Shown here in pieces: positions 1 through 64,000 of a DNA stretch of 64,000 nucleotides. The translations under genes and the position numbers were made by a program. Source of the DNA: Natronobiforma cellulositropha. Its GTDB lineage: Archaea; Halobacteriota; Halobacteria; Halobacteriales; Natrialbaceae. The notes under the pieces are model-generated. The model did not search any database and had not been told where the DNA came from. It was given only the letters and a program-made list of their open reading frames with translations. Positions within the stretch are counted from its first letter, which is position 1. Each line of letters begins with the position of its first letter. Location: assembly GCF_025629245.1 (NCBI RefSeq), contig NZ_JANZXN010000003.1, positions 62,001 through 126,000 of the forward strand. Direction: 5' to 3'.

Positions 1-902
1 TCGAGGCGCTCGAGCAGTGCCCCCAGGGTACTGTCGTCGGCTGTCGTCCCGTCGAACTCCCCGTCTTCGAAGGCGTCGAGCGTGGACTGTTGCGGGCCGT
101 CATCACCGATCGACAGACGCTGCACGTGAACGTCCATCCCCAAGCGGTGGGCGACGATCGGGTCCCCCTCGAGTGCCTTCCTCGCTACCTCGTCAGCTTC
201 ACGCTCGAGTTCGGGGTCGGGATCGATGACCAGCGAACTCCCCTCCTGGGGGAGCATGCTGATCTGGCCCCCGGTCTGCTGTCTCACGTGCGCGAGTTCG
301 TGCGCGAGCAGGTACTTCCCCTCCGCGCTCCCGGGGTCGTACTCCCCGCGGTTGAACACCACGTGGTTACCGGTGGTGAACGCACGCGCCTCGAGCGCGC
401 TCGCCGCCTTCGCGGCCTCCGGCCCCGTGTGAAGCTGTACGTCCGAAAACGAGTCGCCCATCCGCTGTTCCATTTCGTCACGAACAGCTCCCTCGAGCGG
501 CCGTCCCGGCTGTGAGATCACGCGCCGGACCACGTCGGGTGTCGCGGTCTCACCTGCCAGATCGCTCTCGCCCTGCGCCTCCACAGACCGCATCGCGCTC
601 TCGGTGTCGAGGTCGACACCCGCGCTCGCGCTGCGCGCTCGAGCGACGCGAACTTCCTCACCAGTCGGCGTGTTACAGCCGGGTTTGAGTTCGCCGCGCT
701 CGGCCCAGTCGGCGACCTGCGGGTAGCCGTAGCGGCCGACGAGGTCGTCGAGTTCGGCGGCGTGCTCGAGTGACGGCGGCGTCACCCCCGGTAGGTTCTG
801 GTGTGGGCGCGCCCCCTGTGGCTGTACTCGAGCGCGCCGTGTTCGTTCGTTCCGCTCGCTGTCGTCGTTCGGCCGGTCGCGTCGGTCCCGGTCGAAACTC
901 AC
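1..902 (-). CDS. DUF4157 (eCIS core) domain protein, C-terminus cut by window edge
   Basis: The frame is open from a GTG at 902 to the left edge, so the protein (at least 300 aa) is incomplete. The GTG follows GAGGTG at SD distance. After an Arg/Asp-rich N-terminus comes a region around HAAELDDLVGRYGYPQVADW, then the DUF4157 core: MGDSFSDVQLHTGPEAAKAA, AFTTGNHVVFNRGEYDP, and LLAHELAHVRQQ with an HExxH motif. DUF4157 occurs in putative metallopeptidases and in cargo or core proteins of extracellular contractile injection systems. Whether this protein is catalytic or a cargo cannot be told here. Injection-system genes, if present, would lie left of the window. Confidence 0.85.
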   Translation of the reverse strand, partial: MSFDRDRRDRPNDDSERNERTRRARVQPQGARPHQNLPGVTPPSLEHAAELDDLVGRYGYPQVADWAERGELKPGCNTPTGEEVRVARARSASAGVDLDTESAMRSVEAQGESDLAGETATPDVVRRVISQPGRPLEGAVRDEMEQRMGDSFSDVQLHTGPEAAKAASALEARAFTTGNHVVFNRGEYDPGSAEGKYLLAHELAHVRQQTGGQISMLPQEGSSLVIDPDPELEREADEVARKALEGDPIVAHRLGMDVHVQRLSIGDDGPQQSTLDAFEDGEFDGTTADDSTLGALLERL

Positions 903-1313
903 ACGTCCCACCTCAGTCGTGCATACATCGGTAATTAACGCTGTGTTACGAGTCGATTGTATTAGGTGTTGGTGTTCAGACACCACCGCTGGATACCCCC
1001 GTTCCGACCTGGATTCTTCGGAAAGGAGAGTATCACCGACACCCATTTCCAGAAATTATATGTGTCTATCCGTGAAACTCACGTCCGGAAGCGACGCCCG
1101 CCGAGCGGATGGGGCACGCGAGAAAGTGCCCCGGGTGCACCACCACCCGAGGCGTGGCTTCCAACTCGGAGTGAGTCCTGAAGCCATGGATACCTACCGA
1201 CCACGCGACCTTAAAAGGCTCGCAAACGCACTGTACAGCCCGCGAAACGCCCGTTCTCTGAGTGTCTACGCCGTCACTCGAGCGCGTCCCACGGCCACTC
1301 GAGGGGGACGGCG
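903..1313. other. Gene-free stretch with structured element
   Basis: About 410 bases without a convincing gene. The open frames on the plus strand are basic and unlike haloarchaeal proteins. The stretch holds a GGTGT/ACACC hairpin near 970-984, AT-rich patches near 1050-1063, the compact multi-hairpin block listed separately at 1071-1185, and a TATA-like CTTAAAAGG at 1210-1218 that may serve the zinc-finger gene downstream. Confidence 0.6.
1071..1185 (+). ncRNA. Candidate structured RNA, possibly a TnpB-element guide-RNA (omega-RNA) relic
   Basis: Several perfect inverted repeats are packed into about 115 nt: CGTGA (1071-1075) with TCACG (1079-1083), GGGGCAC (1111-1117) with GTGCCCC (1126-1132) around an 8-nt loop, and GGCTTC (1156-1161) with GAAGCC (1180-1185). 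ACTCAC (1077-1082) can also pair at long range with GTGAGT (1171-1176), and CCGAG (1147-1151) with CTCGG (1165-1169), giving pseudoknot-like alternatives. The stem-packed block resembles the right-end RNA region of haloarchaeal IS200/IS605 TnpB elements, but no tnpB gene is present. Strand and identity are inferred. Confidence 0.4.
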
Positions 1314-1475
1314 ATGAGCGAGGACCTCGGCCGCTGGGGCGGTGAGGGGTGGAATCCGCCGCGCTGTCCCCACTGTGAGAGCGTCGTCGTTGGGGTGACC
1401 GCGACCGGCCCCGACACCATCCAGGCCTCCTGTGGGTGTTGGCTCACGCAGGCGGAGGCTCGAGAGTTGCGGTAG
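1314..1475 (+). CDS. Small zinc-finger protein (53 aa)
   Basis: The ATG at 1314 follows GAGGGGGACGGCG, an SD-like GAGGGGG at good spacing. The protein has a Trp/Gly-rich N-terminus, a CPHC knuckle and, after about 20 residues, a CGC motif, so a zinc ribbon is likely. It ends in an acidic/basic helix (QAEARELR). Tiny zinc-finger proteins of this kind are common in haloarchaea; their partners are mostly unknown. A TATA-like CTTAAAAGG lies about 100 bp upstream. No enzymatic function can be assigned. Confidence 0.75.
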   Translation: MSEDLGRWGGEGWNPPRCPHCESVVVGVTATGPDTIQASCGCWLTQAEARELR

Positions 1476-1670
1476 CACCATCTTCGGTCTCGGGCAGTTG
1501 GTCCCGTCTGCTGGCCGTGTGTAGTTTGTCTGGCAGACATAGTCTCACGATAGAAAACACCCTGAAAGTCCCGCCCTGCGGTGGGTGATCAGCCAGTTTT
1601 CGCCGACCTAAACACCATCCGTCCGCTCGAGCGACTCCACATTCGAACGAAAACCCCACCGCGTCAGCGT

Positions 1671-3026
1671 TCACGCCTCGCGCGGGCCGTCCCGGAAGTA
1701 GGGCTCGAGTTCGAACGGGTCGTCCTCACCTTCGACGCCGAGGACGTCGAGGGCGGTGACGACGGCGCCGGTCTCGAGGAGGCCCGCGAGGCTGGGGTCG
1801 GTGCGGCCGTCGTCGCCGCTGACGAGTTCTTTGACGTAGAGGCCGCCCTCGCCGTGGAGGGTGACGGTGGCCTCGCGCTCGCCGGTGAGTTCGCCGTCGA
1901 TCTCGTAGACCGTGCGCGTGCGGGTCAGGTTGGCCCGGCGGTGGTCGACGCGCTGGGGGGTGAACTGCTCGAGGGTCGCCCCGTCGAGCGTCTCGAGGGC
2001 GGTCTCGAAGGTCGCCTCGTCGACGGGGTCGTCGAAGGCGACGACGGCGCGGTACTGTTTGCTGGCGTCGTGGCCCTTGACGCGCTCGACCATCTCGTAG
2101 GTCGCCAGCCGAAGCCCCTCGACTTCGACCGCACCGTCGGCCGCCTCGTTGATCTGGCGCTCGAGCGCCTCGACGTCGGGGCTGCGCTCTCGCGGGCGCT
2201 TGACCTCGAGGACGAACGGGCGGCCGGGACCGAGCATGAGCGCGTCGACGTCCTCGCGGCCCGCGCCGTGGAAGGTGCCCTCGTCGCCGTCCATCGCCGC
2301 GACGACGTGCGGGCGGACGACCTGCTCGACGCTGGTGTCGTACATGTAGCCGCTGCCGCCGCAGTGTTCACAGGGTTCCTCGCCGCTTTCGCCGAGCTGG
2401 ACGCCACTGCCACCGCACTCCCGGCAGGGCCACTCGGTCTGGGGGATGTCGCGCTCGAGTTTGCGGTAGCGGCCGTAGACGAACGCGGGGTTGACCTGTA
2501 CGTCGACGACGTGGCTCGTGATCTCACTCTCGCCGGCGAGCACCGCCAGCGGGTCGAAGCCGCCGATGTCGAGGACGGCGAGGACGTCCGGGCGGTCGAA
2601 CGAGACGTCCGCGCCGGTGGCCGCGCCGACGCGGCGGCCGACCTCGCGGTTGAGGTCGCGGTTGAGCGGGTCGCCCGCGTCGGTCTCGAGTCCGGCGTCC
2701 TCGCGCAGGAGTTCGTCGTTCTCCTCGTACAGCGGCGGGACGCGGGTGCCGACCTGGTAGGTGTCGAAGTCGATGCCCTCGAGTTCCGCGACGACGGTTT
2801 CGGCGAGCGCATCGACGGTAGCGGCGTAGCCCTCACAGACCCAGCAGTCGGCGGGGTCGACGGGTTCGAACGGGTCGTCGTCACAGAGTGCGAGCGTCGT
2901 CCGGAGCGCGCGGCCCCGTTCGGCGTTCGTCAGCCCGAAACTGCGGGCGGCGAAGGGGCGACCCAGACAGGAGTCGCAGACGGGTCCCGCCTCGACGACC
3001 GCGCGGGCGTCCTCGATGAGCCTCAT
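1671..3026 (-). CDS. pus10: tRNA pseudouridine(54/55) synthase Pus10
   Basis: Makes pseudouridine at positions 54 and 55 of archaeal tRNA. With the start at ATG 3026 (after GTGAGGGCA) the protein has 451 residues; an in-frame start 30 bp upstream adds only a non-conserved decapeptide. The N-terminal zinc site is C17-x2-C20 with C61-x2-C64. A second pair of CxxCGGSG knuckles lies at 201-208 and 219-226. The catalytic motif GREDVDALMLGPGRPF is at 256-271 with Asp259 as the expected catalytic residue, followed by LEVKRPRE. Divergent from the protease gene at 3150. Confidence 0.95.
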   Translation of the reverse strand: MRLIEDARAVVEAGPVCDSCLGRPFAARSFGLTNAERGRALRTTLALCDDDPFEPVDPADCWVCEGYAATVDALAETVVAELEGIDFDTYQVGTRVPPLYEENDELLREDAGLETDAGDPLNRDLNREVGRRVGAATGADVSFDRPDVLAVLDIGGFDPLAVLAGESEITSHVVDVQVNPAFVYGRYRKLERDIPQTEWPCRECGGSGVQLGESGEEPCEHCGGSGYMYDTSVEQVVRPHVVAAMDGDEGTFHGAGREDVDALMLGPGRPFVLEVKRPRERSPDVEALERQINEAADGAVEVEGLRLATYEMVERVKGHDASKQYRAVVAFDDPVDEATFETALETLDGATLEQFTPQRVDHRRANLTRTRTVYEIDGELTGEREATVTLHGEGGLYVKELVSGDDGRTDPSLAGLLETGAVVTALDVLGVEGEDDPFELEPYFRDGPREA

Positions 3027-3149
3027 TGCCCTCACTGGGTGGGCGGGCGCTAACACGCTTTCCCTTCGCCGCGCGGACTCGAGTCACGCCGGACACCGTC
3101 GGCGGCGTGTCGGGAACGGGTTCAAGACGCTCGAGGTATCACGTTCTGT

Positions 3150-4301
3150 ATGGACGATCACCGACTGAGTCGCCGACGGCTGCTGGGAGCGACCAGTGCG
3201 GGGCTGTTCGGCGCGCTCGCCGGCTGTCTCGCCCCGCAGGCGTCGAACATCGCCCAGCGGGCACCGTTTCCCGAGGAGGTCGGCGAAGACGAGCGTGCGG
3301 TCGACCCGGACGACCGGGGCTCCGTCTACACCGACGTCTACGAGTCGGTCGTCGACTCCGTGACGTTCATCCGCGTCTTCGGCATCGAACAGCCGTTCAC
3401 CGAGGAGACGGGTCAGGGGCAGGGCTCGGGCTTTCTCTACGACGAGAACCACGTCGTCACGAACGAACACGTCGTCTACGGCGGTGAGGACATCGACGTG
3501 CGTTACCCCACCGACGACTGGGCGCACACGGAGGTCGTCGGGACCGACTTCTACAGCGACCTCGCCGTGCTCGAGGTCGACACCGTTCCCGAGACAGCCG
3601 AACCGCTGGCGCTCTCAGAGTACCGCCCCGCCGTCGGCCAGGAAGTGCTCGCCATCGGCAACCCGTTCGGACTCGAGGGGTCGATGTCCCAGGGCATCGT
3701 CAGCGGCGTCGACCGCTCGCTCGACATGCCGGGGCGTCGGTTCACCTTCCCGAACGTCGTCCAGACCGACGCGGCGATCAACCCCGGAAACAGCGGCGGC
3801 CCGCTCGTCGACATGGACGGCGAGGTCGTCGGCGTCATCAACGCCGGCGGCGGCGACAACATCGGCTTCGCCATCTCGGCCGCACTGGCGCGGCGGGTCG
3901 TCCCCGCACTGATCGAAGACGGCGAGTACCACCACTCCTACATGGGCGTCGGTCTCGAGACGGTCGACCCGGTCATCGCTCGGGCGAACGACTTGCCCGA
4001 GGCGACCGGCGTCATCGTCGCGAGCGTCGAACCGGACGGGCCGTCGGACGGCGTCCTCCGCGGGCGGACCGACGAACGCAGCCACCACGGCGATCCGATT
4101 CCGGTCGGCGGCGACGTGATCCTACGCATCGACGGCGACCCGACGCCGGACCGCCACGCGCTCTCGACGTTGCTCGCCCTCGAGACGAGTCCCGGCGACA
4201 CCGTCCCGGTCGACGTCTACCGCGAAGGCGACCTCGAGACCGTCGAGTTGACGCTCGCAGAGCGGCCCACTCCGAGCGGGCCGACGCTCCCGCTCGGGTG
4301 A
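3150..4301 (+). CDS. Tat-exported lipoprotein serine protease, HtrA/DegP (S1C) type
   Basis: 383 residues. The N-terminus has a twin-arginine motif (SRRRLLG) and a lipobox ending at Cys26, so the protease is probably folded in the cytoplasm, exported by Tat and lipid-anchored outside. The trypsin-like triad is visible as His107 (NEHVV), Asp137 (SDLAVLEV) and Ser215 (NPGNSGGP). A C-terminal PDZ-like domain (about 260-375, including GGDVILRIDGDPT) should bind exposed C-termini. The role is likely protein quality control at the cell surface. The gene stands alone with its own upstream region. Confidence 0.93.
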   Translation: MDDHRLSRRRLLGATSAGLFGALAGCLAPQASNIAQRAPFPEEVGEDERAVDPDDRGSVYTDVYESVVDSVTFIRVFGIEQPFTEETGQGQGSGFLYDENHVVTNEHVVYGGEDIDVRYPTDDWAHTEVVGTDFYSDLAVLEVDTVPETAEPLALSEYRPAVGQEVLAIGNPFGLEGSMSQGIVSGVDRSLDMPGRRFTFPNVVQTDAAINPGNSGGPLVDMDGEVVGVINAGGGDNIGFAISAALARRVVPALIEDGEYHHSYMGVGLETVDPVIARANDLPEATGVIVASVEPDGPSDGVLRGRTDERSHHGDPIPVGGDVILRIDGDPTPDRHALSTLLALETSPGDTVPVDVYREGDLETVELTLAERPTPSGPTLPLG

Positions 4302-4424
4302 GCGGTGAGTCGTCCGCGTGACCCTGCGACCTCACAGTTCGTGTCGCTGAGACCGGTAAGCGGTGGCTAACAATACGTTAGAAGGTGTCAGTATCAGTCG
4401 ACGGATACACTCACCACAACAATT

Positions 4425-4628
4425 ATGAGTCCGACACCGACCACCCGACCGGCAGACGACGACCAGCCAGCGCATCCACGGTTCGAACTCGAGCACGTCA
4501 CCGTCGAGAACGAGCGGCTTCCGGACGAGTGTGTGGTCTTTCCCCGGAACGCGGGTGACGACGAGCGGCGCACCGCCTGGATGATCGCCACAGAGGAGTC
4601 GTACGTCGACCTCGACAGCCGCCGGTGA
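4425..4628 (+). CDS. DUF7511-type small protein (67 aa)
   Basis: Acidic small protein with the core FELEHVTVENERLPDECVVFPRN followed by RRTAWMIATEESYVDL, a pattern I associate with the haloarchaeal DUF7511 family. There is no signal or membrane segment, so it is probably cytosolic. The stop overlaps a GTG in the next gene (GTGA), which suggests co-translation with the small membrane protein that follows. Function unknown. Confidence 0.8.
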   Translation: MSPTPTTRPADDDQPAHPRFELEHVTVENERLPDECVVFPRNAGDDERRTAWMIATEESYVDLDSRR

Positions 4629-4630
4629 CC

Positions 4631-4819
4631 ATGAGCGCCGGAAGTACCGTGACGACGGTCGGGTTCTGGGTCGCCACCCTGTTACCGTTCGTGTATCTAC
4701 CGGTGTTCGTCACCGGCATCGATACCGCCACACGCGGGTTGTTGTTCGTCGGCTTCGTCGTCGTCAGTGTCGTTGCGCTCGTCGTTGGACACGAGTATCC
4801 GGAGACGCGAGCCCGGTGA
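4631..4819 (+). CDS. Small membrane protein, two TM helices
   Basis: 62 residues from ATG 4631; a GTG at 4625 overlapping the upstream stop (GTGA) is an alternative start. Two hydrophobic stretches (VGFWVATLLPFVYLPVFV and GLLFVGFVVVSVVALVVG) predict a helical hairpin with a short acidic tail. Its tight coupling to the DUF7511 gene suggests a two-gene unit. No recognised family. Confidence 0.7.
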   Translation: MSAGSTVTTVGFWVATLLPFVYLPVFVTGIDTATRGLLFVGFVVVSVVALVVGHEYPETRAR

Positions 4820-4931
4820 ACTGTCACCGCAGGGAGCGGGCGAGTGGCCGGGTTTCGGCGCGTTAATATCCGGTTAAATAAATAACGTGCGAGGAAGAAC
4901 TTCTTTGTACTAGATCTGAGAACGTCCTCGT

Positions 4932-5075
4932 ATGTCGCAGCGAGTCGAAGACGAGACCGAGTTCTGCGCCCAGTGTGAGACGGTCCAGCCGGTGAAGCGA
5001 ACCGTCCCCTGGCAGCCCGATCTCTGTATGGTCTGCGGGGCGGACATCGACGAAGCAGCCGACCGAGACCGGTAG
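4932..5075 (+). CDS. Small zinc-finger protein (47 aa)
   Basis: Starts at ATG 4932 and ends with TAG at 5075. Two knuckles, CAQC and CMVCG, are separated by about 20 residues around a conserved-looking VKRTVPWQPDLC, which predicts one zinc ribbon. The C-terminus is acidic. It is the second of three tiny zinc proteins within 4 kb. AT-rich sequence at 4863-4915 (TTAATATCCGGTTAAATAAA and TTTGTACTAG) probably holds the promoter. Confidence 0.75.
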   Translation: MSQRVEDETEFCAQCETVQPVKRTVPWQPDLCMVCGADIDEAADRDR

Positions 5076-5107
5076 GTCACACGGTTTCGCGCGACGTAAC
5101 GGGAGAG

Positions 5108-5266
5108 TTACCAGATCTGTGCGGCAGGAGTGTGACAGGAGCCACAGACGGCCGCCAGATTACCCTTGTACGAGCGTCGCTCGAGCGTCCCGCCCTCACA
5201 GAAGTCGCAGTCTCGCCCCTCGAGCGTGACGAGCAACTGGTGGTGTGAGACGTCCGGTTGAGACAT
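5108..5266 (-). CDS. HVO_A0556-type zinc-finger protein (52 aa)
   Basis: The start is ATG 5266 (MSQPDVSHHQLLVTLEGR). Cys pairs CDFC and CGSC flank a basic RRSYKGNLAAV segment, matching the small haloarchaeal family named after HVO_A0556. Related proteins have been linked to biofilm and swarming phenotypes in Haloferax, but no role is assigned here. Convergent with the zinc-finger gene at 4932 and divergent from the BKACE gene. Confidence 0.8.
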   Translation of the reverse strand: MSQPDVSHHQLLVTLEGRDCDFCEGGTLERRSYKGNLAAVCGSCHTPAAQIW

Positions 5267-5354
5267 ACCACATCCCCACGTGAGTCCACCAAGAAACCGT
5301 TGACCGTGAGTATGCAACGTCCGGAGGGGCGGGCGAGTCGGCGGACGCGAGGAA

Positions 5355-5364
5355 TGCGTTTACG
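5355..5364 (+). promoter_or_regulatory. TATA-like box of the BKACE gene
   Basis: GCGTTTACGG is centred about 28 nt upstream of the ATG at 5388. That spacing is typical of a leaderless haloarchaeal transcript, and there is no SD before the ATG. Confidence 0.5.
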
Positions 5365-5387
5365 GGAGCGGGCCACGAGCGTGGCGT

Positions 5388-6323
5388 ATGCGCACGTTCG
5401 AGAAGGTGATCGTCTCGTGTGCGGTCACGGGAGCGATCCACACCCCGACGATGTCGCCCTACCTGCCGGTGACGCCCGAGGAAATCGCCGAGGAGGCGAT
5501 CGCCGCCGCAGACGCCGGGGCGAGCATCGTCCACGTTCACGTCCGCGACCCCGAGACTGGCGAACCGACCGGCGACCTCGAGCTGTTCCGCGCGGTCTGT
5601 GAACGCGTCGCCGACGCCTGTGACGTCGTGATCCAGCCGACCACCGGCGGCGCGCTCACCCAGTCGATCGAGAGCCGCATCCGGGTCGTCCCCGAACTCG
5701 AGCCCGAGATGGCCTCCTGTAACGTGGGCTCGATCAACTTCGGTCTCTACCCGCTGGTCGAGCGCTACGAGCCGTTCGAGTACGACTGGGAGCGTCCCTA
5801 CCTCGAGCGCACGCGAGACTTCGTCTTCACCAACACCTTCGCCGACCTCGAGACGGTCCTCCCGGCCTTCGCCGAGGCGGAGACGAAGCCCGAACTCGAG
5901 TGTTACGACGTCGGTCACCTCTACAACGCGAAGGCGATGGTCGAGCGCGGCCTGCTCGCAGAGCCGGTCCACATCCAGTTCGTCCTCGGTATCCACGGCG
6001 GCATTGGGGCCGATCCGGCGAATCTGGTCCACCTCTACCACGTGGCCGAAGACCTCTTCGGCGACGCCTACAGCTTCTCGGTGGTCGGGGCCGGACGGTC
6101 AGAGTTCCCGCTCACCGCCCAGGCGGTCGCGATGGGCGGCCACGCCCGCGTCGGACTCGAGGACAACCTCTACCTCGGTCCCGGGAGACTCGCCGAGAGC
6201 AACGCCGACCTCGTCGGGAAACTCGTCCGCATCGCGAGCGAGCAGACGGGGCGCAAACCGGCGACACCCGCCGAAGTCCGCGCGTTCTTCGACCTGAAGG
6301 GGGCGGACGCGACGGCGATCTGA
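5388..6323 (+). CDS. Beta-keto acid cleavage enzyme (BKACE, DUF849)
   Basis: 311 residues, full length for the family. BKACE enzymes condense a beta-keto acid with acetyl-CoA to give acetoacetate and a CoA thioester, using a Zn ion in a TIM barrel. Visible motifs are VTGAIHTP near the N-terminus, the metal-binding HVHVRD (His49 and His51), and the C-terminal GGHARVGLEDN segment with QAVAMGG. The natural substrate (for example 3-keto-5-aminohexanoate, betaine or carnitine derivatives) cannot be read from the sequence, and no pathway partner is adjacent. Confidence 0.9.
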   Translation: MRTFEKVIVSCAVTGAIHTPTMSPYLPVTPEEIAEEAIAAADAGASIVHVHVRDPETGEPTGDLELFRAVCERVADACDVVIQPTTGGALTQSIESRIRVVPELEPEMASCNVGSINFGLYPLVERYEPFEYDWERPYLERTRDFVFTNTFADLETVLPAFAEAETKPELECYDVGHLYNAKAMVERGLLAEPVHIQFVLGIHGGIGADPANLVHLYHVAEDLFGDAYSFSVVGAGRSEFPLTAQAVAMGGHARVGLEDNLYLGPGRLAESNADLVGKLVRIASEQTGRKPATPAEVRAFFDLKGADATAI

Positions 6324-6333
6324 GGCGGCCGTG

Positions 6334-9099
6334 TCACCGGCCGCGAGGGCTGCGCGAGCCGACCTGACCGGAGCGAACGAGAAACGAGAGGGCGAACAGC
6401 GCCAGCAACGCCGCGCCGGCGGTGAAGCCGGGCGAGCCGTCGTCGCCGGCGGCCGGGTCCGCGTCGTCGGCGTCGTCACTCGAGCCGGGAGCGTCGTCCG
6501 CACCGGTGTCGGCTCCGTCGGGCATCGGTGCGTCAGTGACCGTCACCGTGGCCGTCGCAGTGTCCGTCTCGCCGGCGTCGTTGCGAACCGTGAGGTCGAC
6601 GGTGTACTCGCCGGGCGTCTCGAGCGTCGTCGTCACGGTTTCGCCCGCGAGCGAGCGGCGGTCGCCGTCGGGTCCGACGACCGACCACTCGTAGGCGACG
6701 AGATCGCCGAAGGGGTCGGCCGATGCGGACCCGGTGAGCGTGAGGTCCTCGCCCGGGCCGAGTACGTCGACGTCGGCCGTGAGCACCGCGTCGGGGTGGC
6801 CGACGGCGGAGACCGCGAGCGACGACGCCGCGGGCATCTCGACGAGGAGTGCGACCCGCTCGCCGCCGTCGAGGCGCTCGCGTTCGAGCGCCTGCCAGCC
6901 GTCGTCGGCGTGACGGAAGACGCCCAGATCGGCCGCGTCGGCGCCGACCTCGTCGAGGCGCGCTGGCTCGAGCGCGAGACGAACCGTCGCCGAACTGTTG
7001 GATACGTCGTCGGGAACCTCGAGTCGGGTGACGGTCAGGAGCGCGCCGGGAACGGATGCGAGACCGTCGGGGACCGCGTCGTAGGCGGTGACGGTGAGCG
7101 AGCCGTCGACCGCCCCCTCGAGACGAACCTCCTCGACCGGCGTGTCGGTGACCGTCGCGACGGTCTCGCCGGTGTCCGCGTCGGTCTCGAACGGGACACC
7201 GGCGCTCGCCGACGGTGTCGTCGCCTCACCGGCGTCACCGGCCGCGTCCGTTCCCCCGTTCTCGTCGGCCGGCTCCGCCGCGGCGCGCTCGCCGGCGGTC
7301 AGGGTAGTCGGCCCGTCGAACCCGGCCGACCCCGAGGCGACGTCGACATCGCCGTCGAGCGCGAACGTCTCGCCGTCGGCCGCGTCCGCGGGAAGCTCCA
7401 CCTCGTAGCTGAGCGTCGCACTCGTGGTCTCCGCCCAGACGGCGAACACCAGTCCGTCGGACCCGTGTCCGGAGACCAGCGCGCCGTCGGCGTCGAGCGA
7501 GGTCACCGTGAGGACCGGGTCGACCGACTCGTAGAGTGCCGGAGACGCGGGTTCGTCCGTCTCGACCTCGAGCGTGACGGTCGTCGACTCGCCGGGCGGA
7601 ACCGTCGTGTGCTCGAGCGAGCGGGTCGCCGCGGTGATCGATCCCGGATCATCGTGGCCGTCGTCGCCGGTGGCGTCGGCGAAGAGCCGGTCTACGCCCT
7701 CGACGGCGACGGTGTCGCCGTCCGTCGACGCCTCGCCGTCGATGGTGAGCGTGTCGCCGGGGTCCCAGTCGGACGGGAGCGTCACCTCGTAGGTGAGTGT
7801 CGCGTGGTCGGCGTCCGCCCAGGTGGCTTCGACGCCGTCTTCGTCGGCGGTGGCTGTCTCGGCTGAGGGAGTCGTCTCGAGGAGGTCGGCGGTGACGGCC
7901 GCATCGAACGTCTCCGTGACGGTCAGATCGCCCGTCCGGTCCGTCTCGGCGACGACGGTGACCGTCGTCGAGGTCCCTGGCTCGAGCGTCGCCGACTCGA
8001 AACTCCGCTCGGTGCTCGTGACGGTCGGCGGTGTGTCTCCGCCACCGCCGCTACTGCCACCGTCACCACCGCCGCTACTGCCACCGTCGTCGCTTCCGCC
8101 ACTCTCGTCGGCGGTCTCGACGGTGATCTCGCTCGTGCCGACGGGTGCGCTGTCGGCGGTGCCGTCGACGACGCCGGTGAGGGTGATGCGCTCGCCGTCG
8201 GTGGCGTCGTCCGGGACCGTCACCTCGTACTCGAGGAGCGCGCTCGTGGTGTTCTCCCAGACGGCCACCAGTCCCGAGCCGTCGGCGTTCACGCCCGAGA
8301 CGGTGGGTGTCGGCTCGCTGTCGGTGTGTTCGATCGCCGCGAACGCTGGATCGAACGTCTCGTAGAGGGCGACGTCGTCCACCCCGTCGACGTCGACCTC
8401 GAGCGTGACGGTCGTCGACGCACCCGGTTCGAGCGTCGTCGACTCGAGCGTCCGCTCGACGGTGGCGATGTCCGGGGCGACGGTGATCGCCGATGCGCCT
8501 GTGACGGGAACCGACTGCCCGGCAACGTCGACGGTCCCCTCGAAGGAGAGGCGGTCGCCGCCGGTCGCCGACTCGGGGGCGGTCACCTCGTAGACGAGCG
8601 TGATCGTGTCGGTGTCCGACCAGACGGCGAACACTAGACCGTCCGCGTCGACACCCGAGGCGGCAGCGCCGCCGTCGTCGACGATGGTCACGGCTCCGGC
8701 GTCGACCGATTCGTACACCGCAGGCGCACTCGAGTTGTCGACCGCGAGTTCGAGCGTGACGGTCGTCGACTCGCCAGGGGCGAGCGTCGAGCGGTCGAGT
8801 TCGCGGCTCGCGGTAGCCGTCGTCTCGTTCGTCTCGGGGTCAGTGGCCGTCTCGTTCGTCTCGGGGTCAGTGGTCGTCTCGTTCGCGTCGGCCGCCTCGG
8901 GGTGGACGAGAGCGGGCGAGTGAGACGGGGAGGCGTCGAGGCGGTGCTCGCCAGCAGTGTCGACGGGGAGGCCGGCAGCGACGCCGGTGAGTGCGAGCGC
9001 CGCGAGCACGAACACGACGAGCGAGGGGACGACGAGCGAGCGTGTGGAACGGAACCGCCGGGCCGAGGAGGGATCGGTCACGGGTTGGAGTGGCGTCAC
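6334..9099 (-). CDS. Large PGF-CTERM-type surface protein with four repeats and a PKD domain
   Basis: About 921 residues from GTG 9099, 8 bp after the stop of the upstream secreted-protein gene, so probably co-transcribed. Reading further upstream gives Arg-rich non-protein-like sequence. Domains in order: membrane/signal segment (SLVVPSLVVFVLAALALTG); Thr/Glu-rich linker with iterated DPETNETAT; four repeats of about 120 residues, each starting like TLEPGASTTVTLEV; a Gly/Ser linker; a region like that often preceding PGF-CTERM (GVFRHADDGWQALE, PAASSLAVSAVG); a PKD domain (AYEWSVVGPDG, GEYTVDLTVRNDAGE); an Asp-rich linker; and a terminal PGF plus hydrophobic helix plus Arg tail. This predicts processing and lipid anchoring by archaeosortase A. 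Confidence 0.88.
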   Translation of the reverse strand: MTPLQPVTDPSSARRFRSTRSLVVPSLVVFVLAALALTGVAAGLPVDTAGEHRLDASPSHSPALVHPEAADANETTTDPETNETATDPETNETTATASRELDRSTLAPGESTTVTLELAVDNSSAPAVYESVDAGAVTIVDDGGAAASGVDADGLVFAVWSDTDTITLVYEVTAPESATGGDRLSFEGTVDVAGQSVPVTGASAITVAPDIATVERTLESTTLEPGASTTVTLEVDVDGVDDVALYETFDPAFAAIEHTDSEPTPTVSGVNADGSGLVAVWENTTSALLEYEVTVPDDATDGERITLTGVVDGTADSAPVGTSEITVETADESGGSDDGGSSGGGDGGSSGGGGDTPPTVTSTERSFESATLEPGTSTTVTVVAETDRTGDLTVTETFDAAVTADLLETTPSAETATADEDGVEATWADADHATLTYEVTLPSDWDPGDTLTIDGEASTDGDTVAVEGVDRLFADATGDDGHDDPGSITAATRSLEHTTVPPGESTTVTLEVETDEPASPALYESVDPVLTVTSLDADGALVSGHGSDGLVFAVWAETTSATLSYEVELPADAADGETFALDGDVDVASGSAGFDGPTTLTAGERAAAEPADENGGTDAAGDAGEATTPSASAGVPFETDADTGETVATVTDTPVEEVRLEGAVDGSLTVTAYDAVPDGLASVPGALLTVTRLEVPDDVSNSSATVRLALEPARLDEVGADAADLGVFRHADDGWQALERERLDGGERVALLVEMPAASSLAVSAVGHPDAVLTADVDVLGPGEDLTLTGSASADPFGDLVAYEWSVVGPDGDRRSLAGETVTTTLETPGEYTVDLTVRNDAGETDTATATVTVTDAPMPDGADTGADDAPGSSDDADDADPAAGDDGSPGFTAGAALLALFALSFLVRSGQVGSRSPRGR

Positions 9100-9107
9100 G
9101 GTACTGA

Positions 9108-9740
9108 TCAGGCGACCTGTTCGCCGCGCTCCCAGGCGGCGACGACGTTCTGGAGGTGAGCCGTGGAGATGACGTCGTCGCGCCAGTCGTCGACCGCCGT
9201 CTGGAGTCCGTCGACGTCGATAGTGCCGTCGGAACCGGCGTACGTCGCGACCGGAACCTCGACGCTGAGCGCGAGCGTGACCAGGTCGTCCTCCGGGTCG
9301 ATGCGGACGTACTCGTCGAGACCGCGACACTCCGAGTCGGCGACACTCTCGCGTTCGAGTTCGGTTCCGGTGACCGCCTCGAGCGAGCCGTACGCCGAGT
9401 AGAAGACGAACGGGCCGTCCCACCAGTGTGTGCTGGCGTCGAAGGTCACGTAGCCCGTCTCACCCTCGTAGGTCGCCTCCCAGATCACGTGCGTACCCCC
9501 GACCGTCGGGGCACTCGTCGCCGATCCTCCGGCGTCGAGCGGTTCGCGTTCGTCGTAGAGCGCGTGTAAGCACGCGTGGCTGTGATCGACCTGGCGTTCC
9601 GCGAGCAGTTCGAGCGACTGGCGAACGGCCGTGTCATCGGCGCTCGCCGTCCCCACCGAGCCGAGGGCCGTCACGCCGGCCGCGGCGACAGTGGTCCCGC
9701 GAGCGGCGCTCGAGAGGAGGTGCCGTCGTGTACATTTCAT
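9108..9740 (-). CDS. Secreted His/Cys-motif protein, paralog 1, with dockerin-like tail
   Basis: 210 residues. A Tat-like signal (CTRRHLLSS) precedes a family core at about 41-160: SLELLAERQVDHSHACLHA, THVIWEATYEGETGYVTFDA, GPFVFYSAYGS, LDEYVRIDP. Two further genes just upstream encode the same core. Only this copy has a C-terminal extension (about 173-206) with VDGLQTAVDDWR and STAHLQNVVAAW, a paired-helix pattern like haloarchaeal dockerin-type modules. I do not recognise the core family. The clustered His residues plus Cys could bind a metal, which is inference. Followed after 8 bp by the PGF-CTERM gene. Confidence 0.85.
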   Translation of the reverse strand: MKCTRRHLLSSAARGTTVAAAGVTALGSVGTASADDTAVRQSLELLAERQVDHSHACLHALYDEREPLDAGGSATSAPTVGGTHVIWEATYEGETGYVTFDASTHWWDGPFVFYSAYGSLEAVTGTELERESVADSECRGLDEYVRIDPEDDLVTLALSVEVPVATYAGSDGTIDVDGLQTAVDDWRDDVISTAHLQNVVAAWERGEQVA

Positions 9741-9768
9741 CGGTATTCTAATAACTCAGATACACTAC

Positions 9769-9786
9769 TTGTTTAAGAATGTTATG
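9769..9786 (-). promoter_or_regulatory. Shared 18-nt promoter element, copy 1
   Basis: Plus-strand TTGTTTAAGAATGTTATG, nearly identical to 10488-10505 and 11088-11105. On the coding strand it reads CATAACA, three variable bases, then a TATA-like CTTAAACAA, about 30 nt before the ATG at 9740. It probably combines a TATA box with an upstream activator or BRE sequence common to the three paralogs. Confidence 0.7.
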
Positions 9787-9904
9787 TCTTTAGTTATTTT
9801 TAATATCCCTGCAGAATCAGGATTGATCCGGATGCGTGGGAACGACTCGGGGAAAGCCGGCGAGTGAGCGGCCAGCGGACGCGGTAGCAGCGATACCGGA
9901 TGGG

Positions 9905-10468
9905 TCAGGTGTCGGCGCGCACCTCGACCGTGATCCGGCCGTCCGTCGGTTCGACCTCGACGTACGCGTCGAGTTCGTCGCAGTCGGCGTCGTCGACCGA
10001 CCCGCGCTCGAGTTCGGTGCCCTCGACGGGGTGGGCCGACCCGAACGCCGTGTAGAAGACGAACGGACCCTCGTGCTCGTGGGCGGCGGCGTCGAAGGTG
10101 ACGTAGCCCGCCTCGCCTACGTAGGTCGCCTCCCAGATCTCGTGGGTCTCCTCGACCGTCGGGACCGCATCGGTCGAGCCACCGGTTTCGAGCGCCACGC
10201 GCTCGTCGAATCTGGCGTGGAGACACGCGTGGTGGTGGTCGACCGACGACTCGACGAGCAACTCGAGTGACCTCGGTTCGCTCTCCTCACCTGCGTCCGT
10301 GTCGTCCCCGTCTGCGGCGGCGTCACCGTCGTCAGCCGATTCAGCGTCGTCGGCGTCGGTGGCCGGGTCTGCCTCGTCTGCGGTACAACCAGCGAGGGCG
10401 GCGAGTGCGAGCGCACTACCGGCGGTTCTGAGAACGTGTCGTCGCGTGGAGGTCGTGTCGGGAACCAT
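9905..10468 (-). CDS. Secreted His/Cys-motif lipoprotein, paralog 2
   Basis: 187 residues. Signal with STRRHVLRT and a lipobox ALAGC, so lipid-anchored. A roughly 35-residue Asp/Glu/Ala linker follows, then the family core: SLELLVESSVDHHHACLHA, THEIWEATYVGEAGYVTFDA, GPFVFYTAFGS, LDAYVEVEP. It lacks the dockerin-like tail of paralog 1. It has its own copy of the 18-nt promoter element about 25 nt upstream, giving a likely leaderless transcript. Confidence 0.85.
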   Translation of the reverse strand: MVPDTTSTRRHVLRTAGSALALAALAGCTADEADPATDADDAESADDGDAAADGDDTDAGEESEPRSLELLVESSVDHHHACLHARFDERVALETGGSTDAVPTVEETHEIWEATYVGEAGYVTFDAAAHEHEGPFVFYTAFGSAHPVEGTELERGSVDDADCDELDAYVEVEPTDGRITVEVRADT

Positions 10469-10487
10469 ACCATCGAAAAGTTCAGTT

Positions 10488-10505
10488 TTGTTTAAAGTTG
10501 TTATG
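10488..10505 (-). promoter_or_regulatory. Shared 18-nt promoter element, copy 2
   Basis: Plus-strand TTGTTTAAAGTTGTTATG; 15 or more of 18 positions are shared with the two other copies. The TATA-like part sits about 25 nt before the ATG at 10468. Confidence 0.7.
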
Positions 10506-10587
10506 ATACTCTCTCGAGTTAATAATAAATAGTAGTGAGGTGCCGTCGACGGCGCGCGACGGCCGGCCAGGAGGGTGAGCGCAGGCG

Positions 10588-11058
10588 TTAGAGCGCGCTC
10601 AACTCGAGCGTGATCGATCCGTTGTCGGGATCGACTTCGAGGTACTCGTCGAGTTCCGCACAGTCGCCGACCGAGCCGCCATCCAGGTACGTGCCTTCAC
10701 AGACGGTCGCCGACCCGTTGGCGACGTAGAAGACGAACGGCCCGGAGTAGGGGTGGGAGTCGGCGTCGAAGGTGACGTATCCCTCGCTGCCGCCGTAGGA
10801 GACGTCCCAGATGACGTGGGTCTGGTCGACGGTCTGGCCCGACCCACAGGAGCCGCCCGCCATCAGTCCGGTCCGGTCGTCGTTTTCGGCGTGAAAGCAC
10901 GCGTGGTGGTGGTCGACGTATTCTTCTGCCAGTAGCTCGAGCGAGTTCGATGCTGCGGCGACGGAGCCGCCGGTAGCGCCGATCACAGCGCCAGCGGACG
11001 AGCCGAGCAACAGCGCACTCGCACCGGTCTCGAGGACGTTTCGTCGGGTGTATGTCAT
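10588..11058 (-). CDS. Secreted His/Cys-motif protein, paralog 3
   Basis: 156 residues from ATG 11058 (MTYTRRNVLETGAS); a start nine codons upstream is unlikely because it precedes the expected transcript start. A Tat-like signal with a long hydrophobic Ala/Gly core and no clear lipobox is followed by the family core: SLELLAEEYVDHHHACFHA, THVIWDVSYGGSEGYVTFDA, GPFVFYVANGS, LDEYLEVDP. Three extra Cys residues (GGSCGSG, ATVCEG, VGDC) distinguish it from its paralogs. Function unknown. Confidence 0.85.
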   Translation of the reverse strand: MTYTRRNVLETGASALLLGSSAGAVIGATGGSVAAASNSLELLAEEYVDHHHACFHAENDDRTGLMAGGSCGSGQTVDQTHVIWDVSYGGSEGYVTFDADSHPYSGPFVFYVANGSATVCEGTYLDGGSVGDCAELDEYLEVDPDNGSITLELSAL

Positions 11059-11087
11059 GGGCAGTGCAAATAACACAGACCACACTA

Positions 11088-11105
11088 TTGTTTAAGGTTG
11101 TTATG
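11088..11105 (-). promoter_or_regulatory. Shared 18-nt promoter element, copy 3
   Basis: Plus-strand TTGTTTAAGGTTGTTATG. It differs from copy 2 at one position and from copy 1 at two. The TATA-like portion is 30-40 nt before the ATG at 11058. Confidence 0.7.
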
Positions 11106-11328
11106 GTAGAGGAAGAGTTTAATAATCTGTACAGGGCCGACGGTCGCTCCGTCGACAGAAACCCGCCGGCGACGTGAGCGGTATCCGTCGGGACGTGAAC
11201 GTCACGTGCCGGGTGTCGAAACGGAGACGAACGTCGCCAGCGTCGGAAGCGAGTCGTCCCTCGAGAGCAGTGGGGCGATTTCGAGGCGGGGAACGCCCTG
11301 CCGGAGCGCGAACCGCGACTCGAGACCC

Positions 11329-12900
11329 TCAGTCGTCGAAGCCGGGGTGGAAGGCGTGGTAGAACTCCTCGTAGCTGAGGAAGTCGTCCATCCGCCGGTG
11401 GACGGAGTCGGTGTACGCCTCGATGCGCTCGATCACCGCGGGGTCGGGGTCGTGCTCGAGGGTCTCGTAGAACTCGGAGTCGACACCGAGACCCTTGAGG
11501 ACGAGGAAGTAGAGGTAGTACTCGTTGAGGTCGGCGCGGTTGCGCGTGAGAATCGCGCGGGTGAGCGGCGCACAGAAGCCCGACTCGCGGTAGGAGTCGA
11601 CCTGTGGGATGGGGTTCGGGTTGACCGAGCGGGCGTCCTCCCAGAAGGCGGTGGTCCCCGAGTTGTAGGTGTAGTAGAGGCTGACGAAGTTGTAGACCTC
11701 CTCCCAGGTCGTGAGCGTCGTCTCGTTGAACAGGTCGCGGAGACCGGCGTGGTTGATCCGGCCGTGCATCCCCAGCAGGGTCGCGAGCCGGTCGGCGAGG
11801 TGTGCCGTGGTGGTCAGCGCCGTCGACTGGAGCGGTTCGACGAAGCCGACGGCGTTGCCGATGGCGACGCAGTTGCCCGCCCAGGGCGTCTCGAGGACGC
11901 CCGAGTCGAAGCGGTACCAGCGAACCTCGTCGGGGTCGATCGGTTCCGGGCGCGTCTCGACGAACTCGGCGAGGGCGTCCTCGTCGGAGATGTGCGACGA
12001 GGAGTAGACGTAGCCGAGGTCCCGGAGGTCGAGCGTATCGATCTGCCAGAACCAGCCAGCCTCGCCGGTCGTGACGACGGTCGCCGAGGTGACCTCCGAG
12101 AGCGGGAGGTCGGTGGTCGCGACGACCGCCGAGTCGACTGGGAGGTCGAACTCGCGGAAGGGGACCTCGAGTTCGGACACGAGGAGGCGTCTGAAGCCGG
12201 AGGCGTCGACGTAGAGGTCGGCCTCGTAAAGCTCCTCGCCCGCGATGGAGTCGATCCGGCCGTCGCTCACGTTCACGTCGGTGATGCGGTCGTCGATCAG
12301 GTCGATACCGCGCTCGCCACAGACGGTGCGGAGGAACTGGTTGAGGCTGTTCGAGTCGAAGTGGTAGGCCGCGTCCGGGAGTCCCTTCTTGATGTTGAAG
12401 ACGTCGTTCTCGTCGATCACCATCGGGGTCTTCCCGGGCGTCTCGGCGAGTTCGTTGTAGAGTGTGGTGTACTCGTCGGTCTCGTACCGGTAGTAGAACT
12501 CGTCGAAGACCGCCTCGTTCTCGGGTGTGAGCGTCTCCGTGCTGATCGTCGCCTCGACCGGGGCGGTGATGTCCGTCTGGCTCACCGCTGGCAGGGGCTT
12601 TCCGAGCGGGCTGTGGAACTCCTTGCCACACCAGTCTTTGAGGTAGACGGTCGACTTGAACGCGAGTTTGACCTCGTTGACCAGCCGACTCGGCGGAATC
12701 TCGAGCCGTTCGTGGAGGAACGTCAGCAGGTACCGAAGCGTACTCTTCCCGACCGCCGGAACGTCCTCGCTGAAGTCGTCGACGACGAAAATCTCGGCGT
12801 CGTCGAGACCGCGCTCGAGTGCCAGCGCCGCGAACAGTCCGGCGTCCCCACCACCGACGACGCCGATCGAGTCGATCCGGTGTTGACTATCTGCGTGCAC
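11329..12900 (-). CDS. Flavin-dependent halogenase (tryptophan halogenase family)
   Basis: 523 residues from GTG 12900, which lies about 29 nt after the TATA-like GTTTATC, a leaderless arrangement. FAD-binding GGGDAG is at 16-21. AFKSTVYLKDW (80-90) aligns with the segment holding the catalytic Lys of PrnA-type halogenases. GWFWQID (282-288) is the WxWxI signature with Asp in place of the final Pro. GNAVGFVEPLQST (348-360) is the second FAD motif. These enzymes use FADH2 from a separate reductase to make HOCl or HOBr; substrate unknown. Divergent from a Gfo/Idh/MocA dehydrogenase. Confidence 0.88.
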   Translation of the reverse strand: MHADSQHRIDSIGVVGGGDAGLFAALALERGLDDAEIFVVDDFSEDVPAVGKSTLRYLLTFLHERLEIPPSRLVNEVKLAFKSTVYLKDWCGKEFHSPLGKPLPAVSQTDITAPVEATISTETLTPENEAVFDEFYYRYETDEYTTLYNELAETPGKTPMVIDENDVFNIKKGLPDAAYHFDSNSLNQFLRTVCGERGIDLIDDRITDVNVSDGRIDSIAGEELYEADLYVDASGFRRLLVSELEVPFREFDLPVDSAVVATTDLPLSEVTSATVVTTGEAGWFWQIDTLDLRDLGYVYSSSHISDEDALAEFVETRPEPIDPDEVRWYRFDSGVLETPWAGNCVAIGNAVGFVEPLQSTALTTTAHLADRLATLLGMHGRINHAGLRDLFNETTLTTWEEVYNFVSLYYTYNSGTTAFWEDARSVNPNPIPQVDSYRESGFCAPLTRAILTRNRADLNEYYLYFLVLKGLGVDSEFYETLEHDPDPAVIERIEAYTDSVHRRMDDFLSYEEFYHAFHPGFDD

Positions 12901-12927
12901 TACTCGAGTGCCAAAGGATGGGAGGGG

Positions 12928-12934
12928 GATAAAC
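12928..12934 (-). promoter_or_regulatory. TATA-like box of the halogenase gene
   Basis: The coding strand reads GTTTATC about 29 nt before the GTG at 12900. There is no SD, so leaderless transcription is likely, which supports this GTG start. Confidence 0.5.
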
Positions 12935-13020
12935 CTGTCTAGGGTGGCGTTCCTGGCGATTAAGTGATAGGTCGGCGAGGGATAGAAGGAATTATTTCGG
13001 TTCGAAACACCTACCTGGCT

Positions 13021-14166
13021 ATGACGATCGAGATCGGTATCGTCGGCGCGGGGAATCGAGGACAGCAACACGCGGGTGAGTACGCGTCCATCGAGGGTGC
13101 GGACGTCGTTGCGGTCGCGGACATCGACGAAACGGCCGCGGGCGCGCTCGCAGCCGACCACGACGCCGACGTCTACGGCGACTACCGCGACATGCTCGCC
13201 GACGCCTCGCTCGACGCGGTCAGCGTCTGCGTGCACAACAACCTCCACCGGCCGGTCGCAGTCGACGCCGCCGAGGCTGGCTGTCACGTCTTCTGTGAGA
13301 AACCGCTCGCAGCGACCTACACCGACGCGAAGGCGATGGCCGACGCCGCCGAGGAAGCGGGCGTCCAGTTGGGTGTCCAGAACGTCGATCTGTTCACCGA
13401 GGAGACGCGGGCGGCCAAGCGCCTGATCGACCAGGGCGAACTCGGCGACCCCTACTACGCCCGCGGTGTCTTCTCGAGACGGCGCGGCCGCCCCTACGTC
13501 GACGGCTACGGCACCCCGTCGTTCGTCTCGAAAGGCTCCTCCGGCGGCGGTCCCGTCATCGACATCGGTACCTACGTCCTCGGCCAGCTGCTCTACCTCC
13601 TCGGGAACGCGCGCGTCGAGCGCGTCAGCGGCGCGACCTTCGAACACACCGACGACAGCTACGACGAGCGTCTGATCGGCGACGACCGGCCGGTCTACCG
13701 CGAGCGACTCGCGGACTCGGGCTACGACGTCGAGGACGTGGGTCTCGGCTTCGCCCACCTCGAAGACGGCTCCGTGCTCTCGCTGCGCGCCGCCTGGCAC
13801 ATGTTCCTCCCCGACGAACCCAGCGTCGTCGCGGGCACCCAGGGCGGCGTCTCGCTCGACCCCTTCCAGTTCTACACCACGACCGCCGACTACGAGGCGA
13901 CCGTCGACCTCGACCTGGCGGACTACGAGCGCCGCCAGGCGCTGCTCGGCAGCGAGAGCGGCTACGACCTCGAGGGCGAAGACCAGTTCTCCCACTGGAT
14001 CGAGACGCTCGAGGGAACCGCCGACGACCCCATCCCGACGGGCGAACTCGCGCTGAACTCGATGCTGATCATGGACGGTCTCTACCGGTCGCAGGCGGCC
14101 GGGCGCGAACTCACCGCCGACGAGATCGCCGAGCACTCGGTCTCGAGCGCGATCGATCTGTCCTAG
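13021..14166 (+). CDS. Gfo/Idh/MocA-family NAD(P)-dependent dehydrogenase
   Basis: 381 residues from ATG 13021. The N-terminal Rossmann fold shows IGIVGAGNRGQQHA, then CEKPLAATY, the conserved EKP motif whose Lys is usually catalytic. The C-terminal alpha/beta domain (about 125-360) carries GGGPVIDIGTYVLGQLLYLLG, where the His of the usual GxHxxD is replaced by Thr-Tyr. Members oxidise or reduce sugars, inositols and related polyols. The substrate is not deducible. Divergent from the halogenase, with about 120 bp between the starts. Confidence 0.9.
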   Translation: MTIEIGIVGAGNRGQQHAGEYASIEGADVVAVADIDETAAGALAADHDADVYGDYRDMLADASLDAVSVCVHNNLHRPVAVDAAEAGCHVFCEKPLAATYTDAKAMADAAEEAGVQLGVQNVDLFTEETRAAKRLIDQGELGDPYYARGVFSRRRGRPYVDGYGTPSFVSKGSSGGGPVIDIGTYVLGQLLYLLGNARVERVSGATFEHTDDSYDERLIGDDRPVYRERLADSGYDVEDVGLGFAHLEDGSVLSLRAAWHMFLPDEPSVVAGTQGGVSLDPFQFYTTTADYEATVDLDLADYERRQALLGSESGYDLEGEDQFSHWIETLEGTADDPIPTGELALNSMLIMDGLYRSQAAGRELTADEIAEHSVSSAIDLS

Positions 14167-14246
14167 GGGCGCTCTCCCGCGGTCGGCGCCGCGGGCTTGA
14201 GAGTGCAAGAGCCACGGTTTCACACGGCCGGGGACTACCCCGGTAC

Positions 14247-14528
14247 ATGAGCGACCGAGAGCCGACGGAGACGCCCGCAGAGAGCCGAGAGCAGGCGGAG
14301 TCGGAGGGGGCGTGGATGGCCCAGAACTGGCTCCGGATCGCCGTCGTCTCGATCCTCAGCCTCTGGCTCGTCGCCCTGGGGATCATGCAGGCGACCGGCC
14401 TGATCGACGTCTTCGCACCGGTCGCGAGCACCGAGACGGGCCAGTGGGCCGCCTTCGGCGTCCTCGCACTCGTCGTGATCGCCATCGCCGTCTGGAGCTG
14501 GCTGCGCCCACGAGCGACTGCCGGCTAA
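14247..14528 (+). CDS. Small membrane protein (93 aa, two TM)
   Basis: An acidic cytoplasmic N-terminus (about 25 residues) precedes two hydrophobic helices (RIAVVSILSLWLVALGIM and AAFGVLALVVIAIAVWSWL) joined by a short polar loop, and a basic C-terminus. Its stop codon overlaps the stop of the convergent histidine kinase by a few bases. No family recognised. Confidence 0.75.
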   Translation: MSDREPTETPAESREQAESEGAWMAQNWLRIAVVSILSLWLVALGIMQATGLIDVFAPVASTETGQWAAFGVLALVVIAIAVWSWLRPRATAG

Positions 14529-16627
14529 TCGCCCGCTGCGTCGAGTGCGAGACGCTCGAGCGAGACCTCCTCGAACGTCGCCTCGCAGCTCTCACCGGGA
14601 GAGACACTGCAGACCGCGAGACCGACGAAGATCGTATCGGACAGCGAGACCGTCCGACAGTCAGCGACCTCCCAGGAGCGCCCGTCGGGAGAAACCCACG
14701 CACAGAGGTGGTCGCCGACGCGGTCGAGGCGGAACCACTCGTACTCGCTCTCGGGGTGTTCGAACTGCGCGCTGTAGCCGAGATCACCCGGTACGGTTCG
14801 CCAGAGGACCTCCGGGCCGTACTCGAGCGTCCCGCCGACGAAGCCGTACGCCGCGTCGGGATCGAGACTCGAGCGAACCATGAGTCCGGCTTTGCTGTAC
14901 GCGTAGGGACCGGCGAAGTCGGCGAGGCGGCCCTCGATCCTGACGCCGCCGTCGACGCTGGCGTACTGGTAGTGGAACTCGTTGGTCTCCCCCCAGACGT
15001 TCTCGCCGCCGCCGGTGAGGTGGTGGCGGCCGGTCGCCAGGTCGGTGCGTGCGCTGCCGGCGACGTCGGGGTCGCCGACGTCGGTCGACGCATCGAATGC
15101 GAAGCGCTCGCCCGTCGGCCGGACCGGGAGCGGTGCGCCGACGAGACAGTGGCGGAACTCGAACCGGGCACCGCCGTCGCTGCCGTCGGTGACGCGACAC
15201 TGCCACTCGTGGGCCATCACGGTCTCCATGACGATCGAGAGACCCATCCCCGACCCCTCCGAGGAGGTCGTGTAGCCGTAATCGAAGACGTCGTCGCGCT
15301 CGTCGACCGGAATGCCGGGACCGTCGTCTTCGACGTAGAAGCCGTCGTCGAGTACGCCGACGCGGACGGTGGCGTCGGGACCGGCGTGCATCGCTGCGTT
15401 CTTGAACAGGTTCTCGAACAGCGGCCTGAGCTGTGTGTCCCTGGCGACGATGGTCGTCTCGGGGTCGAACGCCCGCTCGAGTGTCGCATCCGGGAGGGAG
15501 AGTGCGTTCCAGGCGGCGTCGACGAGGTCGGCGAGGACGAGCGGCTGGGAGCGGCCGTTCTCACCCTCAGAGAGCGCCATCGACTGGAAGTCGGCGATGA
15601 GTTCCTCCATCCGGTCGAGCGCGTCGTGGACGCGCTCGAGCGCCTCCTCGTCACCCGCTTTGGCCAGTTCGAGGTAGCCGTAGGCGACCTGTAGCGGGTT
15701 CTTCAGATCGTGTGAGACGTAGCCGGGGAACTGCTCTAAGCGGGCGATTTGCTGTAAGAGCCGCCGTTCGGTACACTTGAACTCGCTGACGTCGATGGAG
15801 ATGCCGACGAGACCGCGCGTGGTGTCGTCGTTCGTCCAGGGGACTTTCGTCGTCAGCGACCACGTGTAGTCGGTGCCGTGGCTCTGTCGCTCGAGTCTGT
15901 CGACGACCGGTTCGCCGGTCTCGATGACACGGCGGTCGTCTTCGTAGGCGTTCTGTACGTCCTCGAACGTCGTCGGGTACAGTTCGAGATCGGTCTTGCC
16001 GAACGCCTCCTCGATGTCGTAGTTCCCGAGTACGTCGGCGAGGAGGACGTGTCGTGCCTGCTCGTCTTTCGCGTAGATCGAGATGTCGAACTCGGAGAGC
16101 AACAGGTCGAGCACGGCGCGTTTCTCGGCGTCGTGACGGCGCTCGAGCGCGTCCACGACGTCCCCGAGCAGACGGTCGGTACGAACGCGCGGCGAGGCGG
16201 CCGCTGGGACGTACGTCGTGACGCCGGCGGCCGTCGCTGCACCCGCGACGCGCTCGCGCTCGAGCGCACTCGAGGTGGCCGTCGACGGAGCGAGAGCGAG
16301 ACCGACGACATCGTCTCGTTCGCGTGCGCGCGAGGCGAGGTCGAGACCCGTCGTGTCGGGCAGGGTCTCGGGGAACCAGAGCGACTCGACCTGCGGACGA
16401 GCGTCGAGGCGTGTGAGCGCCTCCGTGCCGGTTCCGAGGATCTCGACGCGGATCTCGGCGTCGAACTCGCACGGACCGGGTGGATCGCTCGGCTCGGCGA
16501 CGTCGACGGCGTGAACGTCGACATCGCGGGTCCGAAGCGAACGCAGGATCGGCTCGCGAAACGCACGCGGGCCGACGAGGACGGCGACTGGAGGGTAATC
16601 GATGTCCCAGAATTTCCGGGAAGTCAC
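14525..16627 (-). CDS. Histidine kinase with PAS domain and C-terminal beta-sandwich domain
   Basis: 700 residues with no membrane segment. The N-terminus (about 10-150) is a receiver-like alpha/beta region. PAS is at about 170-290. HisKA has YVSHDLKNPLQ with phospho-acceptor His306. HATPase_c shows ENLFKNAAMHAG (405-416), DDGPGIP (434-440) and GSGMGLSI (458-465). A further domain at about 528-694 (GENVWGETNEFHYQYASVDG, KAGLMVRSSLDPDAAYGFVG, EYEWFRLDRVGDHLCAWVSPDG) resembles DUF1349/concanavalin-like beta-sandwich modules that bind sugars. That addition after the ATPase domain is unusual. No cognate response regulator is adjacent. Confidence 0.88.
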   Translation of the reverse strand: MTSRKFWDIDYPPVAVLVGPRAFREPILRSLRTRDVDVHAVDVAEPSDPPGPCEFDAEIRVEILGTGTEALTRLDARPQVESLWFPETLPDTTGLDLASRARERDDVVGLALAPSTATSSALERERVAGAATAAGVTTYVPAAASPRVRTDRLLGDVVDALERRHDAEKRAVLDLLLSEFDISIYAKDEQARHVLLADVLGNYDIEEAFGKTDLELYPTTFEDVQNAYEDDRRVIETGEPVVDRLERQSHGTDYTWSLTTKVPWTNDDTTRGLVGISIDVSEFKCTERRLLQQIARLEQFPGYVSHDLKNPLQVAYGYLELAKAGDEEALERVHDALDRMEELIADFQSMALSEGENGRSQPLVLADLVDAAWNALSLPDATLERAFDPETTIVARDTQLRPLFENLFKNAAMHAGPDATVRVGVLDDGFYVEDDGPGIPVDERDDVFDYGYTTSSEGSGMGLSIVMETVMAHEWQCRVTDGSDGGARFEFRHCLVGAPLPVRPTGERFAFDASTDVGDPDVAGSARTDLATGRHHLTGGGENVWGETNEFHYQYASVDGGVRIEGRLADFAGPYAYSKAGLMVRSSLDPDAAYGFVGGTLEYGPEVLWRTVPGDLGYSAQFEHPESEYEWFRLDRVGDHLCAWVSPDGRSWEVADCRTVSLSDTIFVGLAVCSVSPGESCEATFEEVSLERLALDAAGD

Positions 16628-16873
16628 GGTTCAGTGAACCGTCGAACCGGGCGATCATAACGTTTCGTACTTCCTCGCCGCGAAATGTATGATTACCCAA
16701 CAATGGTGAACGCATCCCTCAGGCCGCCGTCCGCGGACACGGGCGCTCGAGCGTGACGAATCGACGACAGCACACCTCGTGGGCCGGTTGCCGGACGGGG
16801 GAATTGACGCGACGGGCGTATGTCGCTCGACGAATCGAGAGACTTTTGCCGGCTCTTGGACGTACGTTCGAGT

Positions 16874-17608
16874 ATGTGTGCGGACCGTGAACGAAACGAC
16901 AGCCATGATGGGCGGGACCGAACGGTGTTGTACGAGTTACTCGAGGGGAACGCAGCGCACGTCGAGGAGCTGCCGGCAGGCTACTTCGATCCGGTGCGCG
17001 ACGAACAGCACCCGTCGGTCGTCTCCATCTGCTGTTCCGACTCGCGCGTCCCTCAGGAGGGAATGTGGCACACCGAACGGCCGGGGACCGTCTTCACGCC
17101 GAGCAACATCGGCAACCAGGTCTGGGACGACCACGAGGGGGAGAAGATCGTCGACGGCAGCCTGCTCTACCCGATCGCCAACACCGGTACCGAAGCGGTC
17201 GCCGTCGTCGGCCACACCGGCTGTGGCGCGGTGACGGCCGCCTACCAGGTCGCGACCGGCAGTGACCTCCCGGCGCCGACCGGGATCGGCAAGTGGGTCG
17301 AACTGCTCGTCCCCGTAATCGAGGAGGGACTCGAGAGCGACCTGATCGACGCCGACGCGCCCGCACCGACGGTGGTCAACCAGCTCGTCGAGTACAACGT
17401 CGACGTCCAGGCGAGTTTCCTCCGGGAGTCGTCGGACGTGCCCGAGGAGATCGCCGTCTACGGCTTCGTCTACGACTTCCACGGCGTCTACGGCAACGTC
17501 GCGGGGCGGGCCTACCTCGTCAACGACAACGGCGTGACCGAACCCGACGAGATCGCCGACAACGTCCCCGAGGAGTTCGAGGCGGCAGTCTGCAGCCTGC
17601 TGTACTGA
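16874..17608 (+). CDS. Beta-class carbonic anhydrase
   Basis: 244 residues from ATG 16874 (MCADRERND); an in-frame ATG at 16820 would add 18 residues. It interconverts CO2 and bicarbonate. Zinc and catalytic motifs are present: CCSDSRVP (Cys and the Asp-Arg dyad) and GHTGCGAV (His and Cys ligands). TPSNIGNQV and VYGFVYDFHGVYG are also family-like. Probably cytosolic. The spacing and strand of the downstream small membrane gene allow co-transcription. Confidence 0.93.
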   Translation: MCADRERNDSHDGRDRTVLYELLEGNAAHVEELPAGYFDPVRDEQHPSVVSICCSDSRVPQEGMWHTERPGTVFTPSNIGNQVWDDHEGEKIVDGSLLYPIANTGTEAVAVVGHTGCGAVTAAYQVATGSDLPAPTGIGKWVELLVPVIEEGLESDLIDADAPAPTVVNQLVEYNVDVQASFLRESSDVPEEIAVYGFVYDFHGVYGNVAGRAYLVNDNGVTEPDEIADNVPEEFEAAVCSLLY

Positions 17609-17661
17609 CCAGCGAGCCGCCAACCCGGTAGTGTTTTCGAGACGGAGGCGCGAGTCCACGT

Positions 17662-17883
17662 ATGCGCGAGCGCTTCGAGTCGGACACCGCCTTCTACACG
17701 GCGGTCGGTGCGGCCACCGTCGCCATCTTCGCCGTCGGAGTCGCGGTGCTGGCCGTGACGAATCCCGACCGGATCGGCACGCGCGAACTGGTCGGCTTCG
17801 TCGGCGGCTTCCTCGTCTTCATGCTCGTCTACTTCGTCTCGGTGGCCGTCCACCGCCTCGAGGAACACGAGGAAACCGGCTGA
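17662..17883 (+). CDS. Small membrane protein (73 aa, two TM)
   Basis: Two hydrophobic helices (AVGAATVAIFAVGVAVLAV and LVGFVGGFLVFMLVYFVSVAV) with a charged N-terminus and an acidic, His-containing tail (HRLEEHEETG). It follows the carbonic anhydrase gene by about 50 bp on the same strand. No named family recognised. Confidence 0.75.
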   Translation: MRERFESDTAFYTAVGAATVAIFAVGVAVLAVTNPDRIGTRELVGFVGGFLVFMLVYFVSVAVHRLEEHEETG

Positions 17884-17975
17884 GAGGTGCCTGTACACGC
17901 CCTGGTGCCGGTGTAGTCGGAATTCGTGACCGAGTCGGAAGAGCTATTTGTCGTGAGCGAGTATCTTCGAGGGCG

Positions 17976-18170
17976 ATGGCGAAAGGAAAAGTTGATTTCT
18001 TCAACGACACTGGCGGCTACGGATTCATCACGACGGACGACGCGGACGAGGACGTGTTCTTCCACATGGAGGACATTGGAGGTCCTGATCTCGAAGAGGG
18101 ACAGGAACTCGAGTTCGACATCGAGCAGGCCCCGAAAGGCCCGCGCGCGACGAACGTCACTCGCCTGTAA
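17976..18170 (+). CDS. cspA: Cold-shock domain protein
   Basis: 64 residues, one complete cold-shock (OB-fold) domain. RNP1 is GYGFIT within NDTGGYGFITTDD and RNP2 is EDVFFHMEDI. It binds single-stranded RNA or DNA, probably as an RNA chaperone. The acidic content is typical of haloarchaeal CspA homologs. A TATA-like CTATTTG about 30 nt upstream (near 17943-17949) and the SD-like GAGGGCG support this start. Confidence 0.95.
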   Translation: MAKGKVDFFNDTGGYGFITTDDADEDVFFHMEDIGGPDLEEGQELEFDIEQAPKGPRATNVTRL

Positions 18171-18342
18171 GCGAGTCGAGTCCTGATTCGTACACGCGGT
18201 ACTGACTTCCGACTGTTCTTCGTTTATCACCCACAGAGCGCCCGCTCAGGAGTCCGACGACGGGTGCGAGAGAGGTCCCCGCCAGCCGCCAGCGTCCTCC
18301 GTGACAGCAACGGATTAGTTCCCGAGCAGCCAAGCTGAATTG

Positions 18343-18474
18343 ATGGACGAGAACGCTGAGGCGGCCACACGACAGGGGGCGACCCGCCAGCAAACATCCG
18401 GACACGGAATCCGGGAAGATGGAGACCACGGCCGCGCGACCGCCACGGCGTCAGCCGAGTGCGAGGGGCGGTGA
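18343..18474 (+). CDS. Possible 43-codon leader ORF of unknown gene, copy 1
   Basis: ATG 18343 opens a frame (MDENAEAATRQGATRQ) that ends with TGA one base before a GTG (18476) in frame with the main gene. GAGGGGCGG precedes that GTG at SD distance. The frame is the same length in the second copy, without indels. It could be a translated leader, or the annotated upstream start of the main gene may be wrong. Coding status is uncertain. Confidence 0.3.
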   Translation: MDENAEAATRQGATRQQTSGHGIREDGDHGRATATASAECEGR

Positions 18475-19315
18475 CGTGTTTTCCCTGCTAGCCGCCCTCG
18501 AGCGGGTGACATCGCTGTCCAGACGCAGCGCCAGAGAGCACCGAGACGAGACCGTCGTCGCCGTCGGGATGGGTGGCGAGGAGTTCTGCGAACGGAACGG
18601 ACTCGACCCGAAACGGGACGTCGACCGCCAGCCCGCCGGGGTGAACTTCTACTCGTACGACTGGGCGACCGCCGACCGCGGAACGGTCACCATCGAACAC
18701 GGGACCCACGGATTCAGCGTCCCCGACGCACTCGGCGTGATGGGGGCCGAGGACGCAGACCGCGTGGAGACGGGATTTCTGCGTGTGTGGGTGAGCTTCG
18801 GATTCCTCGGTGGTGGGGAGGTATCTCACGCGGGCGTTAGAGACGCAACCTACGAGTTTCTCGCCGACCTCCAGGAGCGCGGCTGGTCACGGTGGCACTC
18901 GCACGGTTCACCCCGGCTGCGCGGGCGTGAGGCGTTCGAGTACATGACGGACGACCTCGTGTACTCGGCACCGCTCGACTACGAACCGACGCTCGAGGAG
19001 TGGCTGGGAGAGTACACGATTCGCTGGAGCCTCCACGCAGACGGCGTCTTCCTCACCCTGCAGTTCCGGAGAAACAGCCAGAAAATGGAGCCGGACGAGC
19101 CGGGAGAGTATTACTTCAAAATGAATCTCGAGTCACGCGACCAGCGAGGGCGCTCGTACTTCGAAGGCGAGGACCGAGACCGGTGGGAAGCGCTCTGGCC
19201 AGCGCTCTCGGCGGAGCGTCGCACACGCCGAGCCGAGAGAGAGGCAGCGTTGCGGGAGGCGGGAGCCACCATCGACGAGTCGTACACCGATCCCGAACTG
19301 CTCCCCGACGACTAG
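18419..19315 (+). CDS. Unknown protein, tandem copy 1 (298 aa)
   Basis: No recognised family. Notable segments are VFSLLAALERVTSLSR, VGMGGEEFCERNGLD, HAGVRDATYEFLADLQERGW, SRWHSHGSPRLRGREAFEYM, YEPTLEEWLGEYTIRWSLH and FLTLQFRRNSQKMEPDEPGE, with an Arg/Glu-rich C-terminal helix. No signal or membrane segments, so probably cytosolic. By eye about 34 of 298 residues differ from copy 2, mostly in the middle third (roughly residues 35-135). The start is uncertain: GTG 18476, after an SD and a leader ORF, is a good alternative and would remove the Arg/Pro-rich N-terminus. Confidence 0.75.
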   Translation: METTAARPPRRQPSARGGDVFSLLAALERVTSLSRRSAREHRDETVVAVGMGGEEFCERNGLDPKRDVDRQPAGVNFYSYDWATADRGTVTIEHGTHGFSVPDALGVMGAEDADRVETGFLRVWVSFGFLGGGEVSHAGVRDATYEFLADLQERGWSRWHSHGSPRLRGREAFEYMTDDLVYSAPLDYEPTLEEWLGEYTIRWSLHADGVFLTLQFRRNSQKMEPDEPGEYYFKMNLESRDQRGRSYFEGEDRDRWEALWPALSAERRTRRAEREAALREAGATIDESYTDPELLPDD

Positions 19316-19318
19316 GTC

Positions 19319-19366
19319 GGAACCGCCCTCGAGCGTCTCAAAGTCCAGCGACGTCTTCGATGGCAA
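19319..19366 (-). pseudogene. Duplicated 3' end of the aminotransferase gene
   Basis: GTCGGAACCGCCCTCGAGCG onward, through GCGACGTCTTCGATGGC, matches 20375-20424 with a few substitutions. There the same bases include the last codons of the aminotransferase (encoding DAIEDIAGL). Here they are an orphan fragment between the two copies of the unknown gene, left by the tandem duplication. Confidence 0.8.
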
Positions 19367-19398
19367 CAGAGTAGTGCTCGAGCATCCACATTCACCTG

Positions 19399-19530
19399 AT
19401 GGACGAGAACGCTGAGACGGCCACACGACGAGGAGCCACCCGTCTGCGGACATCCAGACACGGTGTCCGAGAGGACGGAGACCACGGCCGCGCGACCGCC
19501 ACGGCGTCAGCCGAGCGCGAGGAGCGCTGA
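19399..19530 (+). CDS. Possible 43-codon leader ORF of unknown gene, copy 2
   Basis: ATG 19399 (MDENAETATRRGATRL), ending TGA at 19528-19530. It is identical in length to the copy-1 leader and again one base before an in-frame GTG (19532) preceded by GAGGAGCG. About half of the differences between the two leader frames fall at third codon positions. Weak evidence for translation. Confidence 0.3.
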   Translation: MDENAETATRRGATRLRTSRHGVREDGDHGRATATASAEREER

Positions 19531-20371
19531 CGTGTTTTCCCTGCTAGCCGCCCTCGAGCGGGTGACATCGCTGTCCAGACACAGCGCCAGCGAGCGGCGA
19601 GACGAGATCACCGTCGCCGTCGGGATGGGCGGTGAAGAGTTCTGCGAGCGAAACGGTCTCGATCAGAAGCGGAACGTCAACCGCCAGCCCGCCGGGTTGA
19701 ACTTCTACAGGTACGGCTGGCCGACCGACGACCGGGGAACGGTGACCGTCGAGCACGGTCCCCACGGGTTCGACGTCCCCGACGCACTCAGCGTGATGGG
19801 AACTGAGGACGCAGACCGCGTTGAGACGGGGTTTCTGGACGTGTCGGTGGGCTTCTCGCTGCTCGGCGGTGGAAGCGTCTCTCACGCTGGCGTCAGAGAC
19901 GCGACCTACGAGTTTCTCGCCGACCTCCAGGACCGCGGCTGGTCGCAGTGGCACTCGCACGGTTCACCCCGGCTGCGCGGGCGTGAGGCGTTCGAGTACA
20001 TGACGAACGATCTCGTGTACTCGGCACCGCTCGACTACGAACCGACGCTCGAGGAGTGGCTGGGAGAGTACACGATTCGCTGGAGCCTCCACGCAAACGG
20101 CGTCTTCCTCACCCTGCAGTTCCGGAGAAACAGCCAGAAAATGGAGCCGGACGAGCCGGGTGAGTACTACTTCAGAATGAATCTCGAGTCACGCGACCAG
20201 CGAGGGCGCTCGTACTTCGAAGGCGAGGACCGAGACCGGTGGGAAGCGCTCTGGCCAGCGCTCTCGGCGGAGCGCCGCACACGCCGAGCCGAGAGCGAGG
20301 CAGCGTTACGGGAGGCAGGAGCCACCATCGACGAGTCGTATACCGATCCCGAACTGCTCCCCAACGACTAG
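19463..20371 (+). CDS. Unknown protein, tandem copy 2 (302 aa)
   Basis: Close paralog of the preceding gene. The C-terminal 130 residues are nearly identical, and the middle third has diverged (for example FLDVSVGFSLLGGGS in place of FLRVWVSFGFLGGGE). It starts at a GTG (MSERTETTAAR); GTG 19532 with an SD is an alternative, as in copy 1. Both copies are intact. Copy 2 ends 22 bp before the aminotransferase stop, with which it is convergent. No function assignable. Confidence 0.75.
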   Translation: MSERTETTAARPPRRQPSARSADVFSLLAALERVTSLSRHSASERRDEITVAVGMGGEEFCERNGLDQKRNVNRQPAGLNFYRYGWPTDDRGTVTVEHGPHGFDVPDALSVMGTEDADRVETGFLDVSVGFSLLGGGSVSHAGVRDATYEFLADLQDRGWSQWHSHGSPRLRGREAFEYMTNDLVYSAPLDYEPTLEEWLGEYTIRWSLHANGVFLTLQFRRNSQKMEPDEPGEYYFRMNLESRDQRGRSYFEGEDRDRWEALWPALSAERRTRRAESEAALREAGATIDESYTDPELLPND

Positions 20372-20393
20372 GTCGGAACCGCCCTTGAGCGTC

Positions 20394-21506
20394 TCAGAGT
20401 CCGGCGATGTCTTCGATGGCGTCTGTCAGCGCCCGAATGCTCTCGACGTCGTGTTCGCCCATGTGTCCGATGCGGAAGGTCCGTTCGCCGAGTGCCGAGC
20501 CGTAGCCGTTCGAGAACACCATCTCGTACTCGTCTGCGACGGTCGCGATGGTCCCGGCGACGTCGATGTCCTGGGTGTTCGCGATACAGCTGACCGTCTG
20601 GGACTCGTAGCCCTCCTCGGGGAACATCTCGAAGTGCTCGCGCGCCCACTCCTGGGTGTAGGCGGCCATCTCGCGGTGGCGGGCGTCGCGGGCGTCGTGG
20701 CCCTCCTCGAGCATGTGTTTCATCTGCTGGCGGTAGGCGAGCATGACGGGGATGGCGGGCGTCGAGTGGGTCTGGCCTTTCTTCTCGTAGTAGTCGATAC
20801 AGCGCCGGAAGCCGCCGTACCACGCCGAGGTGCCCTTCTCGGCTTCGCGCTCGTAGGCGTCCTCGCTGACGACGCAGACGCCGAGTCCCGGCGGCATGGC
20901 GAATGCCTTCTGGACGGAGGTGAAGATGACGTCGATGTTGTGTGCGTCGATGTCGACGTAATCGCCACCCAACGCGGAGACGGCGTCGACGACGAAGCAG
21001 GTGTCGGGATACTCGGCGACGACGTCGCCGATCTCCTCGATTGGGTTTCGCACACCGGTCGACGACTCGTTCATCACGCAGGTGACGACGTCGTACCGGC
21101 CGTCGCTCTCCTCGAGTGCTTCGCGAACGTCCTCGGGTTTGACCGCATCTCCCCACTCGTACTCGAGTCGGTCGACGGTCTTGCCGAGGCGCTCGGCGAT
21201 GTCGGCCTGGCGCTCGCTGAAGCTGCCGCAGGTCGTCACGAGGACGTGCTCGTCGACGAGGTTGAGGATCGAACTCTCCATGAAGGCGGTGCCCGACCCC
21301 GTGAGGATGATCACGTCGTTGTCGGTCTCGAGGAACGTCTTCGTGTCCTCGACGATGGTCGTGTAGAGGTCGGTCATCCGCTCGCTGCGGTGGCCGAACA
21401 GCGGTTCGGCCATCGCGTCGACGACGTCCTCGCGGACCTCCGTCGGGCCGGGAATGTACAGCGTCTGCTCGGGGTAATCGTCTCGGTATTCGTGGTTCTC
21501 GCTCAC
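20394..21506 (-). CDS. PLP-dependent alanine-glyoxylate/serine-pyruvate aminotransferase family protein
   Basis: 370 residues from GTG 21506, preceded by AGGTGG at SD distance. Class-V aminotransferase fold: YIPGPTEVREDVVDAM at the N-terminus, LTGSGTAFMESS, DAVSALGGDYVD with the PLP-contacting Asp, FTSVQKAFAMPPGLG with the Schiff-base Lys, and FRIGHMGEHDVES at the C-terminus. Likely moves an amino group between alanine or serine and glyoxylate or pyruvate. The exact substrates are uncertain. Its 3' end is partly duplicated at 19319-19366. Confidence 0.92.
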   Translation of the reverse strand: MSENHEYRDDYPEQTLYIPGPTEVREDVVDAMAEPLFGHRSERMTDLYTTIVEDTKTFLETDNDVIILTGSGTAFMESSILNLVDEHVLVTTCGSFSERQADIAERLGKTVDRLEYEWGDAVKPEDVREALEESDGRYDVVTCVMNESSTGVRNPIEEIGDVVAEYPDTCFVVDAVSALGGDYVDIDAHNIDVIFTSVQKAFAMPPGLGVCVVSEDAYEREAEKGTSAWYGGFRRCIDYYEKKGQTHSTPAIPVMLAYRQQMKHMLEEGHDARDARHREMAAYTQEWAREHFEMFPEEGYESQTVSCIANTQDIDVAGTIATVADEYEMVFSNGYGSALGERTFRIGHMGEHDVESIRALTDAIEDIAGL

Positions 21507-21619
21507 GTGGTCCACCTGAGTACCGGCCACTGCGACCCGAGGCGGTAAGGGAGTTGTGATTGGCTCGAGGACGCGAGCGAGCACTACGATTGATGTGGAG
21601 TGGGCGCGATGGGGGGGCG

Positions 21620-22258
21620 ATGAGTCCCGACTGGTACGACCTGGTGGCCGACGACGACCCGGCAGCGGCGTTCAGCACCCACTTCGGGTTCCTGACGGCG
21701 CAGCCGGAACTGACCGAACTCCTGGCGACGGTCGCGAACACCGTCTCAGCGATCACTGTCGCCGACGAGACGCTCGTCGTCGACTTCGAGGGCGGCACCC
21801 AGCTACGGTGTCAGCCTCCGGCCCCGTTCGTCGGCGAGACCGTCCCGGCCAGTTACGCACGGCTCGCATCGGTTCACGACGGTATCACGCTCGAGTGGGA
21901 CGACGTCCCGCTGTCCTTTCTGGGAGTCGACGGCGACGGGACCCTGTATCCGTCCGAGTTCATCGCCGAGACGGAGGGATCGGACGTGTTCGCTGCGCTG
22001 GAGGCGGCGGAGCTCGGCCCAGAGCACGTCTCGCACGCGTTCGTGCACGCCCAGAACGAACTCGTCTTCAGCCCGCTCGAGCGCACCGATACGGGCGAAC
22101 CGGCCGTCTACTACATCGATCACGGCGAGTGCGACCCGAAGCGGATCACCGGCGATGGGCTGTGTTTCGCCGACGTGTTACTGGTGTTGCTCGCAGAAGC
22201 GATCCTGGACGAGGCGCTCGTCCACCGGTACGCGACCGTCGGTGACGAAACTGAGTGA
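21620..22258 (+). CDS. Hypothetical acidic protein (212 aa), weakly SUKH-like
   Basis: ATG 21620 follows a G-rich stretch (GGGGGGGCG); the upstream in-frame extension is Arg-rich and unlikely. The protein is acidic and soluble: DWYDLVADDDPAAAFSTHFG, VPASYARLASVHDGITLEWD, FLGVDGDGTLYPSEFIAE, YYIDHGECDPKRITGDGLCF. The pattern VPASYxxLxxxHDGI with a following beta-rich part vaguely recalls SMI1/KNR4 (SUKH) proteins, but I would not rely on it. Confidence 0.7.
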   Translation: MSPDWYDLVADDDPAAAFSTHFGFLTAQPELTELLATVANTVSAITVADETLVVDFEGGTQLRCQPPAPFVGETVPASYARLASVHDGITLEWDDVPLSFLGVDGDGTLYPSEFIAETEGSDVFAALEAAELGPEHVSHAFVHAQNELVFSPLERTDTGEPAVYYIDHGECDPKRITGDGLCFADVLLVLLAEAILDEALVHRYATVGDETE

Positions 22259-22261
22259 ACG

Positions 22262-22412
22262 GACCGGCTAGGCCGCGAACGTCGATGTCACCGGCCATCT
22301 CTTCCCCGTGGTTGCCACAGACGTAGGTCTCCATCTCGACGGTCGCGAACAACTCGAGTGTCACCGTCTCGCCGTCTTCGTCGACGGAGTCGATCGCCTC
22401 GGGGTCGTTCAA
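22262..22412 (-). pseudogene. Displaced 3' fragment of a cupredoxin gene
   Basis: The minus strand encodes VDEDGETVTLELFATVEMET followed by YVCGNHGEEMAGDIDV, near-identical in protein and DNA to the C-terminus of the full cupredoxin gene at 25467-26132. Only about 45 residues remain, with no signal peptide or N-terminal copper ligand, so it is a gene fragment. It retains the Cys, His and Met of the C-terminal copper loop. It lies about 3.2 kb from the intact gene in the same orientation. Confidence 0.85.
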
Positions 22413-22451
22413 CTAAACGGTTAAATAAGAGGTCGTCGTATATTCAACTGG

Positions 22452-22790
22452 ATGGTTGAACGACGACCGGACGACCCGAACCTAGACGCGATCTTCCAGG
22501 CGCTCTCGCACCCGACGCGGCGGGCGCTCGTCGAGCAGCTCGCGGGCGGCCCGAAGCCCGTCGGCGAACTCGCCGAACCCCACGACGTCTCGCTGGCTGC
22601 GGTGTCGAAGCACCTGCAGGTACTCGAGGACGCCGGCCTCATCGAGGTCGAGCAGGACGGACGCGTCCGGCGGTGTCACCTCGACGGCGCGCCGCTGTCG
22701 GCGGCCTTCGGCTGGCTGACCCGCTACCGCGTCTTCTGGGAGGATCGATTCGACGCGCTGGCCGACCATCTGGAGAACGATGACCAATGA
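22452..22790 (+). CDS. ArsR-family winged-helix regulator
   Basis: 112 residues: FQALSHPTRRALVEQLAGGP, then the recognition helix region DVSLAAVSKHLQVLEDAGLI and a wing with QDGRVRRCHLD. The C-terminal extension (WLTRYRVFWEDRFDALADHL) is typical of the ArsR proteins paired with AHSA1/SRPBCC proteins. No metal-binding Cys cluster is present. The stop overlaps the start of the SRPBCC gene (ATGA), so the two form an operon. Confidence 0.93.
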   Translation: MVERRPDDPNLDAIFQALSHPTRRALVEQLAGGPKPVGELAEPHDVSLAAVSKHLQVLEDAGLIEVEQDGRVRRCHLDGAPLSAAFGWLTRYRVFWEDRFDALADHLENDDQ

Positions 22791-23761
22791 CACCCACGAC
22801 GAGCAGCGAAACCGAGATCGAGACGACCGAGACGAGTCTGACCCTCCGGCGAACCTTCGACGCCCCGCGTGGGCGGGTGTGGCGGGCGTTCACCGACGCC
22901 GACGCGATGGCTCAGTGGTACGGCGGTGAACTGATGGACGTCGAGATTCACGCGCTCGAGACCGAACCCGGCGGGTCGTTCTCGATCACCATGCGCGACG
23001 ACGAGACCTACGACATCGAGGGAGAGTTCCTCGAGGTGGTCGAACACGAGCGGGTCGTCCACACCTGGTACGTCGGCCAAGTTACAGTCGAACTCACCGA
23101 CGTGGCGGGAGGCACCGAAATCGAGCTGACCCACGACGGCCTCCCGGACCGCGAGACTACCGATATGCACGCCCAGGGATGGGGCGACGCGGTCGACTCG
23201 CTGGCGACGGTGCTGGCGTCCGACGAGCCGGTCACGACGGATACGAGCGACGCACCGGCAGCGGGCACGACCGAGGCCGCTGAATTCGACCCGAGCGCGT
23301 ACGACGTGACGATCACCCGGACTTTCGACGCGTCGCGCGAGGCGGTCTGGGCGGCCTGGACCGATCCCGAGCAGGTGGCCCAGTGGTGGGGTCCCGAGGG
23401 CTTCACCGTCCCCCACTGCGAACTGGACGTCAGACCCGGTGGCTCGTTCCACGTCGACATGGAGGCACCCGACGGCACCGTCTACCCCGACGCCGGCGAG
23501 GTTCTCGAGGTCGAGGCCCCGGAGCGTCTCGTCCTCGTGAGCCGGGCGTTCGAGGACGAGGAGGGAACCTACCAGCTCGAGACGCAGAGCACCGTCACCT
23601 TCGAGGCCGACGGCGAGCGGACCCAGCTCACGCTCGATGCCGAGGTGCTCACGGCGACGCCCGAGGTGGCCGTCCACCTCGAAGGCATGGAACTCGGCTG
23701 GACCGGAAGCTTCGAGAAGCTCGAAGCGTACCTCAGCGAGGCGGAAGTCGGTCGGGCGTGA
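22787..23761 (+). CDS. Double SRPBCC (AHSA1/START-like) domain protein
   Basis: 324 residues with two related domains. The first (about 18-145) has RTFDAPRGRVWRAFTDADAM and WYGGELM. The second (about 168-320) has RTFDASREAVWAAWTDPEQV and AQWWGPEGF; a Thr/Ala-rich linker joins them. SRPBCC domains form a deep hydrophobic pocket for lipids or other hydrophobic ligands. Translationally coupled to the ArsR gene through an ATGA overlap, a common pairing in bacteria and archaea. Ligand unknown. Confidence 0.92.
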   Translation: MTPTTSSETEIETTETSLTLRRTFDAPRGRVWRAFTDADAMAQWYGGELMDVEIHALETEPGGSFSITMRDDETYDIEGEFLEVVEHERVVHTWYVGQVTVELTDVAGGTEIELTHDGLPDRETTDMHAQGWGDAVDSLATVLASDEPVTTDTSDAPAAGTTEAAEFDPSAYDVTITRTFDASREAVWAAWTDPEQVAQWWGPEGFTVPHCELDVRPGGSFHVDMEAPDGTVYPDAGEVLEVEAPERLVLVSRAFEDEEGTYQLETQSTVTFEADGERTQLTLDAEVLTATPEVAVHLEGMELGWTGSFEKLEAYLSEAEVGRA

Positions 23762-24091
23762 GCCACGGGCCGCCACTCGAGTCCCGCGGGCACCCGTGCG
23801 TCGAGATTTCGGTCGAGGCTACGCTCGCGGAGTGAGACCAGGTCAACGCGCACTCGTCCTGAGCGAGGAACAGCGATTTGTGCCACGTCGAACGTCACCA
23901 GACTGGGTGAGCACGACGTCACGTTCGTGGTCACCGAGTGCCTGCTCCAGGACGAGGCGATTCAGAAGACCGGGGCGGCCCGGTTGCGCAAGACATCGTT
24001 CTCACAGGTGTATCGGATACAGTCCGCACAACGACTCCCCAAGGGAACGAGGCACCAGCCTCTCCGTTCCTGAGTGGTTACCGGGGAGCAC
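23762..24091. other. Gene-free stretch, possible decayed coding sequence
   Basis: About 330 bases between convergent genes. One plus-strand frame (about 23886-24040) reads like ordinary haloarchaeal protein (TRLGEHDVTFVVTECLLQDE) but has no good start and is broken upstream, where another frame reads ALVLSEEQRFVP. This looks like the remains of a gene, but no family could be named. Confidence 0.35.
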
Positions 24092-24547
24092 TCATAGTGA
24101 CGTGCTCCCGAGTGGCCGCAATTTATCCGCCGGTATCCATCCCGAGACGGCTCCTTGATTGGTTGCGTGGAACACGACGTGGAACTGATCATACTCCCGA
24201 CAGTATTCGATAGCCGGACCATACGCAGACCTCGGAACCCTTACGAAGTCACAGTGGTCGATAGTTGGCCCTGTATGGCCGATCCCTAACGCAGTCGGAG
24301 GTGGGCAACACTCATCTGTGAGTACGACGGTATCATCTTCGTCCAATATTTCGGTATTACTCACCCACCGAACCGGCGTAACCCAATCTCCGGTGGAGAT
24401 CTCCCCACATTCCGCATCAGGGTGGGTACAAGGGATCGCGTCTGCTGCGGCCGTTCCGCTAGCGAGAGTGACGCCGGAGATGGCAGCAGCGCCGCCACAA
24501 ATGGATTTGAGTACGTTTCGCCGTGTTGTATCATCACTTCCACCCAT
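24092..24547 (-). CDS. Tat-exported Cys-rich hypothetical protein
   Basis: 151 residues from ATG 24547. Tat motif TTRRNVLKSICGG and an Ala-rich core ending near TAAADA give a cleavable signal. The mature protein has Cys in PCTHPDAEC, DECCPPP, DHCDF and EYCREY, suggesting disulfides, and ends with a VSGWIPADKLRPLG segment resembling small SH3-like domains. Base composition is lower in GC than that of its neighbours. The TATA box at 24571-24579 is 28 nt upstream, supporting this start over the in-frame ATGs upstream. Family unknown. Confidence 0.75.
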   Translation of the reverse strand: MGGSDDTTRRNVLKSICGGAAAISGVTLASGTAAADAIPCTHPDAECGEISTGDWVTPVRWVSNTEILDEDDTVVLTDECCPPPTALGIGHTGPTIDHCDFVRVPRSAYGPAIEYCREYDQFHVVFHATNQGAVSGWIPADKLRPLGSTSL

Positions 24548-24570
24548 ATCCAATGGCAACATTCCCATCA

Positions 24571-24579
24571 CATATAAAG
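24571..24579 (-). promoter_or_regulatory. TATA box of the Cys-rich secreted protein
   Basis: The coding strand reads CTTTATATG, a strong archaeal TATA box, with its centre about 28 nt before the ATG at 24547. That indicates a leaderless transcript. Confidence 0.65.
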
Positions 24580-24899
24580 ACACTGGGCAATGTTCGTATA
24601 CGACACAATCGCCTTGACGAACGTCCCAACGATACTGGCGACTGGCCCGCGACCTACACCGAGCAAACCGGCAAAGTGAAATCGGGAGTTCAGGAACAAA
24701 CGAAGGGGATTTCGAACTCGTCGAGCCGACAGCACAGCAACAATATGGGGGCGACGATGCGGGTCATCGCTACGAGCGTCGACGGGTTCATCGCGACCGT
24801 CGACGCGCTCGAGTTCGGCGCCGAATCCGATCGAGAACGTGAGCGGCCGGTTTCCGGCGAACGCAATCGCTATCTCCGCACGAGCGAATCGAGCGGACG
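24580..24899. other. Gene-free stretch of lower GC content
   Basis: About 320 bases between divergent genes. A plus-strand frame from about 24745 (MGATMRVIATSVDGFIATVD) is open into the next gene in another frame but has no family features. No transposase relics, repeats or RNA signatures were recognised. Confidence 0.4.
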
Positions 24900-25373
24900 A
24901 TGCCGTTCGGTCCACCCACCCATCCCTACGATACAATCCGCTACTACGAGACCGACCTGTTCACGGAGACCGTCCGGGACTGCGCGCTCCAGATCAGCGA
25001 GCACGGACAGCAAGGTACGCAGCACATCGCGTACACCGAATTACAGGCCCTCGAGGACGACCCGACGGCGGAGACCCGAGTCGAAGCCACCCTCGAGGCG
25101 CTGTGTCGGGAGATCGATCTCGCGGCTGACCGGTCGGCGGACAGCCCCCTCGAGGCGGTTCTCGCGGGCGACGAGTCGCTGTACGACGAGTCAATCCGGG
25201 ACCTCATCAGGAAGCGCTACGACGAGATCGACCCGGACGATATTTACCACCGGTACAATCGAAACGTTCTCGAGCGGGTGCTCTGGACCGCCGGCTGGGA
25301 ACCCGACGACTACGCGGCACTCGAGAACGAACTCCGCGAGTGTCACGAGCGATTCGAATTCTGGGAGGAGTGA
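24900..25373 (+). CDS. Hypothetical acidic protein (157 aa)
   Basis: ATG 24900 (MPFGPPTHPYDTIRYYETDL). The protein is soluble, acidic and predicted mainly helical: TETVRDCALQISEHGQQGTQ, EATLEALCREIDLAADRS, DLIRKRYDEIDPDDIYHRYN, VLERVLWTAGWEPDDYAAL. Codon use is normal for the replicon, unlike the gap upstream. It lies inside the segment bounded by cupredoxin sequences. No family recognised. Confidence 0.7.
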   Translation: MPFGPPTHPYDTIRYYETDLFTETVRDCALQISEHGQQGTQHIAYTELQALEDDPTAETRVEATLEALCREIDLAADRSADSPLEAVLAGDESLYDESIRDLIRKRYDEIDPDDIYHRYNRNVLERVLWTAGWEPDDYAALENELRECHERFEFWEE

Positions 25374-25466
25374 ACGCCCGTTCTCGAGCCTCGTGCGACC
25401 AGATCCACGCCCACGTCCGACGGTCCACGGGGTCAGCGCCCGCGATCGGGCGATAACGGCGCCCGG

Positions 25467-26132
25467 TCAGTCGGTCGCCTCGGCATCGTCGGTCCCATCG
25501 GCTCGGATGTCGATCTCACCGACCATCTCGTCGGGGTGGTTCCCACAGACGTAGGTCTCCATCTCGACGGTCGCGAGGAACTCGAGTGTCACCGTCTCGC
25601 CGTCCTCGTCGACGTAGTCGCTCGCCTCGAGCTGTTCGTCCTCGCCGTCGCGGATCTCGAAGTTGTGGTCGAGACCGTCTTCGTTCTGCCAGACGACCTC
25701 GTACTCACGTCCGGCGTACAGCTCGAGCGTCGGGTTCTCCTCCTCGCGGATCACCGTCGGGGAGACGCCGTTCCAGGCCGAGCGGAACGCCTCGAAGACG
25801 ATCTGGTCGGTCTCGGCCCACTCGTCGTCCGCGTCGACGTCGTCCGCGTCGATGGGATCGGTTTCGGTCTCCTCGCCGTTTTCGTCGGCGTCCTCGTCGG
25901 CCGCTTCCTCCGGTATTTCTTCGGTGTCGGGACCGTCGGTCTCGTCTGCCTCCTCCTCAGCGTCCTGCGTGGCCGCCGGGTCCTGGCCCTCCTCCTCCGG
26001 GTCTTCGACGCCGTCCGGCCCGCCCTCACCGGGTTCCCCACAGCCGGCGAGGGCGAGACTCGAGGCGCTCGCGACGACGAGACCGAGCATCGAACGCCGG
26101 TCGAGTCCGCTATCGAAAGTATCGTCGCTCAT
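25467..26132 (-). CDS. Halocyanin/plastocyanin-like cupredoxin lipoprotein
   Basis: 221 residues. Tat/lipobox signal (LDRRSMLGLVVASASSLALAGC), then about 70 residues of Glu/Asp-rich linker, then one cupredoxin domain. Type-1 copper ligands are visible as His in LDHNFEIRDG and the C-terminal loop YVCGNHPDEMVG (Cys, His, Met). It is likely a membrane-attached electron carrier outside the cell. Its 3' third is duplicated as a fragment at 22262-22412. Confidence 0.9.
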   Translation of the reverse strand: MSDDTFDSGLDRRSMLGLVVASASSLALAGCGEPGEGGPDGVEDPEEEGQDPAATQDAEEEADETDGPDTEEIPEEAADEDADENGEETETDPIDADDVDADDEWAETDQIVFEAFRSAWNGVSPTVIREEENPTLELYAGREYEVVWQNEDGLDHNFEIRDGEDEQLEASDYVDEDGETVTLEFLATVEMETYVCGNHPDEMVGEIDIRADGTDDAEATD

Positions 26133-26228
26133 ACTCGAGGTCGGCGACGGAGGCGAATAAGGGCGGGGCCGACACTCTCCGGTCGGGAGCCGACGGCGGG
26201 CGTGTCTGGCCCGCGCACGAGCGCTCGC

Positions 26229-26465
26229 TCAGCTTCCAGGGCTGTCGGGGTCGACGTCGCTCTCGTCTTCGTCCTCACCGGGTGCGCGCTCGTCGCCCGC
26301 GCCGTCGTCGTCGGCTTCACCCTCGCCTTCGGCACCGGCGTCGTGCTGGTCCGGGTCCGCCTCGTCGCCGGGACCACCACAGCCGGCGAGCGAGACGGCC
26401 AGAGCGCCGCAGGCGAGCGCGAGGTACGACCGACGCGAACGGCGGCGGTCACGGCTGGGGATCAT
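26229..26465 (-). CDS. Small acidic Tat lipoprotein (78 aa)
   Basis: ATG 26465; a TATA-like CCTTTTTCG lies about 25-30 nt upstream. The signal is RDRRRSRRSYLALACGALAV with lipobox LAGC at about residue 29. The mature part is only about 50 residues and almost all Asp, Glu, Gly and Ala (GEADDDGAGDERAPGEDEDE). There is no domain, so it may be a spacer-type lipoprotein or the remains of a cupredoxin lipoprotein that lost its domain. It sits between two cupredoxin genes that have the same signal-plus-acidic-linker layout. Confidence 0.65.
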   Translation of the reverse strand: MIPSRDRRRSRRSYLALACGALAVSLAGCGGPGDEADPDQHDAGAEGEGEADDDGAGDERAPGEDEDESDVDPDSPGS

Positions 26466-26547
26466 AGTGGCCACTCCCAGTTCGAGCGCGAAAAAGGGAC
26501 GGCCGTCGTGTTCGTGGTGTCCGCTCGAGTCCGCTACGGAACCCGGC

Positions 26548-27003
26548 TCACTCGGTGAAGACGTCGATCGCACCGACCATCGATCCGGGGTGGGGCGCGC
26601 AGACGTAGGTGTCCATCTCCTCGGTCGCCTCGAACGTGACCGAGGTCGTCTCACCCTCGTCGTTGACGTAGTCGGTCTCTTCGAGGATGGTGCCGCTCCC
26701 GTCGCGAATCTCGAGGTTGTGCGCCTGTCCGTCGACGTTCTCCCAGGTGAGTTCGTAGGTCCGCCCGGCGACGAGCCCGAGCGTCGGGTTCGACTCGTCC
26801 TCGATGGCCGCCGGTGAGACACCGACCCAGTGCTGGCGCGAGCCCTCGAGAACGATGGTGTCCACGTCGTCCCACTCGTCGGGGTCGACCGTGTCGCCGC
26901 TCGAGCCGTTTCCGTCGCTCGTACAGCCAGCGAGCGCCGTGACCGTCGCGCCCGTCGCGAGCGCGAGCATGGTTCGTCGCGAGAGTGGTCCGTCTCGTCT
27001 CAT
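26548..27003 (-). CDS. Cupredoxin lipoprotein, plastocyanin-like
   Basis: 151 residues from ATG 27003. Tat motif LSRRTMLALATGA and lipobox ALAGC. Short linker, then a cupredoxin domain: EWDDVDTIVLEGSRQHWVGV, the copper His in GQAHNLEIRDG, and the loop YVCAPHPGSMVGAIDV with Cys, His and Met ligands. Shorter than the paralog at 25467 because the acidic linker is nearly absent. Probable extracellular copper electron carrier. TATA-like GCTTTTG lies about 25 nt upstream. Confidence 0.9.
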   Translation of the reverse strand: MRRDGPLSRRTMLALATGATVTALAGCTSDGNGSSGDTVDPDEWDDVDTIVLEGSRQHWVGVSPAAIEDESNPTLGLVAGRTYELTWENVDGQAHNLEIRDGSGTILEETDYVNDEGETTSVTFEATEEMDTYVCAPHPGSMVGAIDVFTE

Positions 27004-27088
27004 CGCCCGAGCGTTCGACTCGATGGCACAAAAGCAAGCCGTCTTCGCCGCCCCGAGAACTGTGTGAACACGGGGCACGCGGCTCCGC

Positions 27089-28357
27089 TCAGTCGTCGTC
27101 GCTGACGCCGTACTGTCGGGTCGTCTCGAGCGAGAGTCTGAGGAACGCCGGGAGCGCGAGCAGCGCGATGGCGATCTCGAGACCGCCGACGGCGAGGAAG
27201 GCGACCTCGTAGCCGTAGGTGCTCGCGACGGAGCCGCCGACGAGAAAGCCCGCGAGGAAGCCGACGCTTCCGGCGAGGTTGAAGCCGGCCATCGCCGCAC
27301 CACGGCCGCCGTCGTCGACGAGGTCGGTCACGAGCGCCATCGTCGCGGGTGAGATGAGCGCGCCGAGGACGCCGACGAGTACCATCGCGAGCGCGGCGGT
27401 GGCGACGGTCGGAGCGACGCTCACCCCGAGGATGCCGACGCCGTAGAGTACCGAGCCGAGGACGATGGGTATCGTGCGCCCGACCCGGTCAGAGAGGATA
27501 CCGAGGGGGTACTGGAGGACGGCGAACGGCGCGAAGAAACACGCGAGTAAGAGCCCCGTCTCCGCGGGACCGAGCGCGAACGTCTCCTGGAAGTAGAGCG
27601 TACCGACGAGGGCGAAAAAGCCCGCCGTCATCCGGTCGATCAGGCCGAAGGCGAACGGAATCGTCAGCGCCGGCGTCCGCCGGACGCGCTCGAGCACCGC
27701 CCGTGCGGTGCGGCGCTCGCGCGGGGCGCGGTCGGGGACGACGGCCACGAGCGCGCCGACGCAGAGGAGCAGGCCGCCGGCGACGACCAGCGGTGCGAGC
27801 GGGTCGAGCGCCGTCAGCTGGCCGCCGGCCGGCGCGCCGAGGGCCGCCCCGAGACCGATGGCGATGCCCGCCGCGCCCATGTTCTTGCCGTGGCCGCCTT
27901 CGAGGTCCATCAGCATCGTCATCGTCAGCGAGAACGCGCCGATGGTCATCGCCCCCTGAAACACCCGCAACAGGAGGACGGTCTCGAAGGGGACGCCGTC
28001 CCCGCCGAGTGAGGGAGCCGCCGCCAGCGCGAGGTAGCCGAGCGCACCGGCGAACGCACCCGCGACGATAAACGGCGTGCGTCTGCCGGTGGCGTCGCTC
28101 ACCACGCCCCAGACGCCGACGAAGGCGACGTAGGCGGCGAACTCGGCGACGAGAAACCACATACTCGCCTCGAGCGGCGTCGCGGCGAACGGCGAGGCGT
28201 CGGGGTCGCCACCGAGGGCGGCGACGAGCTGGGAGACGCCGGGGTAGAGCAACAGCTGTGAGAAGAGCACGACGAAGACGACGGCGGCGAGGACGAGTCG
28301 GGAGCGGCCGACCGAGACCGGCGCCCGCCCGACGAGCGCGCGCTCACTCGAGTACAC
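27089..28357 (-). CDS. Major facilitator superfamily transporter
   Basis: 422 residues from GTG 28357; the upstream frame is Pro/Arg-rich and unlikely to be translated. About 12 TM helices. The loop after TM2 has GVVSDATGRRTPFIVAG and the equivalent in the second half is GILSDRVGRTIPIVLG, the MFS signature in both six-helix halves. The central loop (PDRAPRERRTARAVLERVRR) is basic. Looks like a drug or small-solute exporter; the substrate is unknown. Divergent from metY by about 140 bp. Confidence 0.92.
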   Translation of the reverse strand: MYSSERALVGRAPVSVGRSRLVLAAVVFVVLFSQLLLYPGVSQLVAALGGDPDASPFAATPLEASMWFLVAEFAAYVAFVGVWGVVSDATGRRTPFIVAGAFAGALGYLALAAAPSLGGDGVPFETVLLLRVFQGAMTIGAFSLTMTMLMDLEGGHGKNMGAAGIAIGLGAALGAPAGGQLTALDPLAPLVVAGGLLLCVGALVAVVPDRAPRERRTARAVLERVRRTPALTIPFAFGLIDRMTAGFFALVGTLYFQETFALGPAETGLLLACFFAPFAVLQYPLGILSDRVGRTIPIVLGSVLYGVGILGVSVAPTVATAALAMVLVGVLGALISPATMALVTDLVDDGGRGAAMAGFNLAGSVGFLAGFLVGGSVASTYGYEVAFLAVGGLEIAIALLALPAFLRLSLETTRQYGVSDDD

Positions 28358-28495
28358 GGGACGAGGTTGGTGCGCCGAGGGTATGAAAGCGTCCGTTCGT
28401 CGCGCGAGCGAGGGTGCGTGCGACCCACCCACACGGCCAGCCAATGTTGCCGTTACTGGCAGTCATATGCCCGCAGAGAAGTATGCGTACAAAAC

Positions 28496-29857
28496 ATGAG
28501 CGACGAGCGCGACGCCCCCGAGGACGGGGCGTACGGATTCGGAACGCGGAGCCTCCACGCCGGACAGACGCCCGACGCCGAGACCGGCGCGATGGTCCCG
28601 CCGATCTACCAGACGACCTCCTACCGGTTCGAGGACGCCGACGACGCCGCCGCGCGTTACGCCCTCGAGTCGGAGGGGTTCATCTACTCGCGGATCTCGA
28701 ACCCGACGGTCGAGGTGCTCGAGCAACGGCTGGCCTCGCTCGAGGGCGGGACCGGCGCGGTGGCGACGGCGAGCGGGATGGCGGCGCTCGACGCACTCGT
28801 CCTGGTGCTCGCGAAAGCCGGTGAGAACGTCGTCTGTTCGACCGACACCTACGGCGGGACGACGGCCTACTTCGCGAAGACCGCGAGCAGGAGGGAGATC
28901 GAGACGCGCTTCGTCCCGACGCTCGAGTACGACGCCTACGAGGAGGCGATCGACGAGGACACCGCGTTCGTCCACGTCGAGACGATCGGCAACCCCTCGC
29001 TGGTGACACCCGACTTCGAGCGCGTCGCCGACATCGCCCACGAGGCGGGCGTCCCGCTGGTGGTCGACAACACCTTCGCGACGCCGTACCTGTGTCGGCC
29101 GCTCGAGTGCGGCGCGGACGTCGTCTGGGAGTCGACGACGAAGTGGATCCACGGCTCCGGGACGACCATCGGCGGGGTGGTCGTCGACGGCGGCACCTTC
29201 CCGTGGGACGACCACGGCTACGAGGAGATTGCCGGGCCGAACCACGCCTACCACGACGTCGACTTTTCCGAGGACTTCGCCGACGCGCCGCTCGCCGCGG
29301 CCATCCGCTACCGCTCGCTGCGCAGCCTCGGCAACCAGCAGTCACCGTTCGACGCCTGGCAGACCCTCCAGGGTCTCGAGACGTTGGCGCTCAGAATGCG
29401 CCAGCACTGTGCGAACGCCGCCGCCGTCGCCGACTTCCTGGCGGGCCACCCCGACGTCGCCTGGGTCACCTACCCCGGACTCGCCGAGCACCCCACCCAC
29501 GAGAACGCCACGCGCTATCTCTCGGTCCCCCAGAACGAGACGACGGGTGCCTCGAGCGAGCGAGCGGGCGGCTACGGCGGCATGATCGCCTTCGGTCTCG
29601 AGGGCGGCTTCGAGGCCGGAAAGACGCTGTGTGAGGAGGTCGAGGTCGCCCAGTTCCTCGCGAACATCGGTGACGCGAAGACGCTCGTGATCCACCCTGC
29701 GAGCACCACCCACGGCCAGCTCACCCCCGACGAACAGGAGGAAGCGGGCGTGACGACCGATCTCGTGCGTCTCTCGGTGGGTATCGAGGAGACCGACGAC
29801 ATCGTCGCGGACCTCGAGCGAGCCATCGAGGTCGCGGCCGTCGGCGGCGACGACTGA
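28496..29857 (+). CDS. metY: O-acetylhomoserine aminocarboxypropyltransferase/cystathionine gamma-synthase family
   Basis: 453 residues from ATG 28496. Cys/Met-metabolism PLP enzyme: FGTRSLHAGQTPD, PPIYQTTSYRFED, YSRISNPTVEVLEQRL, ESTTKWIHGSGTTIGGVVVD with the PLP Lys, and NIGDAKTLVIHPASTTHGQL near the C-terminus. The long insert with EDFADAPLAAAIRYRSL is typical of O-acetylhomoserine sulfhydrylases. It makes homocysteine from O-acetylhomoserine and sulfide, and the acetyl ester would come from MetX encoded 2.5 kb downstream. Confidence 0.9.
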   Translation: MSDERDAPEDGAYGFGTRSLHAGQTPDAETGAMVPPIYQTTSYRFEDADDAAARYALESEGFIYSRISNPTVEVLEQRLASLEGGTGAVATASGMAALDALVLVLAKAGENVVCSTDTYGGTTAYFAKTASRREIETRFVPTLEYDAYEEAIDEDTAFVHVETIGNPSLVTPDFERVADIAHEAGVPLVVDNTFATPYLCRPLECGADVVWESTTKWIHGSGTTIGGVVVDGGTFPWDDHGYEEIAGPNHAYHDVDFSEDFADAPLAAAIRYRSLRSLGNQQSPFDAWQTLQGLETLALRMRQHCANAAAVADFLAGHPDVAWVTYPGLAEHPTHENATRYLSVPQNETTGASSERAGGYGGMIAFGLEGGFEAGKTLCEEVEVAQFLANIGDAKTLVIHPASTTHGQLTPDEQEEAGVTTDLVRLSVGIEETDDIVADLERAIEVAAVGGDD

Positions 29858-29915
29858 CCCGACGGCTGCCCGCCCGAGGCGAAACCCGAACGCACCCGAA
29901 CGGAACGGCCCGCAG

Positions 29916-31997
29916 CTACTCGATTTTGAGGAACTGGGCGTCGTACTCCGGTTCGCCCTCGCGCGGGTAGATGACGATGAACGAGTGTGGCGGCAACTCG
30001 AGCAGTCGCTGTGGGAGGTCGGCGAGGTGGTCGGACCAGCCGATACTCCCTTCCCGTGGTGAGACCGTCAGGACGAGGTCGTCGGGGTCGGCACGCTCCT
30101 CGAGTCGCGGCAGGAGGTCGCCCCACTGCGAGACCTCCTCGAAGGTCTCGTCGACGTCGGGTTCGACGAGTTTGAAGAGGTTCTCGTACTGGGTCGTCCG
30201 GCCGTCGACGACGAGGACGCACAGCTCGGCACCGAGTTTGTCGGTCAGGCGCTTGATGATGTGGACGCTCTCGTAGAAGCCCTCGTGGTGGTCGACGCCG
30301 TGGGGGAGGACGACGAAGATGCGTTTGGTGGTGTTGACCGGGTGGCCGAGCCGGGAGACGAGCACCGGGAGCGTCGTCCGGTTGAGCACGCGGTCGATGA
30401 TGTCGCCGAAGATCCGGCGGGTGAACGTGGCGTTGGCGTCCCACCCCATCACGATCATGTCCGCGCGCGTCTCGACGCTGCCGCGGACGATTCCCGACGC
30501 GATGTTGTGGTTCAGGCGCGTCTCGGTGACGATCGGTACCTCGGCGGCCCCGCCGAACTCGGCGGCGCGCGCCAGGTCAGCCTCGACGGCGGCGATGGTC
30601 TCTTCGGTGTTCCTGTCCGCGTCGGGCTGGACGACCGTCATGAGGTGGATCGGCTCCTCGGCGAGTTCGTCTTTGAGGACGAAGCCCAGCTCGAGCAGCT
30701 GCCGTTGCCGGTCGGCGTCGGTCGAGAGTGGGAGGAGCAGGCGCGGGTCGTCGACGCCGCCCTCGCCGGGTTCGACGGCCGTCTCGAGGGCGATTCGGCG
30801 GCCGTAGCGCTGGGTGAGCGCGGGGCTGATGACGGCGGCGACGAGCATCATGAGGACGACGGCGTTGAGGATCTCTTCGCCGAAGAGACCCTGGTCGAAG
30901 CCGATGAGGGTGATCGCGAGCGCCGCGGCGGCCTGGCCGACCGAGAGCCCGAAGATGACGCCGCGCTCGTCGGGGGTGTAGCCCTGGACGAAGGCGACGA
31001 GCCAGGCGGCGACGAACTTCATGACGACCATGACGCCGATGATCAGCGCCGCCGTCTGGATCGTTCCCAGGCCGTCGAGGATGACGCTCGGGTTGACCTG
31101 CATTCCGACGTAGAGCAGGAAGAAGGGGATGAAGAAGGCGTTGCCGAGGAACTCGATGCGGTTCATCAGCGTCCCGCCGCGCGGGATCTGGCGGTTGAGC
31201 GCGATCCCCGCGACGAACGCGCCGAGAATCGCGTCGAGGCTCTCGAGCGGACCGATCAGGCCGAGGCTCTCGGCGAGGCTCGCGGCGGCGAAGAAGACGA
31301 CGGCGACGAAGAGGAACTCGTAGTAGCTCTCCTCGCTGAAGCTCTGGAAGAACCACTGGGCGATCGGCGGGATGACGAACCAGATCAGCCCGAAGAGGAT
31401 GGCGAGCGAGACGAGCACCGAGGCGACCAGTCCGACCGAGAGACCGCCGCCGACGGCGGCACCGAGGGCGATGGCGAGGACGACGAGCGCCAGCGTGTCG
31501 GTGAAAAGGATACCGCCGAAGACCGCCGAAATCGCCCGGTTCTTGGTGATGTCGAGCTGGTTCACGGTCGGGTAGGCGATCAGCGTGTGTGAGGAGAAGA
31601 CCGCCGCCAGGAGTAACGACGCCCAGATGTCGAGGCCGAGCAGCCAGTGGCCCGCGGCGGTGCCGACGGTGAACGGCAGCAAGAACGAGGTGAGTCCGAA
31701 CAGCGCGGCGTGCTGGGGCTCTTTGACGAAGCTCCGTAAGTCGAGTTCGAGCCCGACGGTGAACAGCAGGTAGACGAGACCGACGGTGCCGAGCAGTTCG
31801 ATCGCCGACGACTCCTCGATCAGACCCAGCCCGAACGGGCCGATGAACGTTCCGAAGAGGACGATGCCGACGATCCCTGGGAGACCGGCGCGTTTGATCA
31901 CCAGCGGGGCGACCAGAAAGCCCGCGAGCGCGAGGGTGAAGACGAGAACCGGCTCCTCGAGCGGGAAGAGAGAGAGTGTTGTCAGGAGAGAGAACAT
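29916..31997 (-). CDS. CPA2-type cation:proton antiporter with C-terminal universal-stress domains
   Basis: 693 residues from ATG 31997; a TTG four codons earlier also fits. About 12 TM helices in the first 400 residues (GLPGIVGIVLFGTFIGPFGL, DAILGAFVAGIALNRQIPRG, GLSVGQAAAALAITLIG) are typical of Na+(K+)/H+ exchangers of the CPA2 class. The remaining 290 residues are cytosolic, with two UspA-like halves (HLMTVVQPDADRNTEETIAA, ADMIVMGWDANATFTRRIFG, RIFVVLPHGVDHHEGFYESV). These probably regulate transport through nucleotide binding. Encoded between metY and metX on the opposite strand. Confidence 0.92.
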   Translation of the reverse strand: MFSLLTTLSLFPLEEPVLVFTLALAGFLVAPLVIKRAGLPGIVGIVLFGTFIGPFGLGLIEESSAIELLGTVGLVYLLFTVGLELDLRSFVKEPQHAALFGLTSFLLPFTVGTAAGHWLLGLDIWASLLLAAVFSSHTLIAYPTVNQLDITKNRAISAVFGGILFTDTLALVVLAIALGAAVGGGLSVGLVASVLVSLAILFGLIWFVIPPIAQWFFQSFSEESYYEFLFVAVVFFAAASLAESLGLIGPLESLDAILGAFVAGIALNRQIPRGGTLMNRIEFLGNAFFIPFFLLYVGMQVNPSVILDGLGTIQTAALIIGVMVVMKFVAAWLVAFVQGYTPDERGVIFGLSVGQAAAALAITLIGFDQGLFGEEILNAVVLMMLVAAVISPALTQRYGRRIALETAVEPGEGGVDDPRLLLPLSTDADRQRQLLELGFVLKDELAEEPIHLMTVVQPDADRNTEETIAAVEADLARAAEFGGAAEVPIVTETRLNHNIASGIVRGSVETRADMIVMGWDANATFTRRIFGDIIDRVLNRTTLPVLVSRLGHPVNTTKRIFVVLPHGVDHHEGFYESVHIIKRLTDKLGAELCVLVVDGRTTQYENLFKLVEPDVDETFEEVSQWGDLLPRLEERADPDDLVLTVSPREGSIGWSDHLADLPQRLLELPPHSFIVIYPREGEPEYDAQFLKIE

Positions 31998-32009
31998 CGA
32001 GATCGTCAA

Positions 32010-32422
32010 CCACCGTCTCCGTCACCGGCCACCGTTCTCGCGTCCGTCGCCCTCCGGCGGAGTGTGAGAGTGCGCAGTTTCTGTGGCGCTTTTTCGACAT
32101 GCGCAACACTATCCGACGAAATCGATTCCATAAGTGGACTGGCGTCTCAAAAACTAAATCAGTACCGGTTTTCGGGTCCACAGCGTACGCGGGACGCTAC
32201 CACACGCTGCAGAATTTACCGTAACTGTGGGTTATAAACTCGAGTAGGACTATGCATCTCACGTATGATTGGAAGGGGACAGCCAGGCGTCCACCCGGCG
32301 CGCACGCCCGCTCGAGCCAGCAGGGGCGTCGCCGGCCGGTGGCTCGACGCGCGCGGCCGGTGGCGGTGTCGGCGGCCAGGCGGTGGAGACGAAGCGAGAG
32401 CGAAGCGAACGGGAGGGAGACC
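32010..32422. other. Intergenic region and long leader of metX
   Basis: About 410 bases between divergent antiporter and metX starts. It includes AT-rich sequence from 32090 to 32250, the TATA box at 32232-32239 and the possible leader ORF from 32265, each listed separately. The in-frame upward extension of metX to ATG 32252 is Arg-rich and unlike haloarchaeal protein. Confidence 0.6.
32232..32239 (+). promoter_or_regulatory. TATA box upstream of metX
   Basis: TTATAAAC, a near-consensus box. The predicted transcript start is around 32262-32265, which coincides with ATG 32265 of the leader ORF and lies about 160 nt before the metX GTG. Confidence 0.6.
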
Positions 32423-32426
32423 GTGA
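32265..32426 (+). CDS. Possible 53-codon leader ORF overlapping metX start
   Basis: ATG 32265 is about 29 nt downstream of the TATA-box centre, right for a leaderless message. The frame runs 53 codons ([20 protein letters not shown]...) and ends in TGA overlapping the metX start as GTGA (32423-32426), a standard coupling arrangement. The peptide would be very basic, which is atypical, so it may be a regulatory leader rather than a stable protein, or chance. Confidence 0.35.
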
Positions 32427-33622
32427 CGACGCGAGACGTCGTCGACCTGGGCAGTTACCGCTTCGAGTGTGGGGAGTCGATTCCCACGCTCGAGGTCGCC
32501 TACGAGACCTACGGCGAGTTCGACGGGGCGAACGCCGTCCTGGTGTGTCACGCACTGACCGGCAGCGCTCACGTCGCGCGCCGCCCCGACGCGGGCGGGG
32601 AGACCGCCGGACAGGCCCGCGCCTGGTGGGGCGACGTCGTCGGTCCCGGGAAGGCGATCGACACCACCGAGTACTACGTCGTCTGTGCGAACGTGCCGGG
32701 TTCCTGTTACGGCACCACCGGTCCCGCCAGTACGAACCCGGAGACGGGCGAACCCTACGGGACGGACTTCCCGCCGGTGACGGTGGGCGACTGGACGCGC
32801 GTCCAGCGCGCGCTGCTCGACGAACTCGGCGTCGGCCGCCTCCACGCGGTCGTCGGCGGCAGCGTCGGCGCGATGAACGTCCTCGACTGGCTGCGCCGCT
32901 ACCCCGACGACGTCGAGCGCGCCGTGAGCGTCGCCGGGGCCGCCCGCTTAGACGCCCAGTGTCTCGGTCTCGACGCCATCGCCCGCCGGGCGATCACCGC
33001 CGACCCGAACTGGAACGGCGGCCACTACTACGACGGCGATCCACCGAAAGAGGGTCTCGCCCGCGCCCGCCAGATCGGCCACGTGATGTACCTCTCGAAG
33101 GCGTCGATGGGCCGGAAGTTCGGCCGCCGCTCCGCGGGCCGGGAGGCGACTCGAGACGACCCACCGGACCCCGCAGCGGCCTTCTTCCCCTACCGCGAGG
33201 TCGAGTCCTACCTCGACTATCAGGCCGAGAAGTTCACCAAACGCTTCGACGCCAACAGCTACCTCTACCTGACGCGGGCGATGGACGATTTCGACCTCTC
33301 GGCGGGCTACGAGGGAGACGCCGACGCGCTGGCCGCCTTCGAGGGCGAGGTACTCGCCGTCTCGTTCACCGGCGACTGGCACTTCACCGTCGAACAGTCG
33401 GCGACGCTCGCGGCGGCCTGTCGCGAGGCGGACGTCGACGTCGCCCACCACGTGATCGACTCCGACCACGGCCACGACGCCTTCCTCGTCGAACCCGAGA
33501 AGGTCGGCCCGCCCCTGGCCGCCCTGCTCAGGGAAGGACTGTCCGGACGGGCGATCACCGACACCGACGACCGCGACGAAGACGAGTTCGCCCCCGTCCA
33601 CACCAGCCTCTTCTCCGACTGA
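32423..33622 (+). CDS. metX: Homoserine O-acetyltransferase
   Basis: 399 residues from GTG 32423, preceded by the SD-like GGGAGGGAG. It acetylates homoserine with acetyl-CoA, the step before MetY. Alpha/beta-hydrolase fold: [11 protein letters not shown] (oxyanion region), [20 protein letters not shown], nucleophile Ser in [13 protein letters not shown], the Asp of FTGDWHFT, and the His of [13 protein letters not shown]. It may be translated by coupling to the upstream leader ORF. Confidence 0.93.
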
Positions 33623-33629
33623 CGACGGC

Positions 33630-35384
33630 TCACCGCGTCCCTGCAGCGTCCGACGAGGGCGTGTTCGTCCCCTCGAGCCGTTCCGGCAGGTCGATCCGCA
33701 CCCGCGTCCCGCCCGCCGTCGGCTGGGTGAACGAAACCGATCCACCGAGGCGGGCGGCACCCCAGGTGACGAGCCACAGGCCGAGTCCGCTCGCGTGCTC
33801 GAGCGGCGTCTCGGTCCCGGCGTCGATCGGCGTCCGCTCGAGTTCGGGGATGCCCGGCCCGTTGTCGGTGACGATGATCGTGACGCCGTCGCTCGTGCGC
33901 TCGAGGTCGACCGTGACGATCGGCGGGTCGCCGCCGTGGACGACCGCGTTCTGGATCACGTCCTCGAGGACCGCCTCGAGCAGCGTCGGGTACGTCGAAA
34001 CCGTGAGCGCGTCTGCACGCGAGGTGACCGGCGAGGGGGCTCCCAGCGAGAGCGGGCGGCCGTCGAGCGTGACCGTGAACGAGGCGTCGTCGTACCGGTC
34101 GACGACCGACCCCAGCAACGACGCGAGCGAGACGGTGGTCGGACTGCCGGCTGGAACGTCGAGGAGGCGCTCGAGCCGTCTCGCCTTCTCACCGAGGGCG
34201 GCGAGCGATTTGGATTGCTCGACGATCACGGTCGCGAGTTCGTCGCGCGGCGGGTCGACCACCGTCTCGAGCTCGGCCGCGTACGACTGGATGACGTTCA
34301 GGTCGTTTCTGAGGTTGTGTCTGATGACGCGGTTGAGCACGGAGAGACGCTGACGGCGCTGGGTCTCGTCGGTCACGTCGTGGAAGACGAGCGAGTGGCC
34401 GAGTGTGGCCGTTCGGCCGCCGGAGATCGTCGAGATCGTGACCTCGTAGGTTCGGTAGCCGGCGGTCGTCTCGAGGCGCAGGGTGAACCGGCCGGGAGCG
34501 ATGTCGGGCGTTCGGTCCGGGAGCACGTCGGTGATGGTCGCCCCGGTCAGTGACCCCTCGCCACCCTCGAAGATGCGGGCAGCGGCGGGGTTGGCGTCGA
34601 CGATTCGGTCGGTGTCGTCGAGCAAGAGGACGCCGTCGTCGAAGTCGTCGATGACGCGCCGTTTACCGATCCGGCGGGCGGCAGGAGCCGAGTCGAACAC
34701 CGAGGTCTTGAAGAGGACGACGGCGGTGACGGCGTAGACGAGACCGAACAGCAGCGGCGTCGCGTCGACCTGGGGGTAGGGACCGAGACCGAACAGCCAG
34801 GCGACGCTGACGGCGACGAGCGGACCGGTGACGCCGATGAGCGCGAGCGCCTGTTTGGTGTACAGCGAGTCGCGCGCGGCGAACAGCATGACGACGGCGA
34901 CCGACCCCGCGGCGACGACCAGGTAGCTGTAGGCCTTGTGGACGTAGAGCCACGGTCCCTTCTCGTAGGCGACGGCCGCCGCGTCGGCGGTCGGAGCGAG
35001 TCGGTAGTCGCTCCACATCAGGTTGTGGACGTCGTTCGTGAGCACCGCGAGGACGGTGATGACCGGCACCGTCCACAACAGCACGTGGTGTGAGGGAGCG
35101 AGCGATTCGACGCGCCCGGTGTAGTGGAGGACGAAGACGAAGAAGGCCACCGGGACCATCCCGTGGCCGATCCAGATGGGGAGTTCGAACAGCCACCGGA
35201 GCGACGGATCGAAGACGAGCAGGCCGCCCGCGTAGCCGAACGTCCAGCAGGCAGCGCCCGCGACCGAGACGGCGTACCAGTCCGCACCCGGCTTGTGCCA
35301 GCGCGAGACGACGAGCACGCCGAAGACGAGGCTCACGAGACCCGACAGCAGTGCTGTCACGAACAGCGGCGACGTGAGCGCCAT
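33630..35384 (-). CDS. Membrane histidine kinase with 7-TM sensor and PAS domain
   Basis: 584 residues. The first 225 contain seven hydrophobic helices, the HisKN_7TM-type sensor (including WTFGYAGGLLVFDP and HNLMWSDYRLAP). PAS is at about 245-345 (DGVLLLDDTDRIVDANPAAA). The phospho-acceptor region is NRVIRHNLRNDLNVIQSYA with His356. The ATPase domain has EDVIQNAVVHGG (474-485), DNGPGIPELE and ASGLGLWLVTWGAARLGG. No response regulator gene is adjacent. Convergent with metX, stops 7 bp apart. Ligand unknown. Confidence 0.92.
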   Translation of the reverse strand: MALTSPLFVTALLSGLVSLVFGVLVVSRWHKPGADWYAVSVAGAACWTFGYAGGLLVFDPSLRWLFELPIWIGHGMVPVAFFVFVLHYTGRVESLAPSHHVLLWTVPVITVLAVLTNDVHNLMWSDYRLAPTADAAAVAYEKGPWLYVHKAYSYLVVAAGSVAVVMLFAARDSLYTKQALALIGVTGPLVAVSVAWLFGLGPYPQVDATPLLFGLVYAVTAVVLFKTSVFDSAPAARRIGKRRVIDDFDDGVLLLDDTDRIVDANPAAARIFEGGEGSLTGATITDVLPDRTPDIAPGRFTLRLETTAGYRTYEVTISTISGGRTATLGHSLVFHDVTDETQRRQRLSVLNRVIRHNLRNDLNVIQSYAAELETVVDPPRDELATVIVEQSKSLAALGEKARRLERLLDVPAGSPTTVSLASLLGSVVDRYDDASFTVTLDGRPLSLGAPSPVTSRADALTVSTYPTLLEAVLEDVIQNAVVHGGDPPIVTVDLERTSDGVTIIVTDNGPGIPELERTPIDAGTETPLEHASGLGLWLVTWGAARLGGSVSFTQPTAGGTRVRIDLPERLEGTNTPSSDAAGTR

Positions 35385-35449
35385 ACACTCCGTGGTACAC
35401 CAGGGTCTATGCCCGTTTCGGCCGACAGGCTCAGCGCCGACGTCGGCGG

Positions 35450-35854
35450 TCAGTCCGCAGCGTGGACACCACCGATCGTCCTCCCGTCTCGAGCGGCGGA
35501 TACCTCGAGTGCGTACTGCTCGAGGGCGTCACCGCCCGAACGCTGCCGGCCCGTCCAGCGGGAGGCATCCGCCACGAACAGGCGGAACTGTTCGCGCGTG
35601 GTCAGCGTCGGCGAGTCCGGAGACGGCGACCGGTACCAGGCGATCAGTGACCACATGCCGGCGGCCGCCGCCGAACCAGCGGCCGAGAACGGCATACCGA
35701 GGGAGGCGAACGTGAGCGCGTAGACGCCGCCGATGCCCATCGACGGCAGACTCGTCCCGAGCGGGACGCGTGCGCTCACGTCGCGCAGCGTCGGCGCGAG
35801 GAACACGATCGAGAGGGCGCTACCGAACGAGAAGACGAGGTCCTGCCAGATCAT
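35450..35854 (-). CDS. Small membrane protein (134 aa)
   Basis: The first 70 residues hold three hydrophobic segments (LVFSFGSALSIVFLAPTL, GIGGVYALTFASLGMPFSA, SAAAAGMWSLIAWYRSP). The rest is soluble and polar (TTREQFRLFVADASRWTGRQ). ATG 35854. This N-terminal membrane part looks like a family seen near haloviruses and proviruses, but I cannot name it with confidence. Confidence 0.65.
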   Translation of the reverse strand: MIWQDLVFSFGSALSIVFLAPTLRDVSARVPLGTSLPSMGIGGVYALTFASLGMPFSAAGSAAAAGMWSLIAWYRSPSPDSPTLTTREQFRLFVADASRWTGRQRSGGDALEQYALEVSAARDGRTIGGVHAAD

Positions 35855-35992
35855 CGAAAGAGAGTACTCGCAGACGAGTAAAAGTTCGTTGGTATCAATA
35901 ACGGTACGTATTCGTGACGGTCAGCGAGCGCGGTCACTCGGTTCACAGGCACGGGACTCCCTCGAGAGTGTGGTCCAGTCGCGAGCACCAGA

Positions 35993-36637
35993 TCAGGCGC
36001 GCGCCAGCACGCCCTCCTCGACGAGCAGGCCCTCGAGTTCGGCCATCGAGGAGACCGAGACGTCACAGTGGGGAGCGACGGCCGGTTTCGGGTCGAAGCC
36101 GACGGCGAGACCGGCGACCCGCAACATCGGGAGGTCGTTCGCCCCGTCGCCGACGGCGACGGTGTCGGCGAGGTCGACCGACTGCGCGCTCGCGAGGTCC
36201 TCGAGCGCCGTGTCTTTGGTCCCCTCGATCAGCGGTCCCTCGACGCCACCGGTGAGCGCACCCTCCTCGAGCGGGAGGCGGTTCGAGACGATGTGGTCGA
36301 CGGCGACGCCCTCGCGTTCGAGAGCAGCCTCGACGCCGCGTTCGAAGCCGCCGGTGAGGATGGCGGTCGTGACGCCGGCGTCGTTGAGCGCGCGGATGAG
36401 CGCCGCGGCGTCCTCGCGCAGTTCCACCTCGCCGTAGGCGGCGGCGACGTCCTCCTCGGGGAGGTCCTCGAGTAAGGCGGCGCGTTCGCGCAGGCTCTCG
36501 GCGTAGCCGATTTCGTCGTTCATCGCACGGGCGGTGATCGCTTCCATCTCGGCGGCGACCCCACAGCGGTCGCCGAGGAGAACGGTCATCTCGGAGTCAG
36601 ACAGCGTGCCGTCGAAGTCGAACGCGACGAGCGTCAT
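35993..36637 (-). CDS. serB: Phosphoserine phosphatase
   Basis: 214 residues, HAD superfamily. FDFDGTLSDSE is motif I with the nucleophile Asp, ILTGGFERGVE is motif II, EGTKDTALEDL holds the conserved Lys, and VGDGANDLPMLRVAGLAVGF is motif IV. It removes phosphate from O-phosphoserine in the last step of serine synthesis. Its partner serA lies about 3.8 kb away on the other strand. Confidence 0.93.
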   Translation of the reverse strand: MTLVAFDFDGTLSDSEMTVLLGDRCGVAAEMEAITARAMNDEIGYAESLRERAALLEDLPEEDVAAAYGEVELREDAAALIRALNDAGVTTAILTGGFERGVEAALEREGVAVDHIVSNRLPLEEGALTGGVEGPLIEGTKDTALEDLASAQSVDLADTVAVGDGANDLPMLRVAGLAVGFDPKPAVAPHCDVSVSSMAELEGLLVEEGVLARA

Positions 36638-36697
36638 TGGGCGGTGGTTCGGAGAGGAGGGTTGAAAAGGGTCCGTTTTGCCGCCGCCGGTGGCGGC

Positions 36698-38029
36698 TCA
36701 CTCGGCGTCGTCGGCCGCCGGGTCGAGCGCGGTGGCGTCGTCGCCCTCCGAGCGGGCGGCAGCCGTGGCACCGTCAGCGGACGGCTGTTCGGTGGCCGCC
36801 TCCGAGGACGAGCCACCAGCACCGACGGCCGGCTCCGCGTACTCGTGGACGCGCGTACCGGGCGGGGCGTCCTCGAGGAAACTGAGTTCGCGCTGGGGGA
36901 ACGGGATGGTGATGCCCGCCTCGGCGAAGGCGTCGTCGACGCCACGGTTGACCTGATCGACCGCGCGCCACTCGCTCAGCGGGTGAGAGATGTACGCCCG
37001 GAGTTCGAAGACGAGGGCGCTGTCGCCGAACTCCCTGAACAGCACGCGCGGCGGCGGCGACGCCCGGATCAGCGGTGCATCGTCACAGACCTCGAGGAGG
37101 ATGCGCTCGACCTCGTGGTAGTCGGTGCCGTAGGCGGCCGTGATCGGGATGCGCAGGCGGATGTGTCGCTGTGGCGCGGTCTCGTTGACCACCTGCGTCG
37201 AGTTCAACACCGCGTTCGGCACCGTGACGAGGACGTTGTCGGTCGTGAGGACGGTCGTACTCCTGACGCCGATGTCGGTGACGGTGCCGCGCATGTCGTC
37301 CTCGAGTAAGATGACGTCGCCGAGTTTGTACGTGTTGTCGAAGTAGAGGGCGACGCCGCCGATCAGGTTCGAGATGGCGTCCTGGGCGGCGAAGCCGATG
37401 ACGATCCCCAGGATACCCGCGGAGGCGAGAAACGGCGTGACCTCGATCCGCCAGATCGAGAGCAACAGCAGTCCGGCGGCGACGACGACGCCGATCTTCC
37501 AGAGGTTCTTGAACATGGGGGCGAACTCGTACTCGATGTCGCGGGCGTTGACGATCTCGATCCAGCGGCTGCCGACGCGGATCGCCGCCCGAGCCCAGAG
37601 TAAGACCAGCACCGTCAACAGCGTCGAGAGCACCACACTCGCGAGCGGCGACTCCTCGGGACCGAGGACGGTCACGCTGAGGTAGACGCCGAAGAACCCG
37701 ATCGAGAGCGCGACCGGCGTGTGAACCTCCTCGAACACCGCCCAGCCGATCGAGGTCTCCGTGAGGTCGCCCGAGCGCTCGAGGTAGCGCTTGCTCGCCC
37801 AGTGGACGAGTTTCGCGAGCAGGTACGAGCCGACGAGGAGCACGGTGACCGAGAGCCAGACCCGCTCGTCGGGAATCGCGTCGAGCCAGGGGAGCAGCGA
37901 CTCGAGACGTGAGGGCAGCGAGTGGAGCCACTCGTCGACGTACTCGAGGAGGTCTGCGGGCGTGGCGTCGAGCACCGACGCCGAACGCACGGCGGCGAGC
38001 GCGAGAAGCGAGGAGAGCAGCGCGGACAT
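36698..38029 (-). CDS. Small-conductance mechanosensitive channel (MscS family)
   Basis: 443 residues from ATG 38029; an earlier frame start adds 26 non-conserved residues. Four to five TM helices precede the pore-lining segment FLASAGILGIVIGFAAQDAI and SNLIGGVALYFDNTYKLGDV, the hallmark of MscS. The beta domain follows (MRGTVTDIGVRSTTVLTTDN), then a cytoplasmic alpha/beta vestibule with FPQRELSF near its end and an Asp/Glu/Ala-rich tail. It opens under membrane tension to release osmolytes. Confidence 0.93.
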   Translation of the reverse strand: MSALLSSLLALAAVRSASVLDATPADLLEYVDEWLHSLPSRLESLLPWLDAIPDERVWLSVTVLLVGSYLLAKLVHWASKRYLERSGDLTETSIGWAVFEEVHTPVALSIGFFGVYLSVTVLGPEESPLASVVLSTLLTVLVLLWARAAIRVGSRWIEIVNARDIEYEFAPMFKNLWKIGVVVAAGLLLLSIWRIEVTPFLASAGILGIVIGFAAQDAISNLIGGVALYFDNTYKLGDVILLEDDMRGTVTDIGVRSTTVLTTDNVLVTVPNAVLNSTQVVNETAPQRHIRLRIPITAAYGTDYHEVERILLEVCDDAPLIRASPPPRVLFREFGDSALVFELRAYISHPLSEWRAVDQVNRGVDDAFAEAGITIPFPQRELSFLEDAPPGTRVHEYAEPAVGAGGSSSEAATEQPSADGATAAARSEGDDATALDPAADDAE

Positions 38030-38157
38030 AGAGACTGCGTAGAGGCTACCGACCCGGTGCTCATAAGCGTGGGTGGTCACACTCGCGCGGGCCGCCCCGC
38101 CCGACACAGAAGAGAGTGCGTGTGACGGCGACTCGAGACCAGGGCCGCTCGAGCGTC

Positions 38158-40077
38158 TTACAGGCGTTCGAAGAGCGCGATCACGTCGTCGAAGCCGACC
38201 CGGCCGTTGCCGCTGAAGTCGAAGCGGTCGACGTTGCCCTGGACGGCATCGCTGTCGTGCTCTTCGAAGAACGTCACCACGTCGTTGAACCCGAGCTGAC
38301 CGTCGCCGGTGACGTCCTCGTACAGTCCATCGCCCGTGAGGTCCTGCGGCGTGTTCCCCGCGATCGTGAGGTCCTCGGACGAGACGGCCGTCGACCTGTC
38401 TTCCAGGTAGAGATCCCGTTCGGCCACCGTGATGGTACTCGGAACCTCCTCGAAGCGCACCGAGAGGGCGTACTCGCGCGTCGACACGTCGTCCGTACAG
38501 CCTGTGGGCGGAACGTACGTCTCCCGATAGGCGTCGACGATCTCGATCTCGAGGTGGTCTGCCTCCTCGTCGTAGTCGACGCCACCGACGCCGACGGTCT
38601 TACACGAACTCGAGCCGATCACGACCGCGCCCTCGGCCACTAGCTGTTCGCCGTCGAGTACCGCCTCGGGATCGGCTTCGGCGGCCTCGAAAGAGGCGAA
38701 TTCGCCGACGGTGAGTTCGTAGTCGGTGACGAACGCGGGGAATTCGGGTGGGTCGCGTCGGTGAATCGAGTGGGCGTCCTCGCCGTCGACCCGCTCGACG
38801 ACGGCGACCGAGTCGACCGGCCCGTCGACGGCGGCGCTGAGTTCGTACTCGACGACGCTGATCGCGTCACCGCAGTCCCAGGGGTCCTCGCCTTCGAGTT
38901 CCCAGGCCGGGACGTGCTCGACGACGACGCCCAGCCGAGCGCTGTGTTCGTCGTAGCCCAGGCGCTCGAGAACGAACGTGTCACAGCCGGTCTGGCCGAA
39001 GCGGTGGGCACCGGTGACGACGACCTCCCCGCCGTCGAAGTCGACGGCGACCGGCGACCCTGACGTACCACCGTGGCTGTCGACCGTGAACTCGTAGTCT
39101 TCGATGTTGTGTATCCAGGGGTCGAACTCGTCCGCTTCCCCGGAGACGGTGACGACGCGCTCACCCACGGAATCGGACTCGGTAACGGTGACCGCCTCGA
39201 GTGGCTCGTTGGCCGTCACCACCAGTTCGTAGTGCTGGCCGAAGTGGACGGCCGGACAGGCGCTTCCGGGAAGGTAGTCCTCGCCGTAGGTGTCGACGAC
39301 CTCGATCTCGAGGTGGCCCGGTTCGTCCTCGGCGTAGGCGAGGCGCTCGAGACCGACCGTCAGACAGCCGGTGAGCGAGAGGATCCCCTCGACGACGACC
39401 TCGTCGCCGTCAACCGTGACTGCAGGGTCGTCTTCGGCCTCGGTGTACGAGTCGGCGAAATTACCCAGCGTCAGCTCGTACTCGACGCCGTCTGGCACCT
39501 CGAGCGGTGGCTCGCGATACTCCGTCGTGGTGTACGTCTCGTCTTCGATGGTCTCGAATAAGACGACCGACTCGGGTGGTCCCTCCTCGAACGGCACCGA
39601 GAGTTCGTAGCGGACGGTACTGTGTGCGTCGGCACAGACCCATTCGTCTTCGTCCTCGCCGTAGTACTCCCAGGTCCCAATGTGGTCGACCACGACGCCG
39701 AGTCGGTCGAGACCCTCGTCGTAGGCCAGTTTCGAGAGGACGAACGTGTCACAGCCGGTATGAGGGAAGGTGTAGCCGGTGTCGATCACGACCGCGTCGT
39801 CCTCGAAGTGGATGTCAGTCGGTCCCTCGGGTCCGATCGGGGAACCCGTGCCGAAGCTACTGGTGGCGAAGTCGTAGCTATCGACGTTGTACGTCTCGGG
39901 TTCCCAGGAGGGGGTGTCCGCCGCCGCCGACGGGAGCGCGGAGGCGAGTCCAGTCCCGACGAGACCCGTGCCGACGACGGCCCGCAAGAACGTCCGCCGG
40001 TTCTCACCGGAGAGCGAACTCGGCCCGTTCGATCCCTCGTCGGTGCGCCGGTTCGCCGCTGAGTCACCACGTACCAT
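38158..40077 (-). CDS. Secreted protein with A-B-A-B repeat domains and C-terminal dockerin
   Basis: 639 residues from ATG 40077. A Tat-type signal (ENRRTFLRAVVGTGLVGTGL) is followed by four related segments of about 120-130 residues in A-B-A-B order. A segments contain TGCDTFVLxxLxYDE and RLGVVVxH; B segments contain YELTxGxFA, a Cys-Thr-Val-Gly motif and HLEIEVVDxYxExY. Paired Cys recur in each. The last 65 residues have two Ca-binding loops (DVTGDGQLGFNDVVTFF and DFSGNGRVGFDDVIALF), a type-I dockerin. Probably a surface or shed protein. Ligands unknown. Confidence 0.85.
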   Translation of the reverse strand: MVRGDSAANRRTDEGSNGPSSLSGENRRTFLRAVVGTGLVGTGLASALPSAAADTPSWEPETYNVDSYDFATSSFGTGSPIGPEGPTDIHFEDDAVVIDTGYTFPHTGCDTFVLSKLAYDEGLDRLGVVVDHIGTWEYYGEDEDEWVCADAHSTVRYELSVPFEEGPPESVVLFETIEDETYTTTEYREPPLEVPDGVEYELTLGNFADSYTEAEDDPAVTVDGDEVVVEGILSLTGCLTVGLERLAYAEDEPGHLEIEVVDTYGEDYLPGSACPAVHFGQHYELVVTANEPLEAVTVTESDSVGERVVTVSGEADEFDPWIHNIEDYEFTVDSHGGTSGSPVAVDFDGGEVVVTGAHRFGQTGCDTFVLERLGYDEHSARLGVVVEHVPAWELEGEDPWDCGDAISVVEYELSAAVDGPVDSVAVVERVDGEDAHSIHRRDPPEFPAFVTDYELTVGEFASFEAAEADPEAVLDGEQLVAEGAVVIGSSSCKTVGVGGVDYDEEADHLEIEIVDAYRETYVPPTGCTDDVSTREYALSVRFEEVPSTITVAERDLYLEDRSTAVSSEDLTIAGNTPQDLTGDGLYEDVTGDGQLGFNDVVTFFEEHDSDAVQGNVDRFDFSGNGRVGFDDVIALFERL

Positions 40078-40415
40078 GGGATAATAACCCATCTGTAGTA
40101 ACAAATAATTATCCATCCACACGTGAACGTTATTCCGGTCCTGGCGAAATCACCGGCCTGGTGCAGCCACCGCTCGAGGGGCAGTCAGTCGGTCTCAGGG
40201 TGATCGGCCGGGACGGGGAGTCGTCTCGAGACCCCAGTCCGGACTCGCGTGTGGGTGCGTCCACTCACCGCACCCGTTCCCGTGCATCCGTTCACCGTCG
40301 GCGATGAATCGGAGACGGACGCACATGGATGGCCCGCTCGAGCGCGCAGTGTTCACGTTCGGCGGATTTCGACCACAACGGAAGGGTTTACCCGCTCCAC
40401 ACGAGTGAGTCGCTC
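40078..40415. other. Divergent promoter region of secreted dockerin gene and serA
   Basis: About 340 bases without a gene. AT-rich sequence at 40101-40112 (AATTATTTGTT on the minus strand) is 25-30 nt before ATG 40077. GGGTTTACCC at 40384-40393 is about 28 nt before serA, indicating leaderless transcription of serA. Nothing else recognised in the middle. Confidence 0.55.
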
Positions 40416-41999
40416 ATGAAGGTACTGGTCACAGACCCGATCGCCGAGGCGGGTCTTGACGTACTCCACGAGGCTGGCCACGACGTCGAAGAAGCCTACG
40501 ATATCGACGGTGAGGAACTGCTCGAGGCAATCGCCGACGCCCACGCCCTGATCGTCCGCTCGGGCACCGACGTATCACGGACGGTACTCGAGGCCGCAGA
40601 CGAACTCGTCATCGTCGGCCGGGCGGGCATCGGCGTCGACAACATCGACATCCCCGCGGCGACCGACGAGGGCGTGATCGTCGCCAACGCCCCCGAGGGC
40701 AACGTCCGCGCGGCCGCCGAACACGCCGTCGCGATGACGTTCGCCGCCGCGCGCTCGATCCCACAGGCACACATGCGGATGAAAGCCGGGGAGTGGCCAA
40801 AGAGCGACTACATGGGCAAGGAGGTCAACGGCAAGACCCTCGGCGTCGTCGGCTTCGGCCGCGTCGGCCAGGAGGTCGCGAAGAAACTCGACGCCCTCGG
40901 CATGGACCTCGTCGCCTTCGATCCCTACATCTCCGAGGAGCGTGCCGACCGCATCGGCGCCGAACTCGTCGATCTCGAGACCTGTCTCGAGCGCGCCGAC
41001 TTCCTGACGATGCACACCCCGCTCACCCCCGAGACCGAGGACCTCATCAGCGACGAGGAACTCGAGCTGTTCGGCGAGGGCTACATCGTCAACTGTGCGC
41101 GCGGCGGCGTCATCGACGAGGACGCCCTCGCCGCGAAGATCGAAGACGGCACCGTCGCCGGCGCGGCACTCGACGTCTTCGCCGAGGAACCCCTCCCCGA
41201 GGACTCGCCGCTGCTGTCCGTCGACGACGTCATCCTCACCCCCCACCTCGGCGCCTCGACCGAGGCCGCCCAGGAGAACGTCGCGACCTCGACGGCCGCA
41301 CAGGTCGTCGCCGCACTCGCCGAAGAACCCGTCGCGAACGCGCTCAACGCCCCCTCGATCGACGAGACCGCCTTCCAGCGGCTGGCACCCTACGTCGAGA
41401 TCGCAGAGACCGCGGGCAAAGTCGCCGCCCAGCTGCTCGAGGGACGGATCGAAACGGTCGACGTCACCTACGAGGGAGAGATCGCCGGCGAGGACGTCGA
41501 GTTCGTCACCGCCAGCGCGCTCAAAGGCGTCTTCGAGCCGCTCGAGTGGCAGGTCAACGCCGTCAACGCCCCCCAGATCGCCGAGGACCGCGGCGTCGAG
41601 GTCGTCGAGTCGAAGACCCGCCAGGCCGAGGACTTCCAGAGTCTGATCTCGGTGACCGTCTCGAACGACACCGACGAGGTCTCGGTCGACGGAACGCTGT
41701 TCGCCGGTGACGACCCCCGGATCGTCCGCGTCGACGGCTACCGCGTCGATGCCATCCCCCACGGCAAGATGGTCGTCACGCGCAACACCGACGAACCCGG
41801 TGTCATCGGTCTCATCGGCACCGTCATGGGCAGCCACGGCGTCAACATCGCCGGCATGTTCAACGCCCGCGAGACTATCGGCGGCGAGGCACTCACCGTC
41901 TACAACGTCGACGGAACAGTCCCCGAAGCCGCCCGCGAGGAACTCGAGACCGACGAACGGATCGTCGCCGTCCGCTACATCACGCTCAACGGCCAGTAG
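40416..41999 (+). CDS. serA: D-3-phosphoglycerate dehydrogenase
   Basis: 527 residues, the long SerA type. The substrate domain begins MKVLVTDPIAEAGLDVLHEA. The NAD-binding domain has LGVVGFGRVGQEVAKKL, then NCARGGVIDEDAL and VILTPHLGASTEAAQENVA with the catalytic His region. An allosteric-substrate-binding domain (about 315-445) and a C-terminal ACT domain (GVIGLIGTVMGSHGVNIAGM) follow, so serine feedback is likely. It catalyses the first committed step of serine synthesis. Confidence 0.95.
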   Translation: MKVLVTDPIAEAGLDVLHEAGHDVEEAYDIDGEELLEAIADAHALIVRSGTDVSRTVLEAADELVIVGRAGIGVDNIDIPAATDEGVIVANAPEGNVRAAAEHAVAMTFAAARSIPQAHMRMKAGEWPKSDYMGKEVNGKTLGVVGFGRVGQEVAKKLDALGMDLVAFDPYISEERADRIGAELVDLETCLERADFLTMHTPLTPETEDLISDEELELFGEGYIVNCARGGVIDEDALAAKIEDGTVAGAALDVFAEEPLPEDSPLLSVDDVILTPHLGASTEAAQENVATSTAAQVVAALAEEPVANALNAPSIDETAFQRLAPYVEIAETAGKVAAQLLEGRIETVDVTYEGEIAGEDVEFVTASALKGVFEPLEWQVNAVNAPQIAEDRGVEVVESKTRQAEDFQSLISVTVSNDTDEVSVDGTLFAGDDPRIVRVDGYRVDAIPHGKMVVTRNTDEPGVIGLIGTVMGSHGVNIAGMFNARETIGGEALTVYNVDGTVPEAAREELETDERIVAVRYITLNGQ

Positions 42000-42041
42000 C
42001 GCGCCAGTTCTCACGGTTTTCGAACGCGTCGGTGAACGAAC

Positions 42042-42374
42042 CTACAGCCACCGCGTCGGCGTGAGCACCTGGCGCACACGAGCGCACCAGTCCGCCCGTC
42101 CACTCGGAGTGGGCGCTTCGGTGCGCGACTCGAGCGGCCGTTCGTAGGCGTCGACAGTCGCCTCGAGTTCCTCGACGCGGGCGCGGAAACGTACACACTC
42201 GAGTTCCGTCGCGAGTCGGGCACGCGGGCGCGAGAGTGTGTCGGGAGTCTGACTCGAGGGAGCACGCGCGGAGGAGGATGCGTCAGCGGGTCGGGCAGCC
42301 GCAGACTCGGCGCTCGAGTCGCTGGCGTGACTGGCCGTATCGAGGGCGGAGAGCGGTCGATGTGCGGGAGACAT
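42042..42374 (-). CDS. Coiled-coil hypothetical protein (110 aa)
   Basis: Starts at ATG 42374 (MSPAHRPLSALDTASHASD). A Ser/Ala-rich disordered N-terminus of about 55 residues precedes a heptad-like helix (RLATELECVRFRARVEELEA) and a tail with DWCARVRQVLTP. Similar layouts occur in small haloarchaeal coiled-coil families. No function inferred. Convergent with serA; stops 42 bp apart. Confidence 0.6.
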   Translation of the reverse strand: MSPAHRPLSALDTASHASDSSAESAAARPADASSSARAPSSQTPDTLSRPRARLATELECVRFRARVEELEATVDAYERPLESRTEAPTPSGRADWCARVRQVLTPTRWL

Positions 42375-42461
42375 CGGCTCTAGTGTACAGGCGACGGAAG
42401 GAAAAGTGTGGGTCAGTCGCACGTCAGACACGTCAGACGGGAATCAGCCGTGTGTCCGCGA

Positions 42462-43721
42462 CTAGCGCTGGAGGTGAGCCAGCACGTCGTCGGTGTCGGC
42501 GGGGACGGGTTCCGGATCCTGGCCCGCCGCGGCGGCCGCGTCGGGGTCTTTCAGCAGGTGGCCGGTCGTCAGACAGGCGACGCGCTCGTCGGCGTCGACG
42601 ACGCCCTCGGCGCGCAGTTTCCGCAGGCCCGCGAGCGAGGCGGCGGAGGCGGGTTCGACGCCGATGCCCTCGCCCGCGAGGTCGCGCTGGGCGGCCGTGA
42701 TCTCCTCGTCGGTGACCGAGACCGCCGTCCCGCCGGTCTCGCGGATGCCGGGCAGCGCCTTCGGTGCGTTGACGGGGTTGCCGATGCGGATGGCCGTCGC
42801 ACGGGTCTCGACCTCGTCCCAGCGTCTGACCTCGTCGGCGTCGTTCTCGATCGCTTCGACCATCGGCGCAGCGCCCTCGGCCTGGACACCCGTCAGTTTC
42901 GGGACGTCCTCCGGCGTTAGCTCCCCGGAGGCGACGAGTTCGCGAAACGCCTTGAACAGCGCCGCGGTGTTGCCCGCGTTGCCGACGGGGAGGACGATCC
43001 GATCCGGCACCGCGTCGTAATCGGCGAGGAACGCCTCGAGAATCTCGAGTCCGATCGTCTTCTGGCCCTCGAGTCGGAACGGGTTCAGCGAGTTCAGCAG
43101 GTAGGCCTCCCCCCGGCCGGCGAGGTCCTGGACGATGTCGAGACAGGCGTCGAAGTTGCCGTCGACCTCGAGGATGCGTGCGCCGTGGAGGCTGGCCTGG
43201 GCGACCTTGCCCGCGGCGACCTTCCCTGCCGGCAGGAGCACGAGCGTCTCCATGTCCGCGCGGGTGCCGTAGGCGGCGAGCGCGGCACTCGTGTTGCCCG
43301 TCGAGGCACAGGCCAGGCGGCCGACGCCGAGTTCCCGTGCGACGGCGACGCCGACGGTCATGCCGCGGTCTTTGAACGAGCCAGTCGGGTTCATCCCCTC
43401 GTGTTTGATCCGTAGCGCCTCGACACCGACGCTCTCCTCGAGTCGCGGGACGCGATACAGCGGCGTTGCACCTTCCTGGATCGTCACGCCCGTCTCGAGC
43501 GGCAGCGCCGCGTTGTACCGCCAGACGCCGGAACCCGAGAAGTCGTCGAACGTCGGGAGGTCGTCGTAGCGCACCTCGAGTAACCCGTCACACTCGTCGC
43601 AGGTGTAGCGGATGTCGTCGAAGGGCGCGAAGGTTTCACCGCACTCGATACACTCGAGCCAGGTGCCGTCGACCGCCTCGGCGGGCGGCTCCTGGCTCTC
43701 GGTGGAGAGGCTGAGACTCAT
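42462..43721 (-). CDS. thrC: Threonine synthase
   Basis: 419 residues. An N-terminal zinc ribbon (CIECGETF and CDECDG) precedes the PLP fold. PLP Lys is in GMNPTGSFKDRGMTVGVAVA; CASTGNTSAALAAYG binds the substrate phosphate or cofactor; PVGNAGNTAALFKAFRE is the glycine-rich cofactor loop. It converts O-phosphohomoserine to threonine. Not in an operon with homoserine kinase here. Confidence 0.95.
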   Translation of the reverse strand: MSLSLSTESQEPPAEAVDGTWLECIECGETFAPFDDIRYTCDECDGLLEVRYDDLPTFDDFSGSGVWRYNAALPLETGVTIQEGATPLYRVPRLEESVGVEALRIKHEGMNPTGSFKDRGMTVGVAVARELGVGRLACASTGNTSAALAAYGTRADMETLVLLPAGKVAAGKVAQASLHGARILEVDGNFDACLDIVQDLAGRGEAYLLNSLNPFRLEGQKTIGLEILEAFLADYDAVPDRIVLPVGNAGNTAALFKAFRELVASGELTPEDVPKLTGVQAEGAAPMVEAIENDADEVRRWDEVETRATAIRIGNPVNAPKALPGIRETGGTAVSVTDEEITAAQRDLAGEGIGVEPASAASLAGLRKLRAEGVVDADERVACLTTGHLLKDPDAAAAAGQDPEPVPADTDDVLAHLQR

Positions 43722-43766
43722 TAGGTGGCGAGAAGCGCGCGGAACGGAAAAGTGCGTAGGTTTGTG

Positions 43767-44153
43767 CTACGGGTCGCGCTCGCCGTCGAAGTCGTCGATG
43801 ACCCCGTGGACCGTCGCCGTCCAGGCATCGAGGGCGTCGTGGAGCAGTGCCTTCGCCTCCGTGAGCGAGAGGGCGGTGTACTGGTAGACGTAGCCACCGC
43901 CCTCGAGCAGTCGCCGGTCGCGCTCGATGAGTCCCCGGTCACACAGCGTCGACAGCGAGCGATTGACCGTACTCCGGTCGCGCTCGAGCGCAGTCGCTAG
44001 CTCGCCGACCGTACTCCCGGGCCGGTCGAGCAGGACGAGGTAGGCGCGCGTCTCGTGGTCTTCGATGCCGAAGACGCAACTCATCACCTTCACGAACGGT
44101 GGATCGGCCTGTTCGATCAGTTCGTCGAGACGGTGTCCCGGGTCGGTCGCCAT
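43767..44153 (-). CDS. TrmB/MarR-type winged-helix regulator
   Basis: 128 residues from ATG 44153. Winged helix: FGIEDHETRAYLVLLDRPGS, then TVGELATALERDRSTVNRSL with the recognition helix, then LCDRGLIERDRRLLEGGGYV as the wing. A short C-terminal helix (LTEAKALLHDALDAWTATVH) probably dimerises. TrmB-like haloarchaeal proteins of this size act as DNA-binding repressors or activators. Target unknown. Confidence 0.85.
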   Translation of the reverse strand: MATDPGHRLDELIEQADPPFVKVMSCVFGIEDHETRAYLVLLDRPGSTVGELATALERDRSTVNRSLSTLCDRGLIERDRRLLEGGGYVYQYTALSLTEAKALLHDALDAWTATVHGVIDDFDGERDP

Positions 44154-44231
44154 TGGCACACGTACGCTCGCGAGAACAAAAGGAGACCGCAGACAGACGC
44201 GGCGGTGGGTGCGTCGCTCGTCGCGAACACA

Positions 44232-44462
44232 CTACCCGTAGCCCATCTCACGAATACAGGTTCGCATCTCGCTCTCACGCTCGTGTCGGTGGAGTCGCGT
44301 CGGCGTATCACAGTAGTACCGCTCCCCGTCGTAGCGCAGCGTCACCTCGTGGTCCTCCTCGAGCACCGTCGTCGTGATCACGACCCACCGACCCTCGTGC
44401 ATCGCCTCGAGAATCGCGTCGGCGTCGAGTTCACCGGCCCGGATCCGAAGTGGCGGCGACAT
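44232..44462 (-). CDS. Small acidic protein of unknown function (76 aa)
   Basis: ATG 44462 (MSPPLRIRAGELDADAILEA). The compact sequence has MHEGRWVVITTTVLEEDHEV and LRYDGERYYCDTPTRLHRHE, suggesting a small alpha/beta or beta-hairpin fold. No signal or membrane segment. Codon and residue composition fit a real haloarchaeal gene. Lies upstream of and in line with the TrmB-like regulator (about 80 bp gap). Confidence 0.7.
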   Translation of the reverse strand: MSPPLRIRAGELDADAILEAMHEGRWVVITTTVLEEDHEVTLRYDGERYYCDTPTRLHRHERESEMRTCIREMGYG

Positions 44463-44574
44463 CGGTCGAGCATAGTCGGCCGGGGGGCAAAAGTGCGGCC
44501 CTCGGTATCGCGGTCGTGCACCGCCGACGCCAGACCGAGATACGGCTACACGAACACCCGACGCAGTCTCTCGT

Positions 44575-45027
44575 ATGGCATCCGAAACCGTGACACGATC
44601 GGACGCACCGACCGAGACCGGACTCGAACCCTGGCAGGCAGGAGCCGTCGGCGGCATCGCTGGCGCGGTCGTCTTCGGCGCGATGATGGCCGCGATGGTC
44701 CCCGACATGCTGGCGGCGATGATCCCCGCGATGTACGGACTCGAGGGGACGGTCGCCGGGTGGGGCGTCCACCTCTTCCACGGCGCGGTCCTCGGTCTCG
44801 TCTTCGGCGTCGCCCTCACCGCCGCAGGCCGCCAGCGCACCGACCTCGCGACGGGCGTGGGCGCGGGCGTCGCCTACGGGGTCCTCCTCTGGGCGATTCT
44901 CGCCGTCGTCGTCATGCCCGTCTGGCTGGGTATGGCCGAGATGGTCCCCAACCTCGACACCACGAGCCTCGTCGGCCACGTCGTCTACGGGGCGACCCTC
45001 GGCGTCGTATACGCGACGCTCGAGTGA
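44575..45027 (+). CDS. Integral membrane protein, four TM (150 aa)
   Basis: After a 20-residue polar N-terminus, four hydrophobic helices contain glycine-rich and Met-rich repeats: AGAVGGIAGAVVFGAMMAAM, GWGVHLFHGAVLGLVFGVAL, VAYGVLLWAILAVVVMPVWL and LVGHVVYGATLGVVYATLE. His residues face two of the helices. Related haloarchaeal proteins have no established role. Confidence 0.8.
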   Translation: MASETVTRSDAPTETGLEPWQAGAVGGIAGAVVFGAMMAAMVPDMLAAMIPAMYGLEGTVAGWGVHLFHGAVLGLVFGVALTAAGRQRTDLATGVGAGVAYGVLLWAILAVVVMPVWLGMAEMVPNLDTTSLVGHVVYGATLGVVYATLE

Positions 45028-45101
45028 GTCAGCCAGTGGGTGTGAACCGGACACACCCATCGAACGCATCGTTCAACAGCATTCCCCCGTCTCTCGTACG
45101 T

Positions 45102-45185
45102 TCACGCCAGGTAGAAGAGGACCAGAAGCGCCGGTCCACCTACCAGCATCAACGTCGCGAGTATCAGTCGCAGCGGCATGTGCAT
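45102..45185 (-). CDS. 27-residue membrane microprotein
   Basis: ATG 45185 to TGA 45102. The peptide begins MHMPLRL and continues with one hydrophobic helix (ILATLMLVGGPALLVLFYLA). A strong TATA-like box, TTATAATAA, is centred about 27 nt upstream, so the ATG would be at the 5' end of a leaderless transcript. Short, but promoter spacing and the TM composition argue for expression. Function unknown; it may be a subunit or regulator of a membrane complex. Confidence 0.6.
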   Translation of the reverse strand: MHMPLRLILATLMLVGGPALLVLFYLA

Positions 45186-45206
45186 GTGAACGGAGGCGGT
45201 CAAACC

Positions 45207-45217
45207 TTATTATAATG
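45207..45217 (-). promoter_or_regulatory. TATA box of the membrane microprotein
   Basis: The coding strand reads ATTATAATAAGG in an AT-rich 230-bp divergent region (45186-45419). Its centre is about 27 nt before ATG 45185. The same region has an inverted repeat TTATTG-ATGC-CAATAA at 45308-45323 that could be an operator for the gene at 45420. Confidence 0.6.
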
Positions 45218-45419
45218 TTGATACTAAATCCATTGAATGAGTGATTTGATAGGTAAATCGTTAGTTAACGGCCCAGTAATGTAATGATCGATAATGAGCA
45301 GTGGCACTTATTGATGCCAATAATAATGGAGTTTTCAGGAGCGCGGTCCGGTCGAAGCGTCTCAATCACTTACTTGTAGAGAAGCCAATATCTATACCAC
45401 TGAACGACGGACGTTCACG

Positions 45420-45635
45420 ATGAAGTATCCGTACGCGATCAAAAGAATCGGGTTCCTGCTCGCGTTGTTCATCGGGATCGTTCTCGCCGTACCGCCATCC
45501 AACGTGGTGTTGTTTCTGTCCAGGTTCGTACTCTTCGCCGTTGTCGGCATCGTCGTGCTCAGATACGACGAAGATCGGATCATCTACTCCGTGATCGTTG
45601 GCGTTCCCCTCTACGTACTCTATCTGAGCGTGTGA
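45420..45635 (+). CDS. Small membrane protein (71 aa)
   Basis: ATG 45420 (MKYPYAIKRIGFLLALFIGI). Three hydrophobic segments (FLLALFIGIVLAVPPS, VVLFLSRFVLFAVVGIVVL, IIYSVIVGVPLYVLYLSV) with a basic N-terminus and a central RYDEDR loop. Its GC content is a little lower than its surroundings. Convergent with argF. Confidence 0.7.
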   Translation: MKYPYAIKRIGFLLALFIGIVLAVPPSNVVLFLSRFVLFAVVGIVVLRYDEDRIIYSVIVGVPLYVLYLSV

Positions 45636-45639
45636 GTCG

Positions 45640-45676
45640 AAAAAACCGCGGTCTCCCGTCTGAGCCGAGCGCTCAG
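45640..45676 (-). terminator. Probable terminator of the arginine gene cluster
   Basis: On the coding strand CTGAGC (45676-45671) and GCTCAG (45665-45660) form a perfect 6-bp stem overlapping the argF stop. Six T residues follow at 45645-45640. The hairpin and T-run fit a transcription terminator, and the position between convergent genes supports it. Confidence 0.6.
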
Positions 45677-46590
45677 GCCGAGTCGACCAGCGTCGCCAGC
45701 AGCGCCTTCTGTGCGTGGAGGCGGTTCTCGGCCTGGTCGAAGACGATCGAACGCTCGCTCTCGATGACGGCGTCGGTGATCTCCTCGCCACGGTGGGCGG
45801 GCAGACAGTGCATGACGACCGCGTCGTCGGCCGCCTCGAGCAGTTCCTCGTTGACCTGAAAGCCCTCGAAGCGACGCAGGCGGGTGTCGCGTTCGTCCTC
45901 CTGGCCCATGCTGACCCAGACGTCGGTGTAGACGACGTTCGCGCCCGCGACGCCCTGCTGTGGGTCGGTCGTCAGCGTCGGCTCGCCGCCGAGGTCACGG
46001 GCGCGCTCGAGGATGCGCTCGTCGATGGTGTGTTCGGCCGGGGTGACGACCGTACAGTCGACGCCGGTGAGCGCACAGCCGAGGAGGAACGACTGGGCGA
46101 CGTTGTTGCCGTCGCCGATCCAGGTCGCCGAGACGTCCTCGAGCCCGTCGAAGTGCTCGCGGATCGTCTGGAGGTCGGCGAGCGTCTGACACGGGTGGGC
46201 GTCGTCGGTCAGCCCGTTGACGATGGGGACATCGGCGTACTCGGCGAGCACCTCGACGTTCTCGTGTCTGAACACGCGCGCCATCACGCAGTCGACGTAC
46301 CGGGAGAGCGTCCGTGCGGTGTCTTTGAGCGGCTCGCCCCGGCCGAGCTGGATGTCGTCGGCACCGAGGAAGATGGCGTGGCCGCCGAGTTGCGTCATGC
46401 CCGTCTCGAAGGAGACGCGCGTGCGCGTGCTGGGTTTCTGAAAGAGCATGCCGAGCGTCTGGCCGTCCAGGTCCTCGTGGGACTCGCCGGTCTCCTGGGC
46501 GCGTTTGTACTCGTCGGCCAGGTCCAGCACGGCGACCAGTTCCGCCGAGGAGAGGTCGTCGACGTCCAGGAGGTGTCTGGGCTCGCTCAC
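45673..46590 (-). CDS. argF: Ornithine carbamoyltransferase
   Basis: 305 residues, starting at a GTG that overlaps the argE stop (GTGA). Carbamoyl-phosphate site FQKPSTRTRVSFE, also DDAHPCQTLADLQ, the ornithine/SMG-type loop VWVSMGQEDE, and catalytic HCLPAHRGEE. It converts ornithine and carbamoyl phosphate to citrulline. Last gene of the minus-strand arginine cluster. Confidence 0.96.
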   Translation of the reverse strand: MSEPRHLLDVDDLSSAELVAVLDLADEYKRAQETGESHEDLDGQTLGMLFQKPSTRTRVSFETGMTQLGGHAIFLGADDIQLGRGEPLKDTARTLSRYVDCVMARVFRHENVEVLAEYADVPIVNGLTDDAHPCQTLADLQTIREHFDGLEDVSATWIGDGNNVAQSFLLGCALTGVDCTVVTPAEHTIDERILERARDLGGEPTLTTDPQQGVAGANVVYTDVWVSMGQEDERDTRLRRFEGFQVNEELLEAADDAVVMHCLPAHRGEEITDAVIESERSIVFDQAENRLHAQKALLATLVDSA

Positions 46591-47678
46591 GCCGACTCAC
46601 CCGTCTCCGCGGCCTTTTCGACGAGCGTCGAGGCGACGCGCTCTAAGACCGCGACCGACTGGTCGTACTCCGAGAGCGAGAGGCGCTCGTCGGGGGCGTG
46701 ATCGAGGTCCGAATCGCCGGGTCCGTAGGTGACCATCGGACAGTCCCACGCGCCGGCGTAGATGTTCATGTCGCTCGTTCCGGTCTTACGCAGCAGACGC
46801 GGGTCGCCGCCCTCGGCGCGGATCGCGACGCGAAACGCCCGCGCAACCTCGGTTCGCGGACTCTCCATCACCGGCGGAATCGGCTCGTTCCAGGAGACCG
46901 TCCCGACCTCGAGGTGGGTCTCTGCGGTCTCGCGGACGGACTCGGCGTCGAGACTCGGCGGGATCCGAAGCTGTGCCTCGAGCGTCGCCTCGACGGAGAG
47001 ACCGTCGTCGCTGCTGCCGCCGTCGATGCCGACCGGCTTGGTCGTCACCTGCTCGAAGATGGGTTCGTAGTGGTCGGTCTCGAAGGCGTCTTCGACCGCA
47101 GACCACCAGCGGATCGCGTGCTGGATGGCGTTCGAGTCCGGCCGCGAGGTGTGGCCCGACTCGCTGGTCGCGACGTAGGTTCCGGAGAGGAACCCGCGGT
47201 AGCCGAGCGTGATGCCGGTCGCCCCGCTGGGTTCGCCGTTGATCACGGCACCCGGCTGGTCACGGTCGGTGACGAGGTGGCGCGCACCGCGGGAACTCGT
47301 CTCCTCGCCGACGACGCCGACGAAGGAGACACCCGTGTTGACCGCCGCGGCGGCCATCGCCGCCAGCGGACCGGTGGCGTCGACGCTCCCGCGACCCCAC
47401 AGCACCTCGTCGTCGTCGGTCGCTTCGACCTCGACGGGAATCTCGCCGGGGACGGTGTCGACGTGCGAGGTCAGGAGGACGGCGTCGTCGGCCGGTGCAC
47501 GGACGTTGCCGACCTCGTCGACGCTTACCTCCCGGCCGTGGCGCTCGAAGAACTCGACGAGCGCCTCGACGGCCTCCGCCTCCTCACCGGAAGGCGACGG
47601 AATCGAGACGAGGTCGACGAGTAACTCGCGTGCCTCTGCAGTCGATACGTGGGGGTTCGTGGTTGCGTTCATGCTCAT
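46587..47678 (-). CDS. argE: [LysW]-ornithine/lysine hydrolase (M20 family)
   Basis: 363 residues. It releases ornithine from the C-terminus of the LysW carrier, the equivalent of ArgE/LysK. M20 metallopeptidase ligands: TSHVDTVPG (His, Asp), WGRGSVDATGPLAAM (Asp), VVGEETSSRGARHL (catalytic Glu), INGEPSG and the late His of DSDLDHAPDERLSLSEYDQS. ATG 47678 overlaps the argD stop (ATGA), and its own stop overlaps argF. Confidence 0.92.
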   Translation of the reverse strand: MSMNATTNPHVSTAEARELLVDLVSIPSPSGEEAEAVEALVEFFERHGREVSVDEVGNVRAPADDAVLLTSHVDTVPGEIPVEVEATDDDEVLWGRGSVDATGPLAAMAAAAVNTGVSFVGVVGEETSSRGARHLVTDRDQPGAVINGEPSGATGITLGYRGFLSGTYVATSESGHTSRPDSNAIQHAIRWWSAVEDAFETDHYEPIFEQVTTKPVGIDGGSSDDGLSVEATLEAQLRIPPSLDAESVRETAETHLEVGTVSWNEPIPPVMESPRTEVARAFRVAIRAEGGDPRLLRKTGTSDMNIYAGAWDCPMVTYGPGDSDLDHAPDERLSLSEYDQSVAVLERVASTLVEKAAETGESA

Positions 47679-48826
47679 TGTGCGTCTGTCGTCGGCGCGA
47701 TCACCGCAGCCATCGCCTCGACGAGTCCATCGGCTTCCGCCTCGTCGATCACGAGCGGCGGGAGCAGGCGCAAGACGGTCCGGCCCGCAGGCAGCGCCAG
47801 CACCTGCTGCTCGAGCGCCAAGTCGCGAGCGACACGGTTCGCGCCGCGTTTCAACTCGACGCCGAGGAGCAGTCCCTCACCGCGGATCTCGCGGATCTCG
47901 TCGCCGACGGCCGACTCGAGTTCGGCGGTGAGATAGTCACCCATCTCGGCGGCGTGGGCGGGCCACTCCTCCTCGACCAGCGTCGAGATGGTCGCGTGTG
48001 CGGCGGCGGTCACGACGGGACCGCCGCTGAACGTCGCGTTGTGCGAGGCCGCCCCGTCTGCGATCCAGTCACGGACGACGATCCCGCCGATCGGCAGGCC
48101 GTTGCCGAGACCTTTCGCCGTCGTCAGGATGTCGGGTGTGACGCCGACGCCCTGGCAGGCCCACATCTGGCCCGTCCGGCCCATACCGGTCTGGACCTCG
48201 TCGAAGACGAGCGCCGCACCGGCGTCTGTGGTACACTCGCGGGCGGTCTCGAGGTAGCCCTCGGGTGGAACGTTGATGCCGCCCTCGCCCTGGATGGGTT
48301 CGAGGATGACCGCCGCCGTCTCCTCGTCGACGGCCGACGCGAGCGCCTCGGCGTCGCCGTAGGGGACGAACTCGACGTCGCCCGCCAGCGGTTCGAACGG
48401 TTTCTTGTACTTGTCTTTCCAGGTTGCCGCGAGCGACCCCATCGTCCGGCCGTGGAACGAGCGGGTCGCGGCGACGATCTTCGAGTTGCCGGTGGCGGAG
48501 CGAGCGAACTTCAGGGCGGCCTCGTTGGCCTCGGTCCCCGAGTTACAGAACCACGCCTGGGTGAGGTCGTCGGGCGCGCTCGCGACCAGCGCCGCGTAGG
48601 CGTTCTCACGCGAGCGAACCGGATAGGAGGAGTCGACGAACGTCAGCTTCCCGGCCTGTTCCTGGACCGCCTCGACGACCGCGGGGTGGCTGTGGCCGAG
48701 CGGCGTACACGCGTAACTCGCGCCGGCGTCGACGTACTCGGTGCCGTCGCGCGCGTAGAGGTACACCCCCTCGCCACGCTCGATCGGGATCGGTTTCGTG
48801 CCGGAGACGAAATCGAGGTCGCTCAT
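47675..48826 (-). CDS. argD: Acetylornithine/[LysW]-aminoadipate semialdehyde-type aminotransferase
   Basis: 383 residues, class-III PLP aminotransferase. ATRSFHGRTMGSLAATW, LEPIQGEGGINVPPEGYL, VFDEVQTGMGRTG with the PLP Asp, and ILTTAKGLGNGLPIGG with the Schiff-base Lys. In this setting it aminates LysW-gamma-glutamate semialdehyde to the ornithine adduct. The start overlaps the argB stop (ATGA). Confidence 0.93.
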   Translation of the reverse strand: MSDLDFVSGTKPIPIERGEGVYLYARDGTEYVDAGASYACTPLGHSHPAVVEAVQEQAGKLTFVDSSYPVRSRENAYAALVASAPDDLTQAWFCNSGTEANEAALKFARSATGNSKIVAATRSFHGRTMGSLAATWKDKYKKPFEPLAGDVEFVPYGDAEALASAVDEETAAVILEPIQGEGGINVPPEGYLETARECTTDAGAALVFDEVQTGMGRTGQMWACQGVGVTPDILTTAKGLGNGLPIGGIVVRDWIADGAASHNATFSGGPVVTAAAHATISTLVEEEWPAHAAEMGDYLTAELESAVGDEIREIRGEGLLLGVELKRGANRVARDLALEQQVLALPAGRTVLRLLPPLVIDEAEADGLVEAMAAVIAPTTDAQ

Positions 48827-49683
48827 CGAGCAGCCTCCGTCTCCGTCCCGTCGGCGAGCGCAGTGGGTTCGATGGTCGTTCCGTCACCCGCGAGCGCACC
48901 CGAGATCGGGTCCTCGGCGTTCGCGTCGGCGACGACGACCGAGGCAGCCCCGCCCTCGAGTGCCTCCCGGGCGGCCATCACTTTCTTCGTCATGAAGCCC
49001 TCGGCGGCCGACGTGACGGTCTCGAACTCGGCCGGAGTGGCCGCCGCGTCGATCCGCGTCGACTCGTCGTCGGGATCCTCGTAGACGCCGGAGACGTCGG
49101 TGAGGAGGACGAGGTCGGCCTCGAGCGCGCCCGCGACGGCGGCGGCCGCGCGGTCTGCGTCGGCGTTGACGGCCGTGTAGCCGCCGTCACGATCCTTCCC
49201 GAGCATCGGGACGGAGACGACGGGCACGTAGCCGCCGGCGAGCAGCGTCTCGAGGAGGTCGGCGTTGACCGATTCGATCTTCCCGGAGTGGTCGCCGCGT
49301 TTGATCTTCTTCTTGCCGTCCTCGAGGACGCGTACGGCGGACTTGCGCTTGCCCGCGAGCAGTTTGCCGTCGGTGCCGGTCAGCCCGACCGCGTTCACCT
49401 CGAGATTCTGGAGCGCTTCGACGAGGTCGGTGTTGAGCTTCCCCGGCATGACCATCTTGAACACGTCGATGGTCCGCTCGTCGGTGAATCGGCCGACGAC
49501 GCCGCCGGGCGTCTCGACGTAGGTGGGTTCCTCGCCGAGTTCCTCGAGCGTCTCGTCGACGGCGGTCGAACCGCCGTGAGTGAGGACGACGTCCTCGCCC
49601 TCGGCGACGAGTTGCGCAACGTCCGCGAGCGCACCCTTCGGATCGACGGCGCGGGCGCCACCGATCTTGACGACCACTGTCAC
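48823..49683 (-). CDS. argB: [LysW]-L-glutamate/2-aminoadipate 6-kinase (acetylglutamate kinase family)
   Basis: 286 residues with the start set at GTG 49683, which has GGAGGT seven bases upstream; the in-frame GTG three codons earlier sits on that SD. Amino-acid kinase fold: VVVKIGGARAVDPKG, VLTHGGSTAVDETLEELG, ADLVLLTDVSGVYED and EGFMTKKVMAAREALEGGA. It phosphorylates the LysW-bound glutamate. Confidence 0.92.
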   Translation of the reverse strand: MTVVVKIGGARAVDPKGALADVAQLVAEGEDVVLTHGGSTAVDETLEELGEEPTYVETPGGVVGRFTDERTIDVFKMVMPGKLNTDLVEALQNLEVNAVGLTGTDGKLLAGKRKSAVRVLEDGKKKIKRGDHSGKIESVNADLLETLLAGGYVPVVSVPMLGKDRDGGYTAVNADADRAAAAVAGALEADLVLLTDVSGVYEDPDDESTRIDAAATPAEFETVTSAAEGFMTKKVMAAREALEGGAASVVVADANAEDPISGALAGDGTTIEPTALADGTETEAAR

Positions 49684-49762
49684 GCGAGCCACCTCCGGTG
49701 GCGAGTGTGACTAGACGAGTCGCAGCCTGCACAGCAACGCGAGCAGGAACGTCTTGGCGTAG

Positions 49763-50809
49763 TCATGGTGCCCCCACGGGGTGGAGACCGAGGAACTCGA
49801 GTCCGGCGGTCTCCTCGAGACCGAGTGCGATGTTCGCGGCGTGAATCGCCTGGCCGGCCGATCCCTTCATCATGTTGTCGATCGCCGAGAAGACGACGAT
49901 GCGCTTGTTCGAGGGATCGAGTTCGAAGCCGACCTCGGCGACGTTGGTGCCCGCGACGGCTTTCGGCTCGGGGTAGCGGTAGATGCCCCCACCGCCGGCG
50001 GCCATGCGGACGAACGGTTCGTCCTCGTACTCGCCGCGATACGCCTTCCAGAGGTCGCCCTTCGAGACCGGTCCCGAGGGGAAGACGTGGGCGGTCGCGC
50101 TGGCCCCGCGGATCATGTCCACCGCGTGGACGGTGAACGCCACCGAGGTGCCGAGGAACTGTTCGATCTCGGCCTCGTGGCGGTGGCCCGTCGGCGCGTA
50201 GGGGCGGACGACCGCCGAGCGCTCGGGGTGGCTCGAGGCCTCGCCGCCGCCGGCACCCCCTTCGGAGGAGCCGACTTTCACGTCGACGACGATCTGTTCG
50301 CCGCCCTCGAGAACCCCGTGTTCGAACAGCGGGTAGAGTCCCAGAATCGTCGCGGTGGCGTTACAGCCGCCACCGGCGATCAGCTCCGCACCCGGGAGGT
50401 TCTCGCGGTTGATCTCGGGGAGGGCGTACTGAGCCTTCTCGAGGTACTCGGGCGCGCTGTGGCCCTCGTACCACTCCTCGTACTGTTCTTCGGTGTTCAG
50501 CCGGAAGTCGGCCGAGAGGTCGACGACGGTGTCACCGATCTCGAGGAACTCGTCGATCTGGCCCATCGAGACGCCGTGGGGCGTCGCCGTAAACAGGACA
50601 TCGACGCTCTCTAGGTCGTCGGGTTCGCTGAAGCGCAGTTCGGTGCCGCGCAGCGGCGGGTGGACGGAGCCGACGCTCTTGCCGGCGTACGAACGACTGG
50701 TCGCCTGTGCGATCTCGAAGTTCGGGTGGCCCGCGAGCAAGCGCAGGAGTTCGCCGCCGGTGAAGCCGCTACCGCCGACGACGGACGCGGTCAGCGTATC
50801 GGCACACAT
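49763..50809 (-). CDS. argC: [LysW]-glutamyl phosphate/aminoadipyl phosphate reductase (ArgC family)
   Basis: 348 residues. NADP-binding ASVVGGSGFTGGELLRLLAG, then FTATPHGVSMGQIDEF, VDLSADFRLNTEEQYEEWY, the active-site Cys in IAGGGCNATATILGL and the His region PTGHRHEAEIEQFL. It reduces the acyl phosphate made by ArgB to the semialdehyde. Its ATG shares one base with the argX stop (TGATG on the coding strand). Confidence 0.94.
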   Translation of the reverse strand: MCADTLTASVVGGSGFTGGELLRLLAGHPNFEIAQATSRSYAGKSVGSVHPPLRGTELRFSEPDDLESVDVLFTATPHGVSMGQIDEFLEIGDTVVDLSADFRLNTEEQYEEWYEGHSAPEYLEKAQYALPEINRENLPGAELIAGGGCNATATILGLYPLFEHGVLEGGEQIVVDVKVGSSEGGAGGGEASSHPERSAVVRPYAPTGHRHEAEIEQFLGTSVAFTVHAVDMIRGASATAHVFPSGPVSKGDLWKAYRGEYEDEPFVRMAAGGGGIYRYPEPKAVAGTNVAEVGFELDPSNKRIVVFSAIDNMMKGSAGQAIHAANIALGLEETAGLEFLGLHPVGAP

Positions 50810-51681
50810 CAGGCGCTCACCTCGAGTTCGCCCGCTTCCTCGGCTTTCGCCTCGAGCCAGTCGACGACGGTACCGGCGACGTCGAGGTCGACGGCGGCGT
50901 CGAGCGCCTTGAACTCGACGGTGTGGTTGACCTCGTGGACGGTGTAATCGTCACCAGCTTCCATCAGGTCCACGCCCAGCAGGCCGCCGCCGACGGCGTC
51001 GCTCGAGAGCTGCACGAGTTCGCGCGCGCGGTCGTCGAGTTCGAACGGCTCGGTCTCTGCGCCCTTCGCGGCGTTGGTGAGCCAGTGCTCGGAGGAGCGC
51101 GCCATCGAGGCGACCGGTTCGCCGTCGACGGCGAGCACGCGGATGTCTCGACCCGGTTTCTCGACGAACTCCTGGATGTAGAACACCTTGTGTTCGTAGT
51201 GGCCCAGCGTGGCTTTGTGCTCTAAGATCGCCTCAGCGGCGTCTCGAGAGTCGATCTTCGCCATCAGGCGGCCCCAGGAGCCGATCACCGGCTTCAACAC
51301 GCAGGGGTACCCGAAGGTCTCGATCGACTCGAGAGCGGCCTCGGTGGTGAACGCGACGTCCGTGTTCGGTGTCGGGACGCCCGCGGCCTCGAGCGCTAGG
51401 CTGTTCTTGACTTTGTCCGAGCAGATCTCGGCCGTCTCGTTGCCGTTGACGACCGGGACGCCGTAGGCCTCGCAGAACTTCGTCGCGTAGAGGCTGCGGC
51501 TGGTCGCGAGACAGCGGTCGATCACGATGTCCAGGTCCGTGAAGGCGTCCGGAGCCTCGGCCAGGTTGAACCGCTGTTTGCGGACGTCGATCTTCTCGAC
51601 GTCGTGGCCGCGCTCGCGAAGCTCCGTCAACAGAAGCTTCTCGTCCTTACGAATCCGGGAGTAGAGTAATCCGACGTTCAT
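50809..51681 (-). CDS. argX: Glutamate--[LysW] ligase (RimK-like ATP-grasp)
   Basis: 290 residues, ATP-grasp superfamily. It attaches glutamate through its amino group to the C-terminal Glu of LysW, starting arginine synthesis. Visible segments: ETAEICSDKVKNSLALEAAG, VLKPVIGSWGRLMAKIDSRD (ATP-binding Lys and glycine loop), YIQEFVEKPGRDIRVLAVDG and the metal-binding GVDLMEAGDDYTVHEVNHT. Calling ArgX over LysX rests on the arginine cluster and on haloarchaeal lysine being made by the diaminopimelate route. Confidence 0.9.
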   Translation of the reverse strand: MNVGLLYSRIRKDEKLLLTELRERGHDVEKIDVRKQRFNLAEAPDAFTDLDIVIDRCLATSRSLYATKFCEAYGVPVVNGNETAEICSDKVKNSLALEAAGVPTPNTDVAFTTEAALESIETFGYPCVLKPVIGSWGRLMAKIDSRDAAEAILEHKATLGHYEHKVFYIQEFVEKPGRDIRVLAVDGEPVASMARSSEHWLTNAAKGAETEPFELDDRARELVQLSSDAVGGGLLGVDLMEAGDDYTVHEVNHTVEFKALDAAVDLDVAGTVVDWLEAKAEEAGELEVSA

Positions 51682-51755
51682 GTGTTTCTAGATGTCCTCG
51701 TGGGCCAGTGAACCGGCCGTGGGTAGTGTGGATGTGGCTGTGCCGTTCGACACGA

Positions 51756-51920
51756 TCACTCACCCCAGTCCTCTTCGAGCTCCGGGGCTCGCTCGAGGAC
51801 TGGCGGCTCGGTGTCGACGACTTCCAGCTCGGCTCCGCAGGTCGTACAGTCTACGATCTCTCCAACTTCCAGATCGTCGTGCAAGGTCACCTCGGCCCCG
51901 CACTCGACGCATTCGGTCAT
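51756..51920 (-). CDS. lysW: LysW amino-group carrier protein
   Basis: 54 residues, ATG 51920 with GGGAGGT four bases upstream. Two zinc knuckles, CVECG (Cys4, Cys7) and CTTCG (Cys25, Cys28). A long acidic tail ends exactly in EDWGE, the invariant LysW C-terminus to whose last Glu the substrate amino group is joined. The protein carries all intermediates from glutamate to ornithine. Encoded directly before argX (74-bp gap). Confidence 0.95.
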   Translation of the reverse strand: MTECVECGAEVTLHDDLEVGEIVDCTTCGAELEVVDTEPPVLERAPELEEDWGE

Positions 51921-51947
51921 TGTACCTCCCACTCGGAGACCATCGCC

Positions 51948-51955
51948 CTTAAACC
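51948..51955 (-). promoter_or_regulatory. TATA-like box before lysW
   Basis: The coding strand reads GGTTTAAG, about 30 nt before ATG 51920, in a 207-bp gap between argH and lysW. AT-rich sequence (ATAACATAATTTTCGTG) lies upstream. It could give the lysW-argF half of the cluster its own transcript. Confidence 0.5.
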
Positions 51956-52127
51956 CTTCGAACTTATCACGAAAATTATGTTATCCAGACTCCCGTCTCT
52001 TCGGCCGAGAGTGCTACCGCGTGCCAGATGGGTGCGTCCGTATCATCAGGTAGGTAGTTTGTCCCCGGGCGGGGACGGCGGCGGTCGCCGGGCCCACCGA
52101 CGCGGTGAGAGCACCCGAAGGTGAGGG

Positions 52128-53582
52128 TCACACATACGCGGACACCTCCGCCTCGAGCGTCTCGAGCGCCGCCGCCAGCGCGTCACGGCGCTCGGCGACC
52201 CTCCCGGAGTCCGTCTCGAGCGTCGTCTCCGCACGCTCGAGCGCCGCCTCGACGGCGGTGGGCGCTGGCCCGCCGAGTGAGTCGCGCGAGGCGACGCTCG
52301 CTGCGGGGTCGAGCGCCGCCTCGACGGCGGCGGGGTCGACGAAGGCGGCGAGCGAGTCGCCGAGCACGTCCTGGGCCGCCGACTCGAGGGCGTCGTAGTC
52401 TGCGCCCCTCTCTGCGGCCTCGGCGACGACCTCGTGGGCCGTCCGGAACGGCAGGCCGTTCGCCGCGAGCAGGTCGGCGACGCCGGTCGCCGTCGAGAAG
52501 CCCGCACCCGCCTCGGCGGCGAGGTCGTCGACGTTCCAGTCGGCCGTCGCGACCGCCCCCGCGGCGACCCGCGTCGCCTCCGAAACCGCGTCGACCGTCC
52601 GCCAGACGTGCGGGGTCGCCCGCTGGAGGTCGCGGTTGTACGCCCGTGGGAGTCCCTTGAGCGTCGTCGTCAGCCCCCCGACGCCGCCCGCGGCGTCGCC
52701 CGCGACCGCGCGAGCGAGTTCGAGCGTGTCCGGGTTCTTCTTCTGGGGCATGATCGACGAGGTCGACGAGTAGTCGTCGGCGAGGTCGAGAAAGCCGCGG
52801 TTCGCGAAGAGGATGACGTCCTCGGCGAGACCGGAGACCGTCGTCGCGAGCACCGAGAGCGCGCTCGTCGTCTCGAGCGCGAAGTCACGCGCGGAGGCGG
52901 CGTCCATCGAGTTCTCGAGGACGCCGTCGAAACCCAGCAGCGAGGCGGTGCGCTCGCGGTCGATATCGAAGGTCGTCCCGGCGAAGGCGGCCGCCCCGAG
53001 CGGCGAGCGGTTGACCCGGGCGTAGGTCTCGAGTAAGCGTTCCGTGTCGCGCCCGATGGCCGCCTCGTACGAGAGCGCCCAGTGAGCCACCGTCGTCGGC
53101 TGGGCAGGCTGGAGGTGGGTGTAGCCGGGCATCGTCGTCTCGAGGTTGGCGGCGGCGACCGCACACAGCGCCTCGCGTAGCGCGAGCGTCGCCTCGAGCG
53201 TCTCGAGGACGTCCTCGCGCAGTCGGTGGCGGATGCAGGTCGCGACCTCGTCGTTGCGCGAGCGGGCGGTGTGCATCTTCCCGCCGTCGGGACCGATGCG
53301 CTCGATGACGGCCGTCTCGATGGCCTCGTGGACGTCCTCGCCGCCGGGGAGACCGCCGTGGCCGTCGGCTTCGACCGACTCGAGCGCCGAGAGAATCGCT
53401 CCGGCGACCTCGGCGTCGACGATGTCCCGTTCCGCGAGCATCACCACGTGTGCGCGGTCGACCGCGAGGTCGGCCGCGAAGATGCGTTCGTCGGCGGCGA
53501 GCGAGGAGAGAAAGCCCCGGGCAGGGCCGCCGCTGAAGCGGTCGCGGCGGACCACGCTCTCGTCGGAGTCCTCTCCGGTCAT
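52128..53582 (-). CDS. argH: Argininosuccinate lyase
   Basis: 484 residues. Fumarase/aspartase superfamily: FSGGPARGFLSSLAADERIF, KMHTARSRNDEVATCIRHRL, PGYTHLQPAQPTTVAHW, and the signature SSIMPQKKNPDTLELARA with the mobile catalytic loop. It splits argininosuccinate into arginine and fumarate. Four bases separate it from the argG stop, so the two are cotranscribed. Confidence 0.96.
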   Translation of the reverse strand: MTGEDSDESVVRRDRFSGGPARGFLSSLAADERIFAADLAVDRAHVVMLAERDIVDAEVAGAILSALESVEADGHGGLPGGEDVHEAIETAVIERIGPDGGKMHTARSRNDEVATCIRHRLREDVLETLEATLALREALCAVAAANLETTMPGYTHLQPAQPTTVAHWALSYEAAIGRDTERLLETYARVNRSPLGAAAFAGTTFDIDRERTASLLGFDGVLENSMDAASARDFALETTSALSVLATTVSGLAEDVILFANRGFLDLADDYSSTSSIMPQKKNPDTLELARAVAGDAAGGVGGLTTTLKGLPRAYNRDLQRATPHVWRTVDAVSEATRVAAGAVATADWNVDDLAAEAGAGFSTATGVADLLAANGLPFRTAHEVVAEAAERGADYDALESAAQDVLGDSLAAFVDPAAVEAALDPAASVASRDSLGGPAPTAVEAALERAETTLETDSGRVAERRDALAAALETLEAEVSAYV

Positions 53583-53586
53583 CGTC

Positions 53587-54807
53587 TCAGTCGTCTCCGC
53601 CGTCGGTCGCGAGCGAGACGGTCTCGTCCTCGCGGTCGATCACGTTGTTGGCTAACCGGCGCTGGAACCCGTGGTACTTCGCGACGCCGGTGGCGTCCTC
53701 CTGGGTGATGTCGCCGACGGTCTCGGTATCGAAGGAGGCGTGAGCGGCCGAGTAGGCGGCGTACTCGCTGTCGCGAGCGACCGCGCGGGCCTGTCCGCCC
53801 TCGAAGCGGATCGTGACGGTGCCGGTGACGCGCGTCTGCGTCTCGGCGATGAAGCCCTCGAGTGCGCGCACGAGCGGCGCGTCGATCAGGCCCTCGTAGC
53901 CCTTCTTCGACCAGCGCTGGTCGATCAGCTGTTTGAACTCGCGTTCCTCCTGGGTGAGGACGAGTCCCTCGAGCGCCTCGTGGGCGTTGAGCAGCGTCGT
54001 CGCCGCGGGGTGTTCGTAGTTCTCGCGCACCTTCAGCCCGAGCATGCGGTCTTCCATCGAGTCGGTGCGGCCGACGCCGTACGAGCCGGCGAGTTCGTTC
54101 AAGTGCTCGATCAGGGCGACCGGCTCGAGTTCCTCGCCGTCGACCGAGACGGGGTAGCCGTCCTCGAAGCCGATGACGATCTCCTCGGTCTCGCCGGTCG
54201 GGTCCTGGGTCCACTCGTAGATGTCCGCCGGGGGAACGTAGTTCGGGTCCTCGAGTTCGTCGCCCTCGACCGAGCGACTCCAGAGGTTGGTGTCGATACT
54301 CCAGGCACCGTCGTTGCCGCCGTCGACGGGGAGGTCGCGCTCGGCGGCGTACTCGAGTTCCCACTCGCGGGTGAGACCGAGTTCGCGCACCGGCGCACAG
54401 ACCTCGAGATCCGAGCTTCGCCAGACCGCTTCGAACCTGAGCTGGTCGTTTCCTTTGCCCGTACAGCCGTGTGCCAGCGCGTCACAGTCGTTCTCGAGGG
54501 CGACCTCGAGAATCGCGTTCGCGATGACCGGCCGGGCGAGTGCGGTACCGAGGGGATAGCCCTGGTAGGTCGCGTTCGCGCGAACGCCCTCGAGACAGAG
54601 CTGGGCGAATTCCGCTCGCGCGTCGACGACGTAGTGCTCGAGACCGAGCGCGTCGGCGGTTTCTTCGGCTTCGTCGAACTCCTCGGCCGGCTGGCCGACG
54701 TCGACGGTGACGCCGATGACGTCGTCGTATCCGTATTCTTCCTCGAGCAGCGGGACACAGACCGTGGTGTCGAGTCCGCCCGAGAACGCGAGTGCAACGC
54801 GTGTCAT
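53587..54807 (-). CDS. argG: Argininosuccinate synthase
   Basis: 406 residues. PP-loop ATP site ALAFSGGLDTTVCVPLLEEE, then ANATYQGYPLGTALARPVIA, AHGCTGKGNDQLRFE, and GYPVSVDGEELEPVALIEHL with VGRTDSMEDRMLGLKVRENY. It joins citrulline and aspartate using ATP. First gene of the arginine cluster, with promoter and palindrome directly upstream. Confidence 0.96.
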   Translation of the reverse strand: MTRVALAFSGGLDTTVCVPLLEEEYGYDDVIGVTVDVGQPAEEFDEAEETADALGLEHYVVDARAEFAQLCLEGVRANATYQGYPLGTALARPVIANAILEVALENDCDALAHGCTGKGNDQLRFEAVWRSSDLEVCAPVRELGLTREWELEYAAERDLPVDGGNDGAWSIDTNLWSRSVEGDELEDPNYVPPADIYEWTQDPTGETEEIVIGFEDGYPVSVDGEELEPVALIEHLNELAGSYGVGRTDSMEDRMLGLKVRENYEHPAATTLLNAHEALEGLVLTQEEREFKQLIDQRWSKKGYEGLIDAPLVRALEGFIAETQTRVTGTVTIRFEGGQARAVARDSEYAAYSAAHASFDTETVGDITQEDATGVAKYHGFQRRLANNVIDREDETVSLATDGGDD

Positions 54808-54810
54808 GTC

Positions 54811-54845
54811 GTACTCGAGTACTACCGAAGAACGGGCTTAAATTC
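54811..54845 (-). promoter_or_regulatory. argG promoter with palindrome at the expected transcript start
   Basis: GAATTTAAGCCC on the coding strand (54845-54834) is a TATA-like box about 33 nt before the ATG. Between it and the start codon lies the perfect 12-bp palindrome GTACTCGAGTAC (54811-54822), covering the predicted transcript start, so it is a candidate repressor site. The CTCGAG core is very common in this genome, which weakens the case. Confidence 0.4.
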
Positions 54846-55184
54846 ATCGATATTAATCCTGTAAAATTGTGGCAGAGCCGCCGCTAACCGAAAAATCACC
54901 GAGTGTCGGCAGGTGGGGAAGACACGGAAACGGGGATGGAGATAAGAGTGGGCCTACCGGCCCGGCCGCGGTCGTCGTGGGACGCCGGTCGCGGTGCTCT
55001 CGAGCGCGCCAGCGGCGGATGACGGAGCGTCGACCATCTACTAGAACACACTGTCGAGAGGGGTATTAAAGGATTCTGGTTCAGTTCGGCCAGGGGACGG
55101 TGGGCGCCCCCTGCTGGCAGTTCACACACCCACCAGGGGCGCGACGGGCGACGTATAAGTAGTAGCTGGCGAGGACGGGAACCC
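54846..55184. other. Gene-free stretch upstream of argG
   Basis: About 340 bases. Apart from AT-rich sequence next to the argG promoter (ATTAATCCTGTAAAATTG) and a second AT-rich patch near 55060-55080 (GGGGTATTAAAGGATTC), nothing is recognised. The short open frames are not protein-like. Confidence 0.5.
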
Positions 55185-56357
55185 TCAGTCGGTCGAGTCG
55201 GCCGGCCCGTCGAGGTCGTCGTCCGGCACCGTCAGGACGTTCTCGCGGCCGATGCGGAAGACGTCGATCTCGCCCGACTCGCGCAAGCCGCTGACGACCT
55301 GGCTCGTCTTCGCCTCGGTCCACTCGAGTTCGGCGACCACCTCCTGTTGTTTGACCCGACCACCGCGTTCCTCGAGCAGCCGGAGGACGTGCTCTTCGTT
55401 GCTCAGCAACTCGAGTGGCGGCCCGTTCGTCTCCGGTGTCGTGTCGGCCGCGGCCGCGGCGTCTTCGGAGCGGGGTTCGGGTGGCTGCGGCGACGGTCCC
55501 GGAGAGCCGTCTGCCCGTCTGTACCACCAGACGGCGACGGCGAGCCCAGCCAGCGCGAGCGCACCGAGACCCGCCAGCAGCGAGAGTGGTGGCGAACCGT
55601 CGTCGGTGTCTTCCTCCACTGGCTGCGGCGTGTTCCCGTCGCTGCCGGTCTGAATCAGATCGAGGCGTGGCTCGTCGTCGACGAACTCCTGGGTCTGCTC
55701 GCCGTACCAGATCACCGCCGTCTCCCGGCGGTCGTCCGGCGTGGGTTCGATCGCCGTATCCTCGAACCCCTCGGGCCAGGAGACGACGAGGTGCATCCGT
55801 TCGTCCATCACGAACCCCTCGAGTGCGTCGCCGACTTCGATCCGGTTCACCTCGACGTGGGCGAACGACGACCACGCGAACGTAAAGCGAACCTTGCCGT
55901 ACTCCTGTGGCGAGACGCTCGCGTCGTCGGTCTCGACGGCGAACCGCGAGAGCGACATCTCCCGCTCGGTCGTCTCCTCGGCGGCGGCGAGCATCTCGAG
56001 GCGGTCCGCCTCGAACCACTCGACGTACGCCTCCGGACGGTCCTCGACGTCCTCGCGTAAGGGCTCCCAGTCGACGCTCTCGTTGCCGTCGTCGAGGCGA
56101 TACCGGTACTCGACCTCCCAGTTCGCGGTGCCGTTACCGTGGAGGTCGATCTCGACGCCGATCTCGTCGTAGCCCGCCAGCGAGATGTCGTCCTCGTCCT
56201 GGGCGGTGCCGGCGCTCGAGTCGACGGCGTGCTCGAAGGCGGGGGCGACGAGAGCGGGTTCGGGCGTGTCGGACGCGGTCGCTGTCGCGCCGCCACCGAC
56301 GACCAACACGAGCACCACGATCCAGCAACACAGCGCCCAGCCCACCCGAGGCTCCAT
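55185..56357 (-). CDS. Membrane-anchored winged-helix protein with large extracellular domain
   Basis: 390 residues from ATG 56357. Signal or TM (WALCCWIVVLVLVVGGGATA), an extracellular beta-rich domain of about 220 residues (NWEVEYRYRLDDGNESVDWE, YGKVRFTFAWSSFAHVEVNR), a TM helix (LLAGLGALALAGLAVAVWWY), a Pro/Glu-rich linker, and a C-terminal winged helix (NEEHVLRLLEERGGRVKQQE, EAKTSQVVSGLRESGEIDVF). This layout matches haloarchaeal DUF7345/DUF7343-type proteins, which probably pass a surface signal to DNA. Target unknown. Confidence 0.88.
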   Translation of the reverse strand: MEPRVGWALCCWIVVLVLVVGGGATATASDTPEPALVAPAFEHAVDSSAGTAQDEDDISLAGYDEIGVEIDLHGNGTANWEVEYRYRLDDGNESVDWEPLREDVEDRPEAYVEWFEADRLEMLAAAEETTEREMSLSRFAVETDDASVSPQEYGKVRFTFAWSSFAHVEVNRIEVGDALEGFVMDERMHLVVSWPEGFEDTAIEPTPDDRRETAVIWYGEQTQEFVDDEPRLDLIQTGSDGNTPQPVEEDTDDGSPPLSLLAGLGALALAGLAVAVWWYRRADGSPGPSPQPPEPRSEDAAAAADTTPETNGPPLELLSNEEHVLRLLEERGGRVKQQEVVAELEWTEAKTSQVVSGLRESGEIDVFRIGRENVLTVPDDDLDGPADSTD

Positions 56358-56459
56358 TACCTCGTGATGGCGCGTGCGGCTAAATAGGTCTTTCCGACCG
56401 TCTCGAGGGGCGAGCGCGCCGACGATACGCTTTTCTGACCGTCGTTCGTCGCCGACCGT

Positions 56460-56708
56460 ATGGATCGTAAACAGGTCGGAGCGAACACCGAGACCGGTGC
56501 CGACCGCGCCGAACTCGAGGTCGAGACGCTGCTGAAGGTCGTCCTCGCCCTCGTCGCCGTCTTGCTGGTGCTGCAGATCGTCGACACCCTCGCGGGCTGG
56601 CTCTCCGGCGGTCTCGAGTCGATGCTCCCGCCGCTTCTGGTGCTCGCAGTCGTCGTCCTGGTCCCGCTCTGGTTCCTGGTCATCCGACAGTGGACCGGCG
56701 GCCGCTAG
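56460..56708 (+). CDS. Small membrane protein (82 aa, two TM)
   Basis: A polar, acidic N-terminus (KQVGANTETGADRAELEVET) precedes two hydrophobic segments (VVLALVAVLLVLQIVDTLAG and LPPLLVLAVVVLVPLWFLVI) and a short basic tail. Divergent from the membrane-anchored winged-helix gene. No function known. Confidence 0.75.
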   Translation: MDRKQVGANTETGADRAELEVETLLKVVLALVAVLLVLQIVDTLAGWLSGGLESMLPPLLVLAVVVLVPLWFLVIRQWTGGR

Positions 56709-56785
56709 CGCGGGTCCAGACCGTACCGCCGGCGAACACGCCACGAAACACTACACTCTTTTTACGGGCACCCCTACCGACCCGC

Positions 56786-57292
56786 GTGTACAGCGTCAAC
56801 GTCCCCGTTCCGGGGCGCATTCGCGCACTCGCCATGGAACTCTACCCCGAGCTACGGGCGTTCGACACCGTCCGCGACGAGCACTCGTTCCTGCTCAAAC
56901 GCCTCGGCGACGCCGACACCGACGACGCCACCGCACTCGGCCGACGCGTCCACCGCGCACTCGAGGGCGCACCCGCCGTCGAAGCCCAGGTCACCGGTCT
57001 CGCCGCCTTCGCCGACCCACCGCTGGGCAGCGCCCCCGTCGTCTACCTCGCCGTCGAGAGCCCCGGACTCGAGCGTATCCACGCCGACCTCGTCGAGACC
57101 TTCGGCGCCGTCGAGGGACTCGAGGGTCCCGACTACGTTCCCCACGTGACCCTCGCCCGCGGGGGCGACCCGGCCGACGCCGACCGGCTGCTCGAGCGCG
57201 AGATCGAGCCGATCCGGTGGACGGTGAGCGAACTCGAGTTCTTCGATGGCACCTACAAGCTGCCGGTGAGTCGGGTGTCGTTACCCGCGTGA
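56786..57292 (+). CDS. 2'-5' RNA ligase / 2H phosphoesterase family protein
   Basis: 168 residues from GTG 56786, about 25 nt after a TTTTTACG box, so probably leaderless. LigT-like fold: VPVPGRIRALAMELYPELRA, and DEHSFLLKRLGD and VPHVTLARGGD as the two His motifs of the 2H superfamily. The first is HSF rather than HxT, so activity may be altered. Members act on RNA 2'-5' linkages or cyclic phosphates. Probably a single-gene unit. Confidence 0.85.
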   Translation: MYSVNVPVPGRIRALAMELYPELRAFDTVRDEHSFLLKRLGDADTDDATALGRRVHRALEGAPAVEAQVTGLAAFADPPLGSAPVVYLAVESPGLERIHADLVETFGAVEGLEGPDYVPHVTLARGGDPADADRLLEREIEPIRWTVSELEFFDGTYKLPVSRVSLPA

Positions 57293-57378
57293 GCGGACGG
57301 ACGCAGTGGGGAGAACGGACGCGGTAGGGAGAGCGGACGATCGAGTGACTCATGTCTGCTTACGTCGTTATTTCAGCT

Positions 57379-57588
57379 ATGAATACGAGTGAGACGAGCG
57401 CCGAGCACCGGGACGAGCGTGCAGCGCGCGCCGCAATGGGGCGCGTGCTCGCTACACTGCTCCTGGCGGGAGCAGCCGTCACCGCGATCCTGTTCGGTGT
57501 CGAGACGTCGACGGTCTCCCTGGCGGGCGTCGGCCTGTTCGTCGTCGTCGGGAGCGCCTACGTGCTCGCCGACTGGTTCCGTCGGTAG
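57379..57588 (+). CDS. Small membrane protein (69 aa, two TM)
   Basis: Starts at ATG 57379 (MNTSETSAEHRDERAARAAM); ATG 57352 is an alternative nine codons upstream. Two TM helices (GRVLATLLLAGAAVTAILFG and SLAGVGLFVVVGSAYVLADW) are followed by a basic end. Hypothetical. Confidence 0.7.
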   Translation: MNTSETSAEHRDERAARAAMGRVLATLLLAGAAVTAILFGVETSTVSLAGVGLFVVVGSAYVLADWFRR

Positions 57589-57652
57589 CGTCCGTGCTCG
57601 TCGGCCGGGACCGGCGTCGCGCCTGTCCGCAGACCGGGTCCGTTCACCCGGG

Positions 57653-59827
57653 CTACGGCCGCGGTGGCTCACCGTCGTAGACGCCGTGGTCGCTGTAGAA
57701 GTTGAGCATCGCGAACTTGAGCTTCTCGGGAGCGATATCGAGCAGCTCCTCGCGCTCGTCGTGCGGGAAGGTGGCGTTGACGCTGTACTTCCCGAGGTCG
57801 GACTTCGCCCGCCTCGAGTAGCGTCGGTCGAGGAGGACGCGGACGCCGACGTCCTCGGGTGAGCGGATCACCCGCCCGAGCGCCTGTCTGGTCTTCCTGA
57901 CGGTCGGAATCTCGACGGCGTAGCGCCAGCCGGTCTCGGTGCCGTCGAAGGCCGCGTCGTAGGCCGCCTGGACGGCCTCCGCCCGGTCGTCGAGGTGCGG
58001 GTAGGGGACGCCGACGACCACCACCGTCCGGGCGTCGTCGCCGTCGAAGCTGACGCCCTCGGCGAGCGTCCCCCACATCGAGGTGAGCAGGACGCCGTCG
58101 TCGTCGGCGACGAAGCGCTGGCGGAGGTCCTCGGCGGCGACGCCCGGTTCGTCGAGGTAGACGGTCGCCGAGAGCGGGTCGCGCTCGAGGCGCTCGCGGT
58201 AGCGGGCGGCCTCGCCGTAGTTGGGGAAGAAGACGAGCGTGTTGCCGGGCGTAAAGCGGACGGCGTCACGGATGGCGTCGGTGACCTCGCGTTGGACCTC
58301 GTGGTCGTCTCGAGCGCTCGCGAACAGCGGCGGCGTCTCGACGGCGTAGGTGCGGCGGCGCTCGTCGGGAAACTGCAGGCCGTAAGCCATCGTGACGGGG
58401 TCTGTGAGACCGAGGACGTCCTCGGTGACGTCGAAGGGCTGGACCGTCGCGCTCATCAGCACCGTCGCGTAGACCTCCTCGAAGAGGCGGCCGGTGACCT
58501 GCCGGGGCAGACAGCTGTAGAGTTCGGCACGGCCGTAGACCTCGTCGGTTCCGGCGTCCCGGCGCACCGAGACCACGGGGTAGAGTCCCTGTTTCGCGCC
58601 CTCGTTCATCCAGGCGCTGACGAACGCCGCCGCCTGCAGGGTCTGACACTCCGTGCGCGTCTGGCTCTCTCCGTCGCGGTAGGCCTCCTCGTACTCCTCG
58701 TCGAGACGCTGGCCGAGTTGCATCGCCGACTCGAGGTCGCCGTCGATTCCCTGGCCCGAGTAGCCACCTAAGAACGCGAGCGTCAGGTCGTCACGGCGGT
58801 CTTCGTGGACGATGGGGACGTCGGTCCAGCTCTCGTCGACTCGTTCGCGGTCACCGAAGCCGAAGGCGTCCTCGTAGGTGTCGACCAGCGCCCGCCGGAA
58901 CGCCGAGAGGACGTTCCTCGCGTCGGCCGCGCGTGGGTCGCTCGACTCCTCGAGTTCGTCGAGGGCGGCGTCGAACGTCCGCTCGGAACAGGTTCGCGTG
59001 GCGTGTTCGCGGGCGGCGTCCTCGACGTTGTGAGCTTCGTCGAAGACGGCGATGACGTCCTCGGGGTCGCGGCCGAGCCAGCGGAAGAACTGCTCGCGGA
59101 TGGTCGAATCCAGGAGGTGGTGGTAGTTACAGACGACGAGGTCGACGCCCTCCATGCCGTCTTTCAGGAGTTCGTAGCCACACAGGTCCCGCTCGTCGGC
59201 GTACTCGTAGACCGCCTCCGGCGTGCGCACGTCGTCGAACAGCCAGGTGTAGAACGGCTCGGTGTCCTCACGGAGGTTGTTCCGATAGTTCGCACAGACG
59301 TTCTGGTCTGTGAGATCGTCGATGCGCTCCTCGAGCGAGCCGAGTTCCTCCATCACCGCACCGCGGGCTTCGGTCGCGCCGGCGTCGCCCTCCTGACTCT
59401 CCGCTAAGAGGTCGCGCTGGCGGCGCTCTAACTGGGCGCGGTCGCGTTCGGCGTCGACGAGCGCGCGGGTGTTGTCCCGGAGCGCCTGACACTCCTCGTA
59501 GCCGACGTCGATGTGGCACATCGAGGCCTTCCCCTTGAAGACGACGGCGCGGATCGGCTCGTTCCGGGTGATGGCGGTCGCCTCGGCGACGAACTGGCGC
59601 ATCTGCTGGTGGACGTTCGTCGTGATGACGACGGTCTTGCCCTCCTCGCGAGCGACCTCGAGTGCGGGCACGAGCGCCGAGAGGGTCTTCCCGGTTCCAC
59701 AGGCCCCTTCGAAGAGGACGTCCTGGCCGCGGACGAGGGCGTTGTAGATCCGGTCCATCGCGTCGCGCTGGTTCGCGTACGGCCGTTCGTACGGGAAAAA
59801 GCGCAGGTAGCCAGCGGTCTCTGACAC
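57653..59827 (-). CDS. Superfamily 2 DNA helicase of the Rad3/XPD/DinG type
   Basis: 724 residues from GTG 59827, which lies 28 nt after a TTTTATC box; ATG 59848 upstream would fall before the predicted transcript start. Walker A FEGACGTGKTLSALV; Fe-S-type cysteines CHIDVGYEEC, NVCANYRNN and DLCGYEL (four Cys, as in XPD); Walker B VIAVFDEAHNVEDAA; motif III-like LMSATVQPFD; motif VI RQALGRVIRSPEDVGVRVLLD. Probably a 5'-3' helicase used in repair or recombination. Confidence 0.9.
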   Translation of the reverse strand: MSETAGYLRFFPYERPYANQRDAMDRIYNALVRGQDVLFEGACGTGKTLSALVPALEVAREEGKTVVITTNVHQQMRQFVAEATAITRNEPIRAVVFKGKASMCHIDVGYEECQALRDNTRALVDAERDRAQLERRQRDLLAESQEGDAGATEARGAVMEELGSLEERIDDLTDQNVCANYRNNLREDTEPFYTWLFDDVRTPEAVYEYADERDLCGYELLKDGMEGVDLVVCNYHHLLDSTIREQFFRWLGRDPEDVIAVFDEAHNVEDAAREHATRTCSERTFDAALDELEESSDPRAADARNVLSAFRRALVDTYEDAFGFGDRERVDESWTDVPIVHEDRRDDLTLAFLGGYSGQGIDGDLESAMQLGQRLDEEYEEAYRDGESQTRTECQTLQAAAFVSAWMNEGAKQGLYPVVSVRRDAGTDEVYGRAELYSCLPRQVTGRLFEEVYATVLMSATVQPFDVTEDVLGLTDPVTMAYGLQFPDERRRTYAVETPPLFASARDDHEVQREVTDAIRDAVRFTPGNTLVFFPNYGEAARYRERLERDPLSATVYLDEPGVAAEDLRQRFVADDDGVLLTSMWGTLAEGVSFDGDDARTVVVVGVPYPHLDDRAEAVQAAYDAAFDGTETGWRYAVEIPTVRKTRQALGRVIRSPEDVGVRVLLDRRYSRRAKSDLGKYSVNATFPHDEREELLDIAPEKLKFAMLNFYSDHGVYDGEPPRP

Positions 59828-59850
59828 TGTGTGTGAGTGGTTCCTCATCG

Positions 59851-59860
59851 GATAAAAGGG
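59851..59860 (-). promoter_or_regulatory. TATA box of the helicase gene
   Basis: The coding strand reads CCCTTTTATC with its centre about 28 nt from GTG 59827. This favours the GTG over ATG 59848 as the translation start of a leaderless transcript. Confidence 0.5.
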
Positions 59861-59959
59861 TTCGTCCCCTCATCGCGGCGACGCCGCACTGGCGACCGCA
59901 GTTCGTGCAACCCGGTGACGAACGAAACGAACGTGTTTCCGGCCGTCGTAGCCCACCGC

Positions 59960-60472
59960 ATGATCGCCGTCTTCTCGGACACCCACAGCGCGAGCGGCCA
60001 CGAACTCGAGGGCGAGGCGCTGGCCGCCGCCCGCGAGGCCGAGGTCGTGATCCACGCGGGGGACTTCAACAGCCAGGCCGCACTCGCGGCCTGGAAGGAG
60101 GTGTGTCCCCGCCTCGTCGCCGTCTACGGCAACACCGACCCGACGGGCGTCCGTGAGGCGCTCGCCGAGTACCGCCTGCTCGAGCACGACGGCGTGCGCT
60201 TCGCCGTGGTCCACCGCCGCCAGGGCGGCGAGACCGGGCTGGCACTGTTCGGGCGCGCTCACGGTGCGGACGTGGTGGTGTCGGGCCACACCCACCGGCC
60301 GGCCGTCGTCGAGACCGACGACGTGCTCCTGCTCAACCCCGGGAGCCACGCCCAGCCACGGGGCAACAGACCGGGGTTCGCGACGCTCGAGCGGACGGAA
60401 ACCGGTATCGACGGCCGGCTGTCGGAGCCGGACGGGACGGTGATCGAGACGTTCACGTGGGCACTCGAGTAG
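59960..60472 (+). CDS. YfcE/MJ0936-type metallophosphodiesterase
   Basis: 170 residues from ATG 59960. Calcineurin-like phosphoesterase motifs in order: VFSDTHSASGHELEG, VVIHAGDFNS, AVYGNTDPTGVR, VVHRRQGG and VVSGHTHRPAVV, then LLNPGSHAQPRGNRPGFATL. These bind two metals and hydrolyse phosphodiesters; the natural substrate is not known. The usual GNCD is GNTD here and GEH is replaced by VVHRRQ, small variations in the second half of the site. Divergent from the helicase gene. Confidence 0.9.
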   Translation: MIAVFSDTHSASGHELEGEALAAAREAEVVIHAGDFNSQAALAAWKEVCPRLVAVYGNTDPTGVREALAEYRLLEHDGVRFAVVHRRQGGETGLALFGRAHGADVVVSGHTHRPAVVETDDVLLLNPGSHAQPRGNRPGFATLERTETGIDGRLSEPDGTVIETFTWALE

Positions 60473-60858
60473 GAGAACGAAACGCCAGCGGGAAGATCTG
60501 AGACGGCGGCCGCCGTCGTTCAGGGTCGGGCGGGCCGCCGTGGCTGTCGGCGGGCCCCGACACGAGGTGGGTCCGAGTCGGGACCCGGTGGAGGGCACTG
60601 CAGGCCGGGACCGTGGTGGTGATCGTGGATGATTGGCGTGCGTCACGTCGCGCGTATCCGGGTGGATGTGTGGGCCCCAGACGACGGGCGGACGCAGGTA
60701 TCCGTAGGCAGGGAGATATCTTGAGCCCACGGTAAGGTGAAACGCCGATTGTAGCTACCGGACACGAGCGAGACCACGGTAGATTCGGCCCCGAGGCGGT
60801 GAAACGTACCGGCTCGAGGTCGAAACGGCTTTGGGGCGGCCCCGTGTACGCCGACGGT
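60473..60858. other. Gene-free stretch
   Basis: About 385 bases between a phosphodiesterase gene and a small membrane gene. It contains short local inverted repeats (AGATATCT near 60713-60721) and open frames with non-haloarchaeal composition. I looked for RNase P, SRP and tRNA features and recognised none. It may hold an undescribed RNA. Confidence 0.4.
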
Positions 60859-60990
60859 ATGCGAGAACTCATTCCGAGTGACCCGGTCGTCATCGCGATC
60901 GTGTTGATCTTGCTCTCGCTCATCTTCTTCCTCTATCTCATGCTCCGCCGGACGGTACTCGAGTTCCGCGACGGCATGAAGGGGAAGTGA
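60859..60990 (+). CDS. Small membrane protein (43 aa, one TM)
   Basis: ATG 60859. A short N-terminal segment (MRELIPSDPV) precedes one long TM helix (VIAIVLILLSLIFFLYLMLR) and a charged tail (RTVLEFRDGMKGK). Very similar single-TM microproteins occur widely in haloarchaea next to transporters and channels. Here it precedes, on the opposite strand, an MscS-type channel gene. Function unknown. Confidence 0.75.
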   Translation: MRELIPSDPVVIAIVLILLSLIFFLYLMLRRTVLEFRDGMKGK

Positions 60991-61036
60991 CGGGCGCGGA
61001 GGCGCGGGCGTGCGGGGCGACGGTGAGCGGCGGCTA

Positions 61037-62026
61037 CTACTCCGAGTCGACGACGCCCGTAGCCGCCTCGCTCGAGCGCGCGGTCTCGAGTGAGACGGGG
61101 ACACGCCCGCTCTCGTCGGCGAAGACGTGCTGGACGTGTGGGTAAGCGAGGTCGACGTTCCGGCCGTCGATTTCGCGGAGGAAGCGCTCGAGGACGGCCG
61201 AGCGGACGGCCAGCGGACGGTACGGGTTCTCGAGCCAGAAGCGCAGGTCGAGGACGATCCCGTCGTCACCGGTCGCGCCCACGAACGCCACCGGTTCGGC
61301 CGGGTAGCGCTGGCTACCGAGGCGAATGCCCGGCCCGCCCGACACCACGCCCTCGCTCTCGCGGGCGCTACGCTCGAGCGCCTCGCGGGCGGCGTCGAGG
61401 TCGCCCTCGTAGGTGACAGAGACCTCGAGCGAGCAGCGCTCGCGCAGGTCGTCGGCCGAGCGGTTGGTCACGTCGCGCTCGCGCATCGACTCGTTGGGGA
61501 CGAGCAGCGAGGCGTTCTCGAGGGTGACGAGTTTCGTATAGCGGAGGGTAACGTCCGCGACGTAGCCGCGGTCGCGCTCGCCGTGTCGGTCGACGAGTTC
61601 GACCATGTCGCCGACCTCGTAGGGGCGGTTCAGCAGGACGAAGAAACCCGCGACGTAGCTCCGGGCAGCGGGGGCGAGGATCGCCCCGACGACGACCGAG
61701 AGGACCGTCACCGAGAGGAGGACGTTTCGCGGACGGACCCCGAGGAGACCAGCGATCGGGGCGAGCGCGAAGACGACGACGGTCACGCGGGCGACCAGCA
61801 AGACGGCGTTGGTGACACTCGGGCGGAGAACGCGCTCCTGGAGGTGTGGCCGGAGTCTGTCGGCGACGAGTTTCGAGCCGAGCCACGCGAGGACGACGAG
61901 CGCGATGGCGACGAGCCAGGGACTCTCGAGAACGGCGACCAGACGGTCGGTGAGGGTGGAGACGCCGGTCTCGAGGGCGACCAGTCGTTCAGCAGGGAGG
62001 CGAAGTGACTCGAAGGAACGTCGCAT
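61037..62026 (-). CDS. MscS-family mechanosensitive channel, shorter type
   Basis: 329 residues from ATG 62026. An N-terminal helix (LVALETGVSTLTDRLVAVLE) precedes TM segments (LVAIALVVLAWLGSKLVADR, ARVTVVVFALAPIAGLLGVR, VTVLSVVVGAILAPAARSYV). The beta domain (RPYEVGDMVELVDRHGERDR) and cytoplasmic alpha/beta domain (ERCSLEVSVTYEGDLDAARE) follow. Only about 15% of positions look shared with the MscS gene at 36698, so it is a separate subfamily. Osmotic-shock relief is likely. Confidence 0.88.
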   Translation of the reverse strand: MRRSFESLRLPAERLVALETGVSTLTDRLVAVLESPWLVAIALVVLAWLGSKLVADRLRPHLQERVLRPSVTNAVLLVARVTVVVFALAPIAGLLGVRPRNVLLSVTVLSVVVGAILAPAARSYVAGFFVLLNRPYEVGDMVELVDRHGERDRGYVADVTLRYTKLVTLENASLLVPNESMRERDVTNRSADDLRERCSLEVSVTYEGDLDAAREALERSARESEGVVSGGPGIRLGSQRYPAEPVAFVGATGDDGIVLDLRFWLENPYRPLAVRSAVLERFLREIDGRNVDLAYPHVQHVFADESGRVPVSLETARSSEAATGVVDSE

Positions 62027-62128
62027 GCCCCCAGGTTCTCGAGTCGGACCGAAAAGCGCGGGCGTGGCAGTCGCCGGGCGGGTTGGTGTGTCCGAAAACG
62101 GTATCCGGGTGTCGCGGGAAGGTGAGCC

Positions 62129-63226
62129 ATGGATCCACGTATTCGCGAGCACGCCCAGATCATCGCGGACCACTCGGTCGACTTACAGCCGGGGGACAAC
62201 GTCGTCGTCGACGCCCACCCGGTCGCCGAGGACCTCGTCGTCGCCCTCCACGAGGTGATCGGCGACGTCGGCGCGAACCCGCTGACGACGAGCCAGCGCA
62301 CCGGGACGCGCAACCTCCGGGCGTACCTGCGTGCCGCCGCGGGCGACGACCCCGAAAACGCCGAGTTCGAGACGCCCGCACACGAACTCGCGCTGATCGA
62401 GGAGACGGACGTCTACATCGCGATTCGCGCGAGCGACAACGTCACCCAGACGAGCGACATTCCGCCGTCGGTCGACGCCGCCCACCGCCAGGCACACAGC
62501 CCCGTGCTCGAGGAGCGCCTCTCGACGCGCTGGTGTCTCACGCAGTTTCCCGCGCCCGCGAACGCCCAGCTCGCCGAGATGAGCACCGAAGCCTACGAGA
62601 ACTTCGTCTGGGACGCCGTCAACAAAGACTGGGCCGATCAGCGCGCGCTGCAGGCGAACATGGTCGAGATTCTCGACCCCGCAGACGAGGTCCGCATCGT
62701 CAGCGGCGAGGGCACCGACGTGACGATGAGCGTCGCGGGCAACCCCACCCAGAACGACTACGGCGAGCACAACCTCCCCGGCGGCGAGGTCTTCACCGCT
62801 CCCGTCCCCGACTCCGTCGAGGGCACCGTCCTCTTCGACATGCCGCTCTACCACCAGGGCCGAGAGATTACGGAGGTCTCCCTCGAGTTCGACGGTGGCG
62901 AGGTCGTCGCCCACTCGGCGGCGAAGAACGAAGAACTGTTGACGGAAGTGCTCGAGACCGACGACGGTGCGCGACGGCTGGGCGAACTCGGCATCGGCAT
63001 GAACCGCGACATCGACCGGTTCACCTACAATATGCTCTTCGACGAGAAGATGGGCGACACCGTCCACATGGCGATCGGCCGCGCCTACGACGATACGGTC
63101 GGCGAGGGCAACGAACAGAACGAGTCGGCCGTCCACGTCGACATGATCGTCGACATGAGCGAGGACTCCCGGATCGAAGTGGATGGTGAGGTGGTGCAGG
63201 AGGATGGGCGGTTTGTGTTTGAATAA
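62129..63226 (+). CDS. Aminopeptidase, M29 (AmpS/T-like) family
   Basis: 365 residues. Metal-binding positions of M29 are visible: GEGTDVTMSVAG with NLPGGEVFTAPVPDSVEGTV (Glu), ELGIGMNRDIDRFTYNMLFD and EKMGDTVHMAIGRAYDDTVG (Glu, His), and HVDMIVDM (His, Asp). The N-terminal part (PGDNVVVDAHPVAEDLVVAL) is also family-like. Probably cytosolic, removing N-terminal residues from peptides with a dinuclear metal site. Confidence 0.92.
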   Translation: MDPRIREHAQIIADHSVDLQPGDNVVVDAHPVAEDLVVALHEVIGDVGANPLTTSQRTGTRNLRAYLRAAAGDDPENAEFETPAHELALIEETDVYIAIRASDNVTQTSDIPPSVDAAHRQAHSPVLEERLSTRWCLTQFPAPANAQLAEMSTEAYENFVWDAVNKDWADQRALQANMVEILDPADEVRIVSGEGTDVTMSVAGNPTQNDYGEHNLPGGEVFTAPVPDSVEGTVLFDMPLYHQGREITEVSLEFDGGEVVAHSAAKNEELLTEVLETDDGARRLGELGIGMNRDIDRFTYNMLFDEKMGDTVHMAIGRAYDDTVGEGNEQNESAVHVDMIVDMSEDSRIEVDGEVVQEDGRFVFE

Positions 63227-63427
63227 CGTGATTTGAGCGAACGAAGTGAGCGAAAATCACGGACAGACGAGCGGGGAGGCACGACCCGCGAGTAACGTGG
63301 TTTGAGCGCCTTTGGCGCGAGAACCACGGACAGACGAACGGGGAGCGGTAGCGACCCGTGAGTAACGCGGCTCGAGCACCTCTGACTCGAGCGCCACGAG
63401 TGACGAACGCAGTGAGCGAGAACCGCG
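63224..63427 (+). repeat. Tandem hairpin repeats (two clean units and a degraded third)
   Basis: Unit 1 (63224-63292, 69 bp) and unit 2 (63293-63362, 70 bp) share TAACGTGRTTTGAGCG, then CACGGACAGACGARCGGGGAG, then CGACCCGYGAG. Each has an inverted repeat: CGTGATTT (63227-63234) with AAATCACG (63254-63261), and CGTGGTT (63296-63302) with AACCACG (63322-63328), a paired A-T to G-C change that keeps the stem. Unit 3 from 63363 begins the same way (TAACGCGG, stem with CCGCG at 63423-63427) but is longer and degraded. Confidence 0.75.
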
Positions 63428-63993
63428 AAAAGACGAGCGGCCAACGGAGCGATCGGGGAGCCCGATCCGACGCGAACCCACACCGCAGGCGAACGACAGC
63501 ACGGGCCAGCACCGGAGCAACGACTCGAGATTCGTATCAGTAACACGAGTGGACAATACCCAACGGAATAGCTCTCGTCTAGCTGACGTCACCGGCAGGT
63601 GAGGGACCGGCGAGCCAGCCAACAGGCGGGGCGTGAACCGGTCTCGAGACGGGAGCGACGGGCCACTCGAGTGACACCGCACCGGAGGCGAACGGGCGCT
63701 GGTTCGTTTCGGAACGGCCGCTCGCGCTCGACGGCGGGCTGCGACGAGGGCGGCGCTGACGGGTGTCTGAGAGACAGAGAGAGGAAAAAACCCGCTCGAG
63801 CGAGTGCGCTACGAGCGGTGGTGTCGAAAGGGTGTACGCGTCGGCCGTGGGGTCAGTGATCGGTGGTGATGATGATCGACGGAAGGCCCCCGCCCCACGA
63901 GTGCCGCCGTCCGCGGCTGCCGACGAATTTCACTTGGTACTGGTAGAATATTAATCTTTCCATGTAGAAATAAACGATTGTGGAGGGGTCGAG
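63428..63993. other. Gene-free stretch at window end
   Basis: About 565 bases following the repeats. Open frames are Arg-rich and unlike haloarchaeal proteins. The final 60 bases are AT-rich (GAATATTAATCTTTCC and GAAATAAACG) and probably contain the promoter of the gene starting at 63994. No RNA gene or repeat of the hairpin type was recognised beyond 63450. Confidence 0.5.
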
Positions 63994-64000
63994 ATGAGTG
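63994..64000 (+). CDS. Possible start of a further gene, cut by window edge
   Basis: ATG 63994 is preceded by GGAGGGG about seven bases upstream and by an AT-rich promoter-like region. Only two codons lie inside the window, so nothing can be said about the product. Confidence 0.4.

Follow-up and report, generated by a model that had tools for sequence, protein, structure and literature searches.

Three adjacent genes in a 64,000-nucleotide stretch of the Natronobiforma cellulositropha genome (hereafter the window) encode related secreted proteins that match no curated family, which raises the question of what these proteins do. A sequence-only reading had described them as tandem paralogs. 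Indeed, the three minus-strand open reading frames (P1, P2 and P3) exist, P2 and P3 are 50–53% identical to P1 over their full length, the core domains of the three proteins share 56–57% identity, and all of them carry the motifs DHxHACxHA, THxIWxxxY, GYVTFDA and GPFVFY (Table 1). This similarity is far beyond chance since profile matches reach an E-value of 6.5e-55 in haloarchaeal genomes. Each protein starts with a twin-arginine (TRR, Tat-type) signal, in line with the proposed Tat export of all three, and P2 bears the lipobox LAALAGC, which neither P1 nor P3 shows, as expected if one paralog is a lipoprotein. The extra cysteines attributed to one paralog are found in P3 and form a second pair that is not seen in relatives.

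Table 1. Positions of the genes, core domains and promoter motifs of the window, and of related features in other loci (L numbers denote loci, each with its own numbering).
Feature	Position	Strand	Contig coordinates	Description
P1	9108..9740	-		Tat-type exported protein, 210 aa; core His/Cys domain and C-terminal tail
P1 core domain	9258..9626	-		HxxxH, TH, Cys pair
P1 promoter motif	9780..9805	-	G000:C23:71780-71805	TATTA-N15-ATAACA, exact, then TTAAACAA
P2	9905..10468	-		Tat lipoprotein, 187 aa; Asp/Glu-rich linker, then core domain
P2 core domain	9911..10279	-		modelled, pLDDT 96.3, pTM 0.90
P2 promoter motif	10499..10524	-	G000:C23:72499-72524	TATTA-N15-ATAACA, exact
P3	10588..11058	-		Tat-type exported protein, 156 aa from ATG at 11058; core domain and two extra Cys
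P3 core domain	10591..10953	-		modelled, pLDDT 96.2, pTM 0.90
P3 promoter motif	11099..11124	-	G000:C23:73099-73124	TATTA-N15-ATAACA, exact
Tryptophan-halogenase-like flavoprotein gene	about 11329-12890	-		upstream of P3; PF04820, E 6e-68
Large surface protein	6334 to about 9090	-		directly downstream of P1; PKD domain, repeated segments
HWHG domain protein	L063 7158-9456
HWHG domain protein	L064 7770-9230
HWHG domain protein	L054 9336-10793
HWHG domain protein	L042 13060-15417

None of the three proteins scored above the cut-off of any Pfam or NCBIfam model, a PHROG search returned no match, and a search of the PDB by sequence gave nothing credible. Foldseek comparison of the predicted P2 and P3 cores with 350,542 PDB chains likewise yielded no match at E ≤ 0.001. 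These profile and fold searches confirm the earlier impression that the proteins contain no named domain, and we found no description of the family in the literature searched, which included few subscription journals. Several sub-threshold candidates were rejected. The match to the tyrosinase chaperone MelC1 (NCBIfam, E 0.0063) is limited to the signal peptide and linker; those to Profilin, Kelch and lanthipeptide synthetase models (E > 0.03, under cut-off) were read as chance; and the match to designed ‘Cake’ proteins (PDB profile, E 0.0028) extends over 37 residues, no part of which is significant separately, and these proteins are also absent among the best fold-search matches. An analogy with actinobacterial anchored-repeat relays (TIGR03769) was set aside as no scanned protein matched this model, and TIGR03772 was matched solely through ZnuA lobes.

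In a phylogenetic tree, P1–P3 are placed within a group that lacks internal resolution and whose single-domain members represent several genera. P1 ends with a tail of approximately 45 residues, which the sequence-only reading had regarded as dockerin-like and as gained by this paralog. The tail exists, and its likeness to dockerins is a resemblance only, as P1 matches neither dockerin nor any other Pfam family at E ≤ 1. In another genus, a full-length relative with 46% identity over 213 aa carries the same tail, which is thus not private to P1; judging from this relative, a recent local duplication is an improbable origin for at least P1. The tail also occurs in a β-propeller protein (49% identity over 41 aa; L038). 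PQQ-type β-propeller proteins adjoin family genes at L038 (13501-15132), L046 (6061-8061) and L048 (6651-8588), two of them with PKD and PGF-CTERM. A candidate fourth family copy in the same genome (L004, E 3.8e-4) proved to be a different Cys-rich protein with only the signal region in common, and a scan of the genome contigs together with a plasmid tblastn search detected no relatives.

The core domain spans about 120 residues and is present once in each of P1, P2 and P3. AlphaFold2, run with 33 alignment rows on the cores of P2 and P3 (121–123 residues), predicts a mostly β fold with about nine strands and one helix for both. In the P2 core model, the helix comprises residues 15–24 and bears H17, C19 and H21, with H17 and H21 one turn apart on this sole long helix. 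Together with H46, these two histidines (P2 core numbering; HxxxH and TH motifs) are invariant across the alignment of 33 core domains and fit the role of metal ligands, forming a candidate site. In a wider set, domain 1 of L042 is devoid of H17 and H21, and L047 has none of the three histidines and keeps both cysteines. Conversely, L038, L039 and L040 each contain a second domain that is without both cysteines and retains all of the histidines; these three domains form one supported clade in the tree and therefore point to a single event of cysteine loss. Because cysteines and histidines are lost independently of each other, we interpret the C19/C100 pair as a putative disulfide that would be an element separate from the metal site.

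The conserved His and Cys residues had been suggested to reflect a metal site or a redox role. The first option agrees with our data, since the conserved histidines fit a metal site. The second does not, as three domains without both cysteines keep their histidines and L047 presents the reverse case. That the family comprises secreted thiol-redox proteins is accordingly very improbable, even though the cysteine pair is conserved and a rhodanese domain is fused at the C-terminus after the family domain in L046 (8179-9243, confirmed by Pfam) and, by eye, in L047 (8782-9900, the copy without the three histidines) and L048 (8621-9646). The proteins have no CxxC motif, their two cysteines lie about 80 residues apart, and these residues are lost together in the clade that keeps the histidines. 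P3 has acquired a second pair.

A profile search of 392 haloarchaeal genomes detected the domain in 26, which belong to 18 of 86 genera; the family is patchy among haloarchaea and therefore dispensable. Matches in a 295-genome sample of the phylum, searched as a loose first look that may miss divergent copies, were confined to genomes of the same order. Besides single-domain exported proteins and lipoproteins resembling P1–P3, the architectures include multi-domain chains of 550–970 residues, and distant members feature long His/Asp-rich insertions of the type (HDHDDDH)n.

The genomic context connects the family to the ABC transporter ZnuABC; neither this link nor the ZnuA fusions and the promoter motif described below figure in the sequence-only reading. 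With a profile built from the C-terminal lobe of ZnuA, we located ZnuA in 20 of 31 family loci: a separate znuA gene lies 1 bp to 2.1 kb away (within 2.2 kb) in 16 of them, and the family domain resides inside the ZnuA protein itself in the other four (L052, L103, L104 and L105), in each of which Pfam confirmed PF01297 with two matched stretches. We estimate the chance of finding znuA this near a random gene at roughly 1–2%, assuming three znuA genes per genome. Pfam analysis of representative operons identified the neighbouring genes as ZnuA (PF01297, E 1e-39 to 1e-44), an ABC ATPase and an ABC-3 permease. P1–P3 themselves do not match PF01297 and have no ZnuA lobes.

Insertion of the domain in ZnuA, observed in four genomes, suggests close cooperation with the transporter. 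We consider it quite unlikely, given this arrangement, that the family buffers or stores zinc at the cell surface instead of directing it to ZnuA. Such a storage function would nevertheless suit the very long His/Asp repeats and the multi-domain members (L038–L042), which could hold much zinc, and a knockout of the bacterial zinc protein AztD suggested that this protein helps zinc to accumulate in the periplasm (PMC6689063).

In the genome that harbours the window, P1–P3 do not adjoin znuABC, and the connection therefore rests on a promoter motif. An element of the form [AT]TATTA-N13-NNATAACA, followed by TTAAACAA or a similar stretch, is found upstream of P1, P2 and P3, about 30–45 bp before the start codon; each gene thus has a motif of its own, with fixed spacing. 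Across the 3.76 Mb of this genome, TATTA-N15-ATAAYA occurs exactly at four sites, namely before P1, P2, P3 and znuA (L063 8029). The pattern WTATTA-N13-NNATAAYA has 34 exact sites in 589 kb of homologous loci, a count that is partly circular since the motif was first noticed in these same loci; 24 of these sites lie at most 130 bp upstream of the start of a family gene or znuA (about 0.24 expected), and most of the other 10 likewise precede family or znuA genes, whose starts had been misplaced, or znuC, according to the site listing. A stricter pattern recovered 15 sites in 11 other genomes, versus none for a reversed control; this count and that from the genome of the window are less affected by circularity. 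Ten of the 15 are at family genes and one is at a znuA that does not adjoin a family gene; two are at the gene of a P-loop protein or at what remains of this gene, the intact form ending with CNCRCHDGHVLAH, and two are unexplained or probably due to chance. Family and znuA genes share the exact motif both here and in other genera, and may be controlled together.

One motif-bearing gene, at L122 (737-1468), encodes a 243-residue P-loop protein that ends with FECNCRCHDGHVLAH and has no Pfam match, and a broken copy is present in L123; it may belong to the same regulon and act as a metal chaperone in the cytoplasm. An operon linking P1–P3 with the neighbouring tryptophan-halogenase-like gene was dismissed, as each family gene has its own motif and no such link is needed. 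In Haloferax volcanii, the putative zinc operon znuA1C1B1 is controlled by the sRNA s479 and its transcription starts four bases before znuA1 (PMC8155600). Reading the TTTTA part of our motif as a TATA box is compatible with such a nearly leaderless start. The literature that we searched on haloarchaeal zinc uptake contains only znuABC-like transporters and this sRNA, with neither accessory proteins nor an operator.

Based on the computed family relationships, export signals, invariant histidines, ZnuA neighbourhood and fusions, and shared motif, we propose that P1–P3 likely assist the high-affinity uptake of zinc via ZnuABC as extracytoplasmic accessory proteins, which capture zinc and transfer it. 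Two points weigh against this proposal, namely the patchy occurrence of the family and the location of P1–P3 away from znuABC. Metal scarcity, presumably zinc starvation, would induce the three genes through the same promoter element as znuA, and Tat would export the products. Each protein would fold as a compact, mostly β domain closed by a disulfide and could hold a zinc ion through the HxxxH motif of its helix and the histidine of the TH motif. The lipoprotein P2 would stay bound to the membrane, and P1 and P3 are probably released or retained by the S-layer. Zinc collected outside the cell would then be handed to ZnuA, a task comparable to that of the bacterial proteins ZinT and AztD.

We infer the identity of the metal from the transporter. 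In ZnuA-like proteins, a histidine at the third position marks the zinc type and a glutamate the manganese type. The motif-bearing ZnuA of the window's genome (L063) aligns best with the zinc-binding AdcA and keeps all three zinc-type histidines (GHGWEP, DPHVW and GHDSYQY). Zinc-binding proteins also typically have long His-rich stretches, and the ZnuA of L064, which neighbours a NikR-like regulator, is without the exact motif. These observations make it unlikely that what the proteins capture and pass on to a ZnuA-type transporter is Mn, Fe, Ni or Cu instead of zinc. In favour of one of these other metals, transporters of the cluster A-I family carry Zn, Mn or Fe (PMC6689063), the Halobacterium zurM/zurA/ycdH genes are described in a review as encoding SirR-regulated Mn/Fe transporters (PMC3600143), and Ni or Cu can be bound by HDH-rich stretches as well. 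The L064 protein (7261-9230) is the third ZnuA-like protein of the genome; since the NikR-like regulator and, by eye, urease accessory-like genes are found next to it, it may carry nickel.

Among known zinc helpers, the closest functional precedent for the proposed zinc-uptake role is ZinT, an extracytoplasmic protein that binds zinc and helps ZnuABC; it is separate in some bacteria, is joined to a ZnuA-like protein in AdcA and is regulated with znuABC (PMC6689063). The window family parallels ZinT in that its domain occurs both by itself and in fusion with ZnuA-like proteins; unlike ZinT, it was found here only in haloarchaea. The fusions differ in arrangement, as the family domain is inserted within ZnuA near the His-rich loop and ZinT is a separate domain of AdcA. 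There is no sequence or detected fold match to ZinT (YodA): the Pfam ZinT model did not match P1–P3 at E ≤ 1 or the 33 cores at E ≤ 0.5. The best explanation is that the window family comprises functional analogues of ZinT rather than members of the ZinT family.

AztD, an exported β-propeller with two zinc sites (PMC6689063), hands zinc to the solute-binding protein AztC. The window family resembles it in being exported and encoded with an A-I zinc transporter, but its cores of about 120 residues with one main helix and no PDB match differ from a β-propeller. ZrgA (PA4063) is an exported zinc protein with His-rich loops that is made under zinc shortage (PMC9820375, PMC8561739). P2 scores 13.7 bits against the ZrgA model PF10986 (E 0.065), below the cut-off of 27.4, over residues 10–87, which are mostly signal and linker, and PA4063 adopts a ferredoxin-like fold unlike that of the window family.

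Haloarchaeal ZnuA proteins (PF01297) that share the transporter and the promoter motif with the window family contain, as an insertion, a second undescribed domain, which is of the HGDHWHG type and matches nothing in Pfam. This HWHG domain is different from the family domain, although it is found in large family members; it can also form a His-rich lipoprotein by itself, encoded before znuA, and such a lipoprotein stands in front of the znuA operon of the window's own genome (L063).

If our proposal is correct, the family adds another independently evolved zinc helper of ZnuABC to ZinT, AztD and the Pht proteins, and a function would be assigned to proteins so far outside all curated families. 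More tentatively, haloarchaea may possess a zinc-deprivation regulon with its own cis element, in which the undescribed family could relay zinc across the S-layer to ZnuABC in released, lipid-anchored and ZnuA-inbuilt forms and as PGF-CTERM-anchored multi-domain chains. Our analysis provides a candidate family with the boundary of its domain, as well as three candidate ligands and a promoter motif, which make archaeal zinc acquisition directly testable in genetically tractable haloarchaea.

The surface protein encoded downstream of P1 carries a sub-threshold PGF-CTERM signal. Elsewhere in the genome, outside the window, repeated proteins with the metalloprotease-like motif LLAHELAHVRQQ are encoded at L062 (1-639) and L065 (8114-11055) and resemble, by eye, the DUF4157 proteins of contractile injection systems.

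What the first reader, a model, noticed from the sequence alone, without database searches (positions are those of the whole stretch)
18314..20424. Recent tandem duplication of an unknown gene that dragged along the 3' end of its neighbour
A 48-bp orphan copy of the aminotransferase gene end (19319-19366) lies between the two copies, fixing the borders of the original unit. Divergence is concentrated in one part of the protein while the C-terminal 130 residues remain nearly identical, which could mean gene conversion or selection for variation.
Basis: seen in the sequence. Interest (0 to 1): 0.6.

Follow-up and report, generated by a model that had tools for sequence, protein, structure and literature searches.

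The report
Haloarchaeal twin of bacterial T6SS immunity genes
A salt-loving archaeon carries two side-by-side copies of a gene whose only relatives found sit mostly next to toxin-injection weapons in bacteria, which suggests it may have acquired a bacterial antidote gene.

Summary
In detail: two genes (18419-19315 and 19463-20371) lie in a 1,056-bp tandem repeat, with a short copy of the aminotransferase 3' end between them. Divergence is a mosaic. Synonymous divergence is 0.03 in codons 1-35, 0.43 in 36-140 and 0.08 in 141-298. That fits gene conversion over an older duplication, not selection for variation: the divergent part is itself constrained.

The gene is not simply unknown. A profile built only from proteobacterial proteins matches both copies at about 200 bits. 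Those relatives lie beside a DUF2515 gene in 13 of 19 loci and near VgrG in 11 of 19, the layout of T6SS effector-immunity genes. Among 391 genomes of the window's class only the host matches. The host has no DUF2515 match, but a contractile-injection cluster and 34 eCIS_core (DUF4157) matches, the most among 125 family genomes.

Best reading: an orphan immunity-type gene, probably of bacterial origin, duplicated and partly homogenised. No clear export signal is left, unlike in the bacterial proteins, though this test is inconclusive. Immunity function is inferred, not shown.

The parts
18419..19315 (+). copy A, 298 codons from ATG; about 279 if the shared GTG at 18476 is the start
   Evidence: ORF list; proteobacteria-only profile 200.9 bits
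19463..20371 (+). copy B, 302 codons from GTG; about 279 from GTG 19532
   Evidence: ORF list; proteobacteria-only profile 206.8 bits
18288..18310 (.). degenerate third copy of the aminotransferase tail, before copy A
   Evidence: 15 of 23 identical to 19344-19366; best of 4,200 upstream offsets 14
19316..19366 (.). orphan copy of the 22-bp gap plus about 29 bp of the aminotransferase 3' end
   Evidence: alignment at offset 1,056
20372..20422 (.). the original: 22-bp gap and the last 29 bp of the aminotransferase gene
20394..21584 (-). class-V aminotransferase (alanine-glyoxylate type), the neighbour whose 3' end was duplicated
   Evidence: Pfam PF00266 E 1.1e-22; 77% identical to named haloarchaeal proteins
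18343..18474 (+). possible 43-codon upstream ORF of copy A, ending 1 nt before GTG 18476; copy B has it at 19399-19530
   Evidence: in this frame 10 synonymous changes in 34.5 sites against 8 nonsynonymous in 94.5; the gene's own frame gives 4 in 34.9 against 14 in 97.1
18524..18838 (+). divergent, unconverted segment of copy A (codons 36-140); in copy B 19580-19894
   Evidence: dS 0.43, dN 0.146
18839..19315 (+). homogenised segment of copy A (codons 141-298); in copy B 19895-20371
   Evidence: dS 0.08, dN 0.02; the maximum chi-square split lies at 18848

Best explanation
The two genes belong to a protein family that in Pseudomonadota is the small partner of DUF2515 effectors in VgrG (T6SS) loci. 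A haloarchaeal ancestor acquired one such gene, most likely from a bacterium, without its effector and probably without a working export signal, next to an aminotransferase 3' end. Recombination between short copies of that 3' end, or simple tandem duplication, then gave two copies, and gene conversion homogenised the start and the C-terminal half. The most likely job is orphan immunity: a protein, probably cytoplasmic, that binds and neutralises a DUF2515-like effector injected by rival bacteria or by haloarchaea with T6SS-like systems. Shown: family membership, duplication, mosaic divergence, purifying selection, absence of a detectable effector. Inferred: direction of transfer, conversion as the cause, site of action, immunity function.
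For: A profile from 16 bacterial proteins scores both copies at 200.9 and 206.8 bits, against at most 3.2 bits for 1,000 shuffled copies. Identity is 27-33% to the beta-proteobacterial type, with shared motifs such as IDExYxDP in all 18 rows. DUF2515 lies beside the relative in 13 of 19 loci, plus a 35-codon remnant in L041; VgrG in 11 of 19 (Pfam). Of 391 class genomes only the host has the gene. The host has no DUF2515 match at E 1, but a contractile-injection cluster, a neighbouring six-helix membrane protein and 34 eCIS_core matches, the highest count of 125 genomes. Haloarchaeal T6SS toxin-immunity pairs are experimentally described (PMC11566945: abstract, sections 10, 12, 13 read). Both copies are constrained.
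Against: No effector adjoins the pair. The bacterial proteins begin with stretches that look, by eye, like Tat, lipoprotein or membrane-anchor signals; the archaeal ones have no clear one, so an inhibitor of a periplasmic effector would now be in another compartment. That test is not clean: the 15-residue hydropathy maximum of A and B, 1.26, lies at the low end of the 15 bacterial values (1.22-3.15), and a degenerate twin-arginine stretch cannot be excluded. Four of 19 bacterial relatives show no DUF2515 nearby, so the link is not absolute. No activity of DUF2515 or its partner was found in print. The structure model has no significant match.
Confidence: 0.5

Rival explanations
1. The gene came from the immunity family but was co-opted for another role in the archaeon, for example as a binding or chaperone-like protein, and no longer gives immunity.
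For: No effector and no clear export signal; pI 4.9 and few lysines suggest long residence in the host; the model only weakly resembles DcrB and Eag chaperone folds, Z 5.0 to 5.7, too low to conclude.
Against: The host carries the largest eCIS_core set of the family, so an antagonism role is plausible; the C-terminal motif IDExYxDP is fully kept.
Confidence: 0.3
2. The mosaic is not conversion between the copies: the divergent middle of one copy was replaced by DNA from a diverged strain.
For: Any recombination import gives the same dS pattern; only one genome of the genus is held.
Against: Two separate low-divergence tracts flank the segment, which conversion between neighbours explains simply; no other carrier genome was found that could be a donor.
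Confidence: 0.3
3. The pair is the immunity gene of one of the host's own eCIS_core toxins.
For: 34 such matches in the genome, one at window 267-500; in described pairs the immunity gene lies downstream of its toxin (PMC11566945 section 10).
Against: The pair is not next to an eCIS_core gene and is unrelated to the 34-member partner family of those genes (hhalign probability 0.1%).
Confidence: 0.1
4. Both copies are decaying leftovers with no present function.
For: The first start codons differ between the copies.
Against: Both frames are open, and nonsynonymous change is below synonymous in the middle (p 1.4e-4) and in the C-terminal part (p 0.005).
Confidence: 0.07

Closest known systems
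Proteobacterial VgrG - DUF2515 - partner loci (Glaciimonas soli, Thiomonas-like MAGs, Acinetobacter pittii)
   Same: Homologous over nearly the whole mature domain; same conserved motifs
   Different: Most bacterial genes adjoin an effector and begin with a signal-like stretch; the archaeal pair has no effector and no clear signal
Orphan immunity genes / acquired interbacterial defence of Bacteroidales (PMC12247911, passages seen)
   Same: Immunity homologue without a cognate effector; several divergent copies in one system are reported there
   Different: Archaeal host; two copies only; no recombinase link tested; no protection shown
Haloarchaeal T6SS toxin-immunity pairs of Halogeometricum borinquense (PMC11566945: abstract, sections 10, 12, 13 read)
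   Same: Haloarchaeon with a contractile injection cluster and DUF4157 cargo genes
   Different: Those immunity genes lie downstream of their toxins; this pair is an orphan, unrelated to the host's own eCIS_core partner family

Membership tests
DUF2515-linked T6SS immunity-type family of Pseudomonadota | sequence homology over the mature domain | tested here: met
   200.9 and 206.8 bits with a bacteria-only profile; 1,000 shuffles at most 3.2 bits
DUF2515-linked T6SS immunity-type family of Pseudomonadota | adjacent DUF2515 effector gene (13 of 19 relatives) | tested here: not met
   no PF10720 match in the host at E 1; no remnant upstream of copy A
DUF2515-linked T6SS immunity-type family of Pseudomonadota | export signal or membrane anchor at the N-terminus | tested here: inconclusive
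   no 19-residue hydrophobic segment in A or B; 15-residue maximum 1.26 against 1.22-3.15 in 15 bacterial proteins; no signal-peptide program was available
DUF2515-linked T6SS immunity-type family of Pseudomonadota | neutralises the effector | not testable with these tools
   needs an experiment; no paper with DUF2515 in the library
orphan immunity gene | immunity homologue without a cognate effector in the genome | tested here: met
   assembly 96.5% complete, so an effector in the missing part is not excluded
orphan immunity gene | protects against an effector delivered by another cell | not testable with these tools
   needs an experiment
orphan immunity gene | carried on a mobile or recombinase-bearing element | not tested
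   no element search was made around the locus beyond the tail repeats
gene conversion between tandem paralogues | abrupt blocks of low and high synonymous divergence | tested here: met
   dS 0.03, 0.43, 0.08; Fisher p 4.7e-4 and 1.5e-5
partner family of the host's eCIS_core genes | homology to the 34-member family | tested here: not met
   hhalign probability 0.1%, E 0.57; no BLASTP match below E 7

The most novel reading that the evidence does not exclude
A haloarchaeon took over a proteobacterial T6SS immunity gene, lost its export signal, and keeps two copies, partly homogenised by conversion and partly diverged, as an acquired defence across the domain border against DUF2515 effectors.
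Probability: 0.33. Interest if true: 0.8.

Novelty: new variant of a known kind. Interest (0 to 1): 0.55.

Why it matters
Orphan immunity genes are known as a bacterial defence against T6SS; an archaeal one of apparent bacterial origin would show that the arms race crosses domains, and would suggest that bacteria and haloarchaea inject each other. It also points at an uncharacterised effector-partner pair: the window proteins match no Pfam or NCBIfam model, the bacterial partners reach no cut-off, and the term DUF2515 occurred in no paper of the searched library. The pair gives a directly testable prediction of protection.

Tried and rejected
Selection for variation in the divergent part: rejected, since dS is raised there and nonsynonymous change is below synonymous.

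A lineage-specific orphan without relatives: the first searches suggested it. The protein found nothing else in 391 class genomes; a two-row profile gave 24 of 125 family genomes at E up to 1, of which 23 were weak, best 0.017; scans of genome and viral contigs with that alignment confirmed no relative. tblastn on plasmid and phage records changed this: 7 and 2 records. I opened 4 of these 9. A second genome scan then gave 15 loci. That scan used a single motif, so members without it would be missed.

Structure: the model of copy A has mean pLDDT 78 and pTM 0.76, residues 1-41 below 50. Foldseek gave nothing at E 0.001. In the second look six chains reached Z 5 (DcrB, PA1624, SciW, EagT6 and two of unknown function) and the T6SS immunity proteins Tli4/TplEi only 3.5; too weak to use. 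The model of a DUF2515 effector was poor, pLDDT 44, and was not used. PDB sequence search: one hit at E 0.97. PADLOC: nothing for the window proteins.

Integrative-element reading of the orphan tail: the same aminotransferase 3' end is copied downstream in 7 of 111 relatives, but no integrase was looked for, so it stays a side observation. Rfam found nothing in one insert, and the insert motif is absent from the window.

Synteny: of 16 relatives read over 16-17 kb, none has the gene beside the aminotransferase, so the empty site could not be reconstructed. My cold-shock protein query (window 17977 on) was one base out of frame; its results are not used.

Tree: the two copies group with 100/100 support and join the beta-proteobacterial side, but on long branches that the program flags as unreliable.

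Full report
What was checked. It is a haloarchaeon: the aminotransferase is 77% identical to proteins of Halomicrococcus and Halarchaeum and the sheath protein 64% to Haloferax larsenii. Two copies of one gene lie in tandem at an offset of exactly 1,056 bp. The proteins are 89% identical.

Borders. The homology runs from about 18290 to 19366 and from about 19346 to 20422, so the two units overlap by a short tail: part of the 22-bp gap after the gene plus 29 bp of the aminotransferase gene. A degenerate third tail before copy A (15 of 23; best of 4,200 upstream offsets 14) suggests that the single-copy ancestor was already flanked by two tails. Recombination between them would give the tandem arrangement. 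This is inference.

Divergence. Synonymous divergence is 0.03 in codons 1-35, 0.43 in 36-140 and 0.08 in 141-298; the contrasts are significant (Fisher p 4.7e-4 and 1.5e-5). None of 2,000 permutations reached the observed maximum chi-square or the longest identical run, 99 bp. The middle segment shows dN 0.146 against dS 0.43, so constraint, not selection for change. An old duplication with later conversion of two stretches fits best. Import of a diverged segment gives the same pattern and cannot be excluded without sister strains; the genus has one held genome.

Gene model. Copy B has ACG where copy A has its ATG. Over 18343-18474 the changes between the copies fit a separate 43-codon frame (10 synonymous in 34.5 sites, 8 nonsynonymous in 94.5) better than the gene's own frame (4 in 34.9, 14 in 97.1). 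That frame ends one base before a GTG shared by both copies (18476, 19532). The first 41 residues of the model are also of low confidence. A start at the GTG, coupled to the upstream frame, is plausible but untested.

Family. Pfam and NCBIfam give nothing for either protein. tblastn found weak relatives in Duffyella and Acinetobacter records, and a motif scan of the species genome collection then found 15 loci, all from Pseudomonadota or MAGs labelled Proteobacteria. A profile of 16 bacterial proteins, with the window left out, scores copies A and B at 200.9 and 206.8 bits; 1,000 shuffles reach 3.2 at most. Membership is therefore firm.

Neighbours of the relatives. I examined 19 loci: the 15 and 4 of the 9 records. 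A DUF2515 gene lies beside the relative in 13 of 19 (in L030 a fragment upstream and a full gene downstream; in some it is cut by a contig end), and a 35-codon DUF2515 remnant in one more (L041); L038 is cut at the contig edge; L024, L025, L027 and L042 have none. VgrG lies in 11 of 19. In L027 the relative follows a VRR-NUC protein and a TsiV immunity protein. Several DUF2515 stops overlap the start of the partner gene. VgrG, effector, then a small protein with an export signal is the usual T6SS effector-immunity layout (established knowledge; in line with PMC6833914, passages seen). No experimental study of the pair was found: DUF2515 is in no paper of the library.

In the archaeon. With the 18-row profile, 1 of 391 class genomes has the gene, the host itself. 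DUF2515 is absent from the host at E 1, and 0 of 391 class genomes pass the family cut-off. A and B have no 19-residue hydrophobic segment and no clear signal by eye. Their 15-residue maximum of 1.26 is at the low end of the 15 bacterial values, 1.22 to 3.15, where Tat-type starts lie, so a degenerate Tat signal is not excluded if translation starts at ATG 18419. Their pI of 4.9 lies between three haloarchaeal neighbours (4.2-4.4) and three bacterial relatives (5.3-7.6), and third-position GC is 0.80-0.81 against 0.87-0.88 in two neighbours. That suggests a foreign origin with long residence. Direction of transfer is inferred from distribution only.

Host context. The genome has a contractile-injection cluster on contig C60: sheath, tube proteins, AAA ATPase, a LysM tube protein, spike and baseplate. 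[quoted passage not shown] homology was not tested. The genome has 34 eCIS_core (DUF4157) matches. Among 125 family genomes 35 have any, and the host leads with 33 at E 1e-10, the next having 22. Haloarchaeal T6SS killing with toxin-immunity pairs is described in PMC11566945 (abstract, sections 10 and 13 read). The host's own eCIS_core genes have a partner family of 34 members in the stretches fetched (30 of the 34 matches covered), unrelated to copies A and B.

How it most likely works. A and B are orphan immunity-type proteins that bind a DUF2515-like effector arriving from a neighbour. Keeping two copies that share a homogenised C-terminal half and differ in the N-terminal half might widen the range of effectors recognised; this is my inference, prompted by the multiple divergent orphan copies reported in Bacteroidales (PMC12247911, passages seen). 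The missing signal is the main difficulty: the protein must now meet its target in the cytoplasm, or it has been co-opted.

Novelty. I found no report of an archaeal homologue of a bacterial T6SS immunity gene in the paper searches made (listings read, four papers opened in part); subscription papers are mostly not held. Orphan immunity is known; an archaeal tandem version is a new variant if function is confirmed.

Noticed in passing
window 3-1046 (-) and G000 contigs; L188-L207: The host has 34 eCIS_core (DUF4157) matches, the most of 125 family genomes, often in tandem arrays with a partner family of about 310 residues; 34 partner members were seen in 20 fetched stretches covering 30 of the 34 matches.
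   Followed up: partly
G000 contig C60:72654-99108 (L177-L179): A contractile-injection cluster with an adjacent 330-residue protein of six hydrophobic segments, resembling in description the putative anchor of haloarchaeal T6SS.
   Followed up: partly
L051/L068, L057/L069, L091, L123, L153, L164, L172, downstream of the aminotransferase: The aminotransferase 3' end is copied downstream in 7 of 111 other genomes, 6 at about 190-240 bp and one at 2,373 bp; four of the six short inserts hold the motif GTGCTTTTGGTCC and L091 a close variant. The gene end may be a recurrent insertion or recombination site.
   Followed up: partly
window 18343-18474 and 19399-19530: A 43-codon upstream ORF in both copies whose substitution pattern looks coding and which ends one base before a shared GTG.
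   Followed up: partly
L026 (CAKLQH020000013.1): A record named Acinetobacter phage carries the same aldo/keto reductase and regulator genes around the relative as an A. baumannii record (L025), so it may be a mislabelled bacterial contig.
   Followed up: no
L028, L029, L033: Glaciimonas soli GS1 holds three VgrG - DUF2515 - partner loci (VgrG incomplete in two of them), a possible source for testing the pair.
   Followed up: no
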